NCBI RefSeq assembly: GCF_014205845.1
Contig: NZ_JACHCR010000010.1
Coordinates: forward strand, 143,961 to 207,960
Source: Mucilaginibacter cryoferens
GTDB lineage: Bacteria; Bacteroidota; Bacteroidia; Sphingobacteriales; Sphingobacteriaceae
Length of the DNA stretch: 64,000 bases
Reading direction: 5' to 3'
Shown: in pieces, positions 1 through 64,000 of the stretch
How the letters are laid out: every line of letters begins with the position of its first letter
How positions within the stretch are numbered: position 1 is the stretch's first letter
Notes under the pieces: model-generated
Told to the model about the DNA's origin: nothing
Databases searched by the model: none
Seen by the model: the letters and a program-made list of their open reading frames with translations, nothing else
Translations under genes and position numbers: made by a program

Positions 1-29
1 AAAAAGCCGCCTTGTTGGGGCAGCTTTTT
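1..29 (-). terminator. Terminator after traJ
   Basis: Read on the minus strand, a stem of AAAAAGC-x-GCC pairs with GGC-x-GCTTTTT and ends in a T run, 21 nt past the traJ stop. It would end or attenuate the tra transcript at traJ. The hairpin touches the window edge, so what follows cannot be seen. Confidence 0.6.
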
Positions 30-49
30 AATGGTTAATAAAGAGGTTA

Positions 50-1168
50 TTAAATCTTGGCTATCATACGGGTAACTGTCGCTCCGAGGCTGGAAGCGCC
101 GCGTCCCATAGTAGAGGCTGCCGAGGTAATACCTGATGTCGACACTATCCAGGTGGATATGCTTGGTACTGTCAACATAGTTAAACCGCCTATCAAAAAA
201 GTTACTATGACCATTCCAAAAGATAAAATACCGTTGGAGGCGAACCAGCCCAACTTCTCCATTGAGTTTCCCGCCGAAGTATCCAGTAATTGCTGGAAAC
301 GGGTAATTTCAGCTTCCATTGCAAATTGCTGAAATTGAGTGGCGATATAGAGTACGAGGAAAGCTATTCCGCTGTACAGGTTGACTGATATAAACCGGGC
401 GACCCAGGTGGTAAACGAATCCCGAAAAGCGGGCATAATACTGACTGCGACGGAAAACGGCCCGAGTATAATCAGTATCGTTGAAAATATGATCTGTATA
501 AAGAAGATGATGTAAACACATATTCGTAATATCCAGATGGCACAAGTTTCCAGAAGGGACGTGACCAGTAGCTGAAGTCCGACCTGCAGCCGGTTTCTTA
601 ATTCAATAATCGGGTTCCATATTTGTGCAAAGCCGTCTTTGACGGCGGAGGTGACGGATTCCCATGCTTTCCCGTACCAGGTGGTGGCCTCATTGCTGGC
701 AACTTCGGTTTGTGCCTGCATACTCATCAGCGAGTCGGCGACCGTTACCATTAACTGCGCCCGTTGCACCCGCAGGTCGTTTAGCTGGGTTTCGCTGCCG
801 TTAAACAGGGCGTTGGTCTTGCTTTCGATGACGTCCGTTGGAAAGGCCACTACTTTCGTGAAAGTTCCCCACCAAAGTATTACCATGACTAATCCAAAAG
901 GCCGAAGCAGTGGCATGACTTCCAATTGCTTATCTCCCGACATCATTTCGTATGCCTTTAGTGAAAAAAAGATGATCATAAAAATGGCGGCAAGCGCCTG
1001 GGCATCGGCAATGAACGTATCGTATTGGCCCCAAATGCTGGCTTTCATTGCCTGCAAAAAGTGCATGATACCGTCTTCATAAACTCCATTTCCTTGCAAA
1101 AAATTAAAGGTGTCCTTAAACGAATCAGATACGCTGACCGGCTGGACTTGTAATAATATACCGAGCAT
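50..1168 (-). CDS. traJ: Conjugative transposon protein TraJ (VirB6-like inner-membrane channel)
   Basis: A 372-residue polytopic membrane protein matching TraJ of Bacteroides-type conjugative elements, thought to form part of the inner-membrane T4SS channel. Hydrophobic segments lie near residues 55-72, 88-105, 195-245 (two or three spans), 255-280 and 305-335. A soluble Gln/Thr-rich stretch sits between the second and third. It is the last tra gene visible, 10 nt downstream of the TraI-like gene in the same direction, and is followed by a hairpin terminator. TraK to TraQ would be expected further left, outside the window. The assignment rests on length, topology and position. Confidence 0.85.
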   Translation of the reverse strand: MLGILLQVQPVSVSDSFKDTFNFLQGNGVYEDGIMHFLQAMKASIWGQYDTFIADAQALAAIFMIIFFSLKAYEMMSGDKQLEVMPLLRPFGLVMVILWWGTFTKVVAFPTDVIESKTNALFNGSETQLNDLRVQRAQLMVTVADSLMSMQAQTEVASNEATTWYGKAWESVTSAVKDGFAQIWNPIIELRNRLQVGLQLLVTSLLETCAIWILRICVYIIFFIQIIFSTILIILGPFSVAVSIMPAFRDSFTTWVARFISVNLYSGIAFLVLYIATQFQQFAMEAEITRFQQLLDTSAGNSMEKLGWFASNGILSFGMVIVTFLIGGLTMLTVPSISTWIVSTSGITSAASTMGRGASSLGATVTRMIAKI

Positions 1169-1178
1169 AAATGAAGAG

Positions 1179-1967
1179 TTAAAGTTTGTAATTGGCTAAT
1201 ATTTCATCCGCGATCTGTTGGTCTGATTTATAACCAGCCGGGATGGTGACAGGAGTTGTGGCGGGCGATTTCAGGTTTTTAGCCTTTTCGCTTAACGCGA
1301 GGAAAGTACCAGCTTGCTGTTTTTTAGTCGCCCATGCGGCATTTAGCCTGCGGTACTCTGCCAGCAAACGATAATAGGTTAATATGCGCGAACCCCGGTC
1401 AAGTGTTGTCGTTCTCGCGGTGTTAAGCCTTTCTGAAAGGCTGTGCGATTGTTCGAGGTACCAGCTGTAGGTACCGCTGCTAACGAGGTAACTTTGCACT
1501 TTGGATGATACACCGCTAAGCAACTGGCTATCCTGTTGGTTAAGCAAATCCTTAAATTCCTTACTGTAATATAAAAGCCACAAAGGATCGGCGGAGGATA
1601 CCAGTCCTGAATAATTGACGGCTTCAGATACAGCAGTATTACGCAGCGTATCGGCCTGTAATTTATAAGCATTGTCGGTGTTCTGCATGGCGGCAACAAG
1701 TGCCAGCCTTTGCGTCTGCGGGCCGGACGGACCGAGCGGACGGAGATCGGTTTTATGATAGTCCGGGAACCATGCCCAGGTCAACCAATACAGCGGGTTG
1801 AGCCAAAGAAAACCGTGAGTCGGGGTAAAATCATTTTGATCCCATTGCTTAAAGACCATGCGCTCCTGCTGGTAACGGACTGATTGGTCGTTGACATACA
1901 TTTGGGCAAAGGTGAATTTGCCCAGGCATAGCAATAGTATTGCTATGATGGCTGTTTTTTTAATCAT
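1179..1967 (-). CDS. TraI-position secreted conjugation protein
   Basis: A 262-residue protein with a clear signal peptide (hydrophobic residues 4-20, cleavage after FAQ). The mature part has a Trp/Tyr/Pro-rich segment around residues 53-80 and then a long helical region. It sits between the three paralogous secreted proteins and traJ, where Bacteroides elements carry traI. A periplasmic, VirB5-like or pilus-assembly role follows from position and topology, not from a recognised motif. It follows the upstream gene by 4 nt, so it is almost certainly co-transcribed. Confidence 0.65.
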   Translation of the reverse strand: MIKKTAIIAILLLCLGKFTFAQMYVNDQSVRYQQERMVFKQWDQNDFTPTHGFLWLNPLYWLTWAWFPDYHKTDLRPLGPSGPQTQRLALVAAMQNTDNAYKLQADTLRNTAVSEAVNYSGLVSSADPLWLLYYSKEFKDLLNQQDSQLLSGVSSKVQSYLVSSGTYSWYLEQSHSLSERLNTARTTTLDRGSRILTYYRLLAEYRRLNAAWATKKQQAGTFLALSEKAKNLKSPATTPVTIPAGYKSDQQIADEILANYKL

Positions 1968-1971
1968 AAAC

Positions 1972-2643
1972 TTATTGTTTTAGTAATTGATACTGGAGTA
2001 ATAGCTGGTCGGCCAGGTGGGTGTCCTGATTTATAAATCCCTGGAAAGGATCGGCTGATTTAATCACGCCGTTCAACTTCGCGAAATACATGGTTTTGTA
2101 AATGCTGTACGAAAGCGCCCGCATAACCTGCAAATCAAGGATCACCTTGCGCAATAAAAAATCGCGCTTTTCATAATCCATCAACACGTTGTCGCCCTCC
2201 TTTAAAATAAAGGAGGATACTTCAGATACCAGGTTGATGCCCCGAGTTTTCATTTGCTCGGAATTCTGCTGGGCGAATAATAAGAGTACGGGATCGGCTT
2301 TGGCAAGGTTTGTGATCTGGCTACATTGCGTCGTGATATCGCTGATGATTTCCGCGACCTGCTTAACGGCCAGCCCGTCTTTGAGTGTGCCGTCAACAGT
2401 AGCGAGAGACTGGTGGATCATATCCTGTACCAGTACAACCGAACTAACGTTAAGATTAATATTGTCCAAATCCTGCTTGATTTTACTCAGCGAATTTTGG
2501 TGCGTATTCTCTGCGGCTTCCCTCGTCAGGCCGTTTTCGTTAACGATGGCAAAATGTTGGGCATCAAAAATGATAGTTTGGGCGTAGGTTTTTAAGCCGC
2601 CTGTTACGAACAGGAATAGGCCAATCAATAATTGTTTTTTCAT
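1972..2643 (-). CDS. Secreted conjugation protein, paralog 3 of 3
   Basis: A 223-residue protein with a signal peptide (residues 1-21, ending TYAQ) and a mostly helical mature region. It carries the block DPVLLLFAQQ at residues 117-126 and ends in an NPF/DPFQGFIN-type motif before a short basic tail. The same two blocks occur at matching places in the gene at 3303-3971 and, more weakly, at 2650-3306, so the three arose by tandem duplication. It belongs to the tra operon and is probably periplasmic. VirB5-like function is inferred from context. Confidence 0.7.
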   Translation of the reverse strand: MKKQLLIGLFLFVTGGLKTYAQTIIFDAQHFAIVNENGLTREAAENTHQNSLSKIKQDLDNINLNVSSVVLVQDMIHQSLATVDGTLKDGLAVKQVAEIISDITTQCSQITNLAKADPVLLLFAQQNSEQMKTRGINLVSEVSSFILKEGDNVLMDYEKRDFLLRKVILDLQVMRALSYSIYKTMYFAKLNGVIKSADPFQGFINQDTHLADQLLLQYQLLKQ

Positions 2644-2649
2644 GGTTTT

Positions 2650-3306
2650 TCATTTGAGGGTTTTGGCGTTTCGCATGATGTCATCTACCAGACTTTTATC
2701 CTGATTGATGAAACTGCCGAACGGGTTGCCCGATTTGGAATGGAGTTGATTGTTAAAATTGATGATAGAGTTTAGCAGACCGCGCGATGCACCGTCGATG
2801 CGGCGCAGTTCGCTGACCACATAGCTGAAAAGCATCTTGCGGTCACTCGCCTTCATTTGATTTACGTCGCCGATACTTAAAATCAGCCCGGCGCAATATT
2901 CAGTTAAAAGGGTTGCCTGATCAGCAAGGTCAGCTTCAGAATTAACAGCCAGCAGGATCAAAACGGGATTGCCCTCGCATTGCGCTATAATCAGTTTTTG
3001 CTGGATGACAATTTCGTTGACCAACGGAGCGGCTTCCAGCCCGATCTCACCCGCATCAATCACCAAGCCGAGCGTATGAAAGCGGCTTTGGATATTGCGG
3101 TAGGTCGTTTTCAGGGTGGTCATTTGTGATTTGTTCACGTCCTCGTTTGCTGTTACCGTCGCCTGATTCGTTCGCGCGGTTGTTTGACGGTCGTGTTCTG
3201 ACTGGCTTTCGGTAACCAGCTGGTCAATTAGTTCCACGTTGGTTTGGGCGTACCCCATTTTTACCAGCAGCATTAGGCCGAGGCTTAAATAAACCAGCTT
3301 TTTCAT
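2650..3306 (-). CDS. Secreted conjugation protein, paralog 2 of 3
   Basis: A 218-residue secreted protein (signal peptide 1-20, ending GYAQ). It is the most divergent of three tandem paralogs: the central block reads GNPVLILLA (112-120) instead of DPVLLLFAQ, but the C-terminal NPFGSFINQDKSL motif and the terminal N-x-KTLK are kept. It overlaps the upstream paralog by 4 nt, which indicates translational coupling. It is probably a periplasmic component of the conjugation machine; the precise role is unknown. Confidence 0.7.
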   Translation of the reverse strand: MKKLVYLSLGLMLLVKMGYAQTNVELIDQLVTESQSEHDRQTTARTNQATVTANEDVNKSQMTTLKTTYRNIQSRFHTLGLVIDAGEIGLEAAPLVNEIVIQQKLIIAQCEGNPVLILLAVNSEADLADQATLLTEYCAGLILSIGDVNQMKASDRKMLFSYVVSELRRIDGASRGLLNSIINFNNQLHSKSGNPFGSFINQDKSLVDDIMRNAKTLK

Positions 3307-3971
3307 TGCTTCAGGGTTTTGGAGTTTTGGATGATGTTTTCGCCGATCTGCCGGTCAATATTGATAAAGCCGGAGTACGGATTCAGCGATTTCAGGATAC
3401 CGCGCATTTTCGCATAATACATCGTTCGGTACATGCCATAAGCCACGCCCCTGATAATGGATAATTCGCTGACTATGCGGTTTAGGAGCTTGGCTCTTTC
3501 ACCGCTATCCATTAAATTGCTCTGCCCGCCTTGTAATATGAAGGTGCTTACCTCGGCTGAAAGAGCGGTCGCCCTGGTCTTAAATTCCGTAGCCCCTTGT
3601 TGGGCAAACAGCAATAACACCGGATCACTTTGGGCGAGGGTGGCGGCTTTATTGACGTCGGTTACAATGTCGCTGCTGATCTCGGCAATATCCTTAATGG
3701 CCAATAGGTTCGACATGATGGAGGACACCTGACTTAATCCTTTGTAAATATCCTTTTGTAAGGAATTAACAGCAGTTAACTGGCCGGTGACGGCAAGCTG
3801 GCCGGTTTGAATGAGCGTTAATTTATTGTTGGTAGTATTCAACTGCCCGTTGATGATGCCCGAATGCACCGCCATTGCCGCCGCTGTGCTTGGGTCGACG
3901 TAGACTGTCTGGGCTGAAACTTTCGCGGCGCTAATTGCGGCAAAGATGATTACGAAAAATAAAGATTTCAT
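3303..3971 (-). CDS. Secreted conjugation protein, paralog 1 of 3
   Basis: A 222-residue protein with a signal peptide (1-20, ending VSAQ). It has an alanine/glutamine-rich helical N-terminal half, the block DPVLLLFAQQ at 116-125, and the C-terminal motif NPYSGFINIDRQ followed by NSKTLKQ. It lies directly downstream of traG (17 nt) and overlaps the next paralog by 4 nt. It resembles the 1972-2643 product more than the middle copy. Role as a periplasmic or pilus-associated T4SS subunit is inferred. Confidence 0.7.
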   Translation of the reverse strand: MKSLFFVIIFAAISAAKVSAQTVYVDPSTAAAMAVHSGIINGQLNTTNNKLTLIQTGQLAVTGQLTAVNSLQKDIYKGLSQVSSIMSNLLAIKDIAEISSDIVTDVNKAATLAQSDPVLLLFAQQGATEFKTRATALSAEVSTFILQGGQSNLMDSGERAKLLNRIVSELSIIRGVAYGMYRTMYYAKMRGILKSLNPYSGFINIDRQIGENIIQNSKTLKQ

Positions 3972-3988
3972 AGTTTTGAGTTTAATGG

Positions 3989-6448
3989 TTAAGCCGCATT
4001 TTGAGATAGCGGCCCGTGCTTATTCACTTGTTTCACAAAAGCTTCCAGCTTCAGACCTGATATTTGCAGGTCATTTACAAAGGCGGTTAATGCTGCGGGA
4101 TAATCATGGAAAATGGCTACGTATTTTTCTACCGCACTTTTCTCCGGCTTTTCGGTTGTATAGGTCAAATACTGGAAAATAGATACCTCTACACCATAAA
4201 CCTCGCCTGTATTTCCCCTGCGGATATAAACCTCTTTGAATTTTCCCCGGCCATCCTTGTTATCCAGCTGGTTGATGGTGAAGATTTTCTTTTGCTCGGT
4301 TTCAGAAAGGGATAAAAGCTTGGCAATTTCCTGGTAGTTGTCCTTGAACCGGGATTGGTCAAGTAACATGATCGTATCCGAATTGCTTAAAATACTATCC
4401 TTAACCACCGCGTTCCCCAAGATGTCACCGAGTTCCTGGGTTACCACAATGGCCTCTCCCCAAAACTTACGAACCGTTTTGTACAAGTACAATAAATAGC
4501 CTGCCATTAAGGGCGATGCAATGGCTTTCCATGCTTCCTCCACGATCAGGCACTTGCGATGATCGGAACGGTAACGCATTTTCTGGATGAACACATCCAT
4601 AATAATGAGCGTGACAATGGGGAATAAAATGCGATTTTCCTTAATCGAATCTATTTCGAACACTATGAACCGCTCGGTAAACAGTGATTCGTCCGCTGCT
4701 TCATTCAGAATGCTTTGGAATTCGCCGCCGAGGAAAAACTTTTTTAATACATAACGAAATTCGTCCACATCAAAGGGTATATGTTCTTCCTGCTTGATCT
4801 GTGGTATTTTTTTAAGGGCGAATTCATAAAACGTGTTGAAGCAAAAGGGGTAATCTTCTTCTTCAAAAGCATAATTATAGTAAGAGCTGATCACGTTGGA
4901 GATCACATCCCTTTCCACTGCGGTAACAATGCCTTCGGCGCCTTTCCAAAGCAAACTGACCAGTGTAACCAAAAAGTCCTTCTTCTCAATGTTATACTCG
5001 GCTTCCGTGATTTGGAAGGGATTCATCGTAATAGGCTTTTTATCGGTGTAGGTGATGTACTTGCCCTTATAATAACTGCATAAACCGGAATAAGAATGAC
5101 CTGTATCTACAATCACCACATCCATGTTGTACAGGAGGTATTGCTCAGTCAGGGAGTTTATGAAGTATGATTTACCCGAACCGCTCGGGCCTAAACAGAA
5201 GCGGTTTCTTGCGCTGATTCTGTTTTGGCGCATGGGCAGGTCTGAGGGGTCAATGGCTACGGGAATGCCCTGCCGGTCAGTGAACCTTACCAAAAAATCG
5301 GACGGGTCATCGGTCAGCAGGGCTTCCTTGAAAAAAAAGCAAAGGGCTGCATCAGAGGTGGTCAGGAACCAGTCGTATTTCTGTAATTCGACCGCATTAC
5401 CCGGTAATACAGACCGGTAAAGTTCCATTTGGTTGTAGGCGTTTTTGGAGGGGATAATTCCTTGTTGAAACAGGGCGGCCTCGATATAATTTGCTGCGCG
5501 GCTTATCCGGTCATCCTGGGCGCAGACCATAATATTAAAATGGGCATTGACCAGTAACTGGTTATCCCTGGCTACATCGGCCAATAACTGGTCGATGTCT
5601 TCGACGCATAAATTATTAGCCGGATCAGGTACACCGGAGTGACGTTTGCGTTTCAGTTCCAGCTTATTCAGCGTTACCCTTTGCTGCGGAATTTCCAGCA
5701 CCTGATTAAAGATGATGCAGTCATAGCCGGGCACCGTATGCAGGAAACTAAAATTATCTACCGGCAGCGTACTTTTGGTTTGGCCTTCCTGCTTTTCGGT
5801 ATAGGTAGCGACTTGCTCCGGCAAATCTATGAGGTCGGTATCGATCAGGCTAATACTGCGAATTGTGCGGCCACCCATTTTGAGTTCCTGGTCAAGTGAA
5901 AGCAAATTATCGAGGGTGATCAGATCACTGGAAAACGACATACCCAATATCCGTTTGACATATTGCTGAATGTCTTTTTCTTCCAACAAGAAGGGCTGCA
6001 GACCTGCGCCTGATAACAGATCGTTTGTTTTAAGCACCGACTGTTTGAATTCATTAAGTGCTTTGTGGTCGAAAACATAAAAGGCATTGCGCTTGATCTG
6101 CCGGGTAATAATGAGGTAAGTATAAATTGCGGTGTATTCCCGTCCCTCGAAGTGCTCGTGATATTTCTCCTGCAAAAATTCGGCGGCGGGTTTGGCCTTG
6201 TATTGTTTCCGGCAAAAAACATCCTGCTTTTGGATGATATAACCTTCGCCTAATATTTTGACGAGATTAAGCAGCAGGCTGTGATAACTATTATAGCCGT
6301 CTGGGTCGGCTGCATATTGCAGTACCGGATTTTGAATTTTAAAAATAACTGAGTAATCGCCGCGCAGGCCATATAACAAGCTTAACCCGTTATGTTGGTC
6401 TATACCCGCATACGGCAGTTCAAAGGAGTTTTTCTGATGGGATGCCAT
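3989..6448 (-). CDS. traG: TraG-family conjugation ATPase (VirB4-type)
   Basis: An 819-residue cytoplasmic ATPase that powers T4SS assembly and substrate transfer, homologous to VirB4. Walker A GPSGSGKS lies near residues 418-425 and the Walker B segment CLIVEEAW near 630. The N-terminal half is the VirB4-type domain. I chose the start at 6448 (MASHQKN...), which gives a 29-bp overlap with traF. A longer in-frame start at 6571 exists, but its extra 41 residues read through traF in another frame and look non-coding. The gene anchors the operon and is the most securely identified tra gene here. Confidence 0.93.
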   Translation of the reverse strand: MASHQKNSFELPYAGIDQHNGLSLLYGLRGDYSVIFKIQNPVLQYAADPDGYNSYHSLLLNLVKILGEGYIIQKQDVFCRKQYKAKPAAEFLQEKYHEHFEGREYTAIYTYLIITRQIKRNAFYVFDHKALNEFKQSVLKTNDLLSGAGLQPFLLEEKDIQQYVKRILGMSFSSDLITLDNLLSLDQELKMGGRTIRSISLIDTDLIDLPEQVATYTEKQEGQTKSTLPVDNFSFLHTVPGYDCIIFNQVLEIPQQRVTLNKLELKRKRHSGVPDPANNLCVEDIDQLLADVARDNQLLVNAHFNIMVCAQDDRISRAANYIEAALFQQGIIPSKNAYNQMELYRSVLPGNAVELQKYDWFLTTSDAALCFFFKEALLTDDPSDFLVRFTDRQGIPVAIDPSDLPMRQNRISARNRFCLGPSGSGKSYFINSLTEQYLLYNMDVVIVDTGHSYSGLCSYYKGKYITYTDKKPITMNPFQITEAEYNIEKKDFLVTLVSLLWKGAEGIVTAVERDVISNVISSYYNYAFEEEDYPFCFNTFYEFALKKIPQIKQEEHIPFDVDEFRYVLKKFFLGGEFQSILNEAADESLFTERFIVFEIDSIKENRILFPIVTLIIMDVFIQKMRYRSDHRKCLIVEEAWKAIASPLMAGYLLYLYKTVRKFWGEAIVVTQELGDILGNAVVKDSILSNSDTIMLLDQSRFKDNYQEIAKLLSLSETEQKKIFTINQLDNKDGRGKFKEVYIRRGNTGEVYGVEVSIFQYLTYTTEKPEKSAVEKYVAIFHDYPAALTAFVNDLQISGLKLEAFVKQVNKHGPLSQNAA

Positions 6449-6725
6449 GGGATTGAAAATTGACGGGGTGAACAAAAACGCCTTTGTGACGTGACTTGGA
6501 GTGGAGGCCGCCTTTCTGTTTCTGGAAAGTGTAAAAGAGTCCGCCTGCAATGGTGATGATGGTAACGGCACCGCCTAAATACATGCTGGTTAGTGCGCCA
6601 GTTAAGCCACCTGAAACCAATCCTATAACCAAAGAGCTGATTCCCCAGGCGATGAATTTGCCTTTAAAGCCTCGATAAATAAGGGGCTTTTGAAGCCCCT
6701 TATAAATTGCGTACTTGCGCATCAT
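6420..6725 (-). CDS. traF: Conjugative transposon protein TraF (DUF4133 type, VirB3-like)
   Basis: A 101-residue membrane protein. The basic N-terminus (YKGLQKPLIYRGFKGKF) is followed by two hydrophobic segments around residues 26-70 and a basic tail. This is the DUF4133/TraF layout of Bacteroides elements, analogous to VirB3, and it fits directly before VirB4-like traG. The start is one of two adjacent ATGs (6725 or 6722). The first overlaps the traE stop as ATGA, so translation is probably coupled. Its end overlaps traG by 29 bp. Confidence 0.85.
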   Translation of the reverse strand: MMRKYAIYKGLQKPLIYRGFKGKFIAWGISSLVIGLVSGGLTGALTSMYLGGAVTIITIAGGLFYTFQKQKGGLHSKSRHKGVFVHPVNFQSHGIPSEKLL

Positions 6726-7036
6726 ACCCCGAAAAAGGCCTTGATGACTACAGAAACCAAAACCAGGAAAAGGCAAGATCCGCCCCAGCCCATGATCTCC
6801 TTGTTGATGTCCTGATCCCCTGAGTTCCACTTGATGTAAACCCGGACGCCGCCGATAATACCGACCACGGCACCGATGGCGAGGCAAAGTGTCGAAACGG
6901 GGTCTACATAACTGGTAAGGGATGAAGTGGCGGCATTGATGCCTGTTGTACCGCCTCCGGTTTGCGCGAATGCGCCATGTGCTGCCAAAGTTACGGACGC
7001 AGCTACTGCTAACAGTTTCTTGTTTTTTACTGTCAT
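6722..7036 (-). CDS. traE: TraE-family protein (DUF4134, VirB2-like), copy 2
   Basis: A 104-residue small membrane protein. It has a signal-like N-terminus (AHGAFAQ, residues 19-25) and two hydrophobic helices (about 46-68 and 84-102) around a short charged loop containing YIKWNSGDQDINKEI. DUF4134/TraE proteins are candidate pilin or VirB2-type subunits. A paralog lies directly upstream (7080-7409) with the same IGGxRVYxxW core. The stop overlaps the traF start. Confidence 0.85.
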   Translation of the reverse strand: MTVKNKKLLAVAASVTLAAHGAFAQTGGGTTGINAATSSLTSYVDPVSTLCLAIGAVVGIIGGVRVYIKWNSGDQDINKEIMGWGGSCLFLVLVSVVIKAFFGV

Positions 7037-7079
7037 AAAACTTAAAAAATAAAAGGGTGAATAAAAAAATGATGGATTG

Positions 7080-7409
7080 TTAAATCCCGTAAAGGGCTTT
7101 GATGAAGATGCCTGCGAGAATTAGAAACAGGCAGGAGCCGAACCAGCCGATAACCTGGGCATCAATCGGGTGATGGTGCCGATGACCTCTAATCTGCCAG
7201 TTGGTGTAAACCCGCAAACCGCCGATGATGCCAGTAAGCGCGCCGATAACCAGCACGAGATCTGAAAGACTGAAATACACACTGTGGAGTTGCTGCGTAG
7301 CCTGGTTAAAATCATCGATGCCGGGCGGGTCTTGGGCATACGCCTTAAATGTGAGGGCAAAAAAAAAGACAGCGGATGCTGTCTTTAAAATCAATGATTG
7401 ATTTTTCAT
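7080..7409 (-). CDS. TraE-family protein (DUF4134, VirB2-like), copy 1
   Basis: A 109-residue paralog of the next gene. It has a signal peptide ending AYAQ, hydrophobic helices, the shared GIIGGLRVYTNW core and an IKALYGI end. The loop carries an unusual RGHRHHHP histidine cluster absent from the other copy. I set the start at 7409 (MKNQSLIL), 1 nt after the upstream stop; an in-frame start at 7457 would lie inside the preceding gene. Two DUF4134 genes may give two pilin-like subunits. Confidence 0.8.
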   Translation of the reverse strand: MKNQSLILKTASAVFFFALTFKAYAQDPPGIDDFNQATQQLHSVYFSLSDLVLVIGALTGIIGGLRVYTNWQIRGHRHHHPIDAQVIGWFGSCLFLILAGIFIKALYGI

Positions 7410-7410
7410 G

Positions 7411-7758
7411 TCAATAGGGTATTGCCTTGGTGTATTGCAGCAGACCTGCCTGTGCAACTTTGATCAGCTCTTTTAAGCTGACCGCACCTGTTGATTCTAA
7501 TACAGGTGATGGATAGGCGGGCGCAGTTTCCTGGGCAGGAGATTCCTGCTGAGGTGCCGTTGCAGCGTTTACCACCTGCTCAGGCTCGTCATCGTAGACA
7601 ATAATTTCGGGCTGGGAATCCTCGGAGAAAAAAAGGATATCCTGATCAGCTTCTCCGCCGGGGGTTTTCTGTTTCAGGTACAGGTCGGCTAAAATGTTGA
7701 CGGCGTAATAGCCCAGGTAAATGCCAATGAGCAATAGAATAAAATGGTTCCAGTTCAT
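7411..7758 (-). CDS. Membrane-anchored protein in traC/traD position
   Basis: A 115-residue protein with one N-terminal transmembrane helix (residues 5-27), an acidic Pro/Ala/Gln-rich linker (about 40-90) and a short C-terminal helix. No family motif is recognised. It lies between the traB-like and traE-like genes with 4 nt overlap on one side and 1 nt gap on the other, so it is part of the transfer operon. A tethering or scaffold role would be a guess. Confidence 0.6.
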   Translation of the reverse strand: MNWNHFILLLIGIYLGYYAVNILADLYLKQKTPGGEADQDILFFSEDSQPEIIVYDDEPEQVVNAATAPQQESPAQETAPAYPSPVLESTGAVSLKELIKVAQAGLLQYTKAIPY

Positions 7759-8144
7759 AATTCAATGGTTTGCAGAGATGCTTTGATGTAATTAATTAAT
7801 TCGGGACGCTCTTTAAAAAAGCTGTCGAGGCTGTAGGCGATCAACTTGTTCATGTCGATACTTTTGGTCACTTTAAGTTGCTTGAGCATAAAGACTGTGC
7901 GGCCATCCAACCGGATCAATAGTTTTTCATTTCCTGTTAATTCGTAGGCGGTCAGTTCGGCAAATAAAGTTTCCAGCTCTACTGATGGTTTTTCGGGGGG
8001 CGGTTTACCGGCTTTCTTTCTGACAGGTTTATCCTGATTGTTAGCATTGGGTTGACTTTGTTTCTCCGTTTCGGGTTCTTCGATACCGGGTTGCTGGCGC
8101 ATTTTTTCCCTCAGTTCGTCGGCTAATGATCGTATTTTAGTCAT
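7755..8144 (-). CDS. TraB-like partner of ParA (DUF3408-like)
   Basis: A 129-residue soluble protein. The N-terminal 60 residues are basic and low-complexity (Gln/Pro/Lys). The C-terminal 70 residues form a compact domain ending in helices that resemble the ribbon-helix-helix-like tail of Bacteroides TraB/DUF3408 proteins. It overlaps the ParA-like gene by 4 nt, the arrangement expected for a ParB-like or adaptor partner. DNA binding is inferred. Confidence 0.55.
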   Translation of the reverse strand: MTKIRSLADELREKMRQQPGIEEPETEKQSQPNANNQDKPVRKKAGKPPPEKPSVELETLFAELTAYELTGNEKLLIRLDGRTVFMLKQLKVTKSIDMNKLIAYSLDSFFKERPELINYIKASLQTIEL

Positions 8145-8776
8145 ATGGCCTCCTTTTTAAACAGGTATTGTTCATAGATACATTTGAGCGTCGGCAAAAC
8201 GACCGGATACAGGATCAACGGAGTCTGAAAGGTGCTGATGCGCTGAAAGTCGATCCGGTCAGGAAGGCTTGGAATGATGGGGCCAAATTGACGTATCACC
8301 TTTTCCACCTCGGCCTGGGTTTCATATTTCACCGTTTGTTTGATACGGTTAGGAATAAATATCATTGGAGCACGGTTATTGATCCGGCGCACCACCATAG
8401 CAAAAAGGATGGTTGAGTCCACCGTAAACTCGTCATAGGCAAAAGGACATATGATAAAGTCGGCTGCTGCGATGGCAGGGATCAGGCCGTCGTCATCCAT
8501 CTTGCCTGGCATGTCCAAAATGGCGATATCCTTTTTCTTTTTGCTGATAACCTGTAGCAGATCCGGGAATTGTTTCAGGTCGGTGGGCACCACGTCATAA
8601 AGTGGTTCATTCTCCAGTATTTTTGCTTTTTCTGCTTTGGCCGCGATAGATTGCTGGTAATCCATGTCCAGTATGGTAACCGGGTGTTGATGGACAGTGG
8701 TGAGGTAGTTCGCCAGCAACAGCGTGAGCGTACTTTTCCCTGCGCCACCTTTTTGGTTGCCTATAAGAATGATCAT
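8141..8776 (-). CDS. traA: ParA-family ATPase TraA
   Basis: A 211-residue ParA/MinD-type ATPase. The deviant Walker A KGGAGKST is at residues 9-16 and a Walker B-like AILDMPGKMDDDG segment lies in the middle. In Bacteroides conjugative elements the first tra gene encodes such a protein, thought to act in element maintenance or in positioning the transfer complex. It follows the relaxase by only 17 nt on the same strand, so the mob and tra genes probably share a transcript here. Confidence 0.88.
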   Translation of the reverse strand: MIILIGNQKGGAGKSTLTLLLANYLTTVHQHPVTILDMDYQQSIAAKAEKAKILENEPLYDVVPTDLKQFPDLLQVISKKKKDIAILDMPGKMDDDGLIPAIAAADFIICPFAYDEFTVDSTILFAMVVRRINNRAPMIFIPNRIKQTVKYETQAEVEKVIRQFGPIIPSLPDRIDFQRISTFQTPLILYPVVLPTLKCIYEQYLFKKEAI

Positions 8777-8793
8777 AAAATAAGTTTTAAAGG

Positions 8794-10005
8794 TTATCGT
8801 GTATTGGTTCTTGCCTTGCGTTTTCTTTTGCGGTTCCGGCCATTGATCTGCTCGTCGTCGATATCATCGGATATATCAATCCGCAATGGCGGGACGTAAA
8901 TGTCTGGGGCTTGAAATCCTGTAAATTCGGTGTGGTAATTTTCTATGTCATCGGCATACCAATTCTCCGATTCGTCTCCATTAATTTGGGGGAATTCAAA
9001 ATCTTCGGATTCAGGAAATTCGGATATCTCCACAGGTTTATTGATGGTGGTATGATTGGCTTGTTCCGGTGCCGGTTTGATAAACTCGGCTAATGGCATC
9101 AGGTCACCGCCTTTGTAAACGGCTTTTTTTGCATGGTCAATTACCGTATATCCATAGGGTTGTTTACCGTCTTTGGCATGGAAGAAGATTTGAAGGCCAA
9201 AATCTCTTTGCAGCATTCCGGCCAGTTCGGAATTATAGCCGGTCGTTTTTCCTTCGCCGCCTCCTGCCAGTTTACCTGTTTCAGGAAAAAGTTCAGGGTT
9301 AAAATCAGGCCGATATTTTTCAATGATGGCTCGCAATTGCTCTATCCGCTTTTTATTTTGCTGGTGATCCGCAATACGTTCATCAACTTTTTCAACGGGC
9401 AGGCTATCCAGTTTTTTACCGAACTTGAAGATTTGAAAAATACCATCTTTTAGATTTAGGGTATATCCTTTTACTTCAAGCAACATCATGAACTGCGTCC
9501 TTGAACTGAAGTTGTAGGTTAAAGCATAGTTCTTATCTTTTTGTACCTGCAAGTTTTCGTCCAGGCCCATAACTTCATTTAATACCTGATAGCCCTTAAT
9601 TCTTTCATAACTATCCTTAACCTTTTTGCCATCCCTGCCGATGCGCGTGGATACCAGGTGTACGTGGTTATTTTGAGTGTCCTTATGAAAAATAATCAAA
9701 TAAGGATGGCTGCCATAACCCATTCCCTCTAACCACTTTTCGGCAATACCGGTTAACTCCGATTTGCTGTGATTCCTGCCTTTCGTTGAAATGGTAACAT
9801 GCAGCTGTGGGTAAACAATGCGTTTATTCTTATCGGTTACAGCCTCCAGGTAATTGACATAATCCTCTGCGCGTGGGTTAGAAAGTCCGGCTAATGCGCC
9901 GAAATTCTTTACCTCCATCAATTCACCTTTATCCAGCAGCATTTTGGCAAAACTGTAGCCGACACCCTTAAAAGAAGATGCGGGCCTTAAAAACTTAACG
10001 ATCAT
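8794..10005 (-). CDS. mobB: Relaxase/mobilization protein (MOBP-type, MobB)
   Basis: A 403-residue relaxase that would nick oriT and pilot the transferred strand. The relaxase domain fills residues 1-200. The metal-binding histidine motif NNHVHLVSTRIG lies near 108-119, preceded by HPYLIIFHKDT. Candidate catalytic tyrosines lie near the N-terminus (Y18) and in the NYxxYLE segment. The C-terminal third is acidic and linker-like, ending in a very basic RNRKRKRKAR tail. It follows the MobC-like gene by 1 nt. Confidence 0.88.
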   Translation of the reverse strand: MIVKFLRPASSFKGVGYSFAKMLLDKGELMEVKNFGALAGLSNPRAEDYVNYLEAVTDKNKRIVYPQLHVTISTKGRNHSKSELTGIAEKWLEGMGYGSHPYLIIFHKDTQNNHVHLVSTRIGRDGKKVKDSYERIKGYQVLNEVMGLDENLQVQKDKNYALTYNFSSRTQFMMLLEVKGYTLNLKDGIFQIFKFGKKLDSLPVEKVDERIADHQQNKKRIEQLRAIIEKYRPDFNPELFPETGKLAGGGEGKTTGYNSELAGMLQRDFGLQIFFHAKDGKQPYGYTVIDHAKKAVYKGGDLMPLAEFIKPAPEQANHTTINKPVEISEFPESEDFEFPQINGDESENWYADDIENYHTEFTGFQAPDIYVPPLRIDISDDIDDEQINGRNRKRKRKARTNTR

Positions 10006-10006
10006 A

Positions 10007-10426
10007 TCAGCCCCGGATTAGACGTATAATTTGCCGGAGCGATTTTTCGGTATCGTTACGGATTCGGGCATATTCCCGGAAAAGCAGGTTAAACTCCTTT
10101 ACCACCATCTCATCAAGCCGCCCCCGCTTGTTGAGGATATTTGCATGCCTGGCCAGCTGGTTAATATTATTTCCCGCCCGACCTAATTCTGAGCCCATTA
10201 CATCCAGCCGATTTAAAACTTCGCGGGCGTTAACCAGTTGTTTATGCTGGCTGCCTAACAGGCGGTGCCGGATCAGGTCGGTATGGTTCATACCGAGTTC
10301 CTTTTCCAAAGCAACAAGCTTGTTGTATTCATCCTCGGTCAGCCTCGCCCGGATGAAGCGTTCCTTTTTTCCCTGTTGTAATTCGGGTCGCCCCGGTTTT
10401 TTAAAAGGCTTGCGGGGTTGATCCAT
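10007..10426 (-). CDS. Relaxosome accessory protein (MobC/MobA-like, RHH)
   Basis: A 139-residue basic protein. An N-terminal ribbon-helix-helix-like region (FIRARLTEDEYNKL, residues 24-37) is followed by the MobC signature GxNINQLARHAN (about 85-96). Such proteins bind oriT and load the relaxase. It is the first gene of the mob-tra operon, and the candidate oriT lies just upstream. Confidence 0.85.
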   Translation of the reverse strand: MDQPRKPFKKPGRPELQQGKKERFIRARLTEDEYNKLVALEKELGMNHTDLIRHRLLGSQHKQLVNAREVLNRLDVMGSELGRAGNNINQLARHANILNKRGRLDEMVVKEFNLLFREYARIRNDTEKSLRQIIRLIRG

Positions 10427-10444
10427 CGGCTTATTTTTTTAAAA

Positions 10445-10534
10445 GGAAAACCAAGTTGCGCAGGTTTTCCCATCTCATGCCGCTTTGCGGCAATGGGCAA
10501 GTAAGTTTTTGTGACACAAAAACACAACTTGCCC
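10445..10534. other. Candidate oriT (two inverted repeats)
   Basis: Two inverted repeats lie just upstream of the mobC-like gene. The first is GGAAAACC/GGTTTTCC (10445-10452 and 10463-10470). The second is a longer one with arms beginning GGGCAAGT and centred at 10515 (10495-10534), matching over nearly 20 nt with a few mismatches. MOBP-type oriTs typically have inverted repeats next to the nick site and beside the mobilization genes. The nick position is not identifiable by eye. Confidence 0.5.
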
Positions 10535-10553
10535 CTTGTAAAACAAACGGGGG

Positions 10554-10567
10554 GCTGTATAAACAGC
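10554..10567. repeat. GCTGTATAAACAGC palindrome, copy 1
   Basis: A 14-nt imperfect palindrome (GCTGT/ACAGC arms), followed by a further TATACGTATATA palindrome. An identical copy lies at 11895-11908, inside the palindrome-rich region before the primase gene. It could be a regulator or replication-protein binding site. Confidence 0.5.
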
Positions 10568-10614
10568 TATACGTATATACGGCTATATTTAGGCGCTGGC
10601 AAAAAAAAGCCCTG

Positions 10615-11214
10615 TTAAAACAAGGCCAGTTGTACCGAATTTATTTGTGCCTGTTTAATCGCATTCAGGGTTAACAGGATAACGCTTTGCTTGAAATTGG
10701 TGGTGTCGGCATGGCCGATAACGGCGGTCATCTTAGCCTTTAGGTCATTTAACCCGGCTGTTAAGGCCTCCTGACGGCTGTTTAATTGCTTATCGTAAAC
10801 GGAGATATGCGACCCGCCGCCAGCCAACCCGTAATTATAATCCAGTGTGTAAGTCCAGATAGGATTTTGCCCCCGGCCTAAATAAAGGATACTGTGTTCG
10901 CTGAACCTGTCGGGGTTCCCTAATATAATGTCCTCGCGCTCCAGGAACCTTGGTTGAATAAACCATCCGTTTTTATCAAAACCTATTTCCGTAAAGCCAA
11001 ATTCCAGTCCTTTACGATAGGCATAAACATTCATAGTCATATGCCTCAAATCCTTGCCAAAGCTATTAAACCAGTCCAGTTTAGCTTGGTCATTTTGTTC
11101 TACCGCTTCGAGCATCTCGTTTAAAAGATGTTTTTCATAAGGCACAAGGCAGCTTTTGTTGATGTAATCCGTAATTACTTTTTGCGATTGAGGGCTTAAA
11201 ATCAGATTTTCCAT
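10615..11214 (-). CDS. ICE hypothetical protein, 199 aa
   Basis: A soluble protein of 199 residues that I do not recognise. It has a helical N-terminal region (about 1-55), a Gly/Asn/Tyr-rich beta-like middle (75-145) and an alanine/lysine-rich helical tail. I chose the ATG at 11214; another three codons upstream (11223) would enter the arm of the long hairpin at 11221-11354. It lies alone between oriT and that hairpin, a place often used for regulators or transfer-associated proteins. No function is claimed. Confidence 0.6.
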   Translation of the reverse strand: MENLILSPQSQKVITDYINKSCLVPYEKHLLNEMLEAVEQNDQAKLDWFNSFGKDLRHMTMNVYAYRKGLEFGFTEIGFDKNGWFIQPRFLEREDIILGNPDRFSEHSILYLGRGQNPIWTYTLDYNYGLAGGGSHISVYDKQLNSRQEALTAGLNDLKAKMTAVIGHADTTNFKQSVILLTLNAIKQAQINSVQLALF

Positions 11215-11220
11215 AACATA

Positions 11221-11354
11221 CATTTAGTTTTTTTATGCAGGTATGAAAAGCGTTTGCCTGACCTGTCAAGGGCCGTGATGCAATCGCGGTTTATATACCC
11301 TTGAGGGGTCAAAAAGGCAAAACGCTATACCTTTGCATACTAAAAAACTAAATG
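11221..11354. repeat. Long near-continuous hairpin (134 nt)
   Basis: CATTTAG-TTTTTT at 11221-11233 pairs with AAAAAA-CTAAATG at 11342-11354. Going inward: ATGCA/TGCAT, GGTAT/ATACC, AGCGTTT/AAACGCT, GCCT/AGGC, GACC/GGTC, TCAAGGG/CCCTTGA and finally CCGTGAT/ATCGCGG around a 3-nt loop. That is close to 55 base pairs with small bulges. No coding sequence overlaps it. It lies just upstream of the minus-strand gene at 10615-11214. Confidence 0.8.
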
Positions 11355-11396
11355 GTTAAGGAAAGCTGGCCAGCAAAAAGAAAAGTGTTAAGGATA

Positions 11397-11693
11397 TCAA
11401 TCAAGTAGTTTGTCTTCTAAGGATTTGACCTTGATATCTGAAATCCTATGCTTTTCCTTCAGTTCCGCAATTTGCCTGCGGTATTTTTCGCATTTGATCC
11501 GCAATTTGTGACTGCCGTGCAGGTGTCCCATCCTCCAGCCTTCCGAATAAGAGGACGTTTCATAAAATTCTGTTGGGTCAAAGGGCGCATAACTGCCAGA
11601 ATACCATTTAAGGAAAGAATAATAAAGGTATCGGCCTGAAAAGTAAGTGAGCGTAACGACAATAATTTTTGTCCAGGTGATGGTGATTTCCAT
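11397..11693 (-). CDS. Small membrane-anchored hypothetical protein
   Basis: A 98-residue protein. One N-terminal transmembrane helix (residues 7-28) is followed by a Tyr/Ser/Phe-rich segment and a charged C-terminal coiled-coil-like stretch (about 62-98, rich in Lys/Glu). I do not recognise the family. It lies between the palindrome-rich region and the long hairpin. A coding gene is likely from the regular amphipathic tail and clean start. Confidence 0.55.
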   Translation of the reverse strand: MEITITWTKIIVVTLTYFSGRYLYYSFLKWYSGSYAPFDPTEFYETSSYSEGWRMGHLHGSHKLRIKCEKYRRQIAELKEKHRISDIKVKSLEDKLLD

Positions 11694-11699
11694 AAGTTT

Positions 11700-11980
11700 T
11701 AATGTTTATATATGAATAGGTAACTATGCAGATAGCGGTATAGGTAGTTATACCCATAGAGGTCTATCGGACTATATAAATAAGCACATAGCTGTTTAGC
11801 TATTTATACCTTTAGCTGAATAGTTATTTATATAAATATTGGGATAGTTGAATAAATAAATAAGTGGATATATAACTAAAGGGTTATTCCTATAGCTGTA
11901 TAAACAGCAAAGCGTTTATATAACTTACTGTCTATCCAGTTAGCTGTATATTGGTATATCCGTATATACAGCTAAAAGGA
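11700..11980. repeat. AT-rich region with TAGCTGTATA-type palindromes
   Basis: About 280 nt without a gene, very AT-rich, with repeated versions of a TAGCTRTWTA motif in both orientations. Examples are ATAGCTGTTTAGCTAT near 11790, TTTAGCTGAATAG near 11813, TATAGCTGTATAAACAGC at 11891-11908, TTAGCTGTATA near 11940 and TATACAGCTA near 11968. It sits directly upstream of no plus-strand gene and downstream of the primase stop. It could be an iteron-like origin, a regulator array or a promoter region for 11397-11693. Confidence 0.5.
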
Positions 11981-11981
11981 A

Positions 11982-12953
11982 TTACCTGCGCAGGCCGGTC
12001 TTTACCAGGTTACTGGTATCGGCGGCGGGAAGGCGATAGAGATTATCCAGTTCGAATACCAGCCTTTGATTATAATCCTTGAAACCCGCATAATTTGGAG
12101 CGCTGTTGTGGGTCAGCGGGTAGGCATTTACAAAAGTCCGGCTTGCATCTTCACCGGCCTCATCGTTGTCAAAAAAGATGGTTCTATCATTAAAATCTGA
12201 AGCCCGTTTGATGGCCGCATCGATAAATGTTACCCCGTTCAATAAAATGACGGTTTCACCTTCACCTTGCTGTTCAAACTTCCAGCTGAGGTAATCGATC
12301 ATTCCCTCAAACAAGGCCAGCCGATCAGAGTCACCGGGGATTATGGTTAATCCCTTCGGGCCGAGGCATCCTTTAAAGTAAGGATTGTTGACCTCCCAAC
12401 CACCATTTTCATTTTTCCAGCCTGCCGAGAAAAAGTATTTGCGGAGTTTCTTCTCGTCCTCGATATAATAATAGACTTCCTTTAAATGCTGGTGAGCGAC
12501 CGGCCATATGCCCCTGGATTGCAGGTAGTTTGTAATGGCTGGGTTATTACCGAGGTCTTTAACTTCTGAAATTTTATAATTAGGTATTTTGGTTGCTTTT
12601 CTTGGCCTAAAGTTTTCACGGCTTGTCGTTGGTGCCGCTCCTGGTTCAATGTTACAGGTTTCATTTATTCTCTCCAATACGTCTCTAAAACCGAGTGGGT
12701 ACCAATAAGCCAGCGCAAGGTCAATCACGTTGCCGCCTTTAATGCCCGATGGATTAGCACCGCCCCAATCGTACCAAACGCCCAGCTTGTCATCAACACA
12801 AAATGAGGGCGTGCGCTCGTCGCGAAGCATACTCAAATAAAATAGTTCCTTTCCGGATTTGTAGGCCGGATGATAGCCCAACCTGGCTAAAAAGTCAACC
12901 GGGGAAACCTGCTCCCTGATTTCCTGCGCATTGTAGTTAATTAATCTGTTCAT
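11982..12953 (-). CDS. TOPRIM/CHC2-type DNA primase of the ICE
   Basis: A 323-residue DnaG-like primase or primase-related protein, likely used for replication of the excised or transferred element. The N-terminal region (residues 15-90) has the CHC2 fold core (RTPSFCVDD ... YDWG ... GGNVIDLA), but the usual zinc-binding Cys/His residues are absent. The TOPRIM domain follows: glutamate motif LFEGMIDYLS near 213, and FFDNDEAGEDASR near 254 with the acidic DxD residues intact. A shortened TOPRIM paralog lies upstream at 13227-13766. Confidence 0.8.
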   Translation of the reverse strand: MNRLINYNAQEIREQVSPVDFLARLGYHPAYKSGKELFYLSMLRDERTPSFCVDDKLGVWYDWGGANPSGIKGGNVIDLALAYWYPLGFRDVLERINETCNIEPGAAPTTSRENFRPRKATKIPNYKISEVKDLGNNPAITNYLQSRGIWPVAHQHLKEVYYYIEDEKKLRKYFFSAGWKNENGGWEVNNPYFKGCLGPKGLTIIPGDSDRLALFEGMIDYLSWKFEQQGEGETVILLNGVTFIDAAIKRASDFNDRTIFFDNDEAGEDASRTFVNAYPLTHNSAPNYAGFKDYNQRLVFELDNLYRLPAADTSNLVKTGLRR

Positions 12954-12982
12954 TTGATTTGCAATTTGTAAATGGGTATGCC

Positions 12983-13258
12983 TTATAGATACCTTAAGAG
13001 GTCAATGGATTTGGCGATTGCCGCTACTTCCAGCCGGTCAATGCGCCAGACAGCGGAATGGTCGCCGTCTTTACGGATAGTAATAAGTCCTTTCGCAGCC
13101 CAGTTCTCAATATTGGCTCGACCATATTTTCGGAAGGCTTCTGATTTTTTGAGGTAGGGTTTCAGTTTACCTACTTTGGTTAGCGCCTGGAGCGCGCCCA
13201 TTTCCGCAGCTTCCCGGACTATAAGTTTAAGCTGCTGCGTTGATAGGGTCAAATCCAT
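12983..13258 (-). CDS. Small HTH (excisionase/MerR-like) protein A
   Basis: A 91-residue protein. Its middle (KSEAFRKYGRANIENWAAKGLI) matches a winged-helix/MerR-like DNA-binding unit of the kind used by excisionases and small ICE regulators. It is paralogous to the protein at 14041-14322 (KAEAYRLYGRSQVDRWISEGLF). Its start overlaps the end of the TOPRIM-like gene by 32 nt and it ends 30 nt before the primase start, so it is probably co-transcribed with both. Confidence 0.7.
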   Translation of the reverse strand: MDLTLSTQQLKLIVREAAEMGALQALTKVGKLKPYLKKSEAFRKYGRANIENWAAKGLITIRKDGDHSAVWRIDRLEVAAIAKSIDLLRYL

Positions 13259-13766
13259 CGCCAGAAGATTTAATGAGCGTTATTTGTTCCTGGTCAAAGC
13301 ATACCGTTACTGAGTTGAACTTGAGCGCTCTCATTTTGGCTGCGCTTAAAAATTCAGGGTAATTCAGGATCAGGATGTTGGGGTAATACTGCTTATGAAA
13401 ATACCGCCAATAGAGGTAAGCGGTAAAGTCCTCGAAAATAACGAGGTGACCGGGTTCACCGGGAATAAAGGTCATTCCTTTGGGGCCGAGACAACCTGTG
13501 AAATTAGGATGTCTGATTTCCCATCCACCATTTTCGTTTGACCAGCCAATGGCACAAAAGTCCCTACGCTTTTTATTTTGGTCTACTTTATAATAGTAAA
13601 CTTCCCGAAGTTCAGCGGTTACCAATTCCCATAATCCCTCAGTTCGCAGGCATGCGCGAACAACTGGTGTTTCGCCTAATGGAAGCGTTTGTTGAACATG
13701 ATAATAAGGCAGTTTAGCCGCTTTTCTTTTACGATAATCTCGGTTTTGCAGGTTAGTTGTATTCAT
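13227..13766 (-). CDS. TOPRIM-like paralog lacking catalytic residues
   Basis: A 179-residue protein matching the second half of the primase at 11982-12953: both have ENGGWE, NPxF/NF, GCLGPKG, and a matching hydrophobic strand before the glutamate motif. The key residues differ. FEG is FED, and the DxDEAG motif is replaced by CFDQEQ. The N-terminal primase part is missing. It is probably a non-catalytic partner or regulator, or an early pseudogene whose frame is still open. I prefer the start at 13766; an in-frame ATG at 13820 adds 18 residues. Confidence 0.65.
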   Translation of the reverse strand: MNTTNLQNRDYRKRKAAKLPYYHVQQTLPLGETPVVRACLRTEGLWELVTAELREVYYYKVDQNKKRRDFCAIGWSNENGGWEIRHPNFTGCLGPKGMTFIPGEPGHLVIFEDFTAYLYWRYFHKQYYPNILILNYPEFLSAAKMRALKFNSVTVCFDQEQITLIKSSGDGFDPINAAA

Positions 13767-13860
13767 GATATTATTGTCTAAATGGGAACCGGTAATGGGT
13801 AACGAACCCAAACAATTCACTTTTACCGGTTGATAAAAAATCCGGGATTACGTGCGTTGG

Positions 13861-14034
13861 CCTGTACAGACCATGCCCAAACGGGCTTCCCAGGGTTCGC
13901 TATTGTCCAGTCCCGCCTGTGCTTTTGCATAGCACGGGTTGCTGTAGCTGCTTCCTGATTCCCGGCACAATGCCGGGTAATGCTTCATCCCATGATGTCA
14001 AAAAACGTTCGTTAACCTGCCCGCCGAAGCGGGC
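13861..14034 (-). ncRNA. Structured intergenic region with four hairpins
   Basis: Four hairpins in 160 nt: 13875-13886 (GCCC/GGGC), 13912-13938 (CCC plus GTGCT/AGCAC), 13961-13977 (perfect 7-bp CCCGGCA/TGCCGGG with a 3-nt loop) and 14019-14034 (GCCCGC/GCGGGC). Read on the minus strand, the last one has a UUCG tetraloop closed by C-G, typical of real RNA structure. The region is GC-richer than its surroundings. It may be a leader of the TOPRIM-like gene or a separate small RNA; the 14019 stem may also terminate the HTH gene. Confidence 0.4.
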
Positions 14035-14040
14035 GAAAGT

Positions 14041-14322
14041 TTATCTGTCCGAAACTGGCAGATAGGTTCCGCGATTACTGGCCGCTGCAATAGCTTCCAG
14101 TTTTTCGCGGTCAATCCCCGATTTTGAGATATAGATTTGGCCTTTTAAAGGCTTGAATAAGCCTTCGGAAATCCAGCGGTCGACCTGAGAACGGCCATAC
14201 AGCCGGTAGGCTTCCGCTTTGCTGACTATCGCTGTTTGAATGCTTGTTTCTGATAGCGCTTTAGCGGTGCCACCGGTAACAGATTCAAGAAAAATACGTG
14301 TCAGTTCAGCCTGTTTCATCAT
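14041..14322 (-). CDS. Small HTH (excisionase/MerR-like) protein B
   Basis: A 93-residue paralog of the HTH protein at 12983-13258. The DNA-binding unit KAEAYRLYGRSQVDRWISEGLF is at about residues 33-54, followed by a beta-hairpin wing. Two adjacent ATGs (14322, 14319) are likely starts; the longer frame to 14382 adds 20 residues of unlikely composition. It is followed by the UUCG hairpin at 14019-14034. A role as element regulator or recombination directionality factor is inferred from size and family. Confidence 0.7.
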   Translation of the reverse strand: MMKQAELTRIFLESVTGGTAKALSETSIQTAIVSKAEAYRLYGRSQVDRWISEGLFKPLKGQIYISKSGIDREKLEAIAAASNRGTYLPVSDR

Positions 14323-14476
14323 TATCCCTTTGGTGATTATGGGAGCAAAGAACATCGGATTTGAAATGCCCAAAAAGCGCAACTTTTAGCTGCGCCCTGA
14401 TTTGCGCCCTTGCGCCTGATTGATTATCAGCTTATTATTGTGTGTTGATTTTTTCATTTTTCTTGAAATGGGCAAA

Positions 14477-14504
14477 AAAAAGCCTTCCTGGAAGGAAGGC
14501 TTTT
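14477..14504. terminator. Bidirectional hairpin terminator
   Basis: AAAAGCCTTCC pairs with GGAAGGCTTTT around a short loop, with A and T runs on both sides. It lies 21 nt past the stop of the minus-strand gene at 14525-15202. Confidence 0.8.
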
Positions 14505-14524
14505 AGCAATGGAGAGTTATAGAT

Positions 14525-15202
14525 TTAATATTCTCGGATTTGTAAGATCAGTTTTTCCAGGGTTGCTATGGCGACATCCTTATCGATTTGCTCGATATGA
14601 TACGTACGTTTGCGCATACTATCCCAGGAGAGATTTTTAATCTTGTCGGTAGAAAGAAAGGGAACGATAGAACGGAATACCACGCTGAGGGAACTGGCCA
14701 GTAATAACTTCGTATCATCAGCCGCTTTTAGGATCACGCCAATCTGGTCGGCGCTAAGTTTACACAATATTTTAGAAATGACCGTTGACTGCGGTGTAAT
14801 TATATCAGTCTCGGAAACCGTTGAAGTAATGTATTTCCCATACCTTTTTTTAAAAGCAACCCCCATATTCTGGATGTAGAATATGATGTTTTCTCCAGTG
14901 GCCGCTAATGGGTGGTCATCCGGATAGGCGGCAAGGTTTTGCATCGCCTGTCGTTCCAGCAGTATTAAAGAGTCATAGTATTGGGTAACTACAGCTTTTA
15001 TTTTCTTAGAAGAAAATAGACAAAAGGTATTCGTTTTTAAGTCCTTTAATACAGCCTGTAATTCCTTGTCAAATTTGCTTTCAATACTTTCAAGCTGCTG
15101 AAACTGCAAATCTGTAACCTTCGTTTTTTCGGGGTTTAATGTAATCTCAACTACTTCGTCCAGCCAAGCGTATGGGTACGCTTGTTTTATAAATCTCTCC
15201 AT
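14525..15202 (-). CDS. ICE hypothetical protein, 225 aa (RteC-like C-terminus)
   Basis: A 225-residue, mostly helical soluble protein. Its C-terminal 80 residues (LSADQIGVILKAADD ... DSMRKRTYHIEQIDKD ... LEKLILQIREY) follow a pattern seen in Bacteroidetes mobile-element proteins near RteC-type regulators. The N-terminal part, with ETTLNPEKTKV-like strands and acidic helices, is not recognised. It stands alone between two intergenic regions and ends at a strong terminator. Function unknown. Confidence 0.55.
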   Translation of the reverse strand: MERFIKQAYPYAWLDEVVEITLNPEKTKVTDLQFQQLESIESKFDKELQAVLKDLKTNTFCLFSSKKIKAVVTQYYDSLILLERQAMQNLAAYPDDHPLAATGENIIFYIQNMGVAFKKRYGKYITSTVSETDIITPQSTVISKILCKLSADQIGVILKAADDTKLLLASSLSVVFRSIVPFLSTDKIKNLSWDSMRKRTYHIEQIDKDVAIATLEKLILQIREY

Positions 15203-15340
15203 ATCAACCTCAATCCAAAAATTATTCGTTTGAAAATAAATTAATTACAGAGCAAAATTGAATGTTATGAGAAGCGGGGACAATAGGGTAAAATCCTCAT
15301 TTGACAGAATAGGTATAATCCACTATAAGGAATAAATAGC

Positions 15341-16267
15341 TTAATTTAAGGTTTGGAAGAGTTTTTGGATCAGCGACACTTTGTTTTTTACCCTGGTCTT
15401 TTCGTAAATATTTTGGACATGGTTTTCGACAGTTTTACCGGCGATAAAAAGCTTATTTGAGATTTCTTTGTAGGTCATGCCTTGACGGACTAATAGTACA
15501 ATTTCAATTTCGCGGGTGGTCAATTTGTAGTAACGGCACATTTCCTCAAATACCATACTTCCGTTTCCCTGGCTTGCCAATTCTTGTAGCCGTTCGTATT
15601 CCTCCCTGGCGGATTTAACGGAACGCCATATAAAAAGAAAGGTGATGCCGATTATTCCGGTATTCGTACAAAGTACCTCAATTAACTGGCTTGATTCTAC
15701 TATTCCGAAAAATGCTAATGATGCCCAAGGGGTAACAGCGGCGTACATCACTGTTTCTTCCACATATTGATTTTGGTTCCTTGCATGCTTGTGCTTTTGA
15801 CGTATTGCCCTGAACATGACATAGAGTAATACCAGCGCATAGATGAACGGCGCAATCATTCCGTATTTAATGTCGACGTCCAGATTGCCGTTAATGGCAT
15901 AAACAACGACAAAGAAAATAAGGTAAGGACAGGCTAAAAAAAGAGGAACCCCAAACAAGGCATGCCATCTTAGTGAAGTTAATTCAAAGGCTTTATAAAA
16001 ATAATATGGAAAATAAGAAGCCATTAGAAAACCACTGCCATAGGCAATCATTTCCTGAATGTCAAGCGGAATACGAATATTGGGATCAGGAAAAAGCCCA
16101 CCTGTGATATTGTAAAATAACATCAGGATCAGCAAAATCAAATATAGTTTTCGGGGCAGATCCTGGGGTCGAAATAAATAGTAAAAAAACTGGAAAAAGA
16201 GCATTCCAGATTCCAGCAAAATAAAAATTAAGGTGACAATGTGGATTTGCGTGCCGAATACGAGCAT
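15341..16267 (-). CDS. 7-TM membrane protein with C-terminal LuxR HTH
   Basis: A 308-residue protein with seven hydrophobic segments (roughly residues 8-32, 40-60, 72-95, 102-128, 135-157, 172-198 and 202-218). A LuxR/GerE-type HTH follows (about 245-308; LTTREIEIVLLVRQGMTYKEISNKL, then KTVENHVQNIYEKT). A membrane-embedded sensor fused directly to a DNA-binding domain is a one-component architecture. It is the last gene of an operon with a GNAT (1 nt gap) and an alpha-oxoamine synthase. The ligand is unknown; sensing the synthase product is an attractive inference. Confidence 0.8.
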   Translation of the reverse strand: MLVFGTQIHIVTLIFILLESGMLFFQFFYYLFRPQDLPRKLYLILLILMLFYNITGGLFPDPNIRIPLDIQEMIAYGSGFLMASYFPYYFYKAFELTSLRWHALFGVPLFLACPYLIFFVVVYAINGNLDVDIKYGMIAPFIYALVLLYVMFRAIRQKHKHARNQNQYVEETVMYAAVTPWASLAFFGIVESSQLIEVLCTNTGIIGITFLFIWRSVKSAREEYERLQELASQGNGSMVFEEMCRYYKLTTREIEIVLLVRQGMTYKEISNKLFIAGKTVENHVQNIYEKTRVKNKVSLIQKLFQTLN

Positions 16268-16268
16268 A

Positions 16269-16850
16269 TCATTGTTTTTCCAAATGCCGTGTGAGAAAGA
16301 AAAGTTTATAACCCAATTCTAATTCGCTGTAAATGTGAAATCCAAAACGACTGTACCAAGCTAAATTCTCGGTGGTAGAAGTTTCCAAATAAACAGGCAA
16401 ATCCTTTTGATTTGCATATTCAATAACCTCTTTAAGTAGATTGCTTCCCGCACCCGCATGTTGAAACATGCGATTTACACCAATAAACCATAGGTAAGCC
16501 ATTGGTTCTTTAGGCTGAATTGCTTTTATTTTTGATTCGCGTTTTAATGTTTTTGCAATACCCCAAATGGTAATAGCCTTGAAAATTAGTTCGATATCAA
16601 GCAAAAGAGCATAAAAACTAAATTTCTTTAAATGAGGATACAAAATCAATGCACACGCCTCGCCGTTTTCGTTTAAAAACACCTCGCCAAATTCCATACA
16701 CATATCAAATGAATAGGCCATGAGCGCCTTAATCCGTAATAATCTACGGTTATCTTGGCGAACAATATAGTTGACGCTTTTATTGTCGGTAAATGCGCTG
16801 GTTAATATCTCTATCGCCAATTCTCTTTTTGCACTATTTACTTTTAACAT
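16269..16850 (-). CDS. GNAT-family N-acetyltransferase
   Basis: A 193-residue acyltransferase of the GNAT fold. The C-terminal part holds the acetyl-CoA binding pattern (a short version of Q/R-x-x-G-x-G/A: HAGAGSNLLKEVIEYA near 137-152) and the late strand VYLETSTTENLAWYSRFGF typical of the family. It lies between the alpha-oxoamine synthase (20 nt) and the 7-TM LuxR protein (1 nt) in one operon. It might acylate the aminoketone product of the upstream enzyme; the substrate cannot be read from the sequence. Confidence 0.8.
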   Translation of the reverse strand: MLKVNSAKRELAIEILTSAFTDNKSVNYIVRQDNRRLLRIKALMAYSFDMCMEFGEVFLNENGEACALILYPHLKKFSFYALLLDIELIFKAITIWGIAKTLKRESKIKAIQPKEPMAYLWFIGVNRMFQHAGAGSNLLKEVIEYANQKDLPVYLETSTTENLAWYSRFGFHIYSELELGYKLFFLTRHLEKQ

Positions 16851-16870
16851 AGAAGGATTAATTTAGAAGA

Positions 16871-18166
16871 TTAGTTGTTGTGTTTACTGGAGATATGCAA
16901 TTGTGCATCTATTTCGCTAAACGCACTTAAAACTTTGTCCAAATGTGCTTTTGTATGCGTAGCCATCACGTTCATCCTGATTCGGGCGTTTTTTTTAGAT
17001 ACAGCCGGGTACATGATCGGGTTGGTGTAAACACCCAATTTCAGGAGTAAACGTCCTGCTTCCAAAGTCTTCATGATATCGCCAACCTTGACTGGAATTA
17101 CCGCCGAGGATGTAGTCCCGACATCAAATCCTAACTTGATTAAACCGTTTTTTAAGTATTCAATATTTTCCCAAAGGCGGGTTCGCCATTCCGGTTCTTC
17201 GTCGATCAGGTCTATGGCTTTAAGGATTCCCATTAATGCTGGTGTGGCGGTCGTAGAGAATAAATGTTGTTTTGATTGATACTTCAGGTAAGTAATGATC
17301 TCCGGGCTGGCGATCACATAACCTCCAATATTACCAAGTGCTTTGCTAAATGTGCCGGTAATGATATCAACTTGATCGAACGCGTTATACATTTCAATTA
17401 CGCCCCGGCCGGTATCACCAACTACGCCTATCCCGTGCGCATCATCAACAACCAGGTATGCGCCGTATCGATGCGTAATTTCGGCTATTTTGTCAATGGG
17501 AGCCACATCACCATCCTGGCTATAAACGCCATCAATGATGACCATTTTAGTGCGATAACTATCCTGGGCATTTTTCAATACGCGTTCCAGCCCGACCAGG
17601 TCATTATGCAGGAAGGTTTTTACAGCGGTCGTTAAAACTCCCTCATAAACACTGGCATGAACATTCATATCGAGAATCGCCAAATCGTTTTTTGCGACGT
17701 CCTTATCCCGATTATCTTTATGCAGGATACATTGTAACGTGGCGCTGTTTGCTGTGTAACCCGTTGTATATAAAATGGCATCGGTTCGTTTACAGAATTC
17801 AGCAATTTTCTTTTCGAGTTGCTGGTGATAAACGAAATGTCCGCCAATTGCCGGGGAAGCGCCTGAGCCAGTACCAAATTGTTCAACGCCGTTTATCACC
17901 GCAGCCTTAATCAAAGGATGTTGGCTAAATCCGAGGTAATCGTTGGATACTAAGCAAACACACCATGTGGGATGTTCATCGCCCGGCAATATCAAATGCA
18001 TTTCGGGCCCAACCGGTGAGAGTGATTCAATCCGGTAATTGAGGTGCCCGTTTTCTTTTAAAAAATTTAAGTATTGAACAAATTCCTTGGCCGTGGTGTA
18101 GATGTCCTGGCCAGGAATATTCTCGAAGTCTTTGAAACTCGCAGTCGCAAAATCAATGGTTTTCAT
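16871..18166 (-). CDS. Alpha-oxoamine synthase-family PLP enzyme (KBL/BioF/SPT/CqsA-like)
   Basis: A 431-residue fold-type I PLP enzyme that would condense an acyl-CoA with an amino acid to an aminoketone. The family glycine-rich block is GTGSGASPAIGG, the PLP-contacting segment is DDAHGIGVVG (about 240), and the Schiff-base lysine is near residue 275 in TFSKALGNIGGY, closest to serine palmitoyltransferase. A 60-residue N-terminal extension is unlike housekeeping SPT. I chose the start at 18166; the frame stays open to 18244 through an inverted repeat. It heads an operon with a GNAT and a 7-TM LuxR protein, which suggests a small-molecule product rather than a membrane lipid. Confidence 0.82.
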   Translation of the reverse strand: MKTIDFATASFKDFENIPGQDIYTTAKEFVQYLNFLKENGHLNYRIESLSPVGPEMHLILPGDEHPTWCVCLVSNDYLGFSQHPLIKAAVINGVEQFGTGSGASPAIGGHFVYHQQLEKKIAEFCKRTDAILYTTGYTANSATLQCILHKDNRDKDVAKNDLAILDMNVHASVYEGVLTTAVKTFLHNDLVGLERVLKNAQDSYRTKMVIIDGVYSQDGDVAPIDKIAEITHRYGAYLVVDDAHGIGVVGDTGRGVIEMYNAFDQVDIITGTFSKALGNIGGYVIASPEIITYLKYQSKQHLFSTTATPALMGILKAIDLIDEEPEWRTRLWENIEYLKNGLIKLGFDVGTTSSAVIPVKVGDIMKTLEAGRLLLKLGVYTNPIMYPAVSKKNARIRMNVMATHTKAHLDKVLSAFSEIDAQLHISSKHNN

Positions 18167-18211
18167 GATGTAGAAGATAGATGTACCGTTAAAAATAGGT
18201 GTCATAAATTT

Positions 18212-18285
18212 AAAAAACTGGGACATGCTATTTTTTTTTAACAATTGTTAATCAATAAGAAATATTTTACCATGTCCCAGTTTTT
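18212..18285. repeat. Perfect 15-bp inverted repeat in divergent promoter
   Basis: AAAAACTGGGACATG (18213-18227) is repeated in inverse orientation at 18271-18285, separated by 43 nt of AT-rich DNA. It lies between the divergent oxoamine synthase and Crp/Fnr-like genes. It is a candidate operator pair for the Crp/Fnr-like or LuxR protein, or a small mobile footprint. A TAATTTTG element (18301-18308), matching TAnnTTTG, lies just to the right. Confidence 0.6.
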
Positions 18286-18386
18286 ATGATTTTGAGCATT
18301 TAATTTTGCAACCTTTCTTTCAAAAGTCGATTTATCGTATAGAAAGAATGAATTGATAAGAAGTTGCACCTTAAAATATTCTGAAA

Positions 18387-18953
18387 ATGAATACGGAAAG
18401 ACTAATAAAATCACTTACTGCACATGCCGATCTTTCGCCGCAGTTAATCACTAATTTGGAAAAAAAGTTAAAAGAAGAATATTATAAAACCCATCAAATC
18501 CTGCATGCTGCAGGCCAGCAGGAAAACCGTATCTACTTCCTGGAAAAAGGACTAATGAGAAATTACTATTACGACCATCATGGCAATGAACATACGGTCA
18601 GATTTTGGGAAGCCGACGATTTGTTTTTTTCTTGTCAGGGTTACTACGCAGTACCATCTTATTTTTATACGGAGATTATGGAAGCATCGACCTTAATCAC
18701 GCTTAGCTACACTTCATTGCATGAATTGGATAGCAAATATTCCGAGGTTGCAACCCTAATTAAAAATATGCTGCTCCGTCATCAGCAGGAAGAATACGAA
18801 ATACAACGATTGATTGACTTACCGCCTGAAGAACGATACATAACATTGCGCACAAAGAAGCCAAATATTTTCAAAAAAGCGCCTGCCCGAATAATTGCTT
18901 CGTACCTGCACCTGACAAGAGAAACGCTTACCCGCTATATAGGGCGCAACTAA
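18387..18953 (+). CDS. Crp/Fnr-family transcriptional regulator
   Basis: A 188-residue protein. The N-terminal cyclic-nucleotide-binding-like beta-roll spans about 20-110 (IYFLEKGLMRNYYYDHHGNEHTVRFW) and is followed by the dimerisation helix (about 112-140). The C-terminal HTH is short: TRETLTRYIGRN is the recognition helix of Bacteroidetes Crp-like proteins. No Fnr-type Fe-S cysteines are seen. It is transcribed away from the oxoamine synthase operon with the inverted repeat between them, so it may control that operon. Confidence 0.82.
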   Translation: MNTERLIKSLTAHADLSPQLITNLEKKLKEEYYKTHQILHAAGQQENRIYFLEKGLMRNYYYDHHGNEHTVRFWEADDLFFSCQGYYAVPSYFYTEIMEASTLITLSYTSLHELDSKYSEVATLIKNMLLRHQQEEYEIQRLIDLPPEERYITLRTKKPNIFKKAPARIIASYLHLTRETLTRYIGRN

Positions 18954-19105
18954 GAATTGCGAAAAACGTTTTTGAATAGTGATTCCCGTCACACTTCCTA
19001 ATGAAATTTTCATTTGAAACTGCAAGAAATCAGCATAGAAATAGCGATTTGCATCACATGCCGATAGGTTTCGACAACCTAATTTTATGATGTCAATTAA
19101 CCACT

Positions 19106-19588
19106 ATGAAAGCCAGATATATCAAACAGGTAGTTACAATACTATTAATTCTCTTATTTACCTACACGGCTACCAGCAAATTCTTAGACTACGAGAAGTT
19201 TGTATTTCAAATGCGCTTAGCTCCGGTACCATTCATGAAAATGTCTGCTCCAATCTTAGGTTACATAGTTCCTGCTGTTGAAATACTTATCGCCATTGCT
19301 TTAGGTGTTGGGTTCTTTCACTCAACGGTTAGTATTAAAGCATTGTACGCTTCGGTGATCTTATTATCAATATTTGAGGTTTACATCACTATTATGCTAT
19401 TATCAGATTCGCATTTACCTTGTACTTGTGGAGGCATCGTTTCTCAAATGGGATGGAAACAGCATTTATTTTTTAACGCCTTCTTCATCATAGGTGGAAT
19501 TTTCACAATTAGATTTTTACAAAAGAATCATGCATCGCGGCCTATTAGGACCGCCCTTGATGATCATAAAATACTTTCACGCGCGTAA
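19106..19588 (+). CDS. MauE/DoxX-like redox-associated membrane protein
   Basis: A 160-residue protein with four transmembrane segments (about 8-26, 50-72, 80-100, 118-137). A Cys-x-Cys pair (C106, C108) sits in the LPCTCGG loop facing the periplasm. MauE-type proteins are DsbB/DsbD-like electron carriers that work with thioredoxin-like proteins on disulfide formation. The downstream small secreted peptide and the nearby TlpA-like thioredoxin fit that role. It is followed at 67 nt by the peptide gene. Confidence 0.78.
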   Translation: MKARYIKQVVTILLILLFTYTATSKFLDYEKFVFQMRLAPVPFMKMSAPILGYIVPAVEILIAIALGVGFFHSTVSIKALYASVILLSIFEVYITIMLLSDSHLPCTCGGIVSQMGWKQHLFFNAFFIIGGIFTIRFLQKNHASRPIRTALDDHKILSRA

Positions 19589-19654
19589 GGACAGGTAGTG
19601 CCGTTGCCTGTAATTCAATTCAATGGCGTAATTATTAATTCAATACATAAAATC

Positions 19655-19897
19655 ATGAAAAAGTTAAAAATTAGCATGTTGGCTTTATTGTTTACTGTTG
19701 GCATTGGTGGTGCTGCTTTGCAAAAGATTCACGCGGCTCCAAAGAAACTTGACCAGCAATATTCCTGGAACAACGGAGATTTTACAGGTTCAATTGCCGA
19801 TGCGAGGGATCACTATGATTGTCCCGCAGGTACAGCGGTTACTTGTGCCACAGGAACTGCCCCCAATCTTCCAACAGTTACTATTAAAAAACCGTAA
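19655..19897 (+). CDS. Small secreted two-cysteine peptide (DUF6520-like)
   Basis: An 80-residue precursor. A signal peptide (residues 1-28, cleavage near IHAAP) is followed by a mature peptide of about 52 residues with two cysteines (C56, C64) in DCPAGTAVTCATG. The layout matches the DUF6520 family of small exported Bacteroidetes proteins. The start at MKKLK is chosen because the upstream in-frame extension has no signal-like character. It follows the MauE-like gene on the same strand and ends at a strong terminator. A disulfide between the two cysteines, made with the neighbouring redox proteins, is plausible. Confidence 0.7.
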   Translation: MKKLKISMLALLFTVGIGGAALQKIHAAPKKLDQQYSWNNGDFTGSIADARDHYDCPAGTAVTCATGTAPNLPTVTIKKP

Positions 19898-19904
19898 TAA
19901 AGTT

Positions 19905-19940
19905 CACAGCACACGATTTAGGAATCGCGTGCTGTGTTTT
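19905..19940. terminator. Convergent-gene terminator
   Basis: CACAGCACACGATT pairs with AATCGCGTGCTGTG (one mismatch) and is followed by TTTT. It lies between the converging peptide gene (stop 19897) and the thioredoxin-like gene (stop 19939), so it may serve both. Confidence 0.85.
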
Positions 19941-21246
19941 AATTTATATTATTAATAACGATACAATCCAGCTTCCGTGATTCTTCGACCATTGTTAAGC
20001 CATAAGGAGCCAATGATTTTCTAACCTCTTCCATATCGCCAAAGTTTATACTCATTTGAAAATCTACAATTCTTTTGGGATCAATTCCTGTTTCATCAAT
20101 GATTGTATGGGGAGGAGTAATTTTTAATCCATTAGTGTAAATTAAAAACTTACCCCAAGGCAGAGTAATTTTCAATATGCTGTTATTAACCTTATCAAAA
20201 TGATTCGTGTCGGTTTTAGTGGTGTAAAAACTGTTGCCATTATCAAGCTTTTTAAGGATCAGACAATTAACCGAACGTTTTTCAGTAACGCTATTGACGT
20301 TGAAAAATAAGTTTAATTCAGATTGAATGTGTTTTAGAATCCTCTCTTTAGATATTTTATTATTGGCTTTAATTTCATAAATATATATTTTGGCAGGATC
20401 TGAAAAGTTTGCGGTGTCGTTGAAATTTATGAGTATCCGATCGTTAGATATTGGTCGATCTGAATAACCGTATGCCATCTTATATAAGCTTTTGAAATTA
20501 AAGCTATTTCCACTAATAGATTTTGAATTTTGCATATCTAACCCATTAACTTCTAAACTTCCCGAAGTGTATTGATTGAAATCGAGTGGGGCCAAATAAG
20601 AATACATATAATATGCATTTCCAAGGTAAGGATACATTTGTACCAAAAGTGGATCACGTACATTAGGATCTGGAATGTTCCTTTTCACCTTAAATGATAG
20701 TGCTTTACCTTTAAGGAATTTTCTAATATTTGGTTTTGAAACGTATGATTCTTCGCTGATATATTTAATAGTTCCTTGTTTGTCGATCCAAATATATTGC
20801 GGTACAAAAGAAAGATTAAAATAACCTGCTAAGTTTTCTTTACCGTTTATAAATGGTAAGCTGTTCTTCCTGACATTCTCTGCTCTGATCGCACACTTCT
20901 TGACTTCAACATCAGAGTTTTTCGTCACCATCAAAACTTGAATACTGTCTTTAAACTCTTTTTGCAATGCCACAATTTCAGGCATGTGATCGATACATGA
21001 ACCGCAATACGTACCCCACATATCAAGGATAATCAGGTTAGCTTTAATATCAGACAATCTGATTTTTTTGTCCTTGTAATTATTTACATTAAAATATCGG
21101 TTAGGTATCTTATCACCAACATGTAAAATCAACCGATTTTCGGGATGATTTTTAGAGGGTTTTACTCTAACCTGGCCGTTGCCAGGCGTGATTGAACATG
21201 TCAACAGAAAAACAACAGCTAAAATTTTATTAGGAAGCATTCTCAT
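19939..21246 (-). CDS. TlpA-like thioredoxin with C-terminal DUF3738-like domain
   Basis: A 435-residue exported protein. A signal peptide (1-24) is followed by a thioredoxin/TlpA domain (about 40-175) with the active-site motif CGSC at 81-84 (WGTYCGSCIDHMPE). A C-terminal domain of about 230 residues ends in YGLTMVEESRKLDCIVI, the pattern of DUF3738 (TIGR03435). It is the last gene of the susC-susD operon (1 nt gap after susD). Such proteins reduce or oxidise periplasmic disulfides; the substrate could be the two-cysteine peptide or the SusC/D complex. Confidence 0.82.
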   Translation of the reverse strand: MRMLPNKILAVVFLLTCSITPGNGQVRVKPSKNHPENRLILHVGDKIPNRYFNVNNYKDKKIRLSDIKANLIILDMWGTYCGSCIDHMPEIVALQKEFKDSIQVLMVTKNSDVEVKKCAIRAENVRKNSLPFINGKENLAGYFNLSFVPQYIWIDKQGTIKYISEESYVSKPNIRKFLKGKALSFKVKRNIPDPNVRDPLLVQMYPYLGNAYYMYSYLAPLDFNQYTSGSLEVNGLDMQNSKSISGNSFNFKSLYKMAYGYSDRPISNDRILINFNDTANFSDPAKIYIYEIKANNKISKERILKHIQSELNLFFNVNSVTEKRSVNCLILKKLDNGNSFYTTKTDTNHFDKVNNSILKITLPWGKFLIYTNGLKITPPHTIIDETGIDPKRIVDFQMSINFGDMEEVRKSLAPYGLTMVEESRKLDCIVINNIN

Positions 21247-21247
21247 A

Positions 21248-22603
21248 TTAATATCCTGGGTTTTGCTTTAAGTTGGGATTAGTGCTAATTTCATATTGCG
21301 GGACGGGCAGTAATATTGCCGTAGATTTCCAGGTGGGTTTAATTCCACCCATGACGATATTTAAAGCTCCGTTTCTTTTAAGATCCAAAAACCTATTTCC
21401 CCATTCGGTGAACAACTCGACCTGCCGTTCATGGAGGATAGCAGTAAGAACAGATTTCTTATCGGTTGATCCGCTGTAATCACCAAGACCCGCTCTTTTA
21501 CGTAGCACATTAAGATCAGCTATTGCGCCATTGTAGTTATCTTGTTGGGCTCTTGCTTCCGCACGGATGAGATATTGCTCTCCAGCACGTAAGGCGATTA
21601 AATATTCCGGCGAGGCAGTATTAGTACTCCGGTTATGATATTTATAAGGGGAATAGAAGGTATTTATGCCAATTGTTTTTTTAGATATCCAGTTTGATAG
21701 CCTGAGGTCTCCCGGTTCGAATGCATTTAATTGAGTCGTGGTATAAAAATATTGTGGCGCACCCGAACTTGGAATCAAATTAGTGCCATCCGCTATGTAA
21801 CCGTACTGTGTCCAGAACGAAAATATAGTCTCCAGGCTGTTTGCTAAAAAAGCGTCTGTTGTTTTTGGCAGTGGCGAATATAAACCTGATCCAATAACAG
21901 CGGATGCGGAGGCCTCCGCATTAACCCAGTCCATTTGCCACAAGTACACTCTTGATAGCAAAGCAGTCGCGGCATATTTGTTGGATCGTACTCGTCCGGT
22001 TCCGATATAGTTTACTGGAAGGCCATTTTGCGCGTCTTTCAAGTCCTGAATAATCTGTTTGTAAACAATAGCAGAATCGGTTTGAACGGCTGAGGCATTA
22101 GCACTTACACTTGTTTGCAAAGTAAGCGGCACTGAACCATAGGTATTGATCAGATAGAAATAGGAGAAAGCCCTTAAAAATTTGGCTTCATTTGTAAATT
22201 GCCTTATTGTTAATGCAGGCAGATTAGGAGATTTTTGCAATTGTTCTATGAGGTCATTACAACTGTAAATTGCGAAATATGATTTTTGCCAAAAATTTAA
22301 GTTAGCTGTATTCGCAGGGGCTACCGCGCTGTTTTTGTATTGTATATTATCTTGTGTGATACCTCCATAACTTAACTCGTCCGAATAACAACTTAAAAAT
22401 TTATTATAGTTAGAATTAATGGAAGTATTAAATTGAACATAGACATTCACCATCGCGGAAGTAGCTGTCGTACTATCAGCGAAGACCTCATCAGTAGTAA
22501 GTTGATTTTGCGGTGAAGGTATTTCAATCATTTTTTTACAACTATGGAGCACAATTGTGCTTGTCAATAATAAGATGAGTTGCATATGGAATTTTGATTT
22601 CAT
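21248..22603 (-). CDS. susD: SusD/RagB family outer-membrane lipoprotein
   Basis: A 451-residue SusD-like lid protein. The signal peptide carries a lipobox (residues 14-22, VLHSCKK). The TPR-like helical fold, the FLRAFSYF motif and the C-terminal ILHERQVELFTEWGNRFLDLKRNG block are all SusD hallmarks. It pairs with the SusC channel (12 nt upstream) to capture and import a ligand. No glycosidase is present next to this pair, unusual for a polysaccharide locus; peptides or other nutrients are possible. Confidence 0.92.
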   Translation of the reverse strand: MKSKFHMQLILLLTSTIVLHSCKKMIEIPSPQNQLTTDEVFADSTTATSAMVNVYVQFNTSINSNYNKFLSCYSDELSYGGITQDNIQYKNSAVAPANTANLNFWQKSYFAIYSCNDLIEQLQKSPNLPALTIRQFTNEAKFLRAFSYFYLINTYGSVPLTLQTSVSANASAVQTDSAIVYKQIIQDLKDAQNGLPVNYIGTGRVRSNKYAATALLSRVYLWQMDWVNAEASASAVIGSGLYSPLPKTTDAFLANSLETIFSFWTQYGYIADGTNLIPSSGAPQYFYTTTQLNAFEPGDLRLSNWISKKTIGINTFYSPYKYHNRSTNTASPEYLIALRAGEQYLIRAEARAQQDNYNGAIADLNVLRKRAGLGDYSGSTDKKSVLTAILHERQVELFTEWGNRFLDLKRNGALNIVMGGIKPTWKSTAILLPVPQYEISTNPNLKQNPGY

Positions 22604-22614
22604 GTTTACGTAAA

Positions 22615-25602
22615 TTAAAATGTGATTTGTACACCCAATACAATTGAACGCATTGGCGGAAGATTTGCAGAATATCCAAAGGCACCGGATTCAGGGTCCA
22701 GGAAAGGGTTGTTTTTATGCCATAACGTATATAAATTCTGACCTTGTCCGTAAATTTTTAATTGATCTATACCTAAGCTTGATGCCCATCCTTTTGTCAA
22801 GGTATAGGATAGTGCGACATTTTTTAACCTGAAGTAAGAGGCGTCAAAGTAGTTAACTGACGAACCGGCAAAATTATAGTCGATATTAGTTGATGCTTTG
22901 GGGACATTAGTTATATCCCCTGGCTTTTGCCAGCGGTTCAACAAATATTGATAGCTATTAGTAGCTATCCCTGGGCTATACAATATATCACCACGGGCCA
23001 TTTGCTTTACGAATTGGCCAAAAATGTCAAGTTGCCAGTGCTTGTAAGTGAAGGTATTGCCGAATCCACCATAAAAATCTGGAGTTGTTTTTCCAATTGT
23101 ATTATAAAAATACGGACTGGTGGATGTACTTCCTGGCTGTGGTGCGTATGTCGCGTTACCTGTACTTGGATCTACGGATGTTAAACGATATCCATATACC
23201 CTCGTAATGTCCTCACCAATCACAAGGGTATTGGCGTAACTTGAACCCGCCAGGTTCTGAAAACTTACCAGTTTGTTTTTCGGCACAGTGATATTAAACG
23301 TTGTTGTCCAGCTGAAATCCTTTTCCTGAATATTTTTAGTATTTAATTCAAACTCCCACCCGGTATTTTGAACCACAGCGGGTAAGTTGGCCTGGTAACT
23401 TTTAAAGCCTGTTATGGTTGGAATTGCATAGGACACCAACTGGTTTGAACTTCTGCTTTGATATCTATTTACCGTTAATAAGATACGGTCTGTAAAAAAA
23501 CCCAACTCTATAGCCGCCTCTAATTTTTTGTTAACCTCCCAATGAAAATCAGCGTTAGATATCCGGGAGGGTTGCAGACCAGCTATATCCTGATAGTACT
23601 GCCCAGAGTTAGAATAGGTAGATAAGTATTGGTAATCGGGAATTTGGTCGTTTCCAACAATGCCATAACTTCCCCTTAGTTTACCATAACTAATAAACGG
23701 GAGCATGTTCTTAAACCAATTTTCCTTGCTAAATAACCATGCGGCTCCCACCGCTCCGAACGTACCGAACTGATTGCCCGGGCCAAATCTCGACGACCCA
23801 TCCCGCCTGATACTTGCATTTACTATGTATTTGTCGTTAATGTTATAATTAGCCCTTCCGAATACAGACACGTATTTATATTGCAGGTATGAGTTATTAA
23901 TCCCGTCTATAGATCCGGCTGATGATATGTTATTCAACAATGCATCATTACTAAAGTTACTTACATTGATAAGAAGGCCCTGATTGAGTGAACTTTGAAA
24001 AGTGCCGCCGGTTAATAAATTGAGTGTACTATTTTTAAACTGTTTTTTATAGTTAAGCTGGGGCTCTACAATTATGGATTGATTCGAACTATTATTGAAG
24101 ATTGCTGAATTGATAGGGCTATAAGCCGGATTTTGCGAACTTTTCGGAAAAGTTTGTGTCTGGTCAATATTAATTTTGTTGTAGCCAACACTTGAGCTAA
24201 AAGTTAAATCCGAAGATATGTTATATTTTAAAACCAGGTTTGTTACGAAATTATTGGTCTTGACAATTGACTGTGCCTTGCTGTCACCAAGTGGATTTAT
24301 TCCAGAAGCCCAGTTAATATCACCGACTGGCGTTCTTAAAGGAAAATTCGGAGGTAGAAATAAGTCACCCTGAAAGGACAATGCGGGATCGATCAGGCGG
24401 TTGTTATCAAGCGTGTAGGTTCCTGAAAGTGAAATTGAAAATTTATTATTTAAACTGTGATGTTGTAAACTATAGCGCAATCCACCTCTCTGATAATAGC
24501 TATCGCCAATTAGTACGGTAGTTTCAGAATGATAATTTCCACCAATACTAAACGTCGTATTTTTATCACCTCCTGACACGCTGCCTTGGAAATTGGTTAC
24601 ATGACCAGTACTGCCTAAAAGATACTTAGGAAAATTGGTTGATTCTGTCTGGCTCCAAATAGTGAGATCAGGAGCGTAACTTGATGAGGTAGGGTCAGAA
24701 GAAGGTGTCAGGCCATCATTTTTAAATGCCTCTCTTCTAAGTTGCAAATATTGCTGAAGATTAAGCACAGAGGGATAACTGGCAATAGTATTAAAGCCTC
24801 GCGATAAGTTTAAATCAACTTTTGTTTTACCGGCTTTCCCTTGCTTTGTTGTAATTAAAACTACTCCATTCGATCCCCGTGATCCATAGATCGCTGTAGC
24901 ATCTACATCTTTTAATATGCTTATACTTTCTATATCATCTGGATTGATGCTATTAAATGGGCTGACAGCCCCGTTTAAGCTTGAAGTAGAAAGATCGTAA
25001 GTAACAGGCGTAGAAGAAAAGGGTACACCGTCTATGACATATAGAGGGTTCGTGCCTGCTAATATTGACCCCTTGCCTCTTATTTGTATATTAACTCCGC
25101 CACCCGGTAAACCATTTGCCTGTTGCACAAAAACTCCGGATGCTCTACCCGAAATAGCAGAAAGAACATTAGTGACTGGTTGTTTCTCAATATCTGCGGA
25201 GCTTATTGTAGAGATACTTCCAGTATTCAAACGTTTGGTTGTAGTACCGTAACCAATTACTTGCACTTCATTCAATGAATTAGCGTCAGCTTTTAATCGA
25301 ATAATCATTTCATTTGAATAGTTAATCGGAATTGAGGTTTCAAGGGTTTGAAAGCCAACGAAGCTTACCGTTAATGCACCTTTCAACGGCAAATTGCTAA
25401 GGACAAATTTGCCTTCCTTATCTGTAGAGGTTGCTACTGTCCCGTTTTTTATTTTGATGGTTGCACCAGGTAAAGGATTACCTTGTTCGTCAGTTACTTT
25501 TCCTTGAACTTGTCGCACATTGGGAGTGGTATTTAATTGGGCTAATGCCTTGAAATTTAAGCAAAGCGTAGCCAGTACTATAAAAAGTATAGTTTTTTTC
25601 AT
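22615..25602 (-). CDS. susC: SusC/RagA family TonB-linked outer-membrane transporter
   Basis: A 995-residue TonB-dependent channel. A signal peptide (1-21) is followed by a carboxypeptidase-like domain (about 30-110; GKVTDEQGNPLPGATI), a plug domain (about 115-230, with the SusC motifs VIDGVPF and SILKDVDATAIYGSRGSNGV) and a beta-barrel ending in IVLGVQITF. It is shorter than the chromosomal paralog at 47517. It is transcribed as an operon with susD and the TlpA-like gene. A long structured leader (25603-26100) lies upstream. Confidence 0.93.
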   Translation of the reverse strand: MKKTILFIVLATLCLNFKALAQLNTTPNVRQVQGKVTDEQGNPLPGATIKIKNGTVATSTDKEGKFVLSNLPLKGALTVSFVGFQTLETSIPINYSNEMIIRLKADANSLNEVQVIGYGTTTKRLNTGSISTISSADIEKQPVTNVLSAISGRASGVFVQQANGLPGGGVNIQIRGKGSILAGTNPLYVIDGVPFSSTPVTYDLSTSSLNGAVSPFNSINPDDIESISILKDVDATAIYGSRGSNGVVLITTKQGKAGKTKVDLNLSRGFNTIASYPSVLNLQQYLQLRREAFKNDGLTPSSDPTSSSYAPDLTIWSQTESTNFPKYLLGSTGHVTNFQGSVSGGDKNTTFSIGGNYHSETTVLIGDSYYQRGGLRYSLQHHSLNNKFSISLSGTYTLDNNRLIDPALSFQGDLFLPPNFPLRTPVGDINWASGINPLGDSKAQSIVKTNNFVTNLVLKYNISSDLTFSSSVGYNKINIDQTQTFPKSSQNPAYSPINSAIFNNSSNQSIIVEPQLNYKKQFKNSTLNLLTGGTFQSSLNQGLLINVSNFSNDALLNNISSAGSIDGINNSYLQYKYVSVFGRANYNINDKYIVNASIRRDGSSRFGPGNQFGTFGAVGAAWLFSKENWFKNMLPFISYGKLRGSYGIVGNDQIPDYQYLSTYSNSGQYYQDIAGLQPSRISNADFHWEVNKKLEAAIELGFFTDRILLTVNRYQSRSSNQLVSYAIPTITGFKSYQANLPAVVQNTGWEFELNTKNIQEKDFSWTTTFNITVPKNKLVSFQNLAGSSYANTLVIGEDITRVYGYRLTSVDPSTGNATYAPQPGSTSTSPYFYNTIGKTTPDFYGGFGNTFTYKHWQLDIFGQFVKQMARGDILYSPGIATNSYQYLLNRWQKPGDITNVPKASTNIDYNFAGSSVNYFDASYFRLKNVALSYTLTKGWASSLGIDQLKIYGQGQNLYTLWHKNNPFLDPESGAFGYSANLPPMRSIVLGVQITF

Positions 25603-25660
25603 GTATATTCAGTTAATAAGTTTGTCGATTAAATGCTACCGTTATTAAATACGGAGAATA

Positions 25661-25707
25661 AAAACGGCAGCCTTAATTAACTATTAACTGACCAAGGCTA
25701 CCGTTTT
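25661..25707 (-). promoter_or_regulatory. Hairpin upstream of susC (possible attenuator)
   Basis: AAAACGGCAGCCTT pairs with AAGGCTACCGTTTT (one mismatch) around a 19-nt loop. On the minus strand it lies 59 nt before the susC start and ends in a T run, so it could act as a terminator/attenuator in the susC leader. Confidence 0.6.
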
Positions 25708-25848
25708 ATGAAATTAAACCGGAGCCTTAATAACGTTTTTAAACAGAAATTTTATTGAATAAAAAATTAGGGAGAAAGCATGAACTAACCTGATTAAAGG
25801 CTGGGGGCTATAAAATGCTTGAAGTGGTTTTTTAAAGCTTTTGTCCAT

Positions 25849-26041
25849 ACTCGTATAAATACGAGTCTTGCTGGGGTGCCTCACAAATAAATGTGGGGGC
25901 TACAAACCATGATTACATAAAAGTTTCTGACGCCTTACGTGACATGGAATTACAGCAGCCCCCACATCTACTTCGATGTGCAAATATACACATCTACAAT
26001 AGACATGGGAAGTAACTGCTGTCTTGCGCCACGGCGTCAGA
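25849..26041. promoter_or_regulatory. Interlocking inverted repeats upstream of susC
   Basis: The gene-free region holds a perfect hairpin ACTCGTA/TACGAGT (25849-25866), an 11-bp repeat ATGTGGGGGCT (25891-25901) paired with AGCCCCCACAT (25957-25967), a 9-bp repeat TCTGACGCC (25926-25934) paired with GGCGTCAGA (26033-26041), and CACATC/GATGTG (25963-25980). The 11-bp and 9-bp repeats are interleaved, which would make a pseudoknot in RNA. It may be the 5' leader of susC or the remnant of an insertion. Confidence 0.5.
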
Positions 26042-26160
26042 TATTGTAATCGCAAGACTCTTATTAGTAACTTCTTAGTAATCCAAATATAAATATAATT
26101 ATTTCAATTGTCAACCTTTTATAGTCTAATTGAAATGTTTTTGTTGAATTTATTTGTCCG

Positions 26161-26670
26161 ATGAGCCATAATTCACGGAAAATAATAGGAAAGAACATAA
26201 AAAACTTACGGTTAGCTTTAGGATTATCGCAATTAAACTTCGGAACCTTAGTCGAATTGTCTAAAGCCACCATAGTTAACATTGAAGGCGCTAAAAATGG
26301 ATATAACCTTAATCTTATAGATAAAATATCAGATTTTACAGGTTATACTTTAAGCCAGTTGTCAAATGAGGACTTTGAGCATGATTCGCTTATTAGAGAA
26401 ATTTTGATTGAAAGATATCGCAACCAATCGTACTATAAGATTCTTGAAGCAACACCTGAGATAGTATTTGCGGTTAAGTACAAATTATTCGGAAGCGATT
26501 TTTTTAAAAGTCCGAAACAAGTCAAAGAAATTAAAGAGTTTTTTGAAACCTTTGGTTGGATCTATAAAGGTACTTCAATATCCAACGTTTTGAAAAGGCG
26601 GAAAAAAGAAATAACAATTACTCATCATCCAACCAAATCAAACGCGAACCTATATCAAAAAAAGATATAG
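26161..26670 (+). CDS. XRE-family HTH protein
   Basis: A 169-residue protein with an N-terminal Cro/CI HTH (residues 5-60: LRLALGLSQLNFGTLVELSKATIVNIEGAKNG). The helical C-terminal half (about 75-145) is not recognised and the tail is basic. It is transcribed away from susC across the structured intergenic region, so it could regulate that operon or control the element itself. Confidence 0.75.
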   Translation: MSHNSRKIIGKNIKNLRLALGLSQLNFGTLVELSKATIVNIEGAKNGYNLNLIDKISDFTGYTLSQLSNEDFEHDSLIREILIERYRNQSYYKILEATPEIVFAVKYKLFGSDFFKSPKQVKEIKEFFETFGWIYKGTSISNVLKRRKKEITITHHPTKSNANLYQKKI

Positions 26671-26705
26671 TTTATAAAGACAACCAGTCTTAAAGATTAA
26701 GTAAT

Positions 26706-26957
26706 TTAATTTAAATTGGATTGGTCTTTTTCCTCTGCTATCTTAAAGATTTTTGCAACCAGTTTTGAAAGTTCTGGCGGTATTCTGTTTTTTCCATCGG
26801 TACTAATTAAGTCAGGCCGCTTTTTGGGAAGTTCTTTTATAAACCACTCATTCAGTTCTTTTTTAAAAGTTTCAAAAGGCACTTTGTTAAAATATTCCAT
26901 AATGCCAGAAAGTGTGCTAAAATCTCGATATTCATCGCCTGGTGTTTTCGGTTCCAT
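26706..26957 (-). CDS. Small hypothetical protein
   Basis: An 83-residue acidic/basic mixed soluble protein, MEPKTPGDEYRDFS at its start, with one amphipathic helical region (FKKELNEWFIKELPKKRPDL). I chose the ATG at 26957 because the longer frame to 27032 begins with implausible residues. It lies between two small XRE-type genes. No family is recognised. Coding is supported by composition only. Confidence 0.45.
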   Translation of the reverse strand: MEPKTPGDEYRDFSTLSGIMEYFNKVPFETFKKELNEWFIKELPKKRPDLISTDGKNRIPPELSKLVAKIFKIAEEKDQSNLN

Positions 26958-27093
26958 TTCGATTTTCTTATAATATACTGTTAATTTATTACAAGTATAG
27001 AGAATATCTCTATAAATATAGAGAATAAACAATCATTTGAACTTATATTATAAGCAACAGTAGAGCAAGTTTATTTTTAAGAAAAATACAAAC

Positions 27094-27330
27094 TTGCACA
27101 AGGAAACACTAACGAAATTAGGACTTTATTTAGCTAAAAAATCGGTTAATAAGGCGGATGTTGCCAGGAAAACGGGATTGAGCGCTTATAGGTTAAGCCA
27201 ACTATCAATTAATTCAAAATCGCAGTTGCGGGTTGAGGAGTTGTATCTCATTGCGTTGGCCATCGAAGTTGATCCCGCTGAGCTTCTATTTGCCGTCTGT
27301 GTAGAAATTTCCTTGCCAAAACAATCGTAA
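27094..27330 (+). CDS. Small Cro/CI HTH protein (TTG start)
   Basis: A 78-residue protein that is almost all HTH (residues 8-60: LGLYLAKKSVNKADVARKTGLSAYRLSQLS). The only start at this end of the frame is TTG, unusual for Bacteroidetes, so the true start may be a downstream codon or the gene may be decayed. It resembles small phage/ICE-type repressors and sits in a cluster of small regulators. Confidence 0.6.
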   Translation: MHKETLTKLGLYLAKKSVNKADVARKTGLSAYRLSQLSINSKSQLRVEELYLIALAIEVDPAELLFAVCVEISLPKQS

Positions 27331-27352
27331 TTATTGACGCCGCTGATTTAGA

Positions 27353-27976
27353 TCATTTAGAATTTTCAGCTTCCTCATATGCCCACCCAACGATTTGTTC
27401 AATAGCTGTAAGCATATGTTCTTGTCCTTGGTTAGACGTGATATTCAGATCGCTGAACGTTCCACCATTGTAGATTGTATGCAAAATGGTATAATATATA
27501 CCCCCAACCAACAATGCGCTAATAGCCCGAAAATTTACTTTTGAGCCATTAAAGTGATCATCTGTTATTTCAAGTATCTTTTGACCCATACTTTCCCTTG
27601 CGTTATGGATACTTTTCATCAATGGATTACTTGTCGTTAGCTCCCAAAGGATTAATCGTTGCATATCTTTGTCAGAAGAAAAGTAAGTGAATTGATTTTG
27701 GAGTATTGAAGTTATTAACTCTTTAATTCCTGGGTAATTATTTGATTTTAGGAGGCCATTTATTTTTTCAGTAAACAGGAGCCAGTAATCATTTTCAACA
27801 ATATAAGCTTCGATCAGTTGGTTCAGTCCACCAAAATAGCGATTGATCAATTTCCTGTCAACTTCCGCTTTTCTGGCAATTTTACTTGCACTCTTTAAGG
27901 AGTCAAACCCCTCAGTTTTGATAATTTCGCCAACCGCAATTATCAGCTTCTTTTTCGTTAATTCTTTATTTTTCAT
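27353..27976 (-). CDS. TetR-family transcriptional regulator
   Basis: A 207-residue protein with an N-terminal TetR HTH (about 8-55: IAVGEIIKTEGFDSLKSASKIARKAEVDRKLINRYFG) and a helical C-terminal ligand domain with no identifiable ligand. It overlaps no neighbour. The downstream 280 nt towards the SDR gene hold only that gene's terminator, so TetR probably has its own unit or controls nearby cargo. Confidence 0.85.
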   Translation of the reverse strand: MKNKELTKKKLIIAVGEIIKTEGFDSLKSASKIARKAEVDRKLINRYFGGLNQLIEAYIVENDYWLLFTEKINGLLKSNNYPGIKELITSILQNQFTYFSSDKDMQRLILWELTTSNPLMKSIHNARESMGQKILEITDDHFNGSKVNFRAISALLVGGIYYTILHTIYNGGTFSDLNITSNQGQEHMLTAIEQIVGWAYEEAENSK

Positions 27977-28197
27977 CGAACGATAACTTTAAACTATAGT
28001 CATTCAATTTTATAGACATAATAACGCGTTTGCAACCCTGACTATAACGCTGTAATCCACCGTTCTGCTAAGCACATGCTCGCAACTTTCGGCATATCAG
28101 GGCTTTATTTGGGTTTTTTTAACCCGCACTATTTCAAATTGAAAACGTTATATAAAAACAGGACATTAACTTACCATACGTTTACATTGATTGATAT

Positions 28198-28234
28198 AAG
28201 CGGCACCATCTTCATTAAGAAGATAATGCCGCTT
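28198..28234 (-). terminator. Terminator of the redox operon
   Basis: AAGCGGCA pairs with TGCCGCTT, with an inner ATCTTC/GAAGAT stem, 16 nt downstream of the SDR stop on the minus strand. A T run follows on that strand. Confidence 0.8.
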
Positions 28235-28249
28235 AATGCGGAGGGTTAT

Positions 28250-28897
28250 TTAGTTGCTAATTGCTGGTGCCTTACCATTCCATTTTTTCGACCCGATCTG
28301 TTCTAAAAGAAAGTTTGCTAAATCGGCACGCGTAAGCGAGAACAAATTAAGTCTTCCGTCACCAACATACCCTGCATGCACTTCGCCGGTTTCCGGCTTG
28401 GTGCTTAGCATAGGCAGACGAACCAGTGTCCAATCTAATCCGCTTTCCGAGACGTACTTGCCCGTTTGAACAATATCGTAGTAACTTTCTTTAACCAATT
28501 TTTTAATCATGAAGACAGCAAACGCAAAGCTGAATTGAAATTTATCATTACTATCCGCAAAACTTGGTGTTACTGTAGCAATCAGGCGTTTGACACCACT
28601 CTTTTTCGCAGCAGCGATAATATTTTTCATGCCGTTAGCGACCACCAATCCTTTTGATTTAGGAACGGGACCTAAAATGCTGATAATTGCTTCAGATCCT
28701 GTAACGGCCTCCTCTATTTTCTGCACGTCTGTAAGGTTACCTTGCATGATTGTTAAATTGTCATGGCGGATCGGTATTTTAGAGGGTGTTCTTACAAATG
28801 CCGTAACTGCATACCCCTTGCTCAGCGCTTTTTCGATCAATAATAGTCCGGCGGCTCCGGAGCCGCCGAATACCGTTATTTTTTTATTTTTACTCAT
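28250..28897 (-). CDS. NAD(P)H-binding atypical SDR (NmrA-like)
   Basis: A 215-residue NAD(P)-binding protein. The dinucleotide-binding glycine motif GGSGAAG is at residues 10-16 and the variable region lacks the YxxxK catalytic pair of classical SDRs. It is similar to NmrA/NAD(P)H-binding family proteins that act as redox sensors or reductases. It is the last gene of the DoxX-FrnE-SDR operon, followed by a strong terminator. A role in redox or electrophile stress fits the HxlR regulator at the other end. Confidence 0.82.
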   Translation of the reverse strand: MSKNKKITVFGGSGAAGLLLIEKALSKGYAVTAFVRTPSKIPIRHDNLTIMQGNLTDVQKIEEAVTGSEAIISILGPVPKSKGLVVANGMKNIIAAAKKSGVKRLIATVTPSFADSNDKFQFSFAFAVFMIKKLVKESYYDIVQTGKYVSESGLDWTLVRLPMLSTKPETGEVHAGYVGDGRLNLFSLTRADLANFLLEQIGSKKWNGKAPAISN

Positions 28898-28927
28898 TAG
28901 TATTTTTCTATAGACTGATTTTAACCG

Positions 28928-29617
28928 TTACTGATTACTAAATTTCATAGCATGTGATGCTTGCCAGCTGTCAAATGCACTTTCAAGTGCTGTTAAAATA
29001 ACAGTGCTTTCCTGTGCGCCTGCCAGGGTCAGTTTACGGTCAAAAACGAAAAACGGAACCCCTCGGGCACCTAAAATACTGGCCGCTTCTCCGTCCTTAA
29101 TAACATCCTTCGCGTAAAGTGTGCCGGCCAATACCTCTTCCACTTCATTTTTTTTCAACCCCGCTTCTTCGGCTAATCTTAATAATGTTACATGATCGCT
29201 GATCACGGCACCCTCCGAAAAATAGGCCTTAAAAAACCGTTCTTCGAGCGCGCCATCCAGCCCCCGGTGCCTTGCGAGTTGTATAAGCCTGTGCGCATCG
29301 AACGAATTGGTAATTTTTGCCTTGTCAAAACGATAATCAAGTCCGAGACTTTTTGCGGTCGTGACTAAACTTTCATGCACTTTAACTGACCATTCCCGTG
29401 TTTGACCTTTTAGCTCGGCGACATAAGTATAAAGATCTTTATCGGCCTGGGATTTTAGGTTTGGATTTAACTGGAAACTGTGCCAAACTATTTCGATGTG
29501 TTCTTTATTAGGAAATTGGGCCAAAGCTGCTTCGAATTTACGTTTCCCAATGTAGCAGTGGGGGCACATAATATCGCTCCAAATTTCTACTTTCATTTTA
29601 TTCATGGTATTGATCAT
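28928..29617 (-). CDS. FrnE-like DsbA-family oxidoreductase
   Basis: A 229-residue cytoplasmic DsbA-fold thiol oxidoreductase. The active-site motif CPHC is at residues 18-21. FrnE-type proteins act as disulfide isomerases/oxidoreductases in oxidative stress. The GVPFFVF segment near residues 186-192 is the expected cis-proline loop. Alternative starts at residues 5 and 8 are possible. It follows DoxX by 68 nt and is followed by the SDR (30 nt). Confidence 0.88.
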   Translation of the reverse strand: MINTMNKMKVEIWSDIMCPHCYIGKRKFEAALAQFPNKEHIEIVWHSFQLNPNLKSQADKDLYTYVAELKGQTREWSVKVHESLVTTAKSLGLDYRFDKAKITNSFDAHRLIQLARHRGLDGALEERFFKAYFSEGAVISDHVTLLRLAEEAGLKKNEVEEVLAGTLYAKDVIKDGEAASILGARGVPFFVFDRKLTLAGAQESTVILTALESAFDSWQASHAMKFSNQ

Positions 29618-29685
29618 TAAGAATTTATATGATTTATAATGCTATTTAAGGCGTTTGCCAGAGCCTTACGGCATTGGCGGACGAA

Positions 29686-30072
29686 CTAAAGCTGCTCCTT
29701 GAGCGTTAAATTTTGATAGTTCAGTTTTCTGAAATAATAATAGGAAACAATTAAAAAAATTAAGGGTAATACCGGAGCCAGGCCTTTCGGTAGGCCGTCT
29801 ACCACACCGTGAGCAATTGTTCCGGAGATAAATGTAATTCCGAACCCGACGTAAGCCCACTCTTTCAGCATTTTTGGAATCTTAGGAATAAGTAGTATTA
29901 AAATGCCCGATATTTTCGCAATCCCAAGTTCAATCCTAAAGTAGGATGGAAAACCTACGTGTTTAAAACCTTCAATCATATAACTGTTTGTAAAATAAAA
30001 GAATGCCGATGTCGCGCCCAGCAACATAGCAAGCACGGTGGATACCCAGTAGATAGTTTTGTCTCTTTTCAT
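29686..30072 (-). CDS. DoxX-family membrane protein
   Basis: A 128-residue protein with four hydrophobic segments (about 8-30, 45-65, 72-92, 98-115), the DoxX layout. DoxX-family proteins are linked to quinone or thiol redox chemistry. First gene of the operon read leftward from the HxlR promoter region. A second, decayed DoxX gene is present at 34891-35276. Confidence 0.82.
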   Translation of the reverse strand: MKRDKTIYWVSTVLAMLLGATSAFFYFTNSYMIEGFKHVGFPSYFRIELGIAKISGILILLIPKIPKMLKEWAYVGFGITFISGTIAHGVVDGLPKGLAPVLPLIFLIVSYYYFRKLNYQNLTLKEQL

Positions 30073-30073
30073 C

Positions 30074-30158
30074 TTTGTTTAAATTTTCAACGAATTTACT
30101 TACTTTTGGTTACCATAAGTAATCAGTTACCTAAAGGTAATCAGTTACCTTTGGGTAA
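30074..30158 (+). promoter_or_regulatory. hxlR promoter with three tandem operators
   Basis: TTTG (30074-30077) and TACTTTTG (30101-30108), matching TAnnTTTG, form a promoter with 23 nt spacing. Three near-identical palindromes follow: TTACCATAAGTAA (30110-30122), TTACCTAAAGGTAA (30127-30140) and TTACCTTTGGGTAA (30145-30158). They lie between the promoter and the hxlR start, so they would allow autorepression, and they also sit upstream of the divergent doxX operon. Confidence 0.75.
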
Positions 30159-30168
30159 TCAAGATGAG

Positions 30169-30522
30169 ATGAAAGACAGCAAACCAAACGACAATGACTG
30201 CTTATCAAGCATGCTGGCAGTCAGAGACGCCCTCGACGTTATCAATGGGAAATGGAAATTTCTGATATTGATTTCTTTAAATCACGGTAACAAGAGGTTC
30301 AGAGAAATTCACAGGAGTATTCCAAAAATGAGCACAAAAGTCCTTGCTAAGGAATTGAAGGATTTGGAGGAACATAAACTGATCAAAAGAACGGTTGCAG
30401 ATGTATACCCGGTGCTCGTAGAATATATCCCAACAGATTATGTCAACACCCTAAGTGAAGTAATTACTGCTTTGCATAAATGGGGCTTAAATCATCGGAA
30501 AATGATTACTGAACGGCACTAA
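30169..30522 (+). CDS. HxlR-family transcriptional regulator
   Basis: A 117-residue winged-helix protein of the HxlR family: LDVINGKWKFLILISLNHG ... RFREIHRSIPKMSTKVLAKELKDLEEHKLI is diagnostic. A cysteine (in NDNDCLSS, near residue 10) could serve redox sensing, as in YodB/HypR-type members; this is inference. The start at 30169 leaves the operator array outside. Divergent from doxX-frnE-SDR, which it probably represses. Confidence 0.9.
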   Translation: MKDSKPNDNDCLSSMLAVRDALDVINGKWKFLILISLNHGNKRFREIHRSIPKMSTKVLAKELKDLEEHKLIKRTVADVYPVLVEYIPTDYVNTLSEVITALHKWGLNHRKMITERH

Positions 30523-30689
30523 ATCTAACTGATGGCACTTGCTAAAACACCGCTGTCTGAAGATACCTAAAAATCAATTGCACTGAGCTTACCAGTAATG
30601 TTACCGATGAATTTTGCGTCCTATTGGTCATTTAGAAATTTCTGATGTTCAGCGAAATATCCAGGTAGGGCTTTGGTATCATTGATATT

Positions 30690-30745
30690 AGTGATTACTT
30701 TAGGGTAATCACTATATTTTGGTTAGCAAATATGATCTAACTTTG
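30690..30745 (+). promoter_or_regulatory. HxlR-type operator and promoter for the AraC operon
   Basis: AGTGATTAC/GTAATCACT (30690-30713) is a perfect 9-bp palindrome containing the same GTAATC half-site as the hxlR operators. TTG (30719-30721) and TAACTTTG (30738-30745) follow at Bacteroidetes-type spacing (16 nt). It would place the AraC/cupin operon under the same HxlR protein. Confidence 0.6.
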
Positions 30746-30858
30746 GATGTATAATATAGCTGTTTAGTTGTTAAAAAATCTTCGTTGATGAAATCTATAA
30801 AAACTTATTTGACGAAACAAGAAAAATCAACTACCGCCGACTTCCTTAACTTTGGAAA

Positions 30859-31737
30859 ATGATAAGTAAACAATTGCGCGTCGTTTCACCGTTCAATAAT
30901 GAACTAAAATTAAAGGGCTTCAATGTTTTCCAGATTGAAGACGACGGATATGCTACACGCATTTACAGCCGTAAAGACTTTTACAAAATCTGCCTAACGA
31001 CCGGTAAAAGCATTATACATTACGCGGACCGAAGCTTTCAGGCGGATGGAACAATTTTGTTTTTTGGCAATCCTCATATCCCTTATTCATGGGAAACGGT
31101 CTCAAGAACATATATTGGCTATACCTGCCTTTTTTCAGAAGAGTTTTTAAACGTTTCTGAACGCGCTGATATTTTACAACAGTCGCCTTTCTTCAAGGTG
31201 GGCGGCACTCCCATATTAAAGATCACAGAGCAACAAAGGACGTTTTTAAATACGCTTTTTCAAAAAATGATCGAGGAACAAAACAGTGGTTATACCTTTA
31301 AAGACGACCTTATTAGAAATTACATCAATCTGATCTTACATGAAGCAATGAAGCTGGAGCCTTCGGAAAATCTCGATCAGCATAAAAATGCCGCCTCACG
31401 GATCACTTCTGTTTTCTTTGAATTACTGGAAAGGCAATTTCCGATTGAAAGCCCGGATAAACCACTGAAATTAAGGACAGCCCAGGATTATGCGCAAAAA
31501 CTTGCCCTGCATACCAACTATCTTAACCGCTCCGTGAAGGAGGTTACGGGCAAGCCCACTACCTCTCACATCGCAGAGCGTATTATCAGTGAAGCTAAGG
31601 CACTGCTTCAACACACGGATTGGAATATCGCTGATGTAGCCTACGCCCTCGGCTTTGAATACCCCAGCTACTTTAATAACTACTTTAAACGCATGACCGG
31701 GACCAACCCTACCGCACTTCGTGAGATGGAAGTTTGA
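30859..31737 (+). CDS. AraC-family transcriptional regulator
   Basis: A 292-residue protein. The N-terminal cupin-like ligand domain spans about 25-115 and the C-terminal two-HTH AraC domain about 190-292 (ISEAKALLQHTDWNIADVAYALGFEYPSYFNNYFKRMTGTNPTALRE). It is the first gene of a plus-strand cargo operon with two cupins, an acetyltransferase and a hydrolase and probably regulates it. The 336 nt before it hold the HxlR-type operator. Confidence 0.9.
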   Translation: MISKQLRVVSPFNNELKLKGFNVFQIEDDGYATRIYSRKDFYKICLTTGKSIIHYADRSFQADGTILFFGNPHIPYSWETVSRTYIGYTCLFSEEFLNVSERADILQQSPFFKVGGTPILKITEQQRTFLNTLFQKMIEEQNSGYTFKDDLIRNYINLILHEAMKLEPSENLDQHKNAASRITSVFFELLERQFPIESPDKPLKLRTAQDYAQKLALHTNYLNRSVKEVTGKPTTSHIAERIISEAKALLQHTDWNIADVAYALGFEYPSYFNNYFKRMTGTNPTALREMEV

Positions 31738-31800
31738 AAGTCTTAAGCATTGGTTTGAAAGTTATAAACGACAGCGTTAACCGCGGACTAACTTTGTGCT

Positions 31801-32268
31801 ATGAAAAGCATCGTTGTTATAAAAGTACCGATTTCATACGCATTGATTATTTTCGCTGCGATAATACTCTTGCCATTTAAGACTATCGCTCAATCTAAGT
31901 CTGTAAAAGGTTCACCAGGCTATTTCACTGGAAATGTTTGGGTGAACCTGTTGCCTACCGATACGACTAAACACTGCTCAGTTGCCGAAGTTTCTTTTGA
32001 AAAGGGAGCCAGGAGCAACTGGCATTTTCATCCTGATCAGCAAGTACTGGTGATTACGGAAGGCAGCGGATACCTGAAAATAAAGGGAAAGCCAGTTCAA
32101 ATATTGCATCAAGGTGATGTCGTCACCATTCCCTCCGGCGCTATCCATTGGCATGGCTCAACACCTGATAACAGCTTTACACAAATAGTCATCAATCCAA
32201 ACACGGACAGAGGTGTAGTTAACTGGCTGCAAAAGGTCAGCGATACAGAATACAAATCCAGCAAGTAA
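31801..32268 (+). CDS. Secreted cupin-domain protein (hydroxynitrile-lyase-like)
   Basis: A 155-residue single-domain cupin with an N-terminal signal-like segment (residues 10-31, ending TIAQ). Metal ligands fit the cupin pattern: H75, H77, Q81 and H116 or H118 (NWHFHPDQQ ... HWHG). The H-x-H-x3-Q-H set is that of Mn-dependent bacterial hydroxynitrile lyase-type cupins. A paralog without the signal lies three genes down. Catalytic function unproven. Confidence 0.82.
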   Translation: MKSIVVIKVPISYALIIFAAIILLPFKTIAQSKSVKGSPGYFTGNVWVNLLPTDTTKHCSVAEVSFEKGARSNWHFHPDQQVLVITEGSGYLKIKGKPVQILHQGDVVTIPSGAIHWHGSTPDNSFTQIVINPNTDRGVVNWLQKVSDTEYKSSK

Positions 32269-32280
32269 AAATTTAATGTA

Positions 32281-32844
32281 ATGAACAGGGATATTTTCAC
32301 AAGACTGAGATCAGGCGAACTGGTAAGACTGGATGATCCAGAATTTTCGAAAGTGGACGAGATCGTGAACCGTACACTTTCGTTATTGCCTGCACTAAAT
32401 GCTTCTTTGGGCGCAGATGAGACACGCAAAAAACTAAGTGATATCATAGGTTCGGAGTTGGACAGCAGCAGCACTATTTTCGGCCCGTTTTATACCAACT
32501 TCGGACAGTTCATTACCCTTGGTAAACACGTTTTTATCAATCACGCGTGTTCTTTTCTGGATATAGGCGGTATTACCCTGGAAGATCATGTGCTGATCGG
32601 TCCGAAAGTGAATCTAATCACGGAAAACCATCCCTTAGATCCTACTGAGCGGCGCGGGATGCTGTGTAAGCCCATTTTGATCAAACGAAATGCCTGGATC
32701 GGCGCAGGTGCTACCATCCTTCCAGGAGTCACGATTGGCGAAAACTCAATTGTGGCGGCAGGTGCCGTAGTTTCTAAAGATGTTCCGGACAACTCCATTG
32801 TAGGCGGTGTACCTGCAAAATTCATTAAATCAATTTCCGGATAA
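32281..32844 (+). CDS. Sugar O-acetyltransferase (left-handed beta-helix)
   Basis: A 187-residue LbH acetyltransferase of the maltose/galactoside type. The hexapeptide repeat region covers about 70-175, with the catalytic histidine context TENHPLD (about 117-123). It would acetylate a sugar using acetyl-CoA. It lies between the two cupin genes in the same operon. Confidence 0.88.
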   Translation: MNRDIFTRLRSGELVRLDDPEFSKVDEIVNRTLSLLPALNASLGADETRKKLSDIIGSELDSSSTIFGPFYTNFGQFITLGKHVFINHACSFLDIGGITLEDHVLIGPKVNLITENHPLDPTERRGMLCKPILIKRNAWIGAGATILPGVTIGENSIVAAGAVVSKDVPDNSIVGGVPAKFIKSISG

Positions 32845-32887
32845 TAGATCAAAAATGAGACCTCTAATATAATCAAAAGAAAAACAG

Positions 32888-33301
32888 ATGATAACAGAAA
32901 ATAATAATTCGATTTTTCCAAAGGGAGAACCATTATCAAAAGATTGGTTCACAGGAGATGCCTTTTTATTTCCATTGATCGCTAAAGACAAAAATAATGA
33001 GTTTTCTGCCGGAAGTGTAACGTTTGAGCCTAATGCAAGAACCAATTGGCATACGCATCCTAAGGGACAAGTGTTAATCGTTACTGAAGGGAATGGTTTT
33101 TACCAGGAAAAGGGGAAACCGATACAGGTGATAACGAAAGGTAATGTAGTGACTATTCCCGAAAATGTAACACATTGGCACGGAGCATCAGCCACGACTA
33201 AATTGGTTCACATTGCCATTACTAATTACAAAGAAGAAGTACAGGTAACCTGGCTGCAACCTGTCTCTGACGAAGAGTATAATATAGCCAACCATCAATA
33301 A
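32888..33301 (+). CDS. Cytoplasmic cupin-domain protein (hydroxynitrile-lyase-like)
   Basis: A 137-residue single cupin, paralog of the secreted cupin at 31801. Metal ligands H55, H57, Q61 and H96 match. It lacks a signal peptide, so this operon encodes a secreted and a cytosolic version of the same fold. It is followed by a secreted alpha/beta hydrolase. The substrate is unknown. Confidence 0.82.
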   Translation: MITENNNSIFPKGEPLSKDWFTGDAFLFPLIAKDKNNEFSAGSVTFEPNARTNWHTHPKGQVLIVTEGNGFYQEKGKPIQVITKGNVVTIPENVTHWHGASATTKLVHIAITNYKEEVQVTWLQPVSDEEYNIANHQ

Positions 33302-33312
33302 AGATTAAAGAA

Positions 33313-34419
33313 ATGAAAAAAACAATTGCATTCATAATGATATTCCTGACTACGGTAGGATATTTAGTTGCGCAACAAGGAAAGTTAATCCAAAATTCAA
33401 AAAAAATGAATACGACAGAAATAGCAGAACAGTACACTTTTAAATTGAGTGACAAGGTTACACGACAAAAAGTGACTTTCAAAAATCGCTACGGTATTAC
33501 CCTTTCGGGTGATTTATACACACCTAAGAACCACGGCAGCAAGCCCTTGGCCGCGCTTGCCATTAGTGGGCCATTTGGTGCAGTGAAGGAACAATCTTCA
33601 GGATTATACGCCAATCAAATGGCAGAGCGTGGATTTGTTGCCATGGCGTTTGATCCATCCTATACAGGTGAAAGTGGTGGTGAACCCCGTAATGTTGCAT
33701 CACCTGATATTAATACCGAAGATTTCAGTGCGGCAGTTGACTATCTTGGTTTACAAAAAATAGTGGACAGAAACAGGATTGGCGTCATTGGTATTTGCGG
33801 TCTAAGTGGAATGGCCATTACGGCGGCCACAAGTGATTCCAGGATTAAAGCAATAGCAACGGCTTCCATGTATGATATGTCGCGCAGCATCAGTAAAGGT
33901 TACAGAGATAGCTACACCAAGGAACAACGTCATAAACTGATTGATTATTTAAGTCAGCAAAGATGGGTTGATGCAGAAAATGGCACCTATGCGACAGGAT
34001 TACACGAAATTCCTTTTGACCAAAATGGCAATATTATAAAAAGCAGCATATTGATGCCTGATAGTTTACCGCCAAATCCCAATCCTGTTTTGGCAGATTT
34101 TTTTTCCTACTATAAAACCAAGCGTGGTTATCATCCAAGATCAATTAACTCTACTTCAGCTTGGACTGCGACAACTCCCGTATCATTCTTTAGTTTTCCC
34201 CTGTTTGCAAATATAGATATGATTTCGCCTCGTCCTATTCTGTTAATCGCAGGGGAGAAAGCACACTCGCGTTATTATTCAGAAGATGCCTACAAAATGG
34301 CTTCCGAGCCAAAGGAAATTGTCATTGTGCCTGGTGCAACCCATTGTGACCTTTACGACAAATTGGATATGATTCCATTCGGTAAACTGGAAATATTTTT
34401 CAAAGAATACCTGAAATAA
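33313..34419 (+). CDS. Secreted alpha/beta hydrolase
   Basis: A 368-residue hydrolase with a signal peptide (residues 1-20, ending LVAQ). The alpha/beta fold starts near residue 60. The nucleophile elbow GICGLSG (about 160-166) has a cysteine in the dienelactone-hydrolase-like position with a serine nearby. The acid region is in LIAGEKAHSRYYSED and the catalytic histidine in GATHCD near the C-terminus. Last gene of the AraC-cupin operon, followed by a terminator. Confidence 0.82.
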   Translation: MKKTIAFIMIFLTTVGYLVAQQGKLIQNSKKMNTTEIAEQYTFKLSDKVTRQKVTFKNRYGITLSGDLYTPKNHGSKPLAALAISGPFGAVKEQSSGLYANQMAERGFVAMAFDPSYTGESGGEPRNVASPDINTEDFSAAVDYLGLQKIVDRNRIGVIGICGLSGMAITAATSDSRIKAIATASMYDMSRSISKGYRDSYTKEQRHKLIDYLSQQRWVDAENGTYATGLHEIPFDQNGNIIKSSILMPDSLPPNPNPVLADFFSYYKTKRGYHPRSINSTSAWTATTPVSFFSFPLFANIDMISPRPILLIAGEKAHSRYYSEDAYKMASEPKEIVIVPGATHCDLYDKLDMIPFGKLEIFFKEYLK

Positions 34420-34463
34420 CCATTTTCGCAAAAATGGACATTATTGAATTGATAGTTTACCCT

Positions 34464-34500
34464 AACAAAAAGCGGAAGATTTCATTTCCGTTTTTTGTTC
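34464..34500 (+). terminator. Terminator of the AraC-cupin operon
   Basis: AACAAAAAGCGGAA pairs with TTCCGTTTTTTGTT (one mismatch) around an 8-nt loop, 45 nt after the hydrolase stop. Confidence 0.75.
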
Positions 34501-34680
34501 TATTTTGGAAAACCTATACCTGAGAATTTAAACGTTGGATGAATCTTAGGTAAACTTCCAGGCAGCAAAAGTTTATTCTTTATATAGCATTCATTCTCTT
34601 TTGACGGGAATGAGGCCAAGGCACATTTTATTGATCTAAACGTTGTAATGAGGGAAATCAAAACTTTTGATTAATATTAT

Positions 34681-34773
34681 TATTGGTTGTGTTATGGAGA
34701 AGATCCTGAGGGGAATGTTTTCCAATTAAAGCAAAAAAAGAGTTGCAGAAAACCGGGCCTTCGTAATTAAAAT
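34681..34773 (+). pseudogene. Remnant of a VOC (glyoxalase-like) gene
   Basis: A 30-residue open stretch reads YWLCYGEDPEGNVFQLKQ, the C-terminal signature of VOC-superfamily proteins (DPxGN). Stop codons precede it and no start or other domain part is visible. It is probably a decayed gene. The stretch 34420-34890 holds only this and the terminator. Confidence 0.4.
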
Positions 34774-34890
34774 TTAACGATTTGCCGACCTTTGAATGAT
34801 AAAACGAATATTTAGACTAAAAAAGTTGTCGATGGCAGGTAACTGCATTGATAGATAAATTCTAACTCAAACAAATCAGCATAAAAACCC

Positions 34891-35276
34891 ATGAAAAAAT
34901 AAACATTACCGGCCGTATTTTATTTGCATTAATATTCCTTGTGTTTGGCTTCAATCATTTATCAAAAAGTGATAATAGCCTATGCAGCTTATTAAGGTGT
35001 TCCTATGGCAGATATTAGTGTTCCCTTTTTCGGAGTTATTACCGCCGTTGGTGCGGTCAGTATCATGGTCGGCTATCCAATCAGAATAGGTGCCTTGTTG
35101 ATTTTCGTTTCCTCGTACCAGTAACCGTTTTTATGCATCGATTTTGGAGCGTTGGTGATCCGATTATGCGTCAAGTGCAATTCACTAATTTTATAAAAAA
35201 TTTGGCCTTGCTCGATGGGGATATCATGATTTTGGTCCGCGGTACGGAACCAGAAGCATTTAAAGGGTATTTCTAA
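34891..35276 (+). pseudogene. Decayed DoxX-family gene
   Basis: The sequence reads as a DoxX-type protein only if several lesions are bridged. After the ATG an A-run one base short shifts the frame; the first segment reads INITGRILFALIFLVFGFNH; the middle reads MADISVPFFGVITAVGAV after a TAA; a further shift leads to FLVPVTVFMHRFWSVGD and a C-terminus ending EAFKGYF. At least three inactivating changes are present. It lies in the decayed strip between cargo and integrase and is distinct from the intact DoxX gene at 29686. Confidence 0.75.
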
Positions 35277-35284
35277 ACGTCTTC

Positions 35285-35324
35285 AGAAGAGCCTAAAATT
35301 CAAAAAGCCCTTTTAGGCTCTTCT
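35285..35324. terminator. 14-bp hairpin terminator
   Basis: AGAAGAGCCTAAAA pairs perfectly with TTTTAGGCTCTTCT, 8 nt after the decayed DoxX gene. Either direction is possible; the small membrane gene (stop 35403) and the integrase transcript approach it from the right. Confidence 0.85.
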
Positions 35325-35402
35325 TTTACCTGCTGCAAATTCGGGAAAGCCAATCACATAAACTACTAATCCCTGACAACAATTGGCCGGTTTTTTTAAA
35401 TG

Positions 35403-35558
35403 CTATCGACTAATCTTCTTGGCGAAATAAATAAGAAATAAAATCCATACTCCAAACCCTACGATAAATAGGGGTAACTTATTTGCCGATGTTGTGGCGG
35501 CAATAAATGCCCCTGTACCTACAATACAGGTAAGGCAAAATAAAATTAATGTTCTCAT
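35403..35558 (-). CDS. 51-residue small membrane protein
   Basis: A short frame beginning MRTLILFCLTCIVGTGAF and ending FAKKISR, with two hydrophobic segments (residues 3-22 and 29-46) and a basic C-terminus. It starts 11 nt after the integrase stop on the same strand, so it is probably co-transcribed with int. Coding is supported by a continuous membrane-protein composition; no family is recognised. It could be a holin- or toxin-like or accessory membrane peptide, none of which is shown. Confidence 0.5.
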   Translation of the reverse strand: MRTLILFCLTCIVGTGAFIAATTSANKLPLFIVGFGVWILFLIYFAKKISR

Positions 35559-35569
35559 AATCAGTAATA

Positions 35570-36907
35570 TTATGCACTCACGAGGCGCATGGTTTTACGG
35601 TGTTCTATCGGGTCACTTAAGTCCTTAATTTTAGTTGTTTGTGGCTTGGCTGGTTTCGGTTTGTTCAGTCCTCTAAAAAACTTCATTACAGCTGCCTGTA
35701 CTTTATCAACGATAGTCCAGTCTTTTTCGATATAAATGTCCGTGGTTTTGTGATCACTGTCTACGTGGTTTAAGGCTTCTGCAATACTATCCTTGTCCAT
35801 TTGGCATTTATTTCTTGCGATAGTTGCAAAGGTATGCCGCGCCCAATAAAAGGTAATATCTGGAACTCCGGTTATCTTACGCAATTGTTGCATTCCCTTG
35901 CTCAACGCTGTATCCAATCCATTATAGGTGCTGTACCTATCCTGTAATCTACCAATATATTTTTCAAGCAATGGCCTCGCTTCGGGGACAATCTTTATAC
36001 TTATAAATGCATCATCATCACGAAGACCACTTGTTTTTGAGCGGTTGTATTCTAACCTTTTACTTTCCGGATCGTAGCTATTAAGGTTGTAGAAATCAAC
36101 AGCGTTCATTCCGCACATATAAAAGCTGAGCATAAATAAATCCCTGGCCAACTCCGCGCGGCTTTCAGGGTTTACCACACACTTTTTTAGTTTATTGACC
36201 TGCTCAGCTGTAATGTTCCTTTTTTTGGTTTTTGGAGGTGCACCGATTTTATAAGCTTTAAACGGATAATGTTTGATTTTAATAACTCCGATATCCTCAT
36301 TATTATAAATCTTTCTCGCCTCATTGAATAGCGTACGCAAATCACGCATGTGCGAGTAAATACCCCCGGTTTGCATACCTTTTTCTGTTGTTGTTACTTC
36401 CTTACCTAATTGGTTAACCCGCACCATTGTACGGTCGGTTTGCAACCATTTTTCGTAAGCGAATAGCATACCGGAATTAATCTCTAAAATTGAGACGCTT
36501 TGTTTTTTAAAATAATCAATCAGGCTGTTTCGGACAGCCCGATGGTTATCGGCGGTTCCATCCCTTTTAACTTTCCGTAATGAAGCAATGTGTTGGGCGC
36601 AAAAGGCAATAAAATCTACTTCTTTGTCTTTGTTAATTAAAAAGGCTTTTAAATCATCACAGGTGAAAAAGTCCAGTTTAGGAGCAAGATCGCCAATGGT
36701 CTTTCGATAATCCGTTAGTGTATCGTCTAACAATTTAAGGATATGTTTATCCTTAATCTTTAAGTTCTCATCCAGTTGCCGGGCCGTTACATATTGATTG
36801 GTTTCGATAAACCGGCGGACATCTTTGTGAAAGACTTTAATTTGTACGTGGAATGTTCCATCCTCCCTTTTAAACTGGTCATAAACCACAGCATTTACAG
36901 TTGCCAT
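35570..36907 (-). CDS. int: Tyrosine recombinase/integrase of the ICE
   Basis: A 445-residue site-specific integrase. A SAM-like core-binding domain lies at about 105-215 and the catalytic domain at about 230-400. The first catalytic arginine is replaced: the expected GxR motif reads MCGMNAVDF near residue 265. The second arginine is present in YWARHTF (near 355). The catalytic tyrosine is in TTDIYIEKDW (near 388). Loss of Arg I is also known in IntDOT-type integrases of Bacteroides elements. The start at 36907 (MATVNAVVYDQ) is preferred to 36943. It lies between the cargo and the tRNA and should catalyse insertion and excision. Confidence 0.9.
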   Translation of the reverse strand: MATVNAVVYDQFKREDGTFHVQIKVFHKDVRRFIETNQYVTARQLDENLKIKDKHILKLLDDTLTDYRKTIGDLAPKLDFFTCDDLKAFLINKDKEVDFIAFCAQHIASLRKVKRDGTADNHRAVRNSLIDYFKKQSVSILEINSGMLFAYEKWLQTDRTMVRVNQLGKEVTTTEKGMQTGGIYSHMRDLRTLFNEARKIYNNEDIGVIKIKHYPFKAYKIGAPPKTKKRNITAEQVNKLKKCVVNPESRAELARDLFMLSFYMCGMNAVDFYNLNSYDPESKRLEYNRSKTSGLRDDDAFISIKIVPEARPLLEKYIGRLQDRYSTYNGLDTALSKGMQQLRKITGVPDITFYWARHTFATIARNKCQMDKDSIAEALNHVDSDHKTTDIYIEKDWTIVDKVQAAVMKFFRGLNKPKPAKPQTTKIKDLSDPIEHRKTMRLVSA

Positions 36908-36926
36908 AATCTTGTTTTTTTTAGGC

Positions 36927-36968
36927 CACGTAAAAAACGTCATGACGGAATAGTGACGGTTTTACGTG
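36927..36968. promoter_or_regulatory. Inverted and direct repeats upstream of int
   Basis: CACGTAAAAAACGTCA (36927-36942) is repeated in inverse form at 36954-36968, with only small differences. TGACGG occurs twice (36943 and 36954) and CGTCATGACG is itself palindromic. A further TGACG follows near 36996. Such repeats next to int could be integrase arm sites or an operator of int. Confidence 0.55.
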
Positions 36969-37056
36969 AAGTTCAACAAATAATTATGCAAGTCCTGACG
37001 TTGTGAAGTTTTTACGGTGTCAGCGCCGTGGAATAAATCCGACTCAAAGATATTAA

Positions 37057-37091
37057 AAAAAGGCCGTTTCCGTTACAGAAACGGCCTTTTT
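37057..37091. terminator. Terminator between tRNA and int
   Basis: AAAAAGGCCGTTTC pairs perfectly with GAAACGGCCTTTTT around a 7-nt loop. It separates the tRNA transcript (from the right) from the integrase region. Confidence 0.85.
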
Positions 37092-37128
37092 ACCGGAAAA
37101 TCAACAGACTCATGGCTGTTAATCTAAG

Positions 37129-37202
37129 TGCGCCCACCTGGGCTCGAACCAGGGACCAAAAGATTATGAGTCTTCTACTCTAACCGACTGAGCTATAGGC
37201 GC
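37129..37202 (-). tRNA. tRNA with anticodon CAT (Met or Ile2)
   Basis: A full cloverleaf on the minus strand. Acceptor stem GCGCCTA pairs with TGGGCGC, the D-stem is GCTC, the anticodon loop is CTCATAA (anticodon CAT), and the T-arm is CCTGG-TTCGAGC-CCAGG. The discriminator is A and no CCA is encoded, usual for Bacteroidetes. The CAT anticodon means elongator tRNA-Met or tRNA-Ile with lysidine; sequence alone does not decide. Its 3' end points at the integrase, so it is the probable ICE attachment site. Confidence 0.92.
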
Positions 37203-37229
37203 GGTTATTTTGTGTTTGTTTAACGGGTG

Positions 37230-37260
37230 CAATTTTACATATTTGTGCTCAATTTACAAA
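37230..37260 (-). promoter_or_regulatory. Promoter of the tRNA
   Basis: On the minus strand TTTG and TAAAATTG lie 19 nt apart, close to the Bacteroidetes consensus. The transcript would start a few bases before the tRNA. Confidence 0.5.
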
Positions 37261-37267
37261 GCGCTTT

Positions 37268-37897
37268 ATGCAAAAAATCAAAAATATCATCTTCGATTAC
37301 GGTAATGTTATCTTCAATCTCGATTTTCAGAAGGCAGAACAAGGTTGGAACCAATTGGGTATCAATAATGCAGCAGATTTTTTCGGGCATAAACAGCAAG
37401 ATGAAATTTTTGATAAATTTGATAGGGGAGAGGTCTCCGCAGATGAATTTAGGGACTATATCAGGCAAAAATCGGGTAATGCAGCGCTTACCGACGAGCA
37501 GATTAACGCTGCCTGGAACAGTATGCTGCTCGGAATTGAGCCCGGCAACCACGAATTATTGTTGGATCTGAAGAAAAAGTACCGCACTTTTTTACTTAGC
37601 AACATCAATGCTATTCATTACGATTACATTATGGACTACCTGAAAAATGATTTTGGTTTTGATGGTAACCAACATTTATTCGAGAAAGCTTATTACTCGC
37701 ATTTAACCGGTAAACGTAAGCCCGAAGCACGCATATTTGAACAGGTGCTTCAGGAAAATAACCTTAACCCAGCCGAAACTTTGTTTATTGACGATAGTCC
37801 GCAGCATTTGGCCGGTGCGGAAAAATTGGGCATCCAAACTTTTTTGATGACCAAACCCGATTCCATTCAGCAGTTTTTTAAACGGACTGGGTTATGA
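37268..37897 (+). CDS. HAD-family hydrolase (phosphatase)
   Basis: A 209-residue HAD-IA phosphatase. Motif I is DYGNVIFNLDF (residues 10-20), the threonine/serine motif II is LLSN (108-111), motif III lysine is in KRKPEARIF, and motif IV is FIDDSP. It resembles YihX-like sugar-phosphate phosphatases. It is the first chromosomal gene past the tRNA and ends in a 6-nt overlap with the convergent DUF2000 gene. Confidence 0.9.
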   Translation: MQKIKNIIFDYGNVIFNLDFQKAEQGWNQLGINNAADFFGHKQQDEIFDKFDRGEVSADEFRDYIRQKSGNAALTDEQINAAWNSMLLGIEPGNHELLLDLKKKYRTFLLSNINAIHYDYIMDYLKNDFGFDGNQHLFEKAYYSHLTGKRKPEARIFEQVLQENNLNPAETLFIDDSPQHLAGAEKLGIQTFLMTKPDSIQQFFKRTGL

Positions 37898-38302
37898 GTG
37901 AAATTTAAGTCCGTCTAAAGTTTTGTCAACCATTTTATTAGGCCCATATACTATTATTCCAACCAGATCGAGGTTATTATCTGTATGGCGGGCCATTTCT
38001 GCAATGTTTTCATCTTCGGTTTTAGTAGCGAAGTGTGGGTTTGTATAAACTCCTATTTGTAAGTTTCTGTCTTTAGCCCTGTTAAATGCTCTTTTAATTT
38101 GTTCGGTGGTATCTGCTTTATATATCAATACCGGCTGTTTCATAAATGGCAAATATGTTGTTCCAGATCCGCTTATCAGTGCTCCGCCATGTGTTTCGGG
38201 GAGTTTAATAGCTACAGCGCTGGCCAAAAAAGCGGTTACATTTAATTTTTGCCAGGTAAGCAACTCATCTTTAATAACTATGGCTATTTTGTTATCGTAC
38301 AT
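37892..38302 (-). CDS. DUF2000 family protein
   Basis: A 136-residue single-domain protein of the DUF2000/PTH2-like fold: a KIAIVIKDEL strand, an LPETHGGALISGSGTTYLP turn and a C-terminal VGIIVYGP strand. No catalytic role is known. It starts 6 nt after the MarR-GNAT gene on the same strand, so the two are probably co-transcribed. Confidence 0.82.
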   Translation of the reverse strand: MYDNKIAIVIKDELLTWQKLNVTAFLASAVAIKLPETHGGALISGSGTTYLPFMKQPVLIYKADTTEQIKRAFNRAKDRNLQIGVYTNPHFATKTEDENIAEMARHTDNNLDLVGIIVYGPNKMVDKTLDGLKFHS

Positions 38303-38308
38303 GTTTCG

Positions 38309-39262
38309 TTATTTAATGATCACTTCCATTTGAATGTTGCTGCGCTCATAAGGTGTGTTACGGCTGGCAACTTTGTTGAAGCCTAATTTGTGATAAAGGT
38401 TTATAGCTGGTTTTAAAATGGTGTTACTTTCCAGGTAAACTTTGGCTGCGCCAAATGATTTTGCCTTTTCAATAATTGCAATCCCCAATAAAAAACCTAT
38501 GTTTTTACCTTGTGCTTTTGGCGATACTGCCATTTTTGCCATCTCGTATTCGTAATCCGGGTCATCCATTTTAATTAGAGCACAAACACCCACTGGTTCG
38601 TTTTTATATAACGCAATCAGTATACTACCACCCCGGTCTAATATATACTCTTGTGGGGCGTCTAGTGCCTTGTAGTCGGCCTCTTCCATCTTAAACCATT
38701 TAGATATCCATTCTTCGTTTAGGTTTCTAAAAGCTTGCTTGTATTGCGGCGTATAATCAATGATTTGCACATTTGCACTTTCGCGTTCCTTTTTTTGCTC
38801 GCGTACCCTTTGTAATAATGTTTTTTGTTCCAGCAGAAACTCCCATTCTTCAATTGCTCTCCAAAGGTCATTTCGGGTTTGCAGGGTTAATTGTTCAATA
38901 GCCTGGTTAATATCGATATACTGATCTTTAATTTTTTCGGAAATGGCTTTGCCTTTGGTGGTTAAGCTAACCATATTACGCCTTCCATCACCTTTGTCTT
39001 TTTTTTCGGCGACCAAGTCATGTTTTACCATTTCGCGGATTATTTTACTTACCGATGGATGGGAGTGACCTATCTCTTTGGCTATATCCGTGATGGTTTT
39101 GGCTTCGTCCTGAGATAAAACATAATAAACAGGGAACCACTTGGGCTGCATGTCTATATCATACATCTTATAAATACTTACTGCATCTTCGGTTATCTTT
39201 TCGGTTAGCATCCGTAGCCTGCTCCCAATTGCCATTTTACCTGTTTTGTTAAAAAAATCCAT
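38309..39262 (-). CDS. MarR-GNAT fusion regulator/acetyltransferase
   Basis: A 317-residue two-domain protein. Residues 1-150 are a MarR winged helix (TDIAKEIGHSHPSVSKIIREMVKHDLVAEKKDKGDGRR). Residues about 165-317 are a GNAT domain with acetyl-CoA loop PKAQGKNIG and the C-terminal YHKLGF signature. It could sense a compound and acetylate it. Two TTACGTAA operator-like palindromes lie just upstream, so it is probably autoregulated. Confidence 0.9.
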   Translation of the reverse strand: MDFFNKTGKMAIGSRLRMLTEKITEDAVSIYKMYDIDMQPKWFPVYYVLSQDEAKTITDIAKEIGHSHPSVSKIIREMVKHDLVAEKKDKGDGRRNMVSLTTKGKAISEKIKDQYIDINQAIEQLTLQTRNDLWRAIEEWEFLLEQKTLLQRVREQKKERESANVQIIDYTPQYKQAFRNLNEEWISKWFKMEEADYKALDAPQEYILDRGGSILIALYKNEPVGVCALIKMDDPDYEYEMAKMAVSPKAQGKNIGFLLGIAIIEKAKSFGAAKVYLESNTILKPAINLYHKLGFNKVASRNTPYERSNIQMEVIIK

Positions 39263-39274
39263 ATATAAATGTAA

Positions 39275-39294
39275 TTACGTAACTAATTACGTAA
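39275..39294. promoter_or_regulatory. Tandem TTACGTAA operator
   Basis: TTACGTAA occurs at 39275-39282 and 39287-39294, 12 nt apart, directly upstream of the MarR-GNAT start. TTAC/GTAA symmetry is usual for MarR sites. Confidence 0.7.
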
Positions 39295-39345
39295 ATGTAT
39301 TAATTATTTTAAACCTCCCGATATAAATGACCTTAAATAATGGAA

Positions 39346-40323
39346 TTAGTTAAAATATTCGCGTTGATATTTATTACGGTAATCCATAGGGGATAAGCCG
39401 GTAATGCGCTTAAAAGTAGTGCGAAATGCTTTATTATCGGTATAGCCAACATTGTACATTACCTCATTTACATTATCACGTGAGGTTTCCAGGCTTGCTT
39501 TGGCGGCTTCTATTTTTACACGTTGAATATACTCGGCTACGGTATTGGCTGTTGCTTTTTTAAACCGACGTTCCAGGTTTCGCCTGCCTAAAGCAAACAT
39601 AGATGCCAGCTGTTCTACACTTATTTTCTCCTGGTAGTTTTTCTCAATAAATTCCTGCGCTTTTTTTATTGGATCATCGCTATGGTCTTTTTGTCCCTGG
39701 AAAATTATAAATGATGATTGACTGGTGCGCTCCATTTCAATAGCAAATACTTTAGAGCTTAGAATAGCCATGTCCCTGCCTGCAAATTTTTCTATAAGGT
39801 ATAATATAAGATTAAGGTAAGAGAAGGCACCTCCACTGGAGTAAATACCCTGCTCGTCGGTAATTATTTTTTCGGTTACCAGGTTAACATCCGGAAACAT
39901 GGTTCTGAATTGATTGGCTGCCATCCAATGTGTAGCGCAGCTTTTTCCTTTCAATAAACCGGTTGAAGCCAACAGGAAGGCCCCCATGCATAAACTGGCT
40001 ACTTCTGCACCGTTGTTATATTGATCTGTTATCCAGGGTAAAAAGGCCTTGTTGTTTTCAATAGCAGCCGTTATTTCGCCGTCAAGTGCGGGGATGATGA
40101 TGAGGTCGGTTTTTTTTAAATCGGAGATCAATATATTGGAGTTTACGGTGAAGCACCCACCGCTGATAGTAGTCTCTTTAGTTAGCCCAACCAATTCTAC
40201 GTTAAAAACGGGCTCTTTTCCCATTGATAGAACAAACTGGTTTACCTGGGTCAACAACTGGCGAGACCCTTCAAGACTACCTAAAATTGCACCTTTGGGT
40301 ACTAAAATGGATATATGCTTCAT
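39346..40323 (-). CDS. GlxA-type regulator (DJ-1/PfpI plus AraC HTH)
   Basis: A 325-residue regulator. The N-terminal DJ-1/PfpI-like domain (about 1-190) contains the nucleophile-elbow-like ASLCMGAFLLA (about 109-119) with a cysteine. The C-terminal two-HTH AraC domain is at about 225-325. GlxA-type proteins control catabolic or stress genes. It reads towards the MarR-GNAT gene; a shared transcript is possible but the 83-nt gap holds the MarR operator. Confidence 0.88.
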   Translation of the reverse strand: MKHISILVPKGAILGSLEGSRQLLTQVNQFVLSMGKEPVFNVELVGLTKETTISGGCFTVNSNILISDLKKTDLIIIPALDGEITAAIENNKAFLPWITDQYNNGAEVASLCMGAFLLASTGLLKGKSCATHWMAANQFRTMFPDVNLVTEKIITDEQGIYSSGGAFSYLNLILYLIEKFAGRDMAILSSKVFAIEMERTSQSSFIIFQGQKDHSDDPIKKAQEFIEKNYQEKISVEQLASMFALGRRNLERRFKKATANTVAEYIQRVKIEAAKASLETSRDNVNEVMYNVGYTDNKAFRTTFKRITGLSPMDYRNKYQREYFN

Positions 40324-41082
40324 ATCTCAAAAGTATAATAAAGCATTATTGCAAACAATATTTGTTTTGTAAACTACTTACCGGGCAACCTTATAACCCC
40401 CTCAAACGGCTAATAAAAGTATTTAAGTGATAATAAAAGTACATCTACCGTAAATAGTATTTGGCATGCCCGTAATTTAACCTATTACTTAATTTCGCTG
40501 ATGGAATTTAAGAATTGGCAGTGTTTTGGTATGCTTTTTTAAGATTTTTTGTCAGGTTATTGAGGTTTGTCATGCTTGGTGACAAAATGGCAAAAAAAAT
40601 ATTAAACTGTTAAGGGTTTTAAAAATGAGCTAATGAAGTTGTATTTCTCTGTAAAAAGCAGAAAATGAGCTTTGTTTTGAGTTCTAACTCCCTCTTTTTA
40701 TACTAATCGACTATTTTGCGGTAATAAAATCTGGGATTTTTAATATTGACAGTATTTTTAATCAACAAATTGTAAGATTTTTTTAAACTGATTTTTTCTA
40801 CTGACTAAAAAAGGTTTATTTTTTTTATCTCTTCTAAAGTGTCGTCATTTTTTTTCAAATCAACCTTCAATTTTTATCTATTACAAAATATGGCAATTTT
40901 ATTTTTTTTGGGTTTTGAGTATCGCAACCTCCAATTTTTTATGGCATGTTTTTAGTCGATTCCCGTTCAGGAAACCGAAGATGTCTATCACTTAGTCCCA
41001 TAAAAATCAGGGTATTATACGATGAATAGCGGGCTTCCCTCAAGCTATTAATAATATATAAATCACTTAAAAAATTAAAACT
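40324..41082. other. Long AT-rich intergenic region
   Basis: 759 nt without a convincing gene, T-rich, with a small TGTCA/TGACA repeat near 40572. It precedes the tandem micropeptide genes. No tRNA, riboswitch or terminator is evident by eye. Its length and position suggest it may hold the control region of the peptide array. Confidence 0.5.
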
Positions 41083-41163
41083 ATGTTAGTCGTATTAGAA
41101 GTTGCAGCCTTTTTAGCAGTTATCATTTTGCCTTTAATTCCAGCTAAAAAAGTTGCGAAATAA
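41083..41163 (+). CDS. 26-residue hydrophobic peptide, copy 1
   Basis: Encodes MLVVLEVAAFLAVIIL then PLIPAKKVAK: one hydrophobic helix with a single glutamate and a Pro-Lys basic tail. Two nearly identical copies follow at 41219 and 41347. All three are preceded by a similar AATCACTTAAAAATTAAAA-type leader. Synonymous differences between copies (for example GTC/GTT) support coding. No family is recognised; toxin-like or transport-subunit-like small membrane peptides are possible. Confidence 0.7.
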   Translation: MLVVLEVAAFLAVIILPLIPAKKVAK

Positions 41164-41218
41164 TTAGGGCTGTGTACCAGTAATAATAATCAAATAATCA
41201 CTTTAAAAATTAAAAACC

Positions 41219-41299
41219 ATGTTAATCGTATTAGAAGTTGTCGCATTTTTAGCAGTTATCGTTTTGCCTTTAATCCCGGCTAAAAAAATTGCAAAATAA
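41219..41299 (+). CDS. 26-residue hydrophobic peptide, copy 2
   Basis: Encodes MLIVLEVVAFLAVIVL then PLIPAKKIAK, differing from copy 1 at five positions, all conservative. It begins 56 nt after the stop of copy 1 and has the same leader. Its tail and start context match the other copies. Confidence 0.7.
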   Translation: MLIVLEVVAFLAVIVLPLIPAKKIAK

Positions 41300-41346
41300 T
41301 TAAAGTATCGTAACAGATATTTCAGTAATCATTAAAAGATAAGATC

Positions 41347-41427
41347 ATGTTAATTGTATTAGAAGTTGTTGCCTTTATAGCAGTTATCATTTTGCCTTTA
41401 GTTCCGGCTAAAAAGGTTGCAAAATAA
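41347..41427 (+). CDS. 26-residue hydrophobic peptide, copy 3
   Basis: Encodes MLIVLEVVAFIAVIIL then PLVPAKKVAK. It begins 48 nt after the stop of copy 2. The leader is more diverged (AATCATTAAAAGATAAGATC). A strong terminator follows 30 nt later, so the three copies probably share one transcript. Confidence 0.7.
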   Translation: MLIVLEVVAFIAVIILPLVPAKKVAK

Positions 41428-41456
41428 CTCAGGGATATTACATTTAGTTGTAATCG

Positions 41457-41491
41457 AAGATGGATAGCATGGAGCTACCCATCTTTTTTTG
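41457..41491 (+). terminator. Terminator of the peptide array
   Basis: AAGATGG-x-TAGC pairs with GCTA-x-CCATCTT followed by TTTTT, 30 nt after the third peptide stop. It also lies just past the stop of the convergent gene at 41517. Confidence 0.8.
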
Positions 41492-41516
41492 TTTAATGGG
41501 TTAGGTATTAAAATGA

Positions 41517-42290
41517 TTACTGCAACTGTTTTTGCATAAGGCGCGCTTTGCCGGTGATTTGGATTTTAGCCGCGCTGTCTACCTGCAGGGCATTAAAATG
41601 TTGCACAGGGTGTTCATCAATATTAAGGCTGCTTTTACCTTTAAGCGAATAATTAAGGGTACTAACGTGGTTGTTTTTCCAGATATTTAAATAAGAGCTA
41701 TCTGCAGCGGTAATGTTTAAATATTTGATAGAAAGATTATTAACATCGTAATGGCTCTGATCGGCAACAGTGAGTTTCAAAGAGTCGGTGCTGCCTGGGT
41801 TGTTTCCAATAGTAACCTTGGCAGAGTTAGCCCTAATCGATGAAACATTATTTGCCGAGATCCTTACAATATCACTCTCGTTATTCCAGTTTCTTACAGA
41901 GTTATCATATTTACTCTTTACACTAAATGAAATAAATAGCGTATCGTTTTTTACCGTTGTTATAAGATTGCTTCGTAATTCCTTAATAACGCTTATTGTA
42001 TTACGGCTACCGGTATTCGTTTTTTCATCGTTGTGACCCACCCAAACCCTGGCCATCCACATCCAGGTTTCGAAACCACCGTCTACCGGGATTTTTAATG
42101 AGCCATCGATAACAATATGTTTAAAAGCGGGTAATTGGGCAATGGGAATATAATCCAGAGTATTCTTCGGGTATAGATCCCTGTAGAAATTTCCGTTATT
42201 GTATTCGTTTTTTAGCAGCAGGTTGTAGGCTAGTAACGATACTGGTATGCATGTAAAAAGTATGATGATTAATTTTGTGCTGGTTTTCAT
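41517..42290 (-). CDS. Secreted/membrane-anchored beta-structured protein (DUF2807-like)
   Basis: A 257-residue protein with an N-terminal transmembrane/signal segment (residues 7-24). The repetitive beta-strand-like mature region (strands such as SVKVTIGNNPGSTDSLKLTVADQSHYDVNN) recalls the DUF2807/auto-transporter-adhesin-like GIN domains of Bacteroidetes. It is the last gene of the ABC operon, 19 nt after gntR. Confidence 0.6.
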   Translation of the reverse strand: MKTSTKLIIILFTCIPVSLLAYNLLLKNEYNNGNFYRDLYPKNTLDYIPIAQLPAFKHIVIDGSLKIPVDGGFETWMWMARVWVGHNDEKTNTGSRNTISVIKELRSNLITTVKNDTLFISFSVKSKYDNSVRNWNNESDIVRISANNVSSIRANSAKVTIGNNPGSTDSLKLTVADQSHYDVNNLSIKYLNITAADSSYLNIWKNNHVSTLNYSLKGKSSLNIDEHPVQHFNALQVDSAAKIQITGKARLMQKQLQ

Positions 42291-42309
42291 ATATTGAAAT
42301 TAAAATAAC

Positions 42310-42681
42310 TTAGCTGATGTTTTTATCTATAAACTGCTGATATCTGTTTTGTAGATCATTTACCGGGATGTTGAGTAATTGCATTTTTTTTAACAGCAGG
42401 GGTAACTCCTCATTCATAAATTGATCTTGCCGGCTTTTCAGAATTTTCTTTGCTGCATTTAGCTGGGCAAAATACCCCATCCCTCGTTTGGTGTAAATTA
42501 TTTCCTGATTTTGCAGGTATTCGTATGAACGCATCACAGTGTTAGGATTTACCTCCAGCATAATGGCAAGCTCACGTACCGACGGGATTTTTTCGTCCTC
42601 CGGCCAAATGGTAAGCTGTATTTTGTCGCACACATAATCTGCTATTTGCAGGTATATGGCTTGTGTGTTGTTGAAATCCAT
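42310..42681 (-). CDS. GntR-family regulator (YtrA-type)
   Basis: A 123-residue short GntR protein: an N-terminal winged helix (about 10-75, WPEDEKIPSVRELAIMLEVNPNTVMRSYEYLQNQEII) and a very short C-terminal helix, the YtrA class. YtrA-type regulators control ABC operons through a palindrome, and one is present at 44439-44462. It lies between the permease (6 nt) and the adhesin-like gene. Confidence 0.9.
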   Translation of the reverse strand: MDFNNTQAIYLQIADYVCDKIQLTIWPEDEKIPSVRELAIMLEVNPNTVMRSYEYLQNQEIIYTKRGMGYFAQLNAAKKILKSRQDQFMNEELPLLLKKMQLLNIPVNDLQNRYQQFIDKNIS

Positions 42682-42687
42682 AGCTGT

Positions 42688-43584
42688 TTATAGTTCTTTT
42701 TCTTTAAGCCTAAACCAGGTAATTAACCATAAGAAGGGTACGCTTATCACCAACAGGGCATAAAACAAAGCATTATAGTTGTGCCTTATAACAACATGGT
42801 ACGATTCATAATCAATGTTCTTGTATTTTTGATAGATGCCCCAGTTATTTAACTCCATATCAGCGTACGGTGCCCTTGGATACAAATTTGTCCAAATGAG
42901 CTCCTTAACTGTTTTATTAACCAAAACGTTTTGATGGTCGTCATAAACGGTTTCATGTATGTTGGCTGTAATTTGCTTGGGCACTTGGGGACCTATTATC
43001 TTCTTTGCAAGCCATGGATTTAAGATAAGTACACCAAAAAATACAGCAATGGTTAGTATTACCGCTTTTATAAATACGTAGCGTTTAAATAAAACCGAAC
43101 ACATTAATGCGATGCCCTGCAATAGCAAATAGAGGAAGATTACTAAAGGCAGCTGTTTGTTCCATTCGGGTATGTATAACAAATTAGGTTTTCCGATCAT
43201 TTCAGCATCTATATAATGCCCCAAGCATATTAAAGGGTAAACTAATACCAGGAAGCAAATAGGGAAAACAACAATACTGTATAATAATGCAACCACAAGT
43301 TTTTCTAATGTTGATGCCGGTAATGTTAAGGCCTGTATGCCTTTAATTTTATCATTAAACTGGCTTAAAATTGTTGTAGTAAAAATACTGCCCGAAACCA
43401 TTAGGCCCACCAAAACTAAGTTCTGTTGAGTAGGCTTTGTTAAACCTTCATTTTCAGTTATATTAAATACTATTACTGCTGCCATCACACCAGTAACGGC
43501 CAACAAGCCCAGGCAGTATAGCTGTAAATTTTCGGCCCATTGTTTTTTAACAAGTAGCCAGATTCTATGTATTGAAAATTGCAT
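42688..43584 (-). CDS. ABC-2-type transporter permease
   Basis: A 298-residue membrane protein with about six hydrophobic segments (near 22-42, 60-80, 105-135, 155-200, 265-285). The loop before the last helix is long and polar. It is the membrane partner of the ATPase encoded directly upstream (6 nt). The transported substrate cannot be read. Confidence 0.82.
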   Translation of the reverse strand: MQFSIHRIWLLVKKQWAENLQLYCLGLLAVTGVMAAVIVFNITENEGLTKPTQQNLVLVGLMVSGSIFTTTILSQFNDKIKGIQALTLPASTLEKLVVALLYSIVVFPICFLVLVYPLICLGHYIDAEMIGKPNLLYIPEWNKQLPLVIFLYLLLQGIALMCSVLFKRYVFIKAVILTIAVFFGVLILNPWLAKKIIGPQVPKQITANIHETVYDDHQNVLVNKTVKELIWTNLYPRAPYADMELNNWGIYQKYKNIDYESYHVVIRHNYNALFYALLVISVPFLWLITWFRLKEKEL

Positions 43585-43590
43585 GTTTTA

Positions 43591-44424
43591 TTAATTAAAT
43601 TGTGAAAGCACCAATTGTTTCTCGCTAAGCACGGCATTGAAAAACATTTCCATATCCAGGCGTGAATTTTCTTTTTTATGATTAATAGCTACTACTGCGT
43701 AGCCTTTTAAAGCACCCTCGCTATAAATAGGGGATGCAACCTCGTCAAGGTTGATGACCTGTTTAAATGCCAGTTTTTCGGTGATATTTTCTATTGGTTG
43801 ATTAAGGATGATCTGCTTATCTTCCAGTACCAGTACATAATCAATTAAACTATCCAGATCTTTTACCTGGTGTGTACTAATTATAATCAATTGATCATCT
43901 TTGATAATACCGGCAATAATTTTGCGGAATTGTTTTTTTGATGGGATATCCAGGCCGTTTGTTGGTTCGTCCATTAATAGCACCTTTGCCTGTGTTGCCA
44001 GTGCGAAACTGATCATTACTTTCTTTTTTTGGCCGTAGCTCATGTTTTGCAATTTGTTTTCCTTCGGAATATCAAACTCGGTCAAAAAACGATAAAACAT
44101 ATCATGGTCAAAAGCCGGGTAAAAGGGAGCATAAATGGCCAGGTAATTTTTGATGGATACGTTTGGCAGGTAAATCTCTTCGGGCAATAAATATACCTGT
44201 TGTAAAAATTGGGGCTTCCTGTTTGCCGGGGTCTCGCCTGCAACCAGGCATGTGCCATTGGATGGGAATAGTAAGCCGCAAATATTATGCAGTAAACTTG
44301 ATTTACCTGCGCCATTACGACCCAGCAAGCCATAGATGTGGCCTGGCTTAATGTGCAGATTTAGATTTTCGAGTACCATATACTTTTTATGATACCCAAA
44401 GTTTAGGTGGTTAATACTAATCAT
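43591..44424 (-). CDS. ABC transporter ATP-binding protein
   Basis: A 277-residue ATPase. Walker A is GRNGAGKSSLL (about 35-45), the signature-like motif is MSYGQKKKV (near 130), Walker B is VLLMDEPTNGLD (about 150-161) and the H-loop is STHQ (about 185-188). It is the first gene of the operon, directly downstream of the palindromic operator, and drives the partner permease. Confidence 0.93.
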   Translation of the reverse strand: MISINHLNFGYHKKYMVLENLNLHIKPGHIYGLLGRNGAGKSSLLHNICGLLFPSNGTCLVAGETPANRKPQFLQQVYLLPEEIYLPNVSIKNYLAIYAPFYPAFDHDMFYRFLTEFDIPKENKLQNMSYGQKKKVMISFALATQAKVLLMDEPTNGLDIPSKKQFRKIIAGIIKDDQLIIISTHQVKDLDSLIDYVLVLEDKQIILNQPIENITEKLAFKQVINLDEVASPIYSEGALKGYAVVAINHKKENSRLDMEMFFNAVLSEKQLVLSQFN

Positions 44425-44438
44425 GAGGTTTGTGTTTT

Positions 44439-44462
44439 AGTGTACTACTATAATAGTACACT
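44439..44462. promoter_or_regulatory. Palindromic operator of the ABC operon
   Basis: AGTGTACTA and TAGTACACT form a perfect 9-bp palindrome with a 6-nt centre, 15 nt before the ATPase start. YtrA/GntR proteins bind such sites, so GntR at 42310 probably represses its own operon. Confidence 0.8.
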
Positions 44463-44642
44463 ACAATTATATGATACTATTTTTACAATTCCAAATTTTA
44501 GGCGAAATATTTTTAGGAGAGTAAGGGTAGGGGGATGAAAGAGCGAGGAGAAAAGAAGGGGGGAGATAGTGGTGCGCGAGGCGTTTAGCGATAAAATATT
44601 GCAGATTGGTAGGTAGTTAAATGAAAATCCATTTGAACATAA

Positions 44643-44672
44643 AAGGGTTAACGAAGCGATTCGTTAACCCTT
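44643..44672 (-). terminator. Terminator of the CocE-like gene
   Basis: AAGGGTTAACGAA pairs perfectly with TTCGTTAACCCTT around a 4-nt loop, 22 nt past the hydrolase stop, with a T run on the minus strand. Confidence 0.88.
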
Positions 44673-44693
44673 AAATCAATTGTCAATTAAATA

Positions 44694-46568
44694 CTATTGT
44701 TCCAGCACGGTAATTTTTACCGACGATTTGTTTTGCACATCATGGTAAATGCGGTGTGTTGCTTTCTGAAAATCGGCATCAGTGGCCTGGTATATGTCTA
44801 CAAATTTTTGCGGGTTGCGATCAACCAACGGGAACCAGGAGTTTTGTACCTGTATCATAATGCGGTGTCCTTTACGGAAAGTATGGCCAACATCGGGCAG
44901 GGCATATTTAATTTCGGTAACCTTGCCCGGTACAAAAGCTTCCGGTTTTTCAAACGAATTACGGAAACGTCCCCTGAACACTTCACCACGAATCAGCATC
45001 TGATAGCCTGCAAGGGTTACATTTTTAGGGTTAGGTATCGGGTTAGCGTAAGTATCCGGAAAAACGTCTATTAGCTTCACCACATAATCAGCATCGGTAC
45101 CGGTGGTTGATGCAAATAAATCTGCCATTATCGGGCCGGTAAGCGTCATATCTTCAGTTAAAGTATCTGTTTGGTAAACCTTAACATCAGGGCGGCGGCC
45201 AGCAAAGCGCTGATCATCCAGCATATATTCCCGGGTACGGGCTTTTTGGATGCCATCCTGATACGGTACCGGCGCATTAGGGTCGCTTACATACTCATCA
45301 AAACTATTTGTTGTTGCCGGGGCGGCGAAAGATAACTTACCATCAGCCTGGAAATAAAGCGTTTTCTCTGTTATGTTTTGTGGTGGCCAGGTGGCAAACT
45401 TTTTCCATTGGTTGCTGCCGGTGATAAATATGCTGGCCTCGGGCAAATCCATAGTACCTTCATCCTTCAGGTAATAGTTAAAAAATGGCAACTCAATGTT
45501 TTCACGAAACCACTGAGCGGTGTTCGATCCAAAATTCTGGTCGGCAAACAAGGTGGCATCCTTACTTTCCCAGCCACCATGAAACCAGGGCCCCATCACC
45601 AACATATTTTTGTGACTTTGCGGGTTTTGCTTTTCCAAAGCCTCATATACATGCAAAGCGCCAAAGCAATCTTCGGCATCAAAAAAACCACCAACCGTCA
45701 TGGTAGCCGGTGTAATATTTTTTAAATGCGGGCGAATATTCATCGCTTTCCAAAATTCATCGTAATTAGGGTGGGCCATCAGCTCGTTCCAAAATTTCAT
45801 AGAATCGCCCATGTAGCGTTTTTTAAAGTTTGGCAGGGCACCCATCTCCAGGTAAAACTTGTAGCTATCTTTAAAAATAGGTTTTATACCGCCTTTAAAT
45901 TCTTTTGGGGTGATGGGTTTTGGGCGGGGGATACCAAAGCCGGTGTAAAAATTAAAAGCATCCATCATCATAAATGCGCCATTATGGTGAAAATCATCGC
46001 CCAGAAACCAATCGGTAACCGGGGCCTGTGGCGACACTGCCTTTAAGGCTGGATGAGCATTTGGCAACGACGCGGTAGAATAAAAGCCTGGGTAGGAGAT
46101 ACCTTCAATGCCTACGCGGCCATTGTTATTGGGCAGGTTTTTTACCAGCCAATCTATAGTATCATATGTATCGGTGCTTTCATCAATATCGGTTTTGTTT
46201 TTTTTCTTGTCAATAATGGGGCGTACATCAACATAATCGCCTTCACTCATCCATTTACCACGCACATCCTGGTAAACAAAAATAAAGCCTGACCTTGCAA
46301 AAAGCATGTTTTGACCCAGCGTGCGCCTGTACTCGTTTTCGCCATACGGAGAAACAGTATAGGGTGTGCGAGTCATCATAATTGGATATTTTTTTGATTG
46401 ATCTTTTGGCTGGTAAATGGAAGTGAACAGTTTTTTACCATCGCGCATGGTAATGTACTTTTCTATTTTGGTGTAGTTTTGCCTGATGTAGGTAGAATCT
46501 TCAGACGATTGGGCGCTGGCGCAGGTGCACCACATAGCAAGCCCTAAAACGAATAAGAGTTGTTTCAT
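44694..46568 (-). CDS. CocE/NonD-family hydrolase (X-Pro dipeptidyl-peptidase-like)
   Basis: A 624-residue secreted serine hydrolase with a signal peptide (1-19, ending ASAQ). The alpha/beta-fold domain has nucleophile motif GISYPGF (about 160-166), and the C-terminal jelly-roll-like domain follows from about 400. Family members include cocaine esterase, alpha-amino acid ester hydrolases and X-Pro peptidases. It stands alone between two intergenic regions. Confidence 0.9.
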   Translation of the reverse strand: MKQLLFVLGLAMWCTCASAQSSEDSTYIRQNYTKIEKYITMRDGKKLFTSIYQPKDQSKKYPIMMTRTPYTVSPYGENEYRRTLGQNMLFARSGFIFVYQDVRGKWMSEGDYVDVRPIIDKKKNKTDIDESTDTYDTIDWLVKNLPNNNGRVGIEGISYPGFYSTASLPNAHPALKAVSPQAPVTDWFLGDDFHHNGAFMMMDAFNFYTGFGIPRPKPITPKEFKGGIKPIFKDSYKFYLEMGALPNFKKRYMGDSMKFWNELMAHPNYDEFWKAMNIRPHLKNITPATMTVGGFFDAEDCFGALHVYEALEKQNPQSHKNMLVMGPWFHGGWESKDATLFADQNFGSNTAQWFRENIELPFFNYYLKDEGTMDLPEASIFITGSNQWKKFATWPPQNITEKTLYFQADGKLSFAAPATTNSFDEYVSDPNAPVPYQDGIQKARTREYMLDDQRFAGRRPDVKVYQTDTLTEDMTLTGPIMADLFASTTGTDADYVVKLIDVFPDTYANPIPNPKNVTLAGYQMLIRGEVFRGRFRNSFEKPEAFVPGKVTEIKYALPDVGHTFRKGHRIMIQVQNSWFPLVDRNPQKFVDIYQATDADFQKATHRIYHDVQNKSSVKITVLEQ

Positions 46569-46669
46569 GATAAGTCAGTTAGTTTAAGTTGCAATTTAAT
46601 AAATTAAGACTGTTTTGGGTTATTTAACAGTTTAATTGTTACAATAATCACGATAGCATATTAATGCAA

Positions 46670-46697
46670 AAAGATCGCCGAAACCCCGGCGATCTTT
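46670..46697 (-). terminator. Terminator of the VOC gene
   Basis: AAAGATCGCCG pairs perfectly with CGGCGATCTTT around a 6-nt loop, 24 nt after the VOC stop. Confidence 0.88.
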
Positions 46698-46721
46698 CTT
46701 GTTGTGCGAAACTATAATATG

Positions 46722-47204
46722 CTATTTACCATCGTATGCATCCTGTAGGTCTTTTACAATTAGTTTATCCATTTTCATCATGGCTTGCATGGCCCTGCCT
46801 GCACCTTCGCGATCAGCGCCGTAGAGCACCTTACTTAAAGTATCGGGCACTATCTGCCATGATAAGCCAAACTTATCTTTAAGCCAACCGCATCGCGATT
46901 TTTTGCCTCCTTCTGATAGTTTCTCCCAGTAATAATCAACCTCATCCTGATCCTTACAATCAACAAATAACGATATTGCTTCGGTAAACTTAAACATGGG
47001 GCCGCCGTTAATTGCCATAAACTGCTGGCCGGCCAGGGTAAAAGTACCAGTCAGTATCGATCCCTTTTCGCCAGGCCCGCCATCGCCGGTACGGGCGATA
47101 TCGCCAATTGCCGAATCTTTAAATATTGATTTATAAAAAGTGATGGCTTCTTCTGCCTGATTATCGAACCATAAAAAGGGTGTTATTTTTTGTTTGATTT
47201 TCAT
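46722..47204 (-). CDS. VOC-family protein (PhnB-like)
   Basis: A 160-residue glyoxalase/bleomycin-resistance-fold protein of the PhnB/3-demethylubiquinone class: FLWFDNQAEEAITFYKSIF near the N-terminus, the typical GxFxLxGQxFMAINGGP strand and a C-terminal LSWQIVP. Its biochemical role in Bacteroidetes is unknown. Confidence 0.88.
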   Translation of the reverse strand: MKIKQKITPFLWFDNQAEEAITFYKSIFKDSAIGDIARTGDGGPGEKGSILTGTFTLAGQQFMAINGGPMFKFTEAISLFVDCKDQDEVDYYWEKLSEGGKKSRCGWLKDKFGLSWQIVPDTLSKVLYGADREGAGRAMQAMMKMDKLIVKDLQDAYDGK

Positions 47205-47467
47205 AATTGGTTGTTTTATTGGGTTTGTTTAACAAATATAATAGTCCGATTGGCTTATTGACGCGGTGCGATCATGACATTTTAAGGGCGCATTTACGAA
47301 ATAGTACAGGCAGCGGCGGCCAAAAAAAAAATAACCTCAACTTAACCAGAGCGATAGGTTTTTACTGTGGGTTATAATTTAAATACAAGTTAACAGTGTG
47401 GATATATAGATGCCATTTTTAGCTATTTGTTTATGATTAGTTAATCCATTGGTGTTGATGCCAAGAT

Positions 47468-47496
47468 TTTGCCTTAACGCCCCGGGGATACTTTTG
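47468..47496 (+). promoter_or_regulatory. Promoter of the chromosomal susC
   Basis: TTTG (47468-47471), a 17-nt spacer and TACTTTTG (47489-47496), matching TAnnTTTG. The start codon follows about 20 nt later. Confidence 0.75.
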
Positions 47497-47516
47497 TACA
47501 AATTAATTGATTTGTA

Positions 47517-50500
47517 ATGAAAAGAAACTTACTTAAAATTTCAAGGTTGTTAATTGTATTTGCAGCTTGCATGCTTACTTATGGTAATCTGCACGCTCAA
47601 AACTTAACTATCAGGGGGATTGTATTGGACGACTTCAATCAACCGCTGCCAGGAGTTAGCGTAATGCTAAAAGGTACCAACCAGGGGTCATCAACCGGGG
47701 TTGGTGGTCGTTTTACCATTTCTGCCGAAAAAGGGCAGGCCCTTATATTTAAAACAATAGGCTTTCTTACCCAGGAAGTGGTAGTTGGTGCTGAAACAAA
47801 TATATCGGTTACTTTAAAGCCAGATACCAAAGTATTATCTGAAGTAGTAGTTACTGCCTTAGGTGTTAAAAAAGAATTTCAAAAACTAGGTTACTCACAA
47901 TCACAGATCAGGGGTGATGCTTTAACTACAGCCCGCGATGCAAACCCGCTTAACTCCATGGCTGGTAAAGTTGCCGGTTTAAACATTGGCGCAAGCTCTG
48001 AATTTGCAGGTGCGCCAACTGTTGTTTTACGTGGTAGTAAAGATATATTATATGTTGTTGACGGTGAGCCGGTAGCATCAGATACCTATGACTTTAACGC
48101 CGATGATGTTGATACCTATACCGTATTAAAAGGCCCCAACGCTGCGGCTCTTTACGGTTTCAGAGGTATTAATGGCGCCATTATCATTACCACTAAAAGA
48201 GGTTCAAAAGATAAAAAAGGCTGGCAGGTTGATTTCAACAGCACTACCGAATTAGAAAAAGGTTTTCTGGTATTGCCTAAAAGCCAAACAGAATACGGTC
48301 GTGGTACTAATTACGCTTACACCTACGGAAATGTTTTGTATGATAACACCCAACGTTTACCAGAGTGGGGGCCGCGTTTCGATGGCGTTTTCCAGACACA
48401 ACAATATGATAGCCCATATGATATAACTACAGGTGTAAGGCAAAAAACACCATGGTTGGCCCGTGGTGCAAACAACTTTAACAATTTTGTTCAAACAGGC
48501 GTAACTACTACAAACAGTATAGCGGTTGCAGCCAGTGGTTCAAATTACGATTTGCATTTATCATACGGTCACACTTATCAAAAAGGAGATTTCCCTAATA
48601 CAGGTTTAAATATTGATAACTTTAAGATAGCTGCCGGTTACGATATTACCTCTAAGCTTCGTATTGAAGGTGACTTAAACCTTAACGAGCAATACTCGCC
48701 AAACATACCGGATGTTGATTATAGCCCGCAAAGCTACGTTTACATGTTTAAGGTTTACGGTTCTGCCGATTATGATGTTAGAGATTTGAAAAACGTATAT
48801 CAAGGCCCGCAAGGTGTGCCGGGATTACAACAGTACGCCCAGGAATATGGCCGTTTAAACAACCCTTACTTTGTAGCCGACCAATGGTTGAAAGGCAGAA
48901 CTAAACAAACTGTTTACGGTTCATTAAAATTAAGCTATAAGTTTAATAACGATCTGGCTATAAGTTTACGTTCGGCCATTAATACTTATAATGAGCAAAA
49001 TACAGAGAAGGTGCCCGCTGGTGCCAACCTTAACCAATACCTGTCATGGTATACTTTTGGTTGGTATGGCGATTACAGGCAGGATGACCGTAACCTGTTA
49101 GAAAACAATACCGATTTAACACTTACCTATAACCATAAATTTGGCAATTGGAGTGTATCGGCGTTAGCAGGTAGTAACGAGAGGTCATTTACCTATAACT
49201 CAGACTGGGGTACTACCCAGGTTTTAGCGTTGCCAGGAGTTTATAACTTAAACAACTCGGCAGGTAAGCCATACATCTATAACTTCGATTCAAAAATGCA
49301 GGTTTATAGCGGTTATTACTCTTTTGATTTAGGGTACAAAAACTACTTTAACGTTAATACAACCGGCCGTGTAGATAATCTTTCTACCTTGCCATCTGGA
49401 GCTAATACCTTCTTTTATCCTTCTGTAGCTTTAAGCAGTGTGCTTACAGATTATCTTAAGTTACCGGAGTTTGTATCTTTCTTAAAATTACGTGGTTCAT
49501 TTGCCGATGTAAAAGGTGGTTTAACCGCTACAACAATTGGTACTGCATATAATGCTTTACAATCAACTGCATTAGGTACCGGCTGGAACTCTAAACCAGT
49601 TTCGGGATTATTAGGCTACGGTACCGAACTATATACCCCTTACAACGGCCCGACTTATACCAATGCTTCGCCAATTGCAACCGGTACTTTTTACAATGGT
49701 ACCCCTTCTGTAACATTATCAAATACTATTGCTAATCCTAAAATCAAGCCTTTTGATGTACAATCGTACGAAGCTGGTTTTGATGCCAAATTTTTAGGCA
49801 ACAGGTTAGGTTTAGGGGCTACTTATTTTACTACCAACAATGGGCCTAACATTTTCCAGTTGGGTGTAGCAACTTCAACAGGTGATGCCAGCCAATTGGT
49901 TAATGGTGTAACAACCCGTAAAAAAGGTATCGAGATTGAACTGATGGGTTCTGTATTGAAAAATCCAGATGGACTTAACTGGGATATCAATGCCAACTAT
50001 TCAACCTATAAAGAAAGAATAACAGCTATATACCCTGGCCAGGGAACCTTACAGCAAAACAACCACAACTATGTTGTTGGCGACAGACCCGATGCTATAT
50101 ACGGTACTAAGTTTGTAAGAGATGGCAGCGGAAACATCATTAACTCATACTCTGTTGATGGTACAGGCAAAATAACAGGTGGAACACCTATCAGCTCACC
50201 GGGCGGTTTATCAAATCAGGGTTTATTAGGTTATGCCAATCCAGATTTTTCTTTCGGTATTACCAACACATTCAGCTACAAAGGTTTTTCATTAAGCTTC
50301 CAGTTTGACGGCCGTATAGGTGGTAAAATTTACGACAGAACTTATTACCAATCAATGAACGGTGGTACAGCGCTTGAAACTGCAACAGGCGCATTTGGTG
50401 CTGCTCGTTTAGCAGAGTGGAATAGTACAAACGAAGGTACCGTAGGTGCAACTCCTGCATTTGTAGGTCCGGGTGTACACATTGTAAGTGGTACCCCAGT

Positions 50501-50891
50501 TTACGCGGGTGGACAGATCACCAATCTTAAAGATTTAACTTTTGCGCCTAACACCATCCCGGTAACTGTACAAAGTTATGTATCCAGCGGTATAGGTGGC
50601 AACTTCGATGAGTATTATATGATCAGTCGTTCATATGCTAAATTACGTGAAGCTACTCTATCTTATTCATTACCTGCAACTATGCTTAAAGGTACATTTA
50701 TCAGAAGAGCATCATTTGGTATAGTTGGCAGAAACCTGTTATACTTTGCCGCACGTAAGGATATCGACCTTGATCAGTTTGCATCGGGTTACAATGCATC
50801 CGATCGTAGTTTAGTTGGTACTAATGGCGGCAGCGACCTGGAAAGCCCTACAGCCCGCCGTTATGGTTTCAATATCCATTTAACGTTCTAA
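47517..50891 (+). CDS. susC: SusC/RagA family TonB-linked outer-membrane transporter
   Basis: A 1124-residue TonB-dependent channel. A signal peptide (1-27) is followed by a carboxypeptidase-like domain (about 32-105; GIVLDDFNQPLPGVSVMLKG), a plug with the SusC motif DTYTVLKGPNAAALYGFRG (about 200-218) and a barrel ending GFNIHLTF. It pairs with the SusD gene 26 nt downstream and a phosphatase follows. Confidence 0.95.
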   Translation: MKRNLLKISRLLIVFAACMLTYGNLHAQNLTIRGIVLDDFNQPLPGVSVMLKGTNQGSSTGVGGRFTISAEKGQALIFKTIGFLTQEVVVGAETNISVTLKPDTKVLSEVVVTALGVKKEFQKLGYSQSQIRGDALTTARDANPLNSMAGKVAGLNIGASSEFAGAPTVVLRGSKDILYVVDGEPVASDTYDFNADDVDTYTVLKGPNAAALYGFRGINGAIIITTKRGSKDKKGWQVDFNSTTELEKGFLVLPKSQTEYGRGTNYAYTYGNVLYDNTQRLPEWGPRFDGVFQTQQYDSPYDITTGVRQKTPWLARGANNFNNFVQTGVTTTNSIAVAASGSNYDLHLSYGHTYQKGDFPNTGLNIDNFKIAAGYDITSKLRIEGDLNLNEQYSPNIPDVDYSPQSYVYMFKVYGSADYDVRDLKNVYQGPQGVPGLQQYAQEYGRLNNPYFVADQWLKGRTKQTVYGSLKLSYKFNNDLAISLRSAINTYNEQNTEKVPAGANLNQYLSWYTFGWYGDYRQDDRNLLENNTDLTLTYNHKFGNWSVSALAGSNERSFTYNSDWGTTQVLALPGVYNLNNSAGKPYIYNFDSKMQVYSGYYSFDLGYKNYFNVNTTGRVDNLSTLPSGANTFFYPSVALSSVLTDYLKLPEFVSFLKLRGSFADVKGGLTATTIGTAYNALQSTALGTGWNSKPVSGLLGYGTELYTPYNGPTYTNASPIATGTFYNGTPSVTLSNTIANPKIKPFDVQSYEAGFDAKFLGNRLGLGATYFTTNNGPNIFQLGVATSTGDASQLVNGVTTRKKGIEIELMGSVLKNPDGLNWDINANYSTYKERITAIYPGQGTLQQNNHNYVVGDRPDAIYGTKFVRDGSGNIINSYSVDGTGKITGGTPISSPGGLSNQGLLGYANPDFSFGITNTFSYKGFSLSFQFDGRIGGKIYDRTYYQSMNGGTALETATGAFGAARLAEWNSTNEGTVGATPAFVGPGVHIVSGTPVYAGGQITNLKDLTFAPNTIPVTVQSYVSSGIGGNFDEYYMISRSYAKLREATLSYSLPATMLKGTFIRRASFGIVGRNLLYFAARKDIDLDQFASGYNASDRSLVGTNGGSDLESPTARRYGFNIHLTF

Positions 50892-50916
50892 TTATTAATT
50901 GATTTAAAAGAAATTT

Positions 50917-52548
50917 ATGAAAATAAAATCATTAATTCCATTCGCCCTGTTGTTATCAATGGGCATGGTATCCATAACAGGCTGTCAGAAGGGAGACCTC
51001 ATTAACAATCCCAATGTGGCAGGCTCCAATTCAATTGTTCCTCTTTCATTGCTGCTTAATCACATAACTGCAACGCTGATCCGTACCGATGAGCAACCTT
51101 GGGGATATTCTCAGGATGCTAATCAATATGTAATTGCCAATTACTCTTATTACAGAGGTACCAATACCTATAACTTTGGAAATACTTCTGATAGTTATGA
51201 TATATTGAAATACGCGCTTAAAATGGAGCAACAGGCAAGTGCGCAATTAGGTAACCAAACCAATAAATATTACGCTTTGGGCGAGTTTTTTAAAGCTTAC
51301 TCAGGTATCTGGTTGAGCCAGCGGGTTGGTGATATCCCTTTTTCACAAGCGGGCAATCCAACTGTTCTTACTCCAAAATACGATACCCAGCACGATGTTT
51401 ATAAGAGCGCCCTTACTCAGTTAGATAATGCCAATAGCCTGCTTGAGGCATTAGTAGCAGCTAATCCAACTTTGGCAAATACCGGATTGGATGCAAACGG
51501 AGATATCTATAGTCTTACTTATGTACAATGGCAAAAAGTAATCAATAGCTATCGTTTACGTGTGCTTATTAGCTTAAGCAAACGTGCTACAGATAATGCC
51601 GATCTGCAAATTCCACAGCAATTTGCTGCCATATTGGGTAACAGTACAAAATATCCTATTATGACCAGTAATAGTGATAACCTGGTTTACAGATTTAATA
51701 CTGTAAACAGATACTCTACCTGGTCATTAGGTTTAAATCCATATAACAACTTTGCAAACCCGGGCAGCACTTACGTTAATATTTCTGTTGCCACGCAAGA
51801 TCCACGCCTTTTTATAACATCAACTCCTGCACCTTTACAAATTAGCGGTGGTAAGGCTATAAGCGACTTTACGGCTTATGTTGGTTCTGATATTAACCAG
51901 GCCCAGGCAGCGCTTTTAACCAGCTCAAATAATGGTGTTTACTCGTTTAATAACTATACCCGTTATTATGCATCGGCAACTGGCGCAAGCGCCGAGCCAT
52001 TTGTGTTTATTGGTTACTCAGAAATGTGCTTCAACATTGCCGAAGGTATTAACAGGGGATGGGCAAGCGGTAGTTCATCTACATGGTACACAAATGGTAT
52101 TAATGCATCACTGGCATTATACGGTATTACCAATGGTCAAGCCCTAACTGTTACTTTTCCAATCTCTTCTACAGAACCTTCTATAAACCCCAAATTGCTG
52201 AAACAAGGCGATACCTGGGGAACAGCCACTGCAAACACTACCCAGTTTTTGGCTAATGTGGCCTATGCCGGTGATAATGCCAATGGCTTAGCGCAAATCT
52301 TAACTCAGAAATACATATCTCTGTTCAATAATTCTGGCTGGGAGGCGTTTTATAACTTCCGCCGTACAGGCCTGCCTGCTTTAACACAGGGTGGCAGCGG
52401 TATTGGTACCCCCAATAACTTAATTCCACGCCGCTGGTTATATCCTGCTTCTGAAGCAGCTTATAACACCGCAAACAATGCTGCGGCGTTAAGCTCGCAG
52501 TTTGGAGGTAGCGACGATCCAACCAAAGATGCCTGGTTAACAAAATAA
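50917..52548 (+). CDS. susD: SusD/RagB-like outer-membrane lipoprotein (SusD-like_2)
   Basis: A 543-residue SusD-like lipoprotein with lipobox ITGCQ near residue 23 and the helical SusD fold, closest in layout to the SusD-like_2 group. It contains the typical FVFIGYSEMCFNIAEGINRG segment and a C-terminal YNFRRTGLP. It works with the SusC above. No glycosidase is nearby; the ligand could be a peptide or another polymer. Confidence 0.92.
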   Translation: MKIKSLIPFALLLSMGMVSITGCQKGDLINNPNVAGSNSIVPLSLLLNHITATLIRTDEQPWGYSQDANQYVIANYSYYRGTNTYNFGNTSDSYDILKYALKMEQQASAQLGNQTNKYYALGEFFKAYSGIWLSQRVGDIPFSQAGNPTVLTPKYDTQHDVYKSALTQLDNANSLLEALVAANPTLANTGLDANGDIYSLTYVQWQKVINSYRLRVLISLSKRATDNADLQIPQQFAAILGNSTKYPIMTSNSDNLVYRFNTVNRYSTWSLGLNPYNNFANPGSTYVNISVATQDPRLFITSTPAPLQISGGKAISDFTAYVGSDINQAQAALLTSSNNGVYSFNNYTRYYASATGASAEPFVFIGYSEMCFNIAEGINRGWASGSSSTWYTNGINASLALYGITNGQALTVTFPISSTEPSINPKLLKQGDTWGTATANTTQFLANVAYAGDNANGLAQILTQKYISLFNNSGWEAFYNFRRTGLPALTQGGSGIGTPNNLIPRRWLYPASEAAYNTANNAAALSSQFGGSDDPTKDAWLTK

Positions 52549-52574
52549 TACAACCTAAATACTATATCTCACTT

Positions 52575-52605
52575 AACAGGGGCTTAGCAATAAGCACCTG
52601 TTTTT
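52575..52605 (+). terminator. Terminator or attenuator after susD
   Basis: AACAGG-xx-CTTA pairs with TAAG-xx-CCTGTT followed by TTTT. It is 27 nt past the susD stop and 15 nt before the phosphatase start, so it could make the phosphatase expression partial. Confidence 0.7.
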
Positions 52606-52619
52606 ACTTTTAAACCAAT

Positions 52620-53441
52620 ATGAAAAAACTACAATTATTATTAGCAGCTGTTTGTGTTGCTACAGGAGTTAAGGCTCAGATTGCCGACAGCGCGAAACGT
52701 AAAGTTGAACTACAAGGTGCAGTAAACTTTCGCGATCTCGGTGGCTATACCACAACAGATGGGCATCATGTAAAATGGGGAGAGGTGTATCGTAGTGCCG
52801 ATATCAGCAAATTAACAGATGGGGATTTGGTTGTATTAAAAGATAAAAAGATCACTTATGATGTTGATCTGCGCGGGCACGGGGAGTCGGCACAGGCACC
52901 AGATCGTGTTAATCCGGGAACAAATTATATTTTGGCTCCTGCCGGAAGCGATAATTTAAATGAATGGATGAAAGGTATTGCCCACTTAAAAGGCAAGGGT
53001 GGAGATTCTTTGATGGTTGATTTCTACAGTAAAACAGATTCTTTAGCTGCCAGATATAAACCATTTTTTGGCAAGTTGCTGGAATTACCCGCCGGTGAAG
53101 GTTTGGTTTTTCATTGCACTGCCGGCAAAGACCGTACTGGTATTGCAGCTGCATTATTGCTGTATAGCCTGGGAGTACCCTATGATACTATATTAAAAGA
53201 TTACGAGGCAACCAATTATTACCGCGCTGCCGAAAATAAAAAGGCTACCACCGGAATGGTAATGGCCATGCACATTGATAAGGATGTAGCCAACGGTATG
53301 ATGCAAGCCAAACCCGAATACCTTGATGCAACTTTTACAGCCATCAAAAAACAATATGGTTCAATTGATAATTATCTTAAAACGCAAATAGGTTTATCTG
53401 ACAAAGACATCAAAAAGCTTAAAAAGAAGTTTTTAGATTAA
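52620..53441 (+). CDS. Periplasmic tyrosine phosphatase
   Basis: A 273-residue protein with a signal peptide (1-19, ending VKAQ) and a cysteine-based phosphatase domain. The P-loop HCTAGKDRTG is at 165-174 (catalytic C166, R172). The N-terminal region has NFRDLGGY, the DUF442/tyrosine phosphatase family entry motif. It probably acts in the periplasm on a phospho-ester or phospho-tyrosine. Its co-location with susCD suggests a nutrient role. Confidence 0.9.
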   Translation: MKKLQLLLAAVCVATGVKAQIADSAKRKVELQGAVNFRDLGGYTTTDGHHVKWGEVYRSADISKLTDGDLVVLKDKKITYDVDLRGHGESAQAPDRVNPGTNYILAPAGSDNLNEWMKGIAHLKGKGGDSLMVDFYSKTDSLAARYKPFFGKLLELPAGEGLVFHCTAGKDRTGIAAALLLYSLGVPYDTILKDYEATNYYRAAENKKATTGMVMAMHIDKDVANGMMQAKPEYLDATFTAIKKQYGSIDNYLKTQIGLSDKDIKKLKKKFLD

Positions 53442-53492
53442 TTTAACAGGAGAGAAATAAAGCAAATTATAACCCCTTTTAACAATCAATTG

Positions 53493-53527
53493 AAATGCCC
53501 GGTTCTTCTATGAGATACCGGGCATTT
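53493..53527. terminator. Convergent-gene terminator
   Basis: AAATGCCCGGT pairs perfectly with ACCGGGCATTT between the converging phosphatase and NTPase genes. Confidence 0.88.
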
Positions 53528-53535
53528 TACTATTT

Positions 53536-56109
53536 TTAACCGTAGTTTAATTTTTTAATTGGTACAAACTCCGGTTGCTTTAAAAATACTTCTTTAGTTA
53601 ACCCGGCCTGTCTCAGCATTTTGTTATAGTCGTAATATATTTGCTTGTATAGTTGAGGCTCTTTTGCTTCAAACTCCGTGTTTTGCAGCATTAACTCGGC
53701 TATAAATGTAGCCGAAAGTTTGTGCCCAAATTCGTCGCATATTTGTACAACAAATCTCCAATAGCCATTCAACATAGAATACTCTTCATTTAACAATGCT
53801 TTTTTAATTTTAAGACCATAAAACATCGATTTCATATGCGATGTAAATGCGTTGCCTTCATTGTTGTACATATCGGCAATAGCCAGGTATACTCTATTTA
53901 ACTGTATAACATCTTTTAAGCTAAAGTAACTTTCGCCCTCGAGCAGGGTTAAATAAAAATTGTAAACCGATGTGTTTTCTGTTTCTTTATAGTTTACTTT
54001 TCTAATTAGCTTGGTAAACCTTAGCGTTTTTAACGGATGTTGGCAGATTAGCAATGAATAGCCAGCAAGTAGATGAATAAGATCGTTAGCCGGGTTATTA
54101 GAAGCCTTATTTGGTTGCGGCGGATTAAAATAAAAATGCGTTAAATCTGCGAAATGCGCTTTCTTGATTATGCCGTATTTAAAGAACTGGTAGATGGCAT
54201 CGATACAGTTCAAAGGATTAATGCTGAACTTGTTGATCTCTTCATCAGGAAAGCTTTTTAGCTTATTAATGTAAACCTCCAGCTGGTTAAATTCTAATTG
54301 CTGAACGGCTATAGCCGAAAGACCGGTATATGTAATTATTCTTTTAGTATCAGATAAATCAAATCTCAACAGCGTTTGCAATGTTTTTTTGTAGTTGATA
54401 TTGATAAACTCTACCCCAAAAAAATGATAGAATAGCGTGTCGGTACATGATTGCTTAAAGAAATTAGATATCGATTCGGTGTGAGTTATAGTCGAACTTA
54501 CTTTTTCGAGTAAACTTCCCAGAAAAATGATCAGTTCCGATTTTTCATTCGGATTTAATTCTGTCAATGATAACATATCAAAGCATTCCTGCTGGCCGTT
54601 TTTAATGGCATGGATAACACACCATTTTAATATGGGTACTTTACGCTCGTTGTTGTGAAATAATTGGTTTACTGTGGTAGTTAGATTACTATGAAAACGT
54701 TGGTCGCTATCATTTAATAACTTTACGGCAATGGTAAACTCCAGAAAATTATTGTTGCCAAACTGAACCTGAGTATTAAACTGCGAATCCACGCTGGTGT
54801 TGATCTCCCTTAAAAAACCAATGCTAAGTAATTCGTTATAAGCATGGCTATATTGTTTAATCAGATCGTTTACTTTCAGTTTATTTAGGTCATATACGCG
54901 GTTCTCGAAATTCATGTTTTCAACCAACCCTTTTAACAGTAGCATTTTTTCGGTTGCATAATGCCCTAAATAAACTTTATTAAGTATAAAGGTTGATATG
55001 AGATCATAAATACTAAAATGATCTATATCGTTAAGCGTGAAATTATCCTTGTGTTGCTTGTAATAAAACTGAAAATACAAAGGATTGGTAAAATCATTAG
55101 CTATATCTGTTGTAATATTACTTTGGCTTGCAGGATTTATCTTATGACTTAATTCCTTTATTTCCTGAATGCTAAACAAAGGCACATTATCTGTCGATTG
55201 ATCATCGGTTACAAAGCCGTTATACCATTTGTCCTGGTTGTTGGCAAGGCTATGTTTATTATTTATCCAGTTTGATGAACGCATGCTAAGCACCAGCTTA
55301 AACCATGTTTGCGTTTGATAGAAAGAAAAAACATCCATAAGTTGGTAAAGCATCAACTCAAATTGCTCGTTCTTAAACATGTGTTCATCGAAGCCATCTA
55401 TAATAAGATAAAAATTACCTTCCTTACGTTTATTAACGTCTAATAACGACATTACATCCTCTTCGGGTGTATAACCAAGCAGCGTTAGCAACCAATCGTT
55501 AAGATCGCGACCGCTTATAAATATGCTCATTAAGGCACTGCTGCTAAAAAACAGAATAATATCGTTGCTTTCTGCCTTGGCATTAAGTAGTAGTTTCTCG
55601 TCTATCCAGTGGCAAAGGGCAATTGTTTTACCGTATCCAGATGGTGCTGTAAATACGGTTCCCGTATAATCACCTCGTAAAAATTCATTAAAATGATCGT
55701 CAATAAAGCTTCTTTTTATAGTTTGGTTATAAGGAATACCCGACTTGTTTTTTAATGCCTGCAATGTAAAGTTAGTGATCTTTAAAGCCTTAGCGCTCAA
55801 TGAATCCCAATCAACATTACTTGTGCTGGCTTTTTCAGCGTTATTCTCCTGTTGTTCGCAAAAATTTTCCCATCCGTTATAGCCGCAATATTTTGCCATC
55901 ACATCAATAGTAAATATGGATGGATTAAACTTACTGTATGCAAAACCGTAAATTCTTTTTAAGGTTGTTTCACTAACAATGTACTTGGTTTTATTGAATA
56001 TAAGTGCCGAAACTACTTTACAGTCACTGGGTGTAATGCTCTTTAAATTGGAGACATTTAACACACACAATTTTAGCGATTCAAATGAATGTGATGAAGT
56101 GGCCGTCAT
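53536..56109 (-). CDS. STAND/NACHT-like P-loop NTPase
   Basis: An 857-residue protein. An N-terminal domain (about 10-88: SETTLKRIYGFAYSKFNPSI ... YCGYNGWENF) is of a kind found in large Bacteroidetes NTPases. The P-loop is APSGYGKT (155-162), Walker B LIIDGFDE (235-242), and a possible arginine sensor lies in LSMRSSNW (about 283-290). The rest (about 400-857) is helical, repeat-like. STAND proteins are signal-dependent switches, including NLR-like antiphage proteins. No effector nuclease or protease domain is visible, so immunity is only a possibility; regulation of the adjacent exopolysaccharide locus is another. Confidence 0.75.
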   Translation of the reverse strand: MTATSSHSFESLKLCVLNVSNLKSITPSDCKVVSALIFNKTKYIVSETTLKRIYGFAYSKFNPSIFTIDVMAKYCGYNGWENFCEQQENNAEKASTSNVDWDSLSAKALKITNFTLQALKNKSGIPYNQTIKRSFIDDHFNEFLRGDYTGTVFTAPSGYGKTIALCHWIDEKLLLNAKAESNDIILFFSSSALMSIFISGRDLNDWLLTLLGYTPEEDVMSLLDVNKRKEGNFYLIIDGFDEHMFKNEQFELMLYQLMDVFSFYQTQTWFKLVLSMRSSNWINNKHSLANNQDKWYNGFVTDDQSTDNVPLFSIQEIKELSHKINPASQSNITTDIANDFTNPLYFQFYYKQHKDNFTLNDIDHFSIYDLISTFILNKVYLGHYATEKMLLLKGLVENMNFENRVYDLNKLKVNDLIKQYSHAYNELLSIGFLREINTSVDSQFNTQVQFGNNNFLEFTIAVKLLNDSDQRFHSNLTTTVNQLFHNNERKVPILKWCVIHAIKNGQQECFDMLSLTELNPNEKSELIIFLGSLLEKVSSTITHTESISNFFKQSCTDTLFYHFFGVEFININYKKTLQTLLRFDLSDTKRIITYTGLSAIAVQQLEFNQLEVYINKLKSFPDEEINKFSINPLNCIDAIYQFFKYGIIKKAHFADLTHFYFNPPQPNKASNNPANDLIHLLAGYSLLICQHPLKTLRFTKLIRKVNYKETENTSVYNFYLTLLEGESYFSLKDVIQLNRVYLAIADMYNNEGNAFTSHMKSMFYGLKIKKALLNEEYSMLNGYWRFVVQICDEFGHKLSATFIAELMLQNTEFEAKEPQLYKQIYYDYNKMLRQAGLTKEVFLKQPEFVPIKKLNYG

Positions 56110-56828
56110 AAACTTAGGTTTTAAGGTGTTTTATATAGAAATTTTATGATAGTGCAAAACTTGTTATTCAAGTTGGTAAGGGGTTTCAACTTTTTTGGCG
56201 GACAATAATTTTTATGAATGTAACGATTATTAATAGCTAAAAGATGCATTTCAAATATGAATGAACACAATGAATATGTTTTTGGCTACTGAATAAGAAA
56301 TATCTGATTTTGTTCGGAATAATATTATTGGAACTGTTAATAGGCAATCATTTGTGCATTGTTAGTTATTAGTTACAAGTATAAGTCTGTGTGTTAATTG
56401 TTTCTAACTAAGTTATCCGGATATAATTATTATATAGTTGTAATACGGTGAACTCAATCTCAAATTTATTGCGTAGGCGAGAATTTAGTTGCCTGATTTA
56501 TAGCCTACAGCAAGTACTCAAACATAATGTTCTGCAAAATGCATGGCAACAATAAAAACAAACCGATAAAATAATCGCGCGCAAATAATGCGTAATAATT
56601 AAGTTAAACTAATTGATATTTAACGCTTTTAATTTGCATGTAAAATACCAGTCATTCATTTCACCTATGATGAAATGAAAACAAGTAATGTTACTAAGTA
56701 GTATAGGTTTAATTGGTGTATGGTTTATGTTGGTTAGCTAAATATAGCTATAAAACATACATCTGCAAGAGAATGTGAAATAAAAATGCGATAAATTTTA
56801 TTTACGGCAAACCCACAAAAAAAGTTAA
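56110..56828. other. Long AT-rich intergenic region
   Basis: About 720 nt between the NTPase start and the small membrane gene, very AT-rich, with no gene, RNA or terminator that I can support. It must hold the NTPase promoter. Confidence 0.5.
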
Positions 56829-57032
56829 TTATATAAGGCAACAAAGGCAGGTTACACTAATCAAAAGATGGAAAACTCCAATAACTAGCTGGTCGGATTG
56901 TTCGTCTGTTAACATGTTACTAATTCGCTTACTTTTTAAACCAGCTAATTTAACAACCCCTAAAAAACCGGTGAGAATAGCCAGGATAATTACCGTCAGG
57001 TAGGTCTTGTCATCTATTAAGGATGCTATCAT
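56829..57032 (-). CDS. Small membrane protein (possible)
   Basis: A 67-residue frame with two hydrophobic segments (about 11-30 and 49-66) joined by a charged loop (KSKRISNMLTDEQSDQ). The composition is that of a real small membrane protein, but no family is recognised. It lies alone upstream of the exopolysaccharide cluster. Confidence 0.4.
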   Translation of the reverse strand: MIASLIDDKTYLTVIILAILTGFLGVVKLAGLKSKRISNMLTDEQSDQLVIGVFHLLISVTCLCCLI

Positions 57033-57324
57033 ACTCAGATATTTGATTACTCGCTCGGTAGCTGGGTAATTATTATTTGCATATATAAATATAAACCGGT
57101 AGCTGGTATTTATCTTTTCTATTCAGCATTGAAAATTCCATTCACTTTATTCAAAGTGGCAAATGCCCATTTATATTGCCCTTTCTGCCTTAACTTTCCA
57201 CTTATAAAGCCCGTATTAAAAAACAACATCTTTAGATAATATAAGTATTATAAAAAAAGCTATTTGATTAAGCCATTTGCTGTGCGAAGAAATCCTATTA
57301 AGCTGATATTATAAACCATCCATT

Positions 57325-59736
57325 ATGAACAACACCGATATTCTGGCAGAAAAATTGGACTTCACTTACAAAAAAGAAGTTGGGCAAGGCGATTTGATGG
57401 GTTTGATTGCGATAAGTCTCAACTACTGGTACCTGTTTTTGATAAGTCTTATTGCCTGTCTCATTTTTGCATTTTGCTACATTCAATATTTGCCCACACA
57501 GTGGAATGTTTCGGGTAAAATAATAGTTGAAGACGATAAAAATTCGACATCAAAATCATTAACCAATGGGGTTAACGCCGATCTGGCGTCACTTTTTGAT
57601 ATTAAAAGCAATGCCGATAACGAGGTTAAAATCCTAAAATCACGTGGTCTTCTAAAGCAGGTAGTATCAAAGCTAAATCTTAATGTGCATTTATATGAGG
57701 TAAACTTAATTAGCAAACATGAATTGCATAACGCGGCTCCATTTACCATAACAACAGCTTATAAAACCTCGCCACAAAAAGTAGCTAAGTATAGCGTTCA
57801 GATACTGAACAATAATAATTTCAGGCTGATAAATGAAAAAGAAGATCTGGATGTAACCGGCAATTTTGGAACGCCAATACAGCTTAAAGATTATACACTC
57901 ACTTTAAACCCCACTGCAAGGTTTAAGCCGACCGGCAATTATTTAATAAAAATACAACCGGTAAAAACAGCCGAATCTGAGCTTGCGGGCAATTTCAATG
58001 TAGGGTTGGATGATAAACAGGCCACTGTTATTAATTTGCAGCTCAGTGCAGAAGATCCTGCAATGGGCGAGCTGGTATTACAAACACTGATGAAAGCTTA
58101 TCTGCAAAATAACCTATCTAACAAGATAAGAATTGCCGACAGTACCATGAAATTTATTGATACACGGCTGGTTGTTGTTGGAGCCGAACTGAACAAAGTT
58201 GAAAAAAGCCTTGAGCAGTATAAAGTGCAAAATAAGATATCAGACATCAACGCGCAATCAAAAGCATTGGTTGAAGGCGCAAATCAATACCAGGATAAGC
58301 TGAATGAAAATGAGGTGCAATTGGCCATAGCAAATGATCTTTACAAATATGTGAATAAAGAAAACGGCAATCAGGTTGTTCCCAGTTCGTTAATTACAAA
58401 AGACATGGCATTTGGTACAGCCATAAATTCTTATAACGAAATGCTGCTTAAAAAAGAGGAGATGAAATTAACGCTTACCGACAACAGCAGTTATATTCAA
58501 AATCTCGATCAGCAAATTTCCCTGGCGCGAAAAGCTTTGCTAACCAGCCTGGGCAATTATCGTAACAGTTTGCAGGTTTCGCAATCGGCCTTTAGGAAGC
58601 AAAATTCATCTATCGAAAATAAAATATCGGGGGCCCCGGTTAAAGAGAGAATCTACCTTGATTATGCAAGGCAGCAAAGCCTTAAGCAGGATCTTTACTT
58701 GTTTTTGTTACAAAAACGCGAAGAGACAGCCATTTCGCAAACAGCAACCATATCCAGTTGCCGGATACTCGACGATGCCGAAAGTGACGAAGCTCCTTTT
58801 GCTCCAAAAAAATCGTTGATATACACGTTGAGTTTGTTTGCCGGCATATTTATACCGGCTGCGGGCTTAAGCTTAAAAGAGATGCTTAATGTTCGTATCA
58901 ATTCAAAATCCGATATCGATAAACATACAAGCGTACCACTGTTGGGCGAAATTAGCCGTAATTTGAACAAGAAAAAGAACCTGATATACAACGATACCCG
59001 TTCTGTTATCTCTGAAGAGATAAGGGCATTACGTACCAATTTAAAGTACGTTACAGAAAAGGGAAAATCCAATGTGATCTTGTTTACTTCAAGTATGAGT
59101 GGTGAGGGAAAATCATTTATTTCGCTTAATCTTGGTAACTCTATAGCCCTTTCTGGCAAAAAAGTGGTACTGCTCGAGCTCGATCTGCGTAAACCGCGCC
59201 TGTTAAAAAACATAGGCGTAGAGAACGACTATGGCTTTACAAACTATGTGATCTCGGGAGAAGAGGGAGATATTGAAGAGTTGATAAAACCATCAACTTT
59301 TAATGAAAATTTTTACTTCATATCATCAGGTCCAATCCCACCAAACCCTGCCGAAATATTGATGAGCGATCACCTTAAAACATTAATAGATGATTTAAAA
59401 ACCAGGTTCGACTATGTAATTATCGACAGTGCACCGGTAGGCCTTGTTTCGGATGCTCTTATAATTGAGGAGTTTGCCGATATAACCTGTTATGTGCTAA
59501 GGCAAAATTATACTTATAAATCGCAACTTGGTATAGTTAATGATTTGTACAAAACTAAAAAAGCTAAACGCCTATACCTTATTGTAAATGATATCGAGAT
59601 CCAAAAAAACAGTATCACAGGCTATGGTCATGGTTATGGCAGTTACGGATACAACGCCATTGATGAAGAAAGTGAAAGTGCTGTGGCGCATCTGATGAAG
59701 AAAATAAAGCCGGTTTTAAACAATGCAAAATCATGA
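57325..59736 (+). CDS. wzc: Polysaccharide co-polymerase/tyrosine autokinase (Wzc-like)
   Basis: An 803-residue Wzc/BY-kinase. The N-terminal Wzz domain has a transmembrane helix near 33-53, then a long periplasmic coiled-coil (about 250-440), a second helix near 495-515, and a C-terminal kinase domain with Walker A SSMSGEGKS (about 589-597), Walker A' LLELDLRKP and Walker B DYVIIDSAP. The C-terminal tail has a tyrosine cluster GYGHGYGSYGY. Autophosphorylation of this tail controls polymer length and export. First gene of the cluster. Confidence 0.93.
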   Translation: MNNTDILAEKLDFTYKKEVGQGDLMGLIAISLNYWYLFLISLIACLIFAFCYIQYLPTQWNVSGKIIVEDDKNSTSKSLTNGVNADLASLFDIKSNADNEVKILKSRGLLKQVVSKLNLNVHLYEVNLISKHELHNAAPFTITTAYKTSPQKVAKYSVQILNNNNFRLINEKEDLDVTGNFGTPIQLKDYTLTLNPTARFKPTGNYLIKIQPVKTAESELAGNFNVGLDDKQATVINLQLSAEDPAMGELVLQTLMKAYLQNNLSNKIRIADSTMKFIDTRLVVVGAELNKVEKSLEQYKVQNKISDINAQSKALVEGANQYQDKLNENEVQLAIANDLYKYVNKENGNQVVPSSLITKDMAFGTAINSYNEMLLKKEEMKLTLTDNSSYIQNLDQQISLARKALLTSLGNYRNSLQVSQSAFRKQNSSIENKISGAPVKERIYLDYARQQSLKQDLYLFLLQKREETAISQTATISSCRILDDAESDEAPFAPKKSLIYTLSLFAGIFIPAAGLSLKEMLNVRINSKSDIDKHTSVPLLGEISRNLNKKKNLIYNDTRSVISEEIRALRTNLKYVTEKGKSNVILFTSSMSGEGKSFISLNLGNSIALSGKKVVLLELDLRKPRLLKNIGVENDYGFTNYVISGEEGDIEELIKPSTFNENFYFISSGPIPPNPAEILMSDHLKTLIDDLKTRFDYVIIDSAPVGLVSDALIIEEFADITCYVLRQNYTYKSQLGIVNDLYKTKKAKRLYLIVNDIEIQKNSITGYGHGYGSYGYNAIDEESESAVAHLMKKIKPVLNNAKS

Positions 59737-61094
59737 TGCAGGCTGTTCACACCAACTTACTTAAACTGATTAACAGGGGGCACGAGCGTTCCGTTAAGGC
59801 TAAAAAGAACATCATTAAATCGGTATTGCTTAAAGGCGGTAGCCTGGTTCTTTCTTTTTTACTTATGCCGCTTACTATTCACTATGTAAATCCAACCCAA
59901 TATGGTATCTGGCTTACCATGAGTTCGTTTATAGTTTGGGCAGGTTTCTTTGACCTGGGAATGGGCAACGGTCTAAAGAATAAACTTGCCGAAGCTATAA
60001 CTATCGGCGATTATTCAACGGCGCGCAGCTATGTAAGCACTGCCTACCTTATACTCGTTATAATAGCGGCTTGTCTTTTTCTCGCGTTGTGTTTTATCAA
60101 TCCACTTATTAATTGGTCAAAAGTATTTAATGTACAGGCTAATGTGTATCCGGATATTGCGCAGTTGGTGTTCCTTACTTTTTGTTTTTTCTGCATTCAG
60201 TTTGTTGTACAACTTATCAGCACTGTTTTAACAGCCAACCACGAACCTGCCAAAAGTGCGGCCATTAACCTTGGCGGCCAGGTGCTTACTGTACTTGCTA
60301 TAGTTATACTCATGAAGTTTAAAGCTGGTTCGTTATTTTACCTTGTTTTAGTGATGGCTGGTTTGCCGGTATTGGCCCTTATTGTTGGCAGCATTTGGTT
60401 TTATCGGGGTAGTTATAATTATGTGGCACCACGCGTCAGTTCGCTTAATTTTAAATATGCTAAAAGTCTTTTATTTACCGGGAGTGCTTTTTTTGTTATT
60501 CAGATAGGGGCATTAGTGCTTTACGAAACTGATAATATTGTGGTAACCCAATTGTTTGGCCCAGCCGAGGTAACTACGTTTAACGCGGCTTATAAGCTAT
60601 TTTCGGTAGTGTTGATGTTTTTCCTGATAGTAATTACCCCATTCTGGAGCGCCTTTACGGAGGCTTATACTAAAGGCGATCACCAGTGGATAAAAACCAC
60701 CTTAACTAACATTAAAAAAACATGGCTTGTATTGAGTTTATGTACGGTGTTATTGCTTATAGCTTCGCCATGGCTTTATGAGTTGTGGCTTGGTAAAAGT
60801 GTATCGGTGCCCATCAGTCTATCCATCAGCATGTGTGTGTATACTATAATTTCTATATGGCAAACCATACATGTTTACCTGCTAAATGGTATAGGTAAAA
60901 TTAAATTACAACTATACCTGGTTACAGCAAGCGCAATTATAAACATTCCGCTGGCCATTGCATTTGGCAGGTGGTTTGGCCTGGGAGGCGTAACCATGGC
61001 AAATACTATTTTATTTATAATAATGAGCGTTGTTTTTTATATACAAACAGGTAAAATAATTAATAAAACGGCCAAAGGTGTTTTTAATGCTTAA
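59733..61094 (+). CDS. wzx: Oligosaccharide flippase (Wzx-like)
   Basis: A 453-residue polytopic membrane protein with about twelve hydrophobic segments, of the MATE/polysaccharide-transport flippase type. It would move lipid-linked repeat units across the inner membrane. It overlaps the wzc stop by 4 nt (ATGA), so translation is coupled. Confidence 0.85.
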   Translation: MMQAVHTNLLKLINRGHERSVKAKKNIIKSVLLKGGSLVLSFLLMPLTIHYVNPTQYGIWLTMSSFIVWAGFFDLGMGNGLKNKLAEAITIGDYSTARSYVSTAYLILVIIAACLFLALCFINPLINWSKVFNVQANVYPDIAQLVFLTFCFFCIQFVVQLISTVLTANHEPAKSAAINLGGQVLTVLAIVILMKFKAGSLFYLVLVMAGLPVLALIVGSIWFYRGSYNYVAPRVSSLNFKYAKSLLFTGSAFFVIQIGALVLYETDNIVVTQLFGPAEVTTFNAAYKLFSVVLMFFLIVITPFWSAFTEAYTKGDHQWIKTTLTNIKKTWLVLSLCTVLLLIASPWLYELWLGKSVSVPISLSISMCVYTIISIWQTIHVYLLNGIGKIKLQLYLVTASAIINIPLAIAFGRWFGLGGVTMANTILFIIMSVVFYIQTGKIINKTAKGVFNA

Positions 61095-61122
61095 GCTAAA
61101 TAATTTGATCTAAACCAGCATT

Positions 61123-61806
61123 ATGAAAGATTATATCGACAAATCATTTATGATGAACCCATTGGGTGAGTATTTTAAATGGCTTAGGTGCAAATGCACC
61201 TATCAATTTAAATACTGGGGTAATCATTTGCGCATAGGCTACCTCACTAAACTGGGCAATACCACTTTTGGCAGATACAATACTTTGGGTAGTAATTGCG
61301 TAGTCCTCAATTGCAGCCTTGGCGATTTCTCTTATATCAACAGTTTTAGCTTTGTACTTAATACCACCATGGGCAGATATTGCTCGGTTGGGCCAAATGT
61401 AAAAATAGCACCCGGTAAACACCCTACATCTGTTTTTGTAAGCACACATCCGGTTACATTTAACAACCAGGCAAACCTGGTAAAAAACTACTGTACCGAA
61501 GAGAAGTTTAAAAATTACCAGCCTGTTACCATTGGTAACGATGTTTGGATAGGGGCAAACGCCATTATTATTGATGGTATACATATAGCCGATGGAGCCA
61601 TTATAGCAGCAAACTCATTGGTGACAAGAGATGTAGGCCCTTTTGAAATTGTGGGCGGTAACCCGGCGAAGTTCATTAAAAAACGTTTTGACGATGAACA
61701 GATCAGATACCTGGTTGATACCGAGTGGTGGAATCAAAGCGAAGAATGGATACAGGCCAATATTTCGAAATTTTGGGATATAGAGAATTTTGTGACCCCA
61801 GTTTAA
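61123..61806 (+). CDS. CatB-type O-acetyltransferase
   Basis: A 227-residue left-handed beta-helix acyltransferase. The hexapeptide region is at about 45-170, with catalytic-histidine context VSTHPVTF (about 106-113) and GNDVWIGANAIIIDGI. The C-terminal helix is TEWWNQSEEWI. It would decorate the polysaccharide with an acetyl group. It lies in the exopolysaccharide operon. Confidence 0.88.
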   Translation: MKDYIDKSFMMNPLGEYFKWLRCKCTYQFKYWGNHLRIGYLTKLGNTTFGRYNTLGSNCVVLNCSLGDFSYINSFSFVLNTTMGRYCSVGPNVKIAPGKHPTSVFVSTHPVTFNNQANLVKNYCTEEKFKNYQPVTIGNDVWIGANAIIIDGIHIADGAIIAANSLVTRDVGPFEIVGGNPAKFIKKRFDDEQIRYLVDTEWWNQSEEWIQANISKFWDIENFVTPV

Positions 61807-61819
61807 TTGCAGCAGAAGT

Positions 61820-62461
61820 ATGACATACTATATCAGAAAATTTTACCGGGTACTGCGCTTTTTATACTACAAAGTTGCACAAGTATATTCATGGCTTATC
61901 AGCAGCATTAAATTTTATCTCAACGGGGTACAATACCACCGGGATTTTATTGGCTTTGGCATCCCGATACTGGATGTAAATATGCAGGGGAGCTTTACTA
62001 TAGGTAAGCGATTTAGATTTAATAGCGGTAAATATCATGCAATGGGGGGCAGGCAACAGCAATGTTATTTTGTAGTAGCCGCTGGTGCCAAACTATCCAT
62101 TGGCGAAAATGTTGGGGTTACGTCAGTGGCCTTTATCTGCCACAATAAGATCAGTATAGGCAATAACGTAAAGATTGGCATCAACACGGTTATCTACGAC
62201 ACCGATTTTCACTCACTGGATGCAAGGTATAGGAACAATTACCCCGAGTTGCTGGACGGCGTAAAATCGAGGCCTGTGGTCATCAAAGACGGGGCATTTA
62301 TTGGCGGGCACAGTACAATTTTAAAAGGCGTAACTATTGGCAAAAATTCTATAGTGGGCGCGGGTTCAGTAGTGTTTCAGGATATACCGGACGAACAGGT
62401 TTGGATAGGTAACCCGGCGCAGTTTGTAAAAGAAAATCAATATGCTACAGTTTTAACCTAG
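61820..62461 (+). CDS. LbH acyltransferase
   Basis: A 213-residue hexapeptide-repeat protein. The first 35 residues are hydrophobic, possibly membrane-associated; the helix region is at about 50-200 with GAGSVVFQDI and GNPAQFV at its end. It is a second acetyl- or acyl-transferase of the cluster, starting 13 nt after the first. Confidence 0.85.
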   Translation: MTYYIRKFYRVLRFLYYKVAQVYSWLISSIKFYLNGVQYHRDFIGFGIPILDVNMQGSFTIGKRFRFNSGKYHAMGGRQQQCYFVVAAGAKLSIGENVGVTSVAFICHNKISIGNNVKIGINTVIYDTDFHSLDARYRNNYPELLDGVKSRPVVIKDGAFIGGHSTILKGVTIGKNSIVGAGSVVFQDIPDEQVWIGNPAQFVKENQYATVLT

Positions 62462-62467
62462 GTAATT

Positions 62468-63739
62468 ATGAATCAGCAGCATTTAATGTCGTTTTTATTA
62501 TTGGTACTTGTACTGGCGTCCTTTTTTCATATCCAGCCAATAGCATTGGGCATTGCTTTTCTAATTATAGTTATGCCTATGGATAACCAGTTTGCTGCAA
62601 TAAAAATGGCCCGGATGTTTTTGTTTTTAATGGTGCCTGTGGTATTAGGATTACTTATTGGTTTTAGTAACGATACCTATCTAATTTTCAAGGATTTCTA
62701 TTATTTCTCTATCCCTATATTTTTTATTACTGCCGGCATTGTATTGGCTTGCAGGCTTCCCATCGAACAGTTTTTGAAAACGCTAATATTTGCCGGAGTT
62801 GTTACCTCCATTGTTGTTACCGGTATCTCGGTATCCTATATGGGGTTTGGTGCACTTACCGATCCATATTCTGCACATTATGCCATGGGGATTGTTGGTA
62901 CTCCCGGGCCGCCTGTTGCCTTGGCTTGTTTACTGCTTACACGTAAATTCAATATTCGCTTATTTACTCCCTTTTGGTTTAATATACTCACCGCTATTAA
63001 TGTAATGGGGATATATATGTTCGCGTCGCGTACCTACCTCATTATTACGCTATGTTTTTTACTGTTGATGGTTGCCGATAGGGTGAAGCGCTTATGGATA
63101 CCACCCGTTATACTATTGGTGGTTATAGCGTTTACGCTTATTCCCTTTGATGCGCTGAAGGTTAACTCCGATGGCACGTTTATGGGTAAAATTATGGGGT
63201 CATTTTCAGAAGTGAGCATTGGCCAATACACCACAGAGCAAGATATCAATATGCAATATCGTGGCTACGAATCTTTTATGGCGCTCAAAGGCTACACCGA
63301 CGGAGACACTCCGAGTTGGATCTTCGGTGGACTGGGTAAACTGATAGATCTGAAAACATTTGTGCGCCTGGGCGAAGACACCGATTTTCAGTATATCCCG
63401 GTGTTGCACAATGGCTGGCTGTATATTCTGGTAAAAACGGGCATCGTAGGTATTATGGCTTATGCTGTTGTTTTTTTGAGTCTTATTGTAGCTAACTGGC
63501 GTAAGTATGCAGATACACAAGGACGACCTATCATCCGTTTATTTGCGGCGCTTACCGTGGGGTGTATCATCAGCTTATTGCTTACCAATTATATTGTAAC
63601 CGCTTTTTTTAATGTAGAGATGAGTATCCTGATGGTTACCCTCGGATACAGTTACCTCAATTTTAATTCGTTGGTTTTTAGGTTGAAAGAGCGCGAGGAA
63701 GCTAAAGAGGCACAATTTGCAGATCATTCATTTATTTGA
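62468..63739 (+). CDS. wzy: O-antigen/exopolysaccharide polymerase (Wzy-like)
   Basis: A 423-residue multispanning protein (about 10-12 segments) with a long polar loop near residues 225-310, as in O-antigen ligase/polymerase-type proteins. It would polymerise the repeat units. The start is 6 nt after the previous stop. Confidence 0.8.
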   Translation: MNQQHLMSFLLLVLVLASFFHIQPIALGIAFLIIVMPMDNQFAAIKMARMFLFLMVPVVLGLLIGFSNDTYLIFKDFYYFSIPIFFITAGIVLACRLPIEQFLKTLIFAGVVTSIVVTGISVSYMGFGALTDPYSAHYAMGIVGTPGPPVALACLLLTRKFNIRLFTPFWFNILTAINVMGIYMFASRTYLIITLCFLLLMVADRVKRLWIPPVILLVVIAFTLIPFDALKVNSDGTFMGKIMGSFSEVSIGQYTTEQDINMQYRGYESFMALKGYTDGDTPSWIFGGLGKLIDLKTFVRLGEDTDFQYIPVLHNGWLYILVKTGIVGIMAYAVVFLSLIVANWRKYADTQGRPIIRLFAALTVGCIISLLLTNYIVTAFFNVEMSILMVTLGYSYLNFNSLVFRLKEREEAKEAQFADHSFI

Positions 63740-63746
63740 AATTGGT

Positions 63747-64000
63747 ATGGGAAGAGAGATTTACTTATCGCCAAAGGTTACTATTGTTACCATAGCCTAC
63801 AACGCTGTGGCAACCATAGAGGTCACTATTTTGAGCGTACTCAGACAAACTTATAATAACCTGGAGTACATTGTTATTGACGGAGGCTCAACCGATGGCA
63901 CACAAAAGATCATCGAAAAATACCGGGGCAAACTGGCACAGTACATCAGCGAACCCGATAATGGTATTGCTGATGGTTTTAACAAAGGCATAGCTATGGC
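63747..64000 (+). CDS. Glycosyltransferase family 2 (truncated by window end)
   Basis: The first 84 residues of a GT2: VTIVTIAYNAVATIEVTILS, YIVIDGGSTDGTQKII (acidic DGGSTDGT), and EPDNGIADGFNKGI. It would add a sugar to the growing repeat unit. The frame runs off the window. Confidence 0.9.
   Translation, partial: MGREIYLSPKVTIVTIAYNAVATIEVTILSVLRQTYNNLEYIVIDGGSTDGTQKIIEKYRGKLAQYISEPDNGIADGFNKGIAM

Follow-up and report, generated by a model that had tools for sequence, protein, structure and literature searches.

The array in the window

Three open reading frames of 26 codons each were found in tandem on the plus strand of the window, that is, the whole 64,000-nt stretch of Mucilaginibacter cryoferens DNA analysed here (Table 1). 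Copies 1, 2 and 3 are translated as MLVVLEVAAFLAVIILPLIPAKKVAK, MLIVLEVVAFLAVIVLPLIPAKKIAK and MLIVLEVVAFIAVIILPLVPAKKVAK, and their starts are 136 and 128 nt apart. The array is located in a gap of approximately 1.2 kb (40324 to 41516) between two open reading frames of 325 aa (39346-40323) and 257 aa (41517-42290). As both of these are encoded on the minus strand and the array on the plus strand, it lies outside any neighbouring operon. No kdp-type gene was recognized near the array when the translations were read. An earlier note on this DNA had described the three frames, their spacing and the gene-free setting, all of which were confirmed.

When copy 2 was used as the query against its own 7-Mb genome, the other two copies were found with E-values of 8.8e-8 and 1.1e-7, so the likeness is not due to chance. 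A single-pass membrane protein is predicted (best 19-residue hydropathy mean of 2.86-3.02). Small membrane peptides amplified in tandem, as proposed in the earlier note, are supported.

Table 1 Features of the array and its upstream region (positions in the window)
Feature	Position	Strand	Basis
A/T-rich upstream region ending in the box; putative activator-binding region	40833..40959	+	upstream-profile match
TGGCATGTTTTTAGT box, read as a candidate sigma-54 -24/-12 promoter	40942..40956	+	box comparison across loci
Predicted 5' leader, ~115 nt	40968..41082	+	start placed 26 nt downstream of the first T of the box
26-aa membrane peptide, copy 1	41083..41163	+	ORF list, homology, dN/dS
26-aa membrane peptide, copy 2	41219..41299	+	ORF list, homology, dN/dS
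26-aa membrane peptide, copy 3	41347..41427	+	ORF list, homology, dN/dS
Intrinsic terminator, hairpin and T run	41459..41490	+	sequence reading, folding

Coding and selection

Each pair of window copies differs by five synonymous and four non-synonymous changes, which gives an uncorrected dN/dS of 0.255-0.258. This value (about 0.26) is below 1 and supports real coding, which the earlier note had made dependent on such a ratio. The family sample consisted of the first 22 codons of 44 distinct copies (47 copies in total, from 39 loci). Its dN/dS was 0.33 when all pairs were counted and 0.36 when only the 629 pairs with pS < 0.6 were. Pairwise differences at codon positions 1, 2 and 3 numbered 5106, 2175 and 9078, respectively, so that 9078 of 16359 fell at the third position, although the pairs are not independent. 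Eight residues (M1, L5, E6, V7, A12, I14, P17 and L18) are identical in all 44 copies. Since L5, E6 and V7 were built into the search and filter patterns, only A12, I14, P17 and L18 count as free evidence. Judged by these substitution patterns, the 26-aa frames look like real genes under purifying selection.

Distribution and neighbours

With one copy as the query, relatives were found in 6 of 201 genomes of the family, the own genome included (E-value cut-off 0.01). Hits to a nine-row alignment, longer relatives counted, occurred in 101 of the 149 genus genomes at a cut-off of E 0.1. In the order they occurred in 79 of 400 genomes, ten of these 79 being outside the genus. Two of the ten belong to the sister genus g3 (2.7e-13 and 4.6e-6) and the other eight have E-values of 0.001-0.09. 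Clear matches are confined to the own genus and a single sister genus, which are 2 of the 25 genera covered by the family searches; in the order search the five other genera gave only E-values of 0.001-0.09. Conservation in related genomes, whose absence would have spoken against the earlier note, was thus found mainly within the genus; a spread over the Sphingobacteriaceae, where the earlier note had suggested looking for relatives, was not borne out.

A related-locus search of genome contigs yielded 38 confirmed loci from 90 pattern stretches. Their titles name Mucilaginibacter (31), Bacteroidetes bacterium (6) and Sphingobacteriaceae bacterium (1). Multicopy loci account for 6 of 39 with the window included: three copies are present in the window and in L070, and two in L053-L056. 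The copies of L070 have a C-terminus of their own, which suggests that amplification probably took place at least twice. No conserved neighbours were observed, as the widest flanking-gene cluster spans 6 of the 39 loci. Six loci (L072, L074, L075, L077, L089 and L090) have one common downstream cluster, encoding 351-363 aa and then 293-304 aa, which we take to resemble a MoxR/Bat-type operon.

The 26-aa peptides matched no family in Pfam or NCBIfam at E 1, and a PDB profile search gave no match. A mobile or defence origin was considered and rejected, as the 26-aa peptides had no match in plasmids, phages, PHROGs or PADLOC (copy 2 was the sole query for plasmids and phages). One long relative (see below) gave E 0.31 against phrog_38495, which was taken as noise. 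No earlier description was found among the best-ranked literature matches, whose coverage excludes subscription papers.

The candidate promoter box

Sigma-54 boxes have the spacing GG-N10-GC, and in the box upstream of the array the invariant G of the -12 half follows the GG at a distance of 10 nt. TGGCA was found 62-154 nt ahead of the first ATG in all 38 loci whose upstream sequence was long enough (L089, at a contig end, was left out), and G occupies box position 14 in all 38. The sequence TGGCAYNNNNTTAGY precedes 28 of the 38 loci and occurs nowhere else on either strand of 700,010 bases of locus sequence, while TGGCANNNNNTNNGN precedes 37 of the 38 against 0.5 expected. At box bases 12-15 the loci have TAGC (15), TAGT (14), TAGA (1), TCGN (4) or GTGN (4). 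None of the 38 has TTGC at the -12 half, which is atypical for sigma-54, the consensus being quoted as TGGCAC-N5-7-TTGCT in PMC12316311.

The box was also observed in a held-out set of 20 further short-type loci, of which 19 have TGGCA and the position-14 G within 170 nt. Because L004 and L044 are one place, the set represents 19 places with the box in 18; the short-type locus L109 has none within 170 nt. In 300 genomes of the order there are four exact copies of TGGCATGTTTTTAGYCG, every one just 5' of a 26-aa gene. As its reversed control was also found five times, the position of the four hits, not their number, is the evidence.

A 143-nt profile of the region upstream, built from the 38 loci with the window locus among them, matches the window at 3.8e-11, the only other match in the window having an E-value of 0.33. 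Among L091-L225, only the window locus itself (L133) and the short-type loci L106-L110 were matched at E < 0.001; L106 shares its contig with a training locus, and the match to L109 covers only model positions 4-116. The 300 nt upstream showed no enrichment of the sigma-A-type promoter pattern (1 of 38 loci against 1.7 expected), and TAnnTTTG alone was rarer than expected (2 against 11). From these comparisons we infer that the box is a candidate sigma-54 promoter whose -12 half is atypical.

Curved DNA from T-tracts upstream of the box was also considered and rejected, as no 10.5-nt excess was present within single sequences (z -2.9). The box-anchored mean T-tract profile exceeds shuffles at many periods, 10.5 included, which indicates conserved tract positions in related loci and not phasing.

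Leader, spacers and terminator

Predicted leaders range from 36 to 128 nt across the 38 loci. The leaders of the three copies had been called similar; a likeness is present, mainly in the A-rich sequence ahead of the ATG. No conserved fold emerged from leaders of 80 nt or more (RNAalifold gave 0 pairs). A structured RNA was rejected as a candidate for this reason and because Rfam gave only matches with E-values of 0.79 and 0.94, both far below the gathering scores.

Neither TGGCA nor a run of five T occurs in the spacers ahead of copies 2 and 3. The hairpin behind copy 3 (41459-41483) is followed by seven T, and the sequence ahead of the T run has a folding energy of -14.4 kcal/mol. A single terminator at the array end, as noted earlier, was thus upheld and also appeared in the folding test, where 33 of 39 loci, window included, have a terminator-like hairpin 3' of the last copy. 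A consensus terminator scanner reported no terminator at the array. With one box and one terminator, the three copies are, as the sequence is read, one transcription unit.

Longer relatives

Proteins of 59-71 residues (alignment A3) begin with the membrane core of the 26-aa peptides and continue in a soluble tail of the YAINExGFLEE or LAVNExGYLE type. The A3 profile consists entirely of long relatives and recovers the window copies with E-values of 2.3e-7 to 3.8e-7. Counting 26-aa matches, it matches 105 of 149 genomes of the genus and 37 of 301 of the family, where the sole match outside the genus (G044) is the 26-aa gene of that genome. When a database was searched with one long relative, nine proteins were found, and the named ones are "hypothetical" or "uncharacterized". 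The set examined further has 46 distinct long relatives from 50 loci (30 from the A3 genus search and 20 chosen regions). Within 160 nt, the strict box TGGCAYNNNNTTNGY precedes 20 of the 46 (0.36 expected) and YGGCAYN7G precedes 36 (2.6 expected), being absent in ten.

An activator gene was present in the fetched 2-8 kb for 8 of the 46 long relatives; for the other 38 the stretch contained none. Gene identities at these loci are based on Pfam runs on representatives. L212/L220 have the order kinase-peptide-activator, in L200 and L211 the peptide follows a kinase, and in L169, L171, L190 and L198 it is immediately ahead of the activator. The order in L217-L219 is peptide-activator-27 aa-kdpF-kdpA, followed by KdpB, KdpC, KdpD and kinase types, with an extra ORF ahead of KdpD in L217 and L218, and L222 has kdpD-like-kinase-peptide. 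These kdp identities come from Pfam for the L217 KdpA and five L223 proteins and from reading the translations for the others. A KdpF-type ORF is located upstream of kdpA in L217, L218, L219 and L223 (L223 belonging to the own genome). In three of these loci it is immediately preceded by a 27-aa membrane peptide of the MNTIILFLAILLCSWLIFKSIDWFEKI type (L217:2593-2673, L218:2177-2257 and L219:2189-2269), whose L217 copy had no NCBIfam match.

A 181-aa ORF follows the long relative in L017 (L017:4137-4682) and is a GNAT acetyltransferase by Pfam. Its relatives are likewise 3' of a long relative in L091, L100, L101 and L104, and a Kdp-type activator is found beyond the 181-aa ORF in L017 and L225.

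When a tree of 15 activators was drawn, six of the eight peptide-adjacent ones (from G269, G223, G159, G121, G155 and contig C20 of the own genome) joined the two kdp activators of the own genome with a support of 0.992, and two (G136 and G207) fell outside this clade. The loose box TGGYAYN7G precedes the kdp operon in all four cases looked at, a count that has no computed background. By the 143-nt profile, no upstream element common to 26-aa genes, long relatives and kdp was found; as the profile matches no long relative or kdp locus, the activator may differ.

Sigma-54 machinery and box sites in the own genome

The own genome encodes one full RpoN (PF04552), a second PF04552 match being a 36-position fragment with a stop, and has 13 PF00158 activator matches, eight of them strong. 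RpoN is present in 142 of 149 genomes of the genus, including all 117 of good quality, and since these comprise genomes with and without the peptides, its presence does not discriminate. Two kdp clusters, L223 (C33) and L224 (C13), occur in the own genome, and a sigma-54-type response regulator is encoded near or within each. By the activator tree, three of the eight strong activators, on contigs C33, C13 and C20, are of Kdp type.

The 7-Mb genome contains 14 TGGCAYNNNNTTAGY sites against five for the reversed control. A crude ORF caller places eight of them inside ORFs; the remaining six include the window box and a site 107 nt 5' of a newly found 71-aa long relative. TGGCAYN5TWGC is little enriched (62 against 46 reversed), and of the 25 such sites examined only two were outside long ORFs, neither preceding a family member.

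Proposed explanation

We propose, at a probability of about 0.5, that the genes are induced through sigma-54 and encode single-pass membrane peptides whose role is to tune a membrane partner, perhaps within Kdp-type signalling. The array would be one small operon, with a sigma-54 promoter at 40942, three peptide copies and one terminator. Sigma-54 RNA polymerase would remain idle at the box until it is switched on by an enhancer-binding activator, most likely a Kdp-type response regulator. The peptides would enter the inner membrane, with the Lys-rich C-terminus probably inside and Glu6 near the other face, and the three copies would raise their dose. There they may tune a partner, most likely a sensor kinase or a transporter of a Kdp-type potassium/turgor response; the identity of the partner and the direction of control are conjecture.

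As some longer relatives are encoded between a Kdp-type kinase and an activator, the membrane span may touch the kinase or another protein of the system, in the manner of MgrB on PhoQ (PMC8404706). From the same gene order, the peptide may alternatively be an accessory product of the response, like ZraP for ZraSR (PMC7657598). The 26-aa genes are not themselves beside kdp or activator genes, so the Kdp link would run through the longer relatives. A transport-accessory role, suggested in the earlier note, finds partial support in spirit, some longer relatives being beside kdp potassium-uptake and kinase genes. A more specific and rather doubtful version would have a Mucilaginibacter family whose long forms reside in Kdp-type kinase/activator cassettes and whose 26-residue forms were freed and tandem-amplified, feeding back on or cross-connecting Kdp-type sensor kinases through their membrane spans.

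The main rival retains the sigma-54 promoter and makes the peptides envelope-stress effectors, with the membrane itself or protein quality control as their target in place of a kinase or Kdp. It agrees with 26-aa genes that stand alone among varied neighbours. It also keeps its place because work on F. psychrophilum (PMC9723704) ties genes with sigma-54-type promoters to protein quality control and envelope stress, their expression rising to some extent under osmotic pressure. The occurrence of some longer relatives with kinase and Kdp-type activator genes suggests a tie to signalling, and we regard this rival as a tentative second choice. Extra KdpF-like subunits, binding or stabilising KdpFABC or another transporter, would fit the size class of KdpF and the longer relatives that adjoin kdp operons. 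However, the 26-aa peptides miss the KdpF model, although the control passes (the L217 KdpF scores 27.9 against a TIGR02115 cut-off of 26.85). In addition, L217, L218, L219 and L223 already have their own KdpF-type ORF at kdp, ending in PEKF, which the window peptides lack. KdpF identity was rejected, and a KdpF-like role is improbable.

The earlier note also considered the peptides toxin-like. A type I array, in which hydrophobic toxic peptides would be restrained by antisense RNA, is suggested by the size, the one membrane span, the tandem copies and the predicted leader of about 115 nt. In a pattern search, the antisense promoter pattern was found at 0 of 38 loci against 2.0 expected, and antisense TAnnTTTG alone at three against 11.0. 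Leaders predicted to be as short as 36 nt, with no conserved fold, the lack of PADLOC, PHROGs, plasmid or phage matches for the 26-aa peptides, the sigma-54-like promoter and the longer relatives in kinase operons likewise oppose this idea, which appears very improbable. That the transcript and not the peptide is functional, as a regulatory RNA under sigma-54 control whose ORFs are incidental, is hardly credible. A short stand-alone unit with a terminator would suit such an RNA, but the dN/dS of 0.26-0.36 and the excess of third-position differences do not, nor do the Rfam scores and the leaders.

The peptides have no Pfam or NCBIfam family, yet in the sequence examined their promoter signature is nearly unique to them, and they lend themselves as a readout of the sigma-54 network in a Bacteroidota genus. 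If the kinase link is true, they would form a micropeptide layer on Kdp-type potassium signalling, working with a sigma-54 activator.

Comparison with known systems

E. coli KdpF has approximately 25-29 residues. The window peptides resemble KdpF in size and in having one membrane span, and share its kdp neighbourhood via the longer relatives only; they differ in the C-terminus, the stand-alone gene and the absence of a sequence match. Type I toxins such as ZorO, Ibs and Ldr are, like the window peptides, small and hydrophobic and come from duplicated loci. The array differs in its lack of an antisense promoter pattern, its sigma-54-type promoter and its longer relatives in kinase operons.

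ZraPSR has a sigma-54-dependent response regulator and an accessory protein, ZraP, called a chaperone in PMC7657598. The likeness consists in a sigma-54-type response regulator turning on an accessory gene; the difference is that the product would here be membrane micropeptides. Purely as a working analogy we take MgrB, a 47-aa inhibitor of the kinase PhoQ and a small membrane protein under two-component system control (PMC8404706), from which the window peptides differ in their length of 26 residues and their sigma-54-type promoter.
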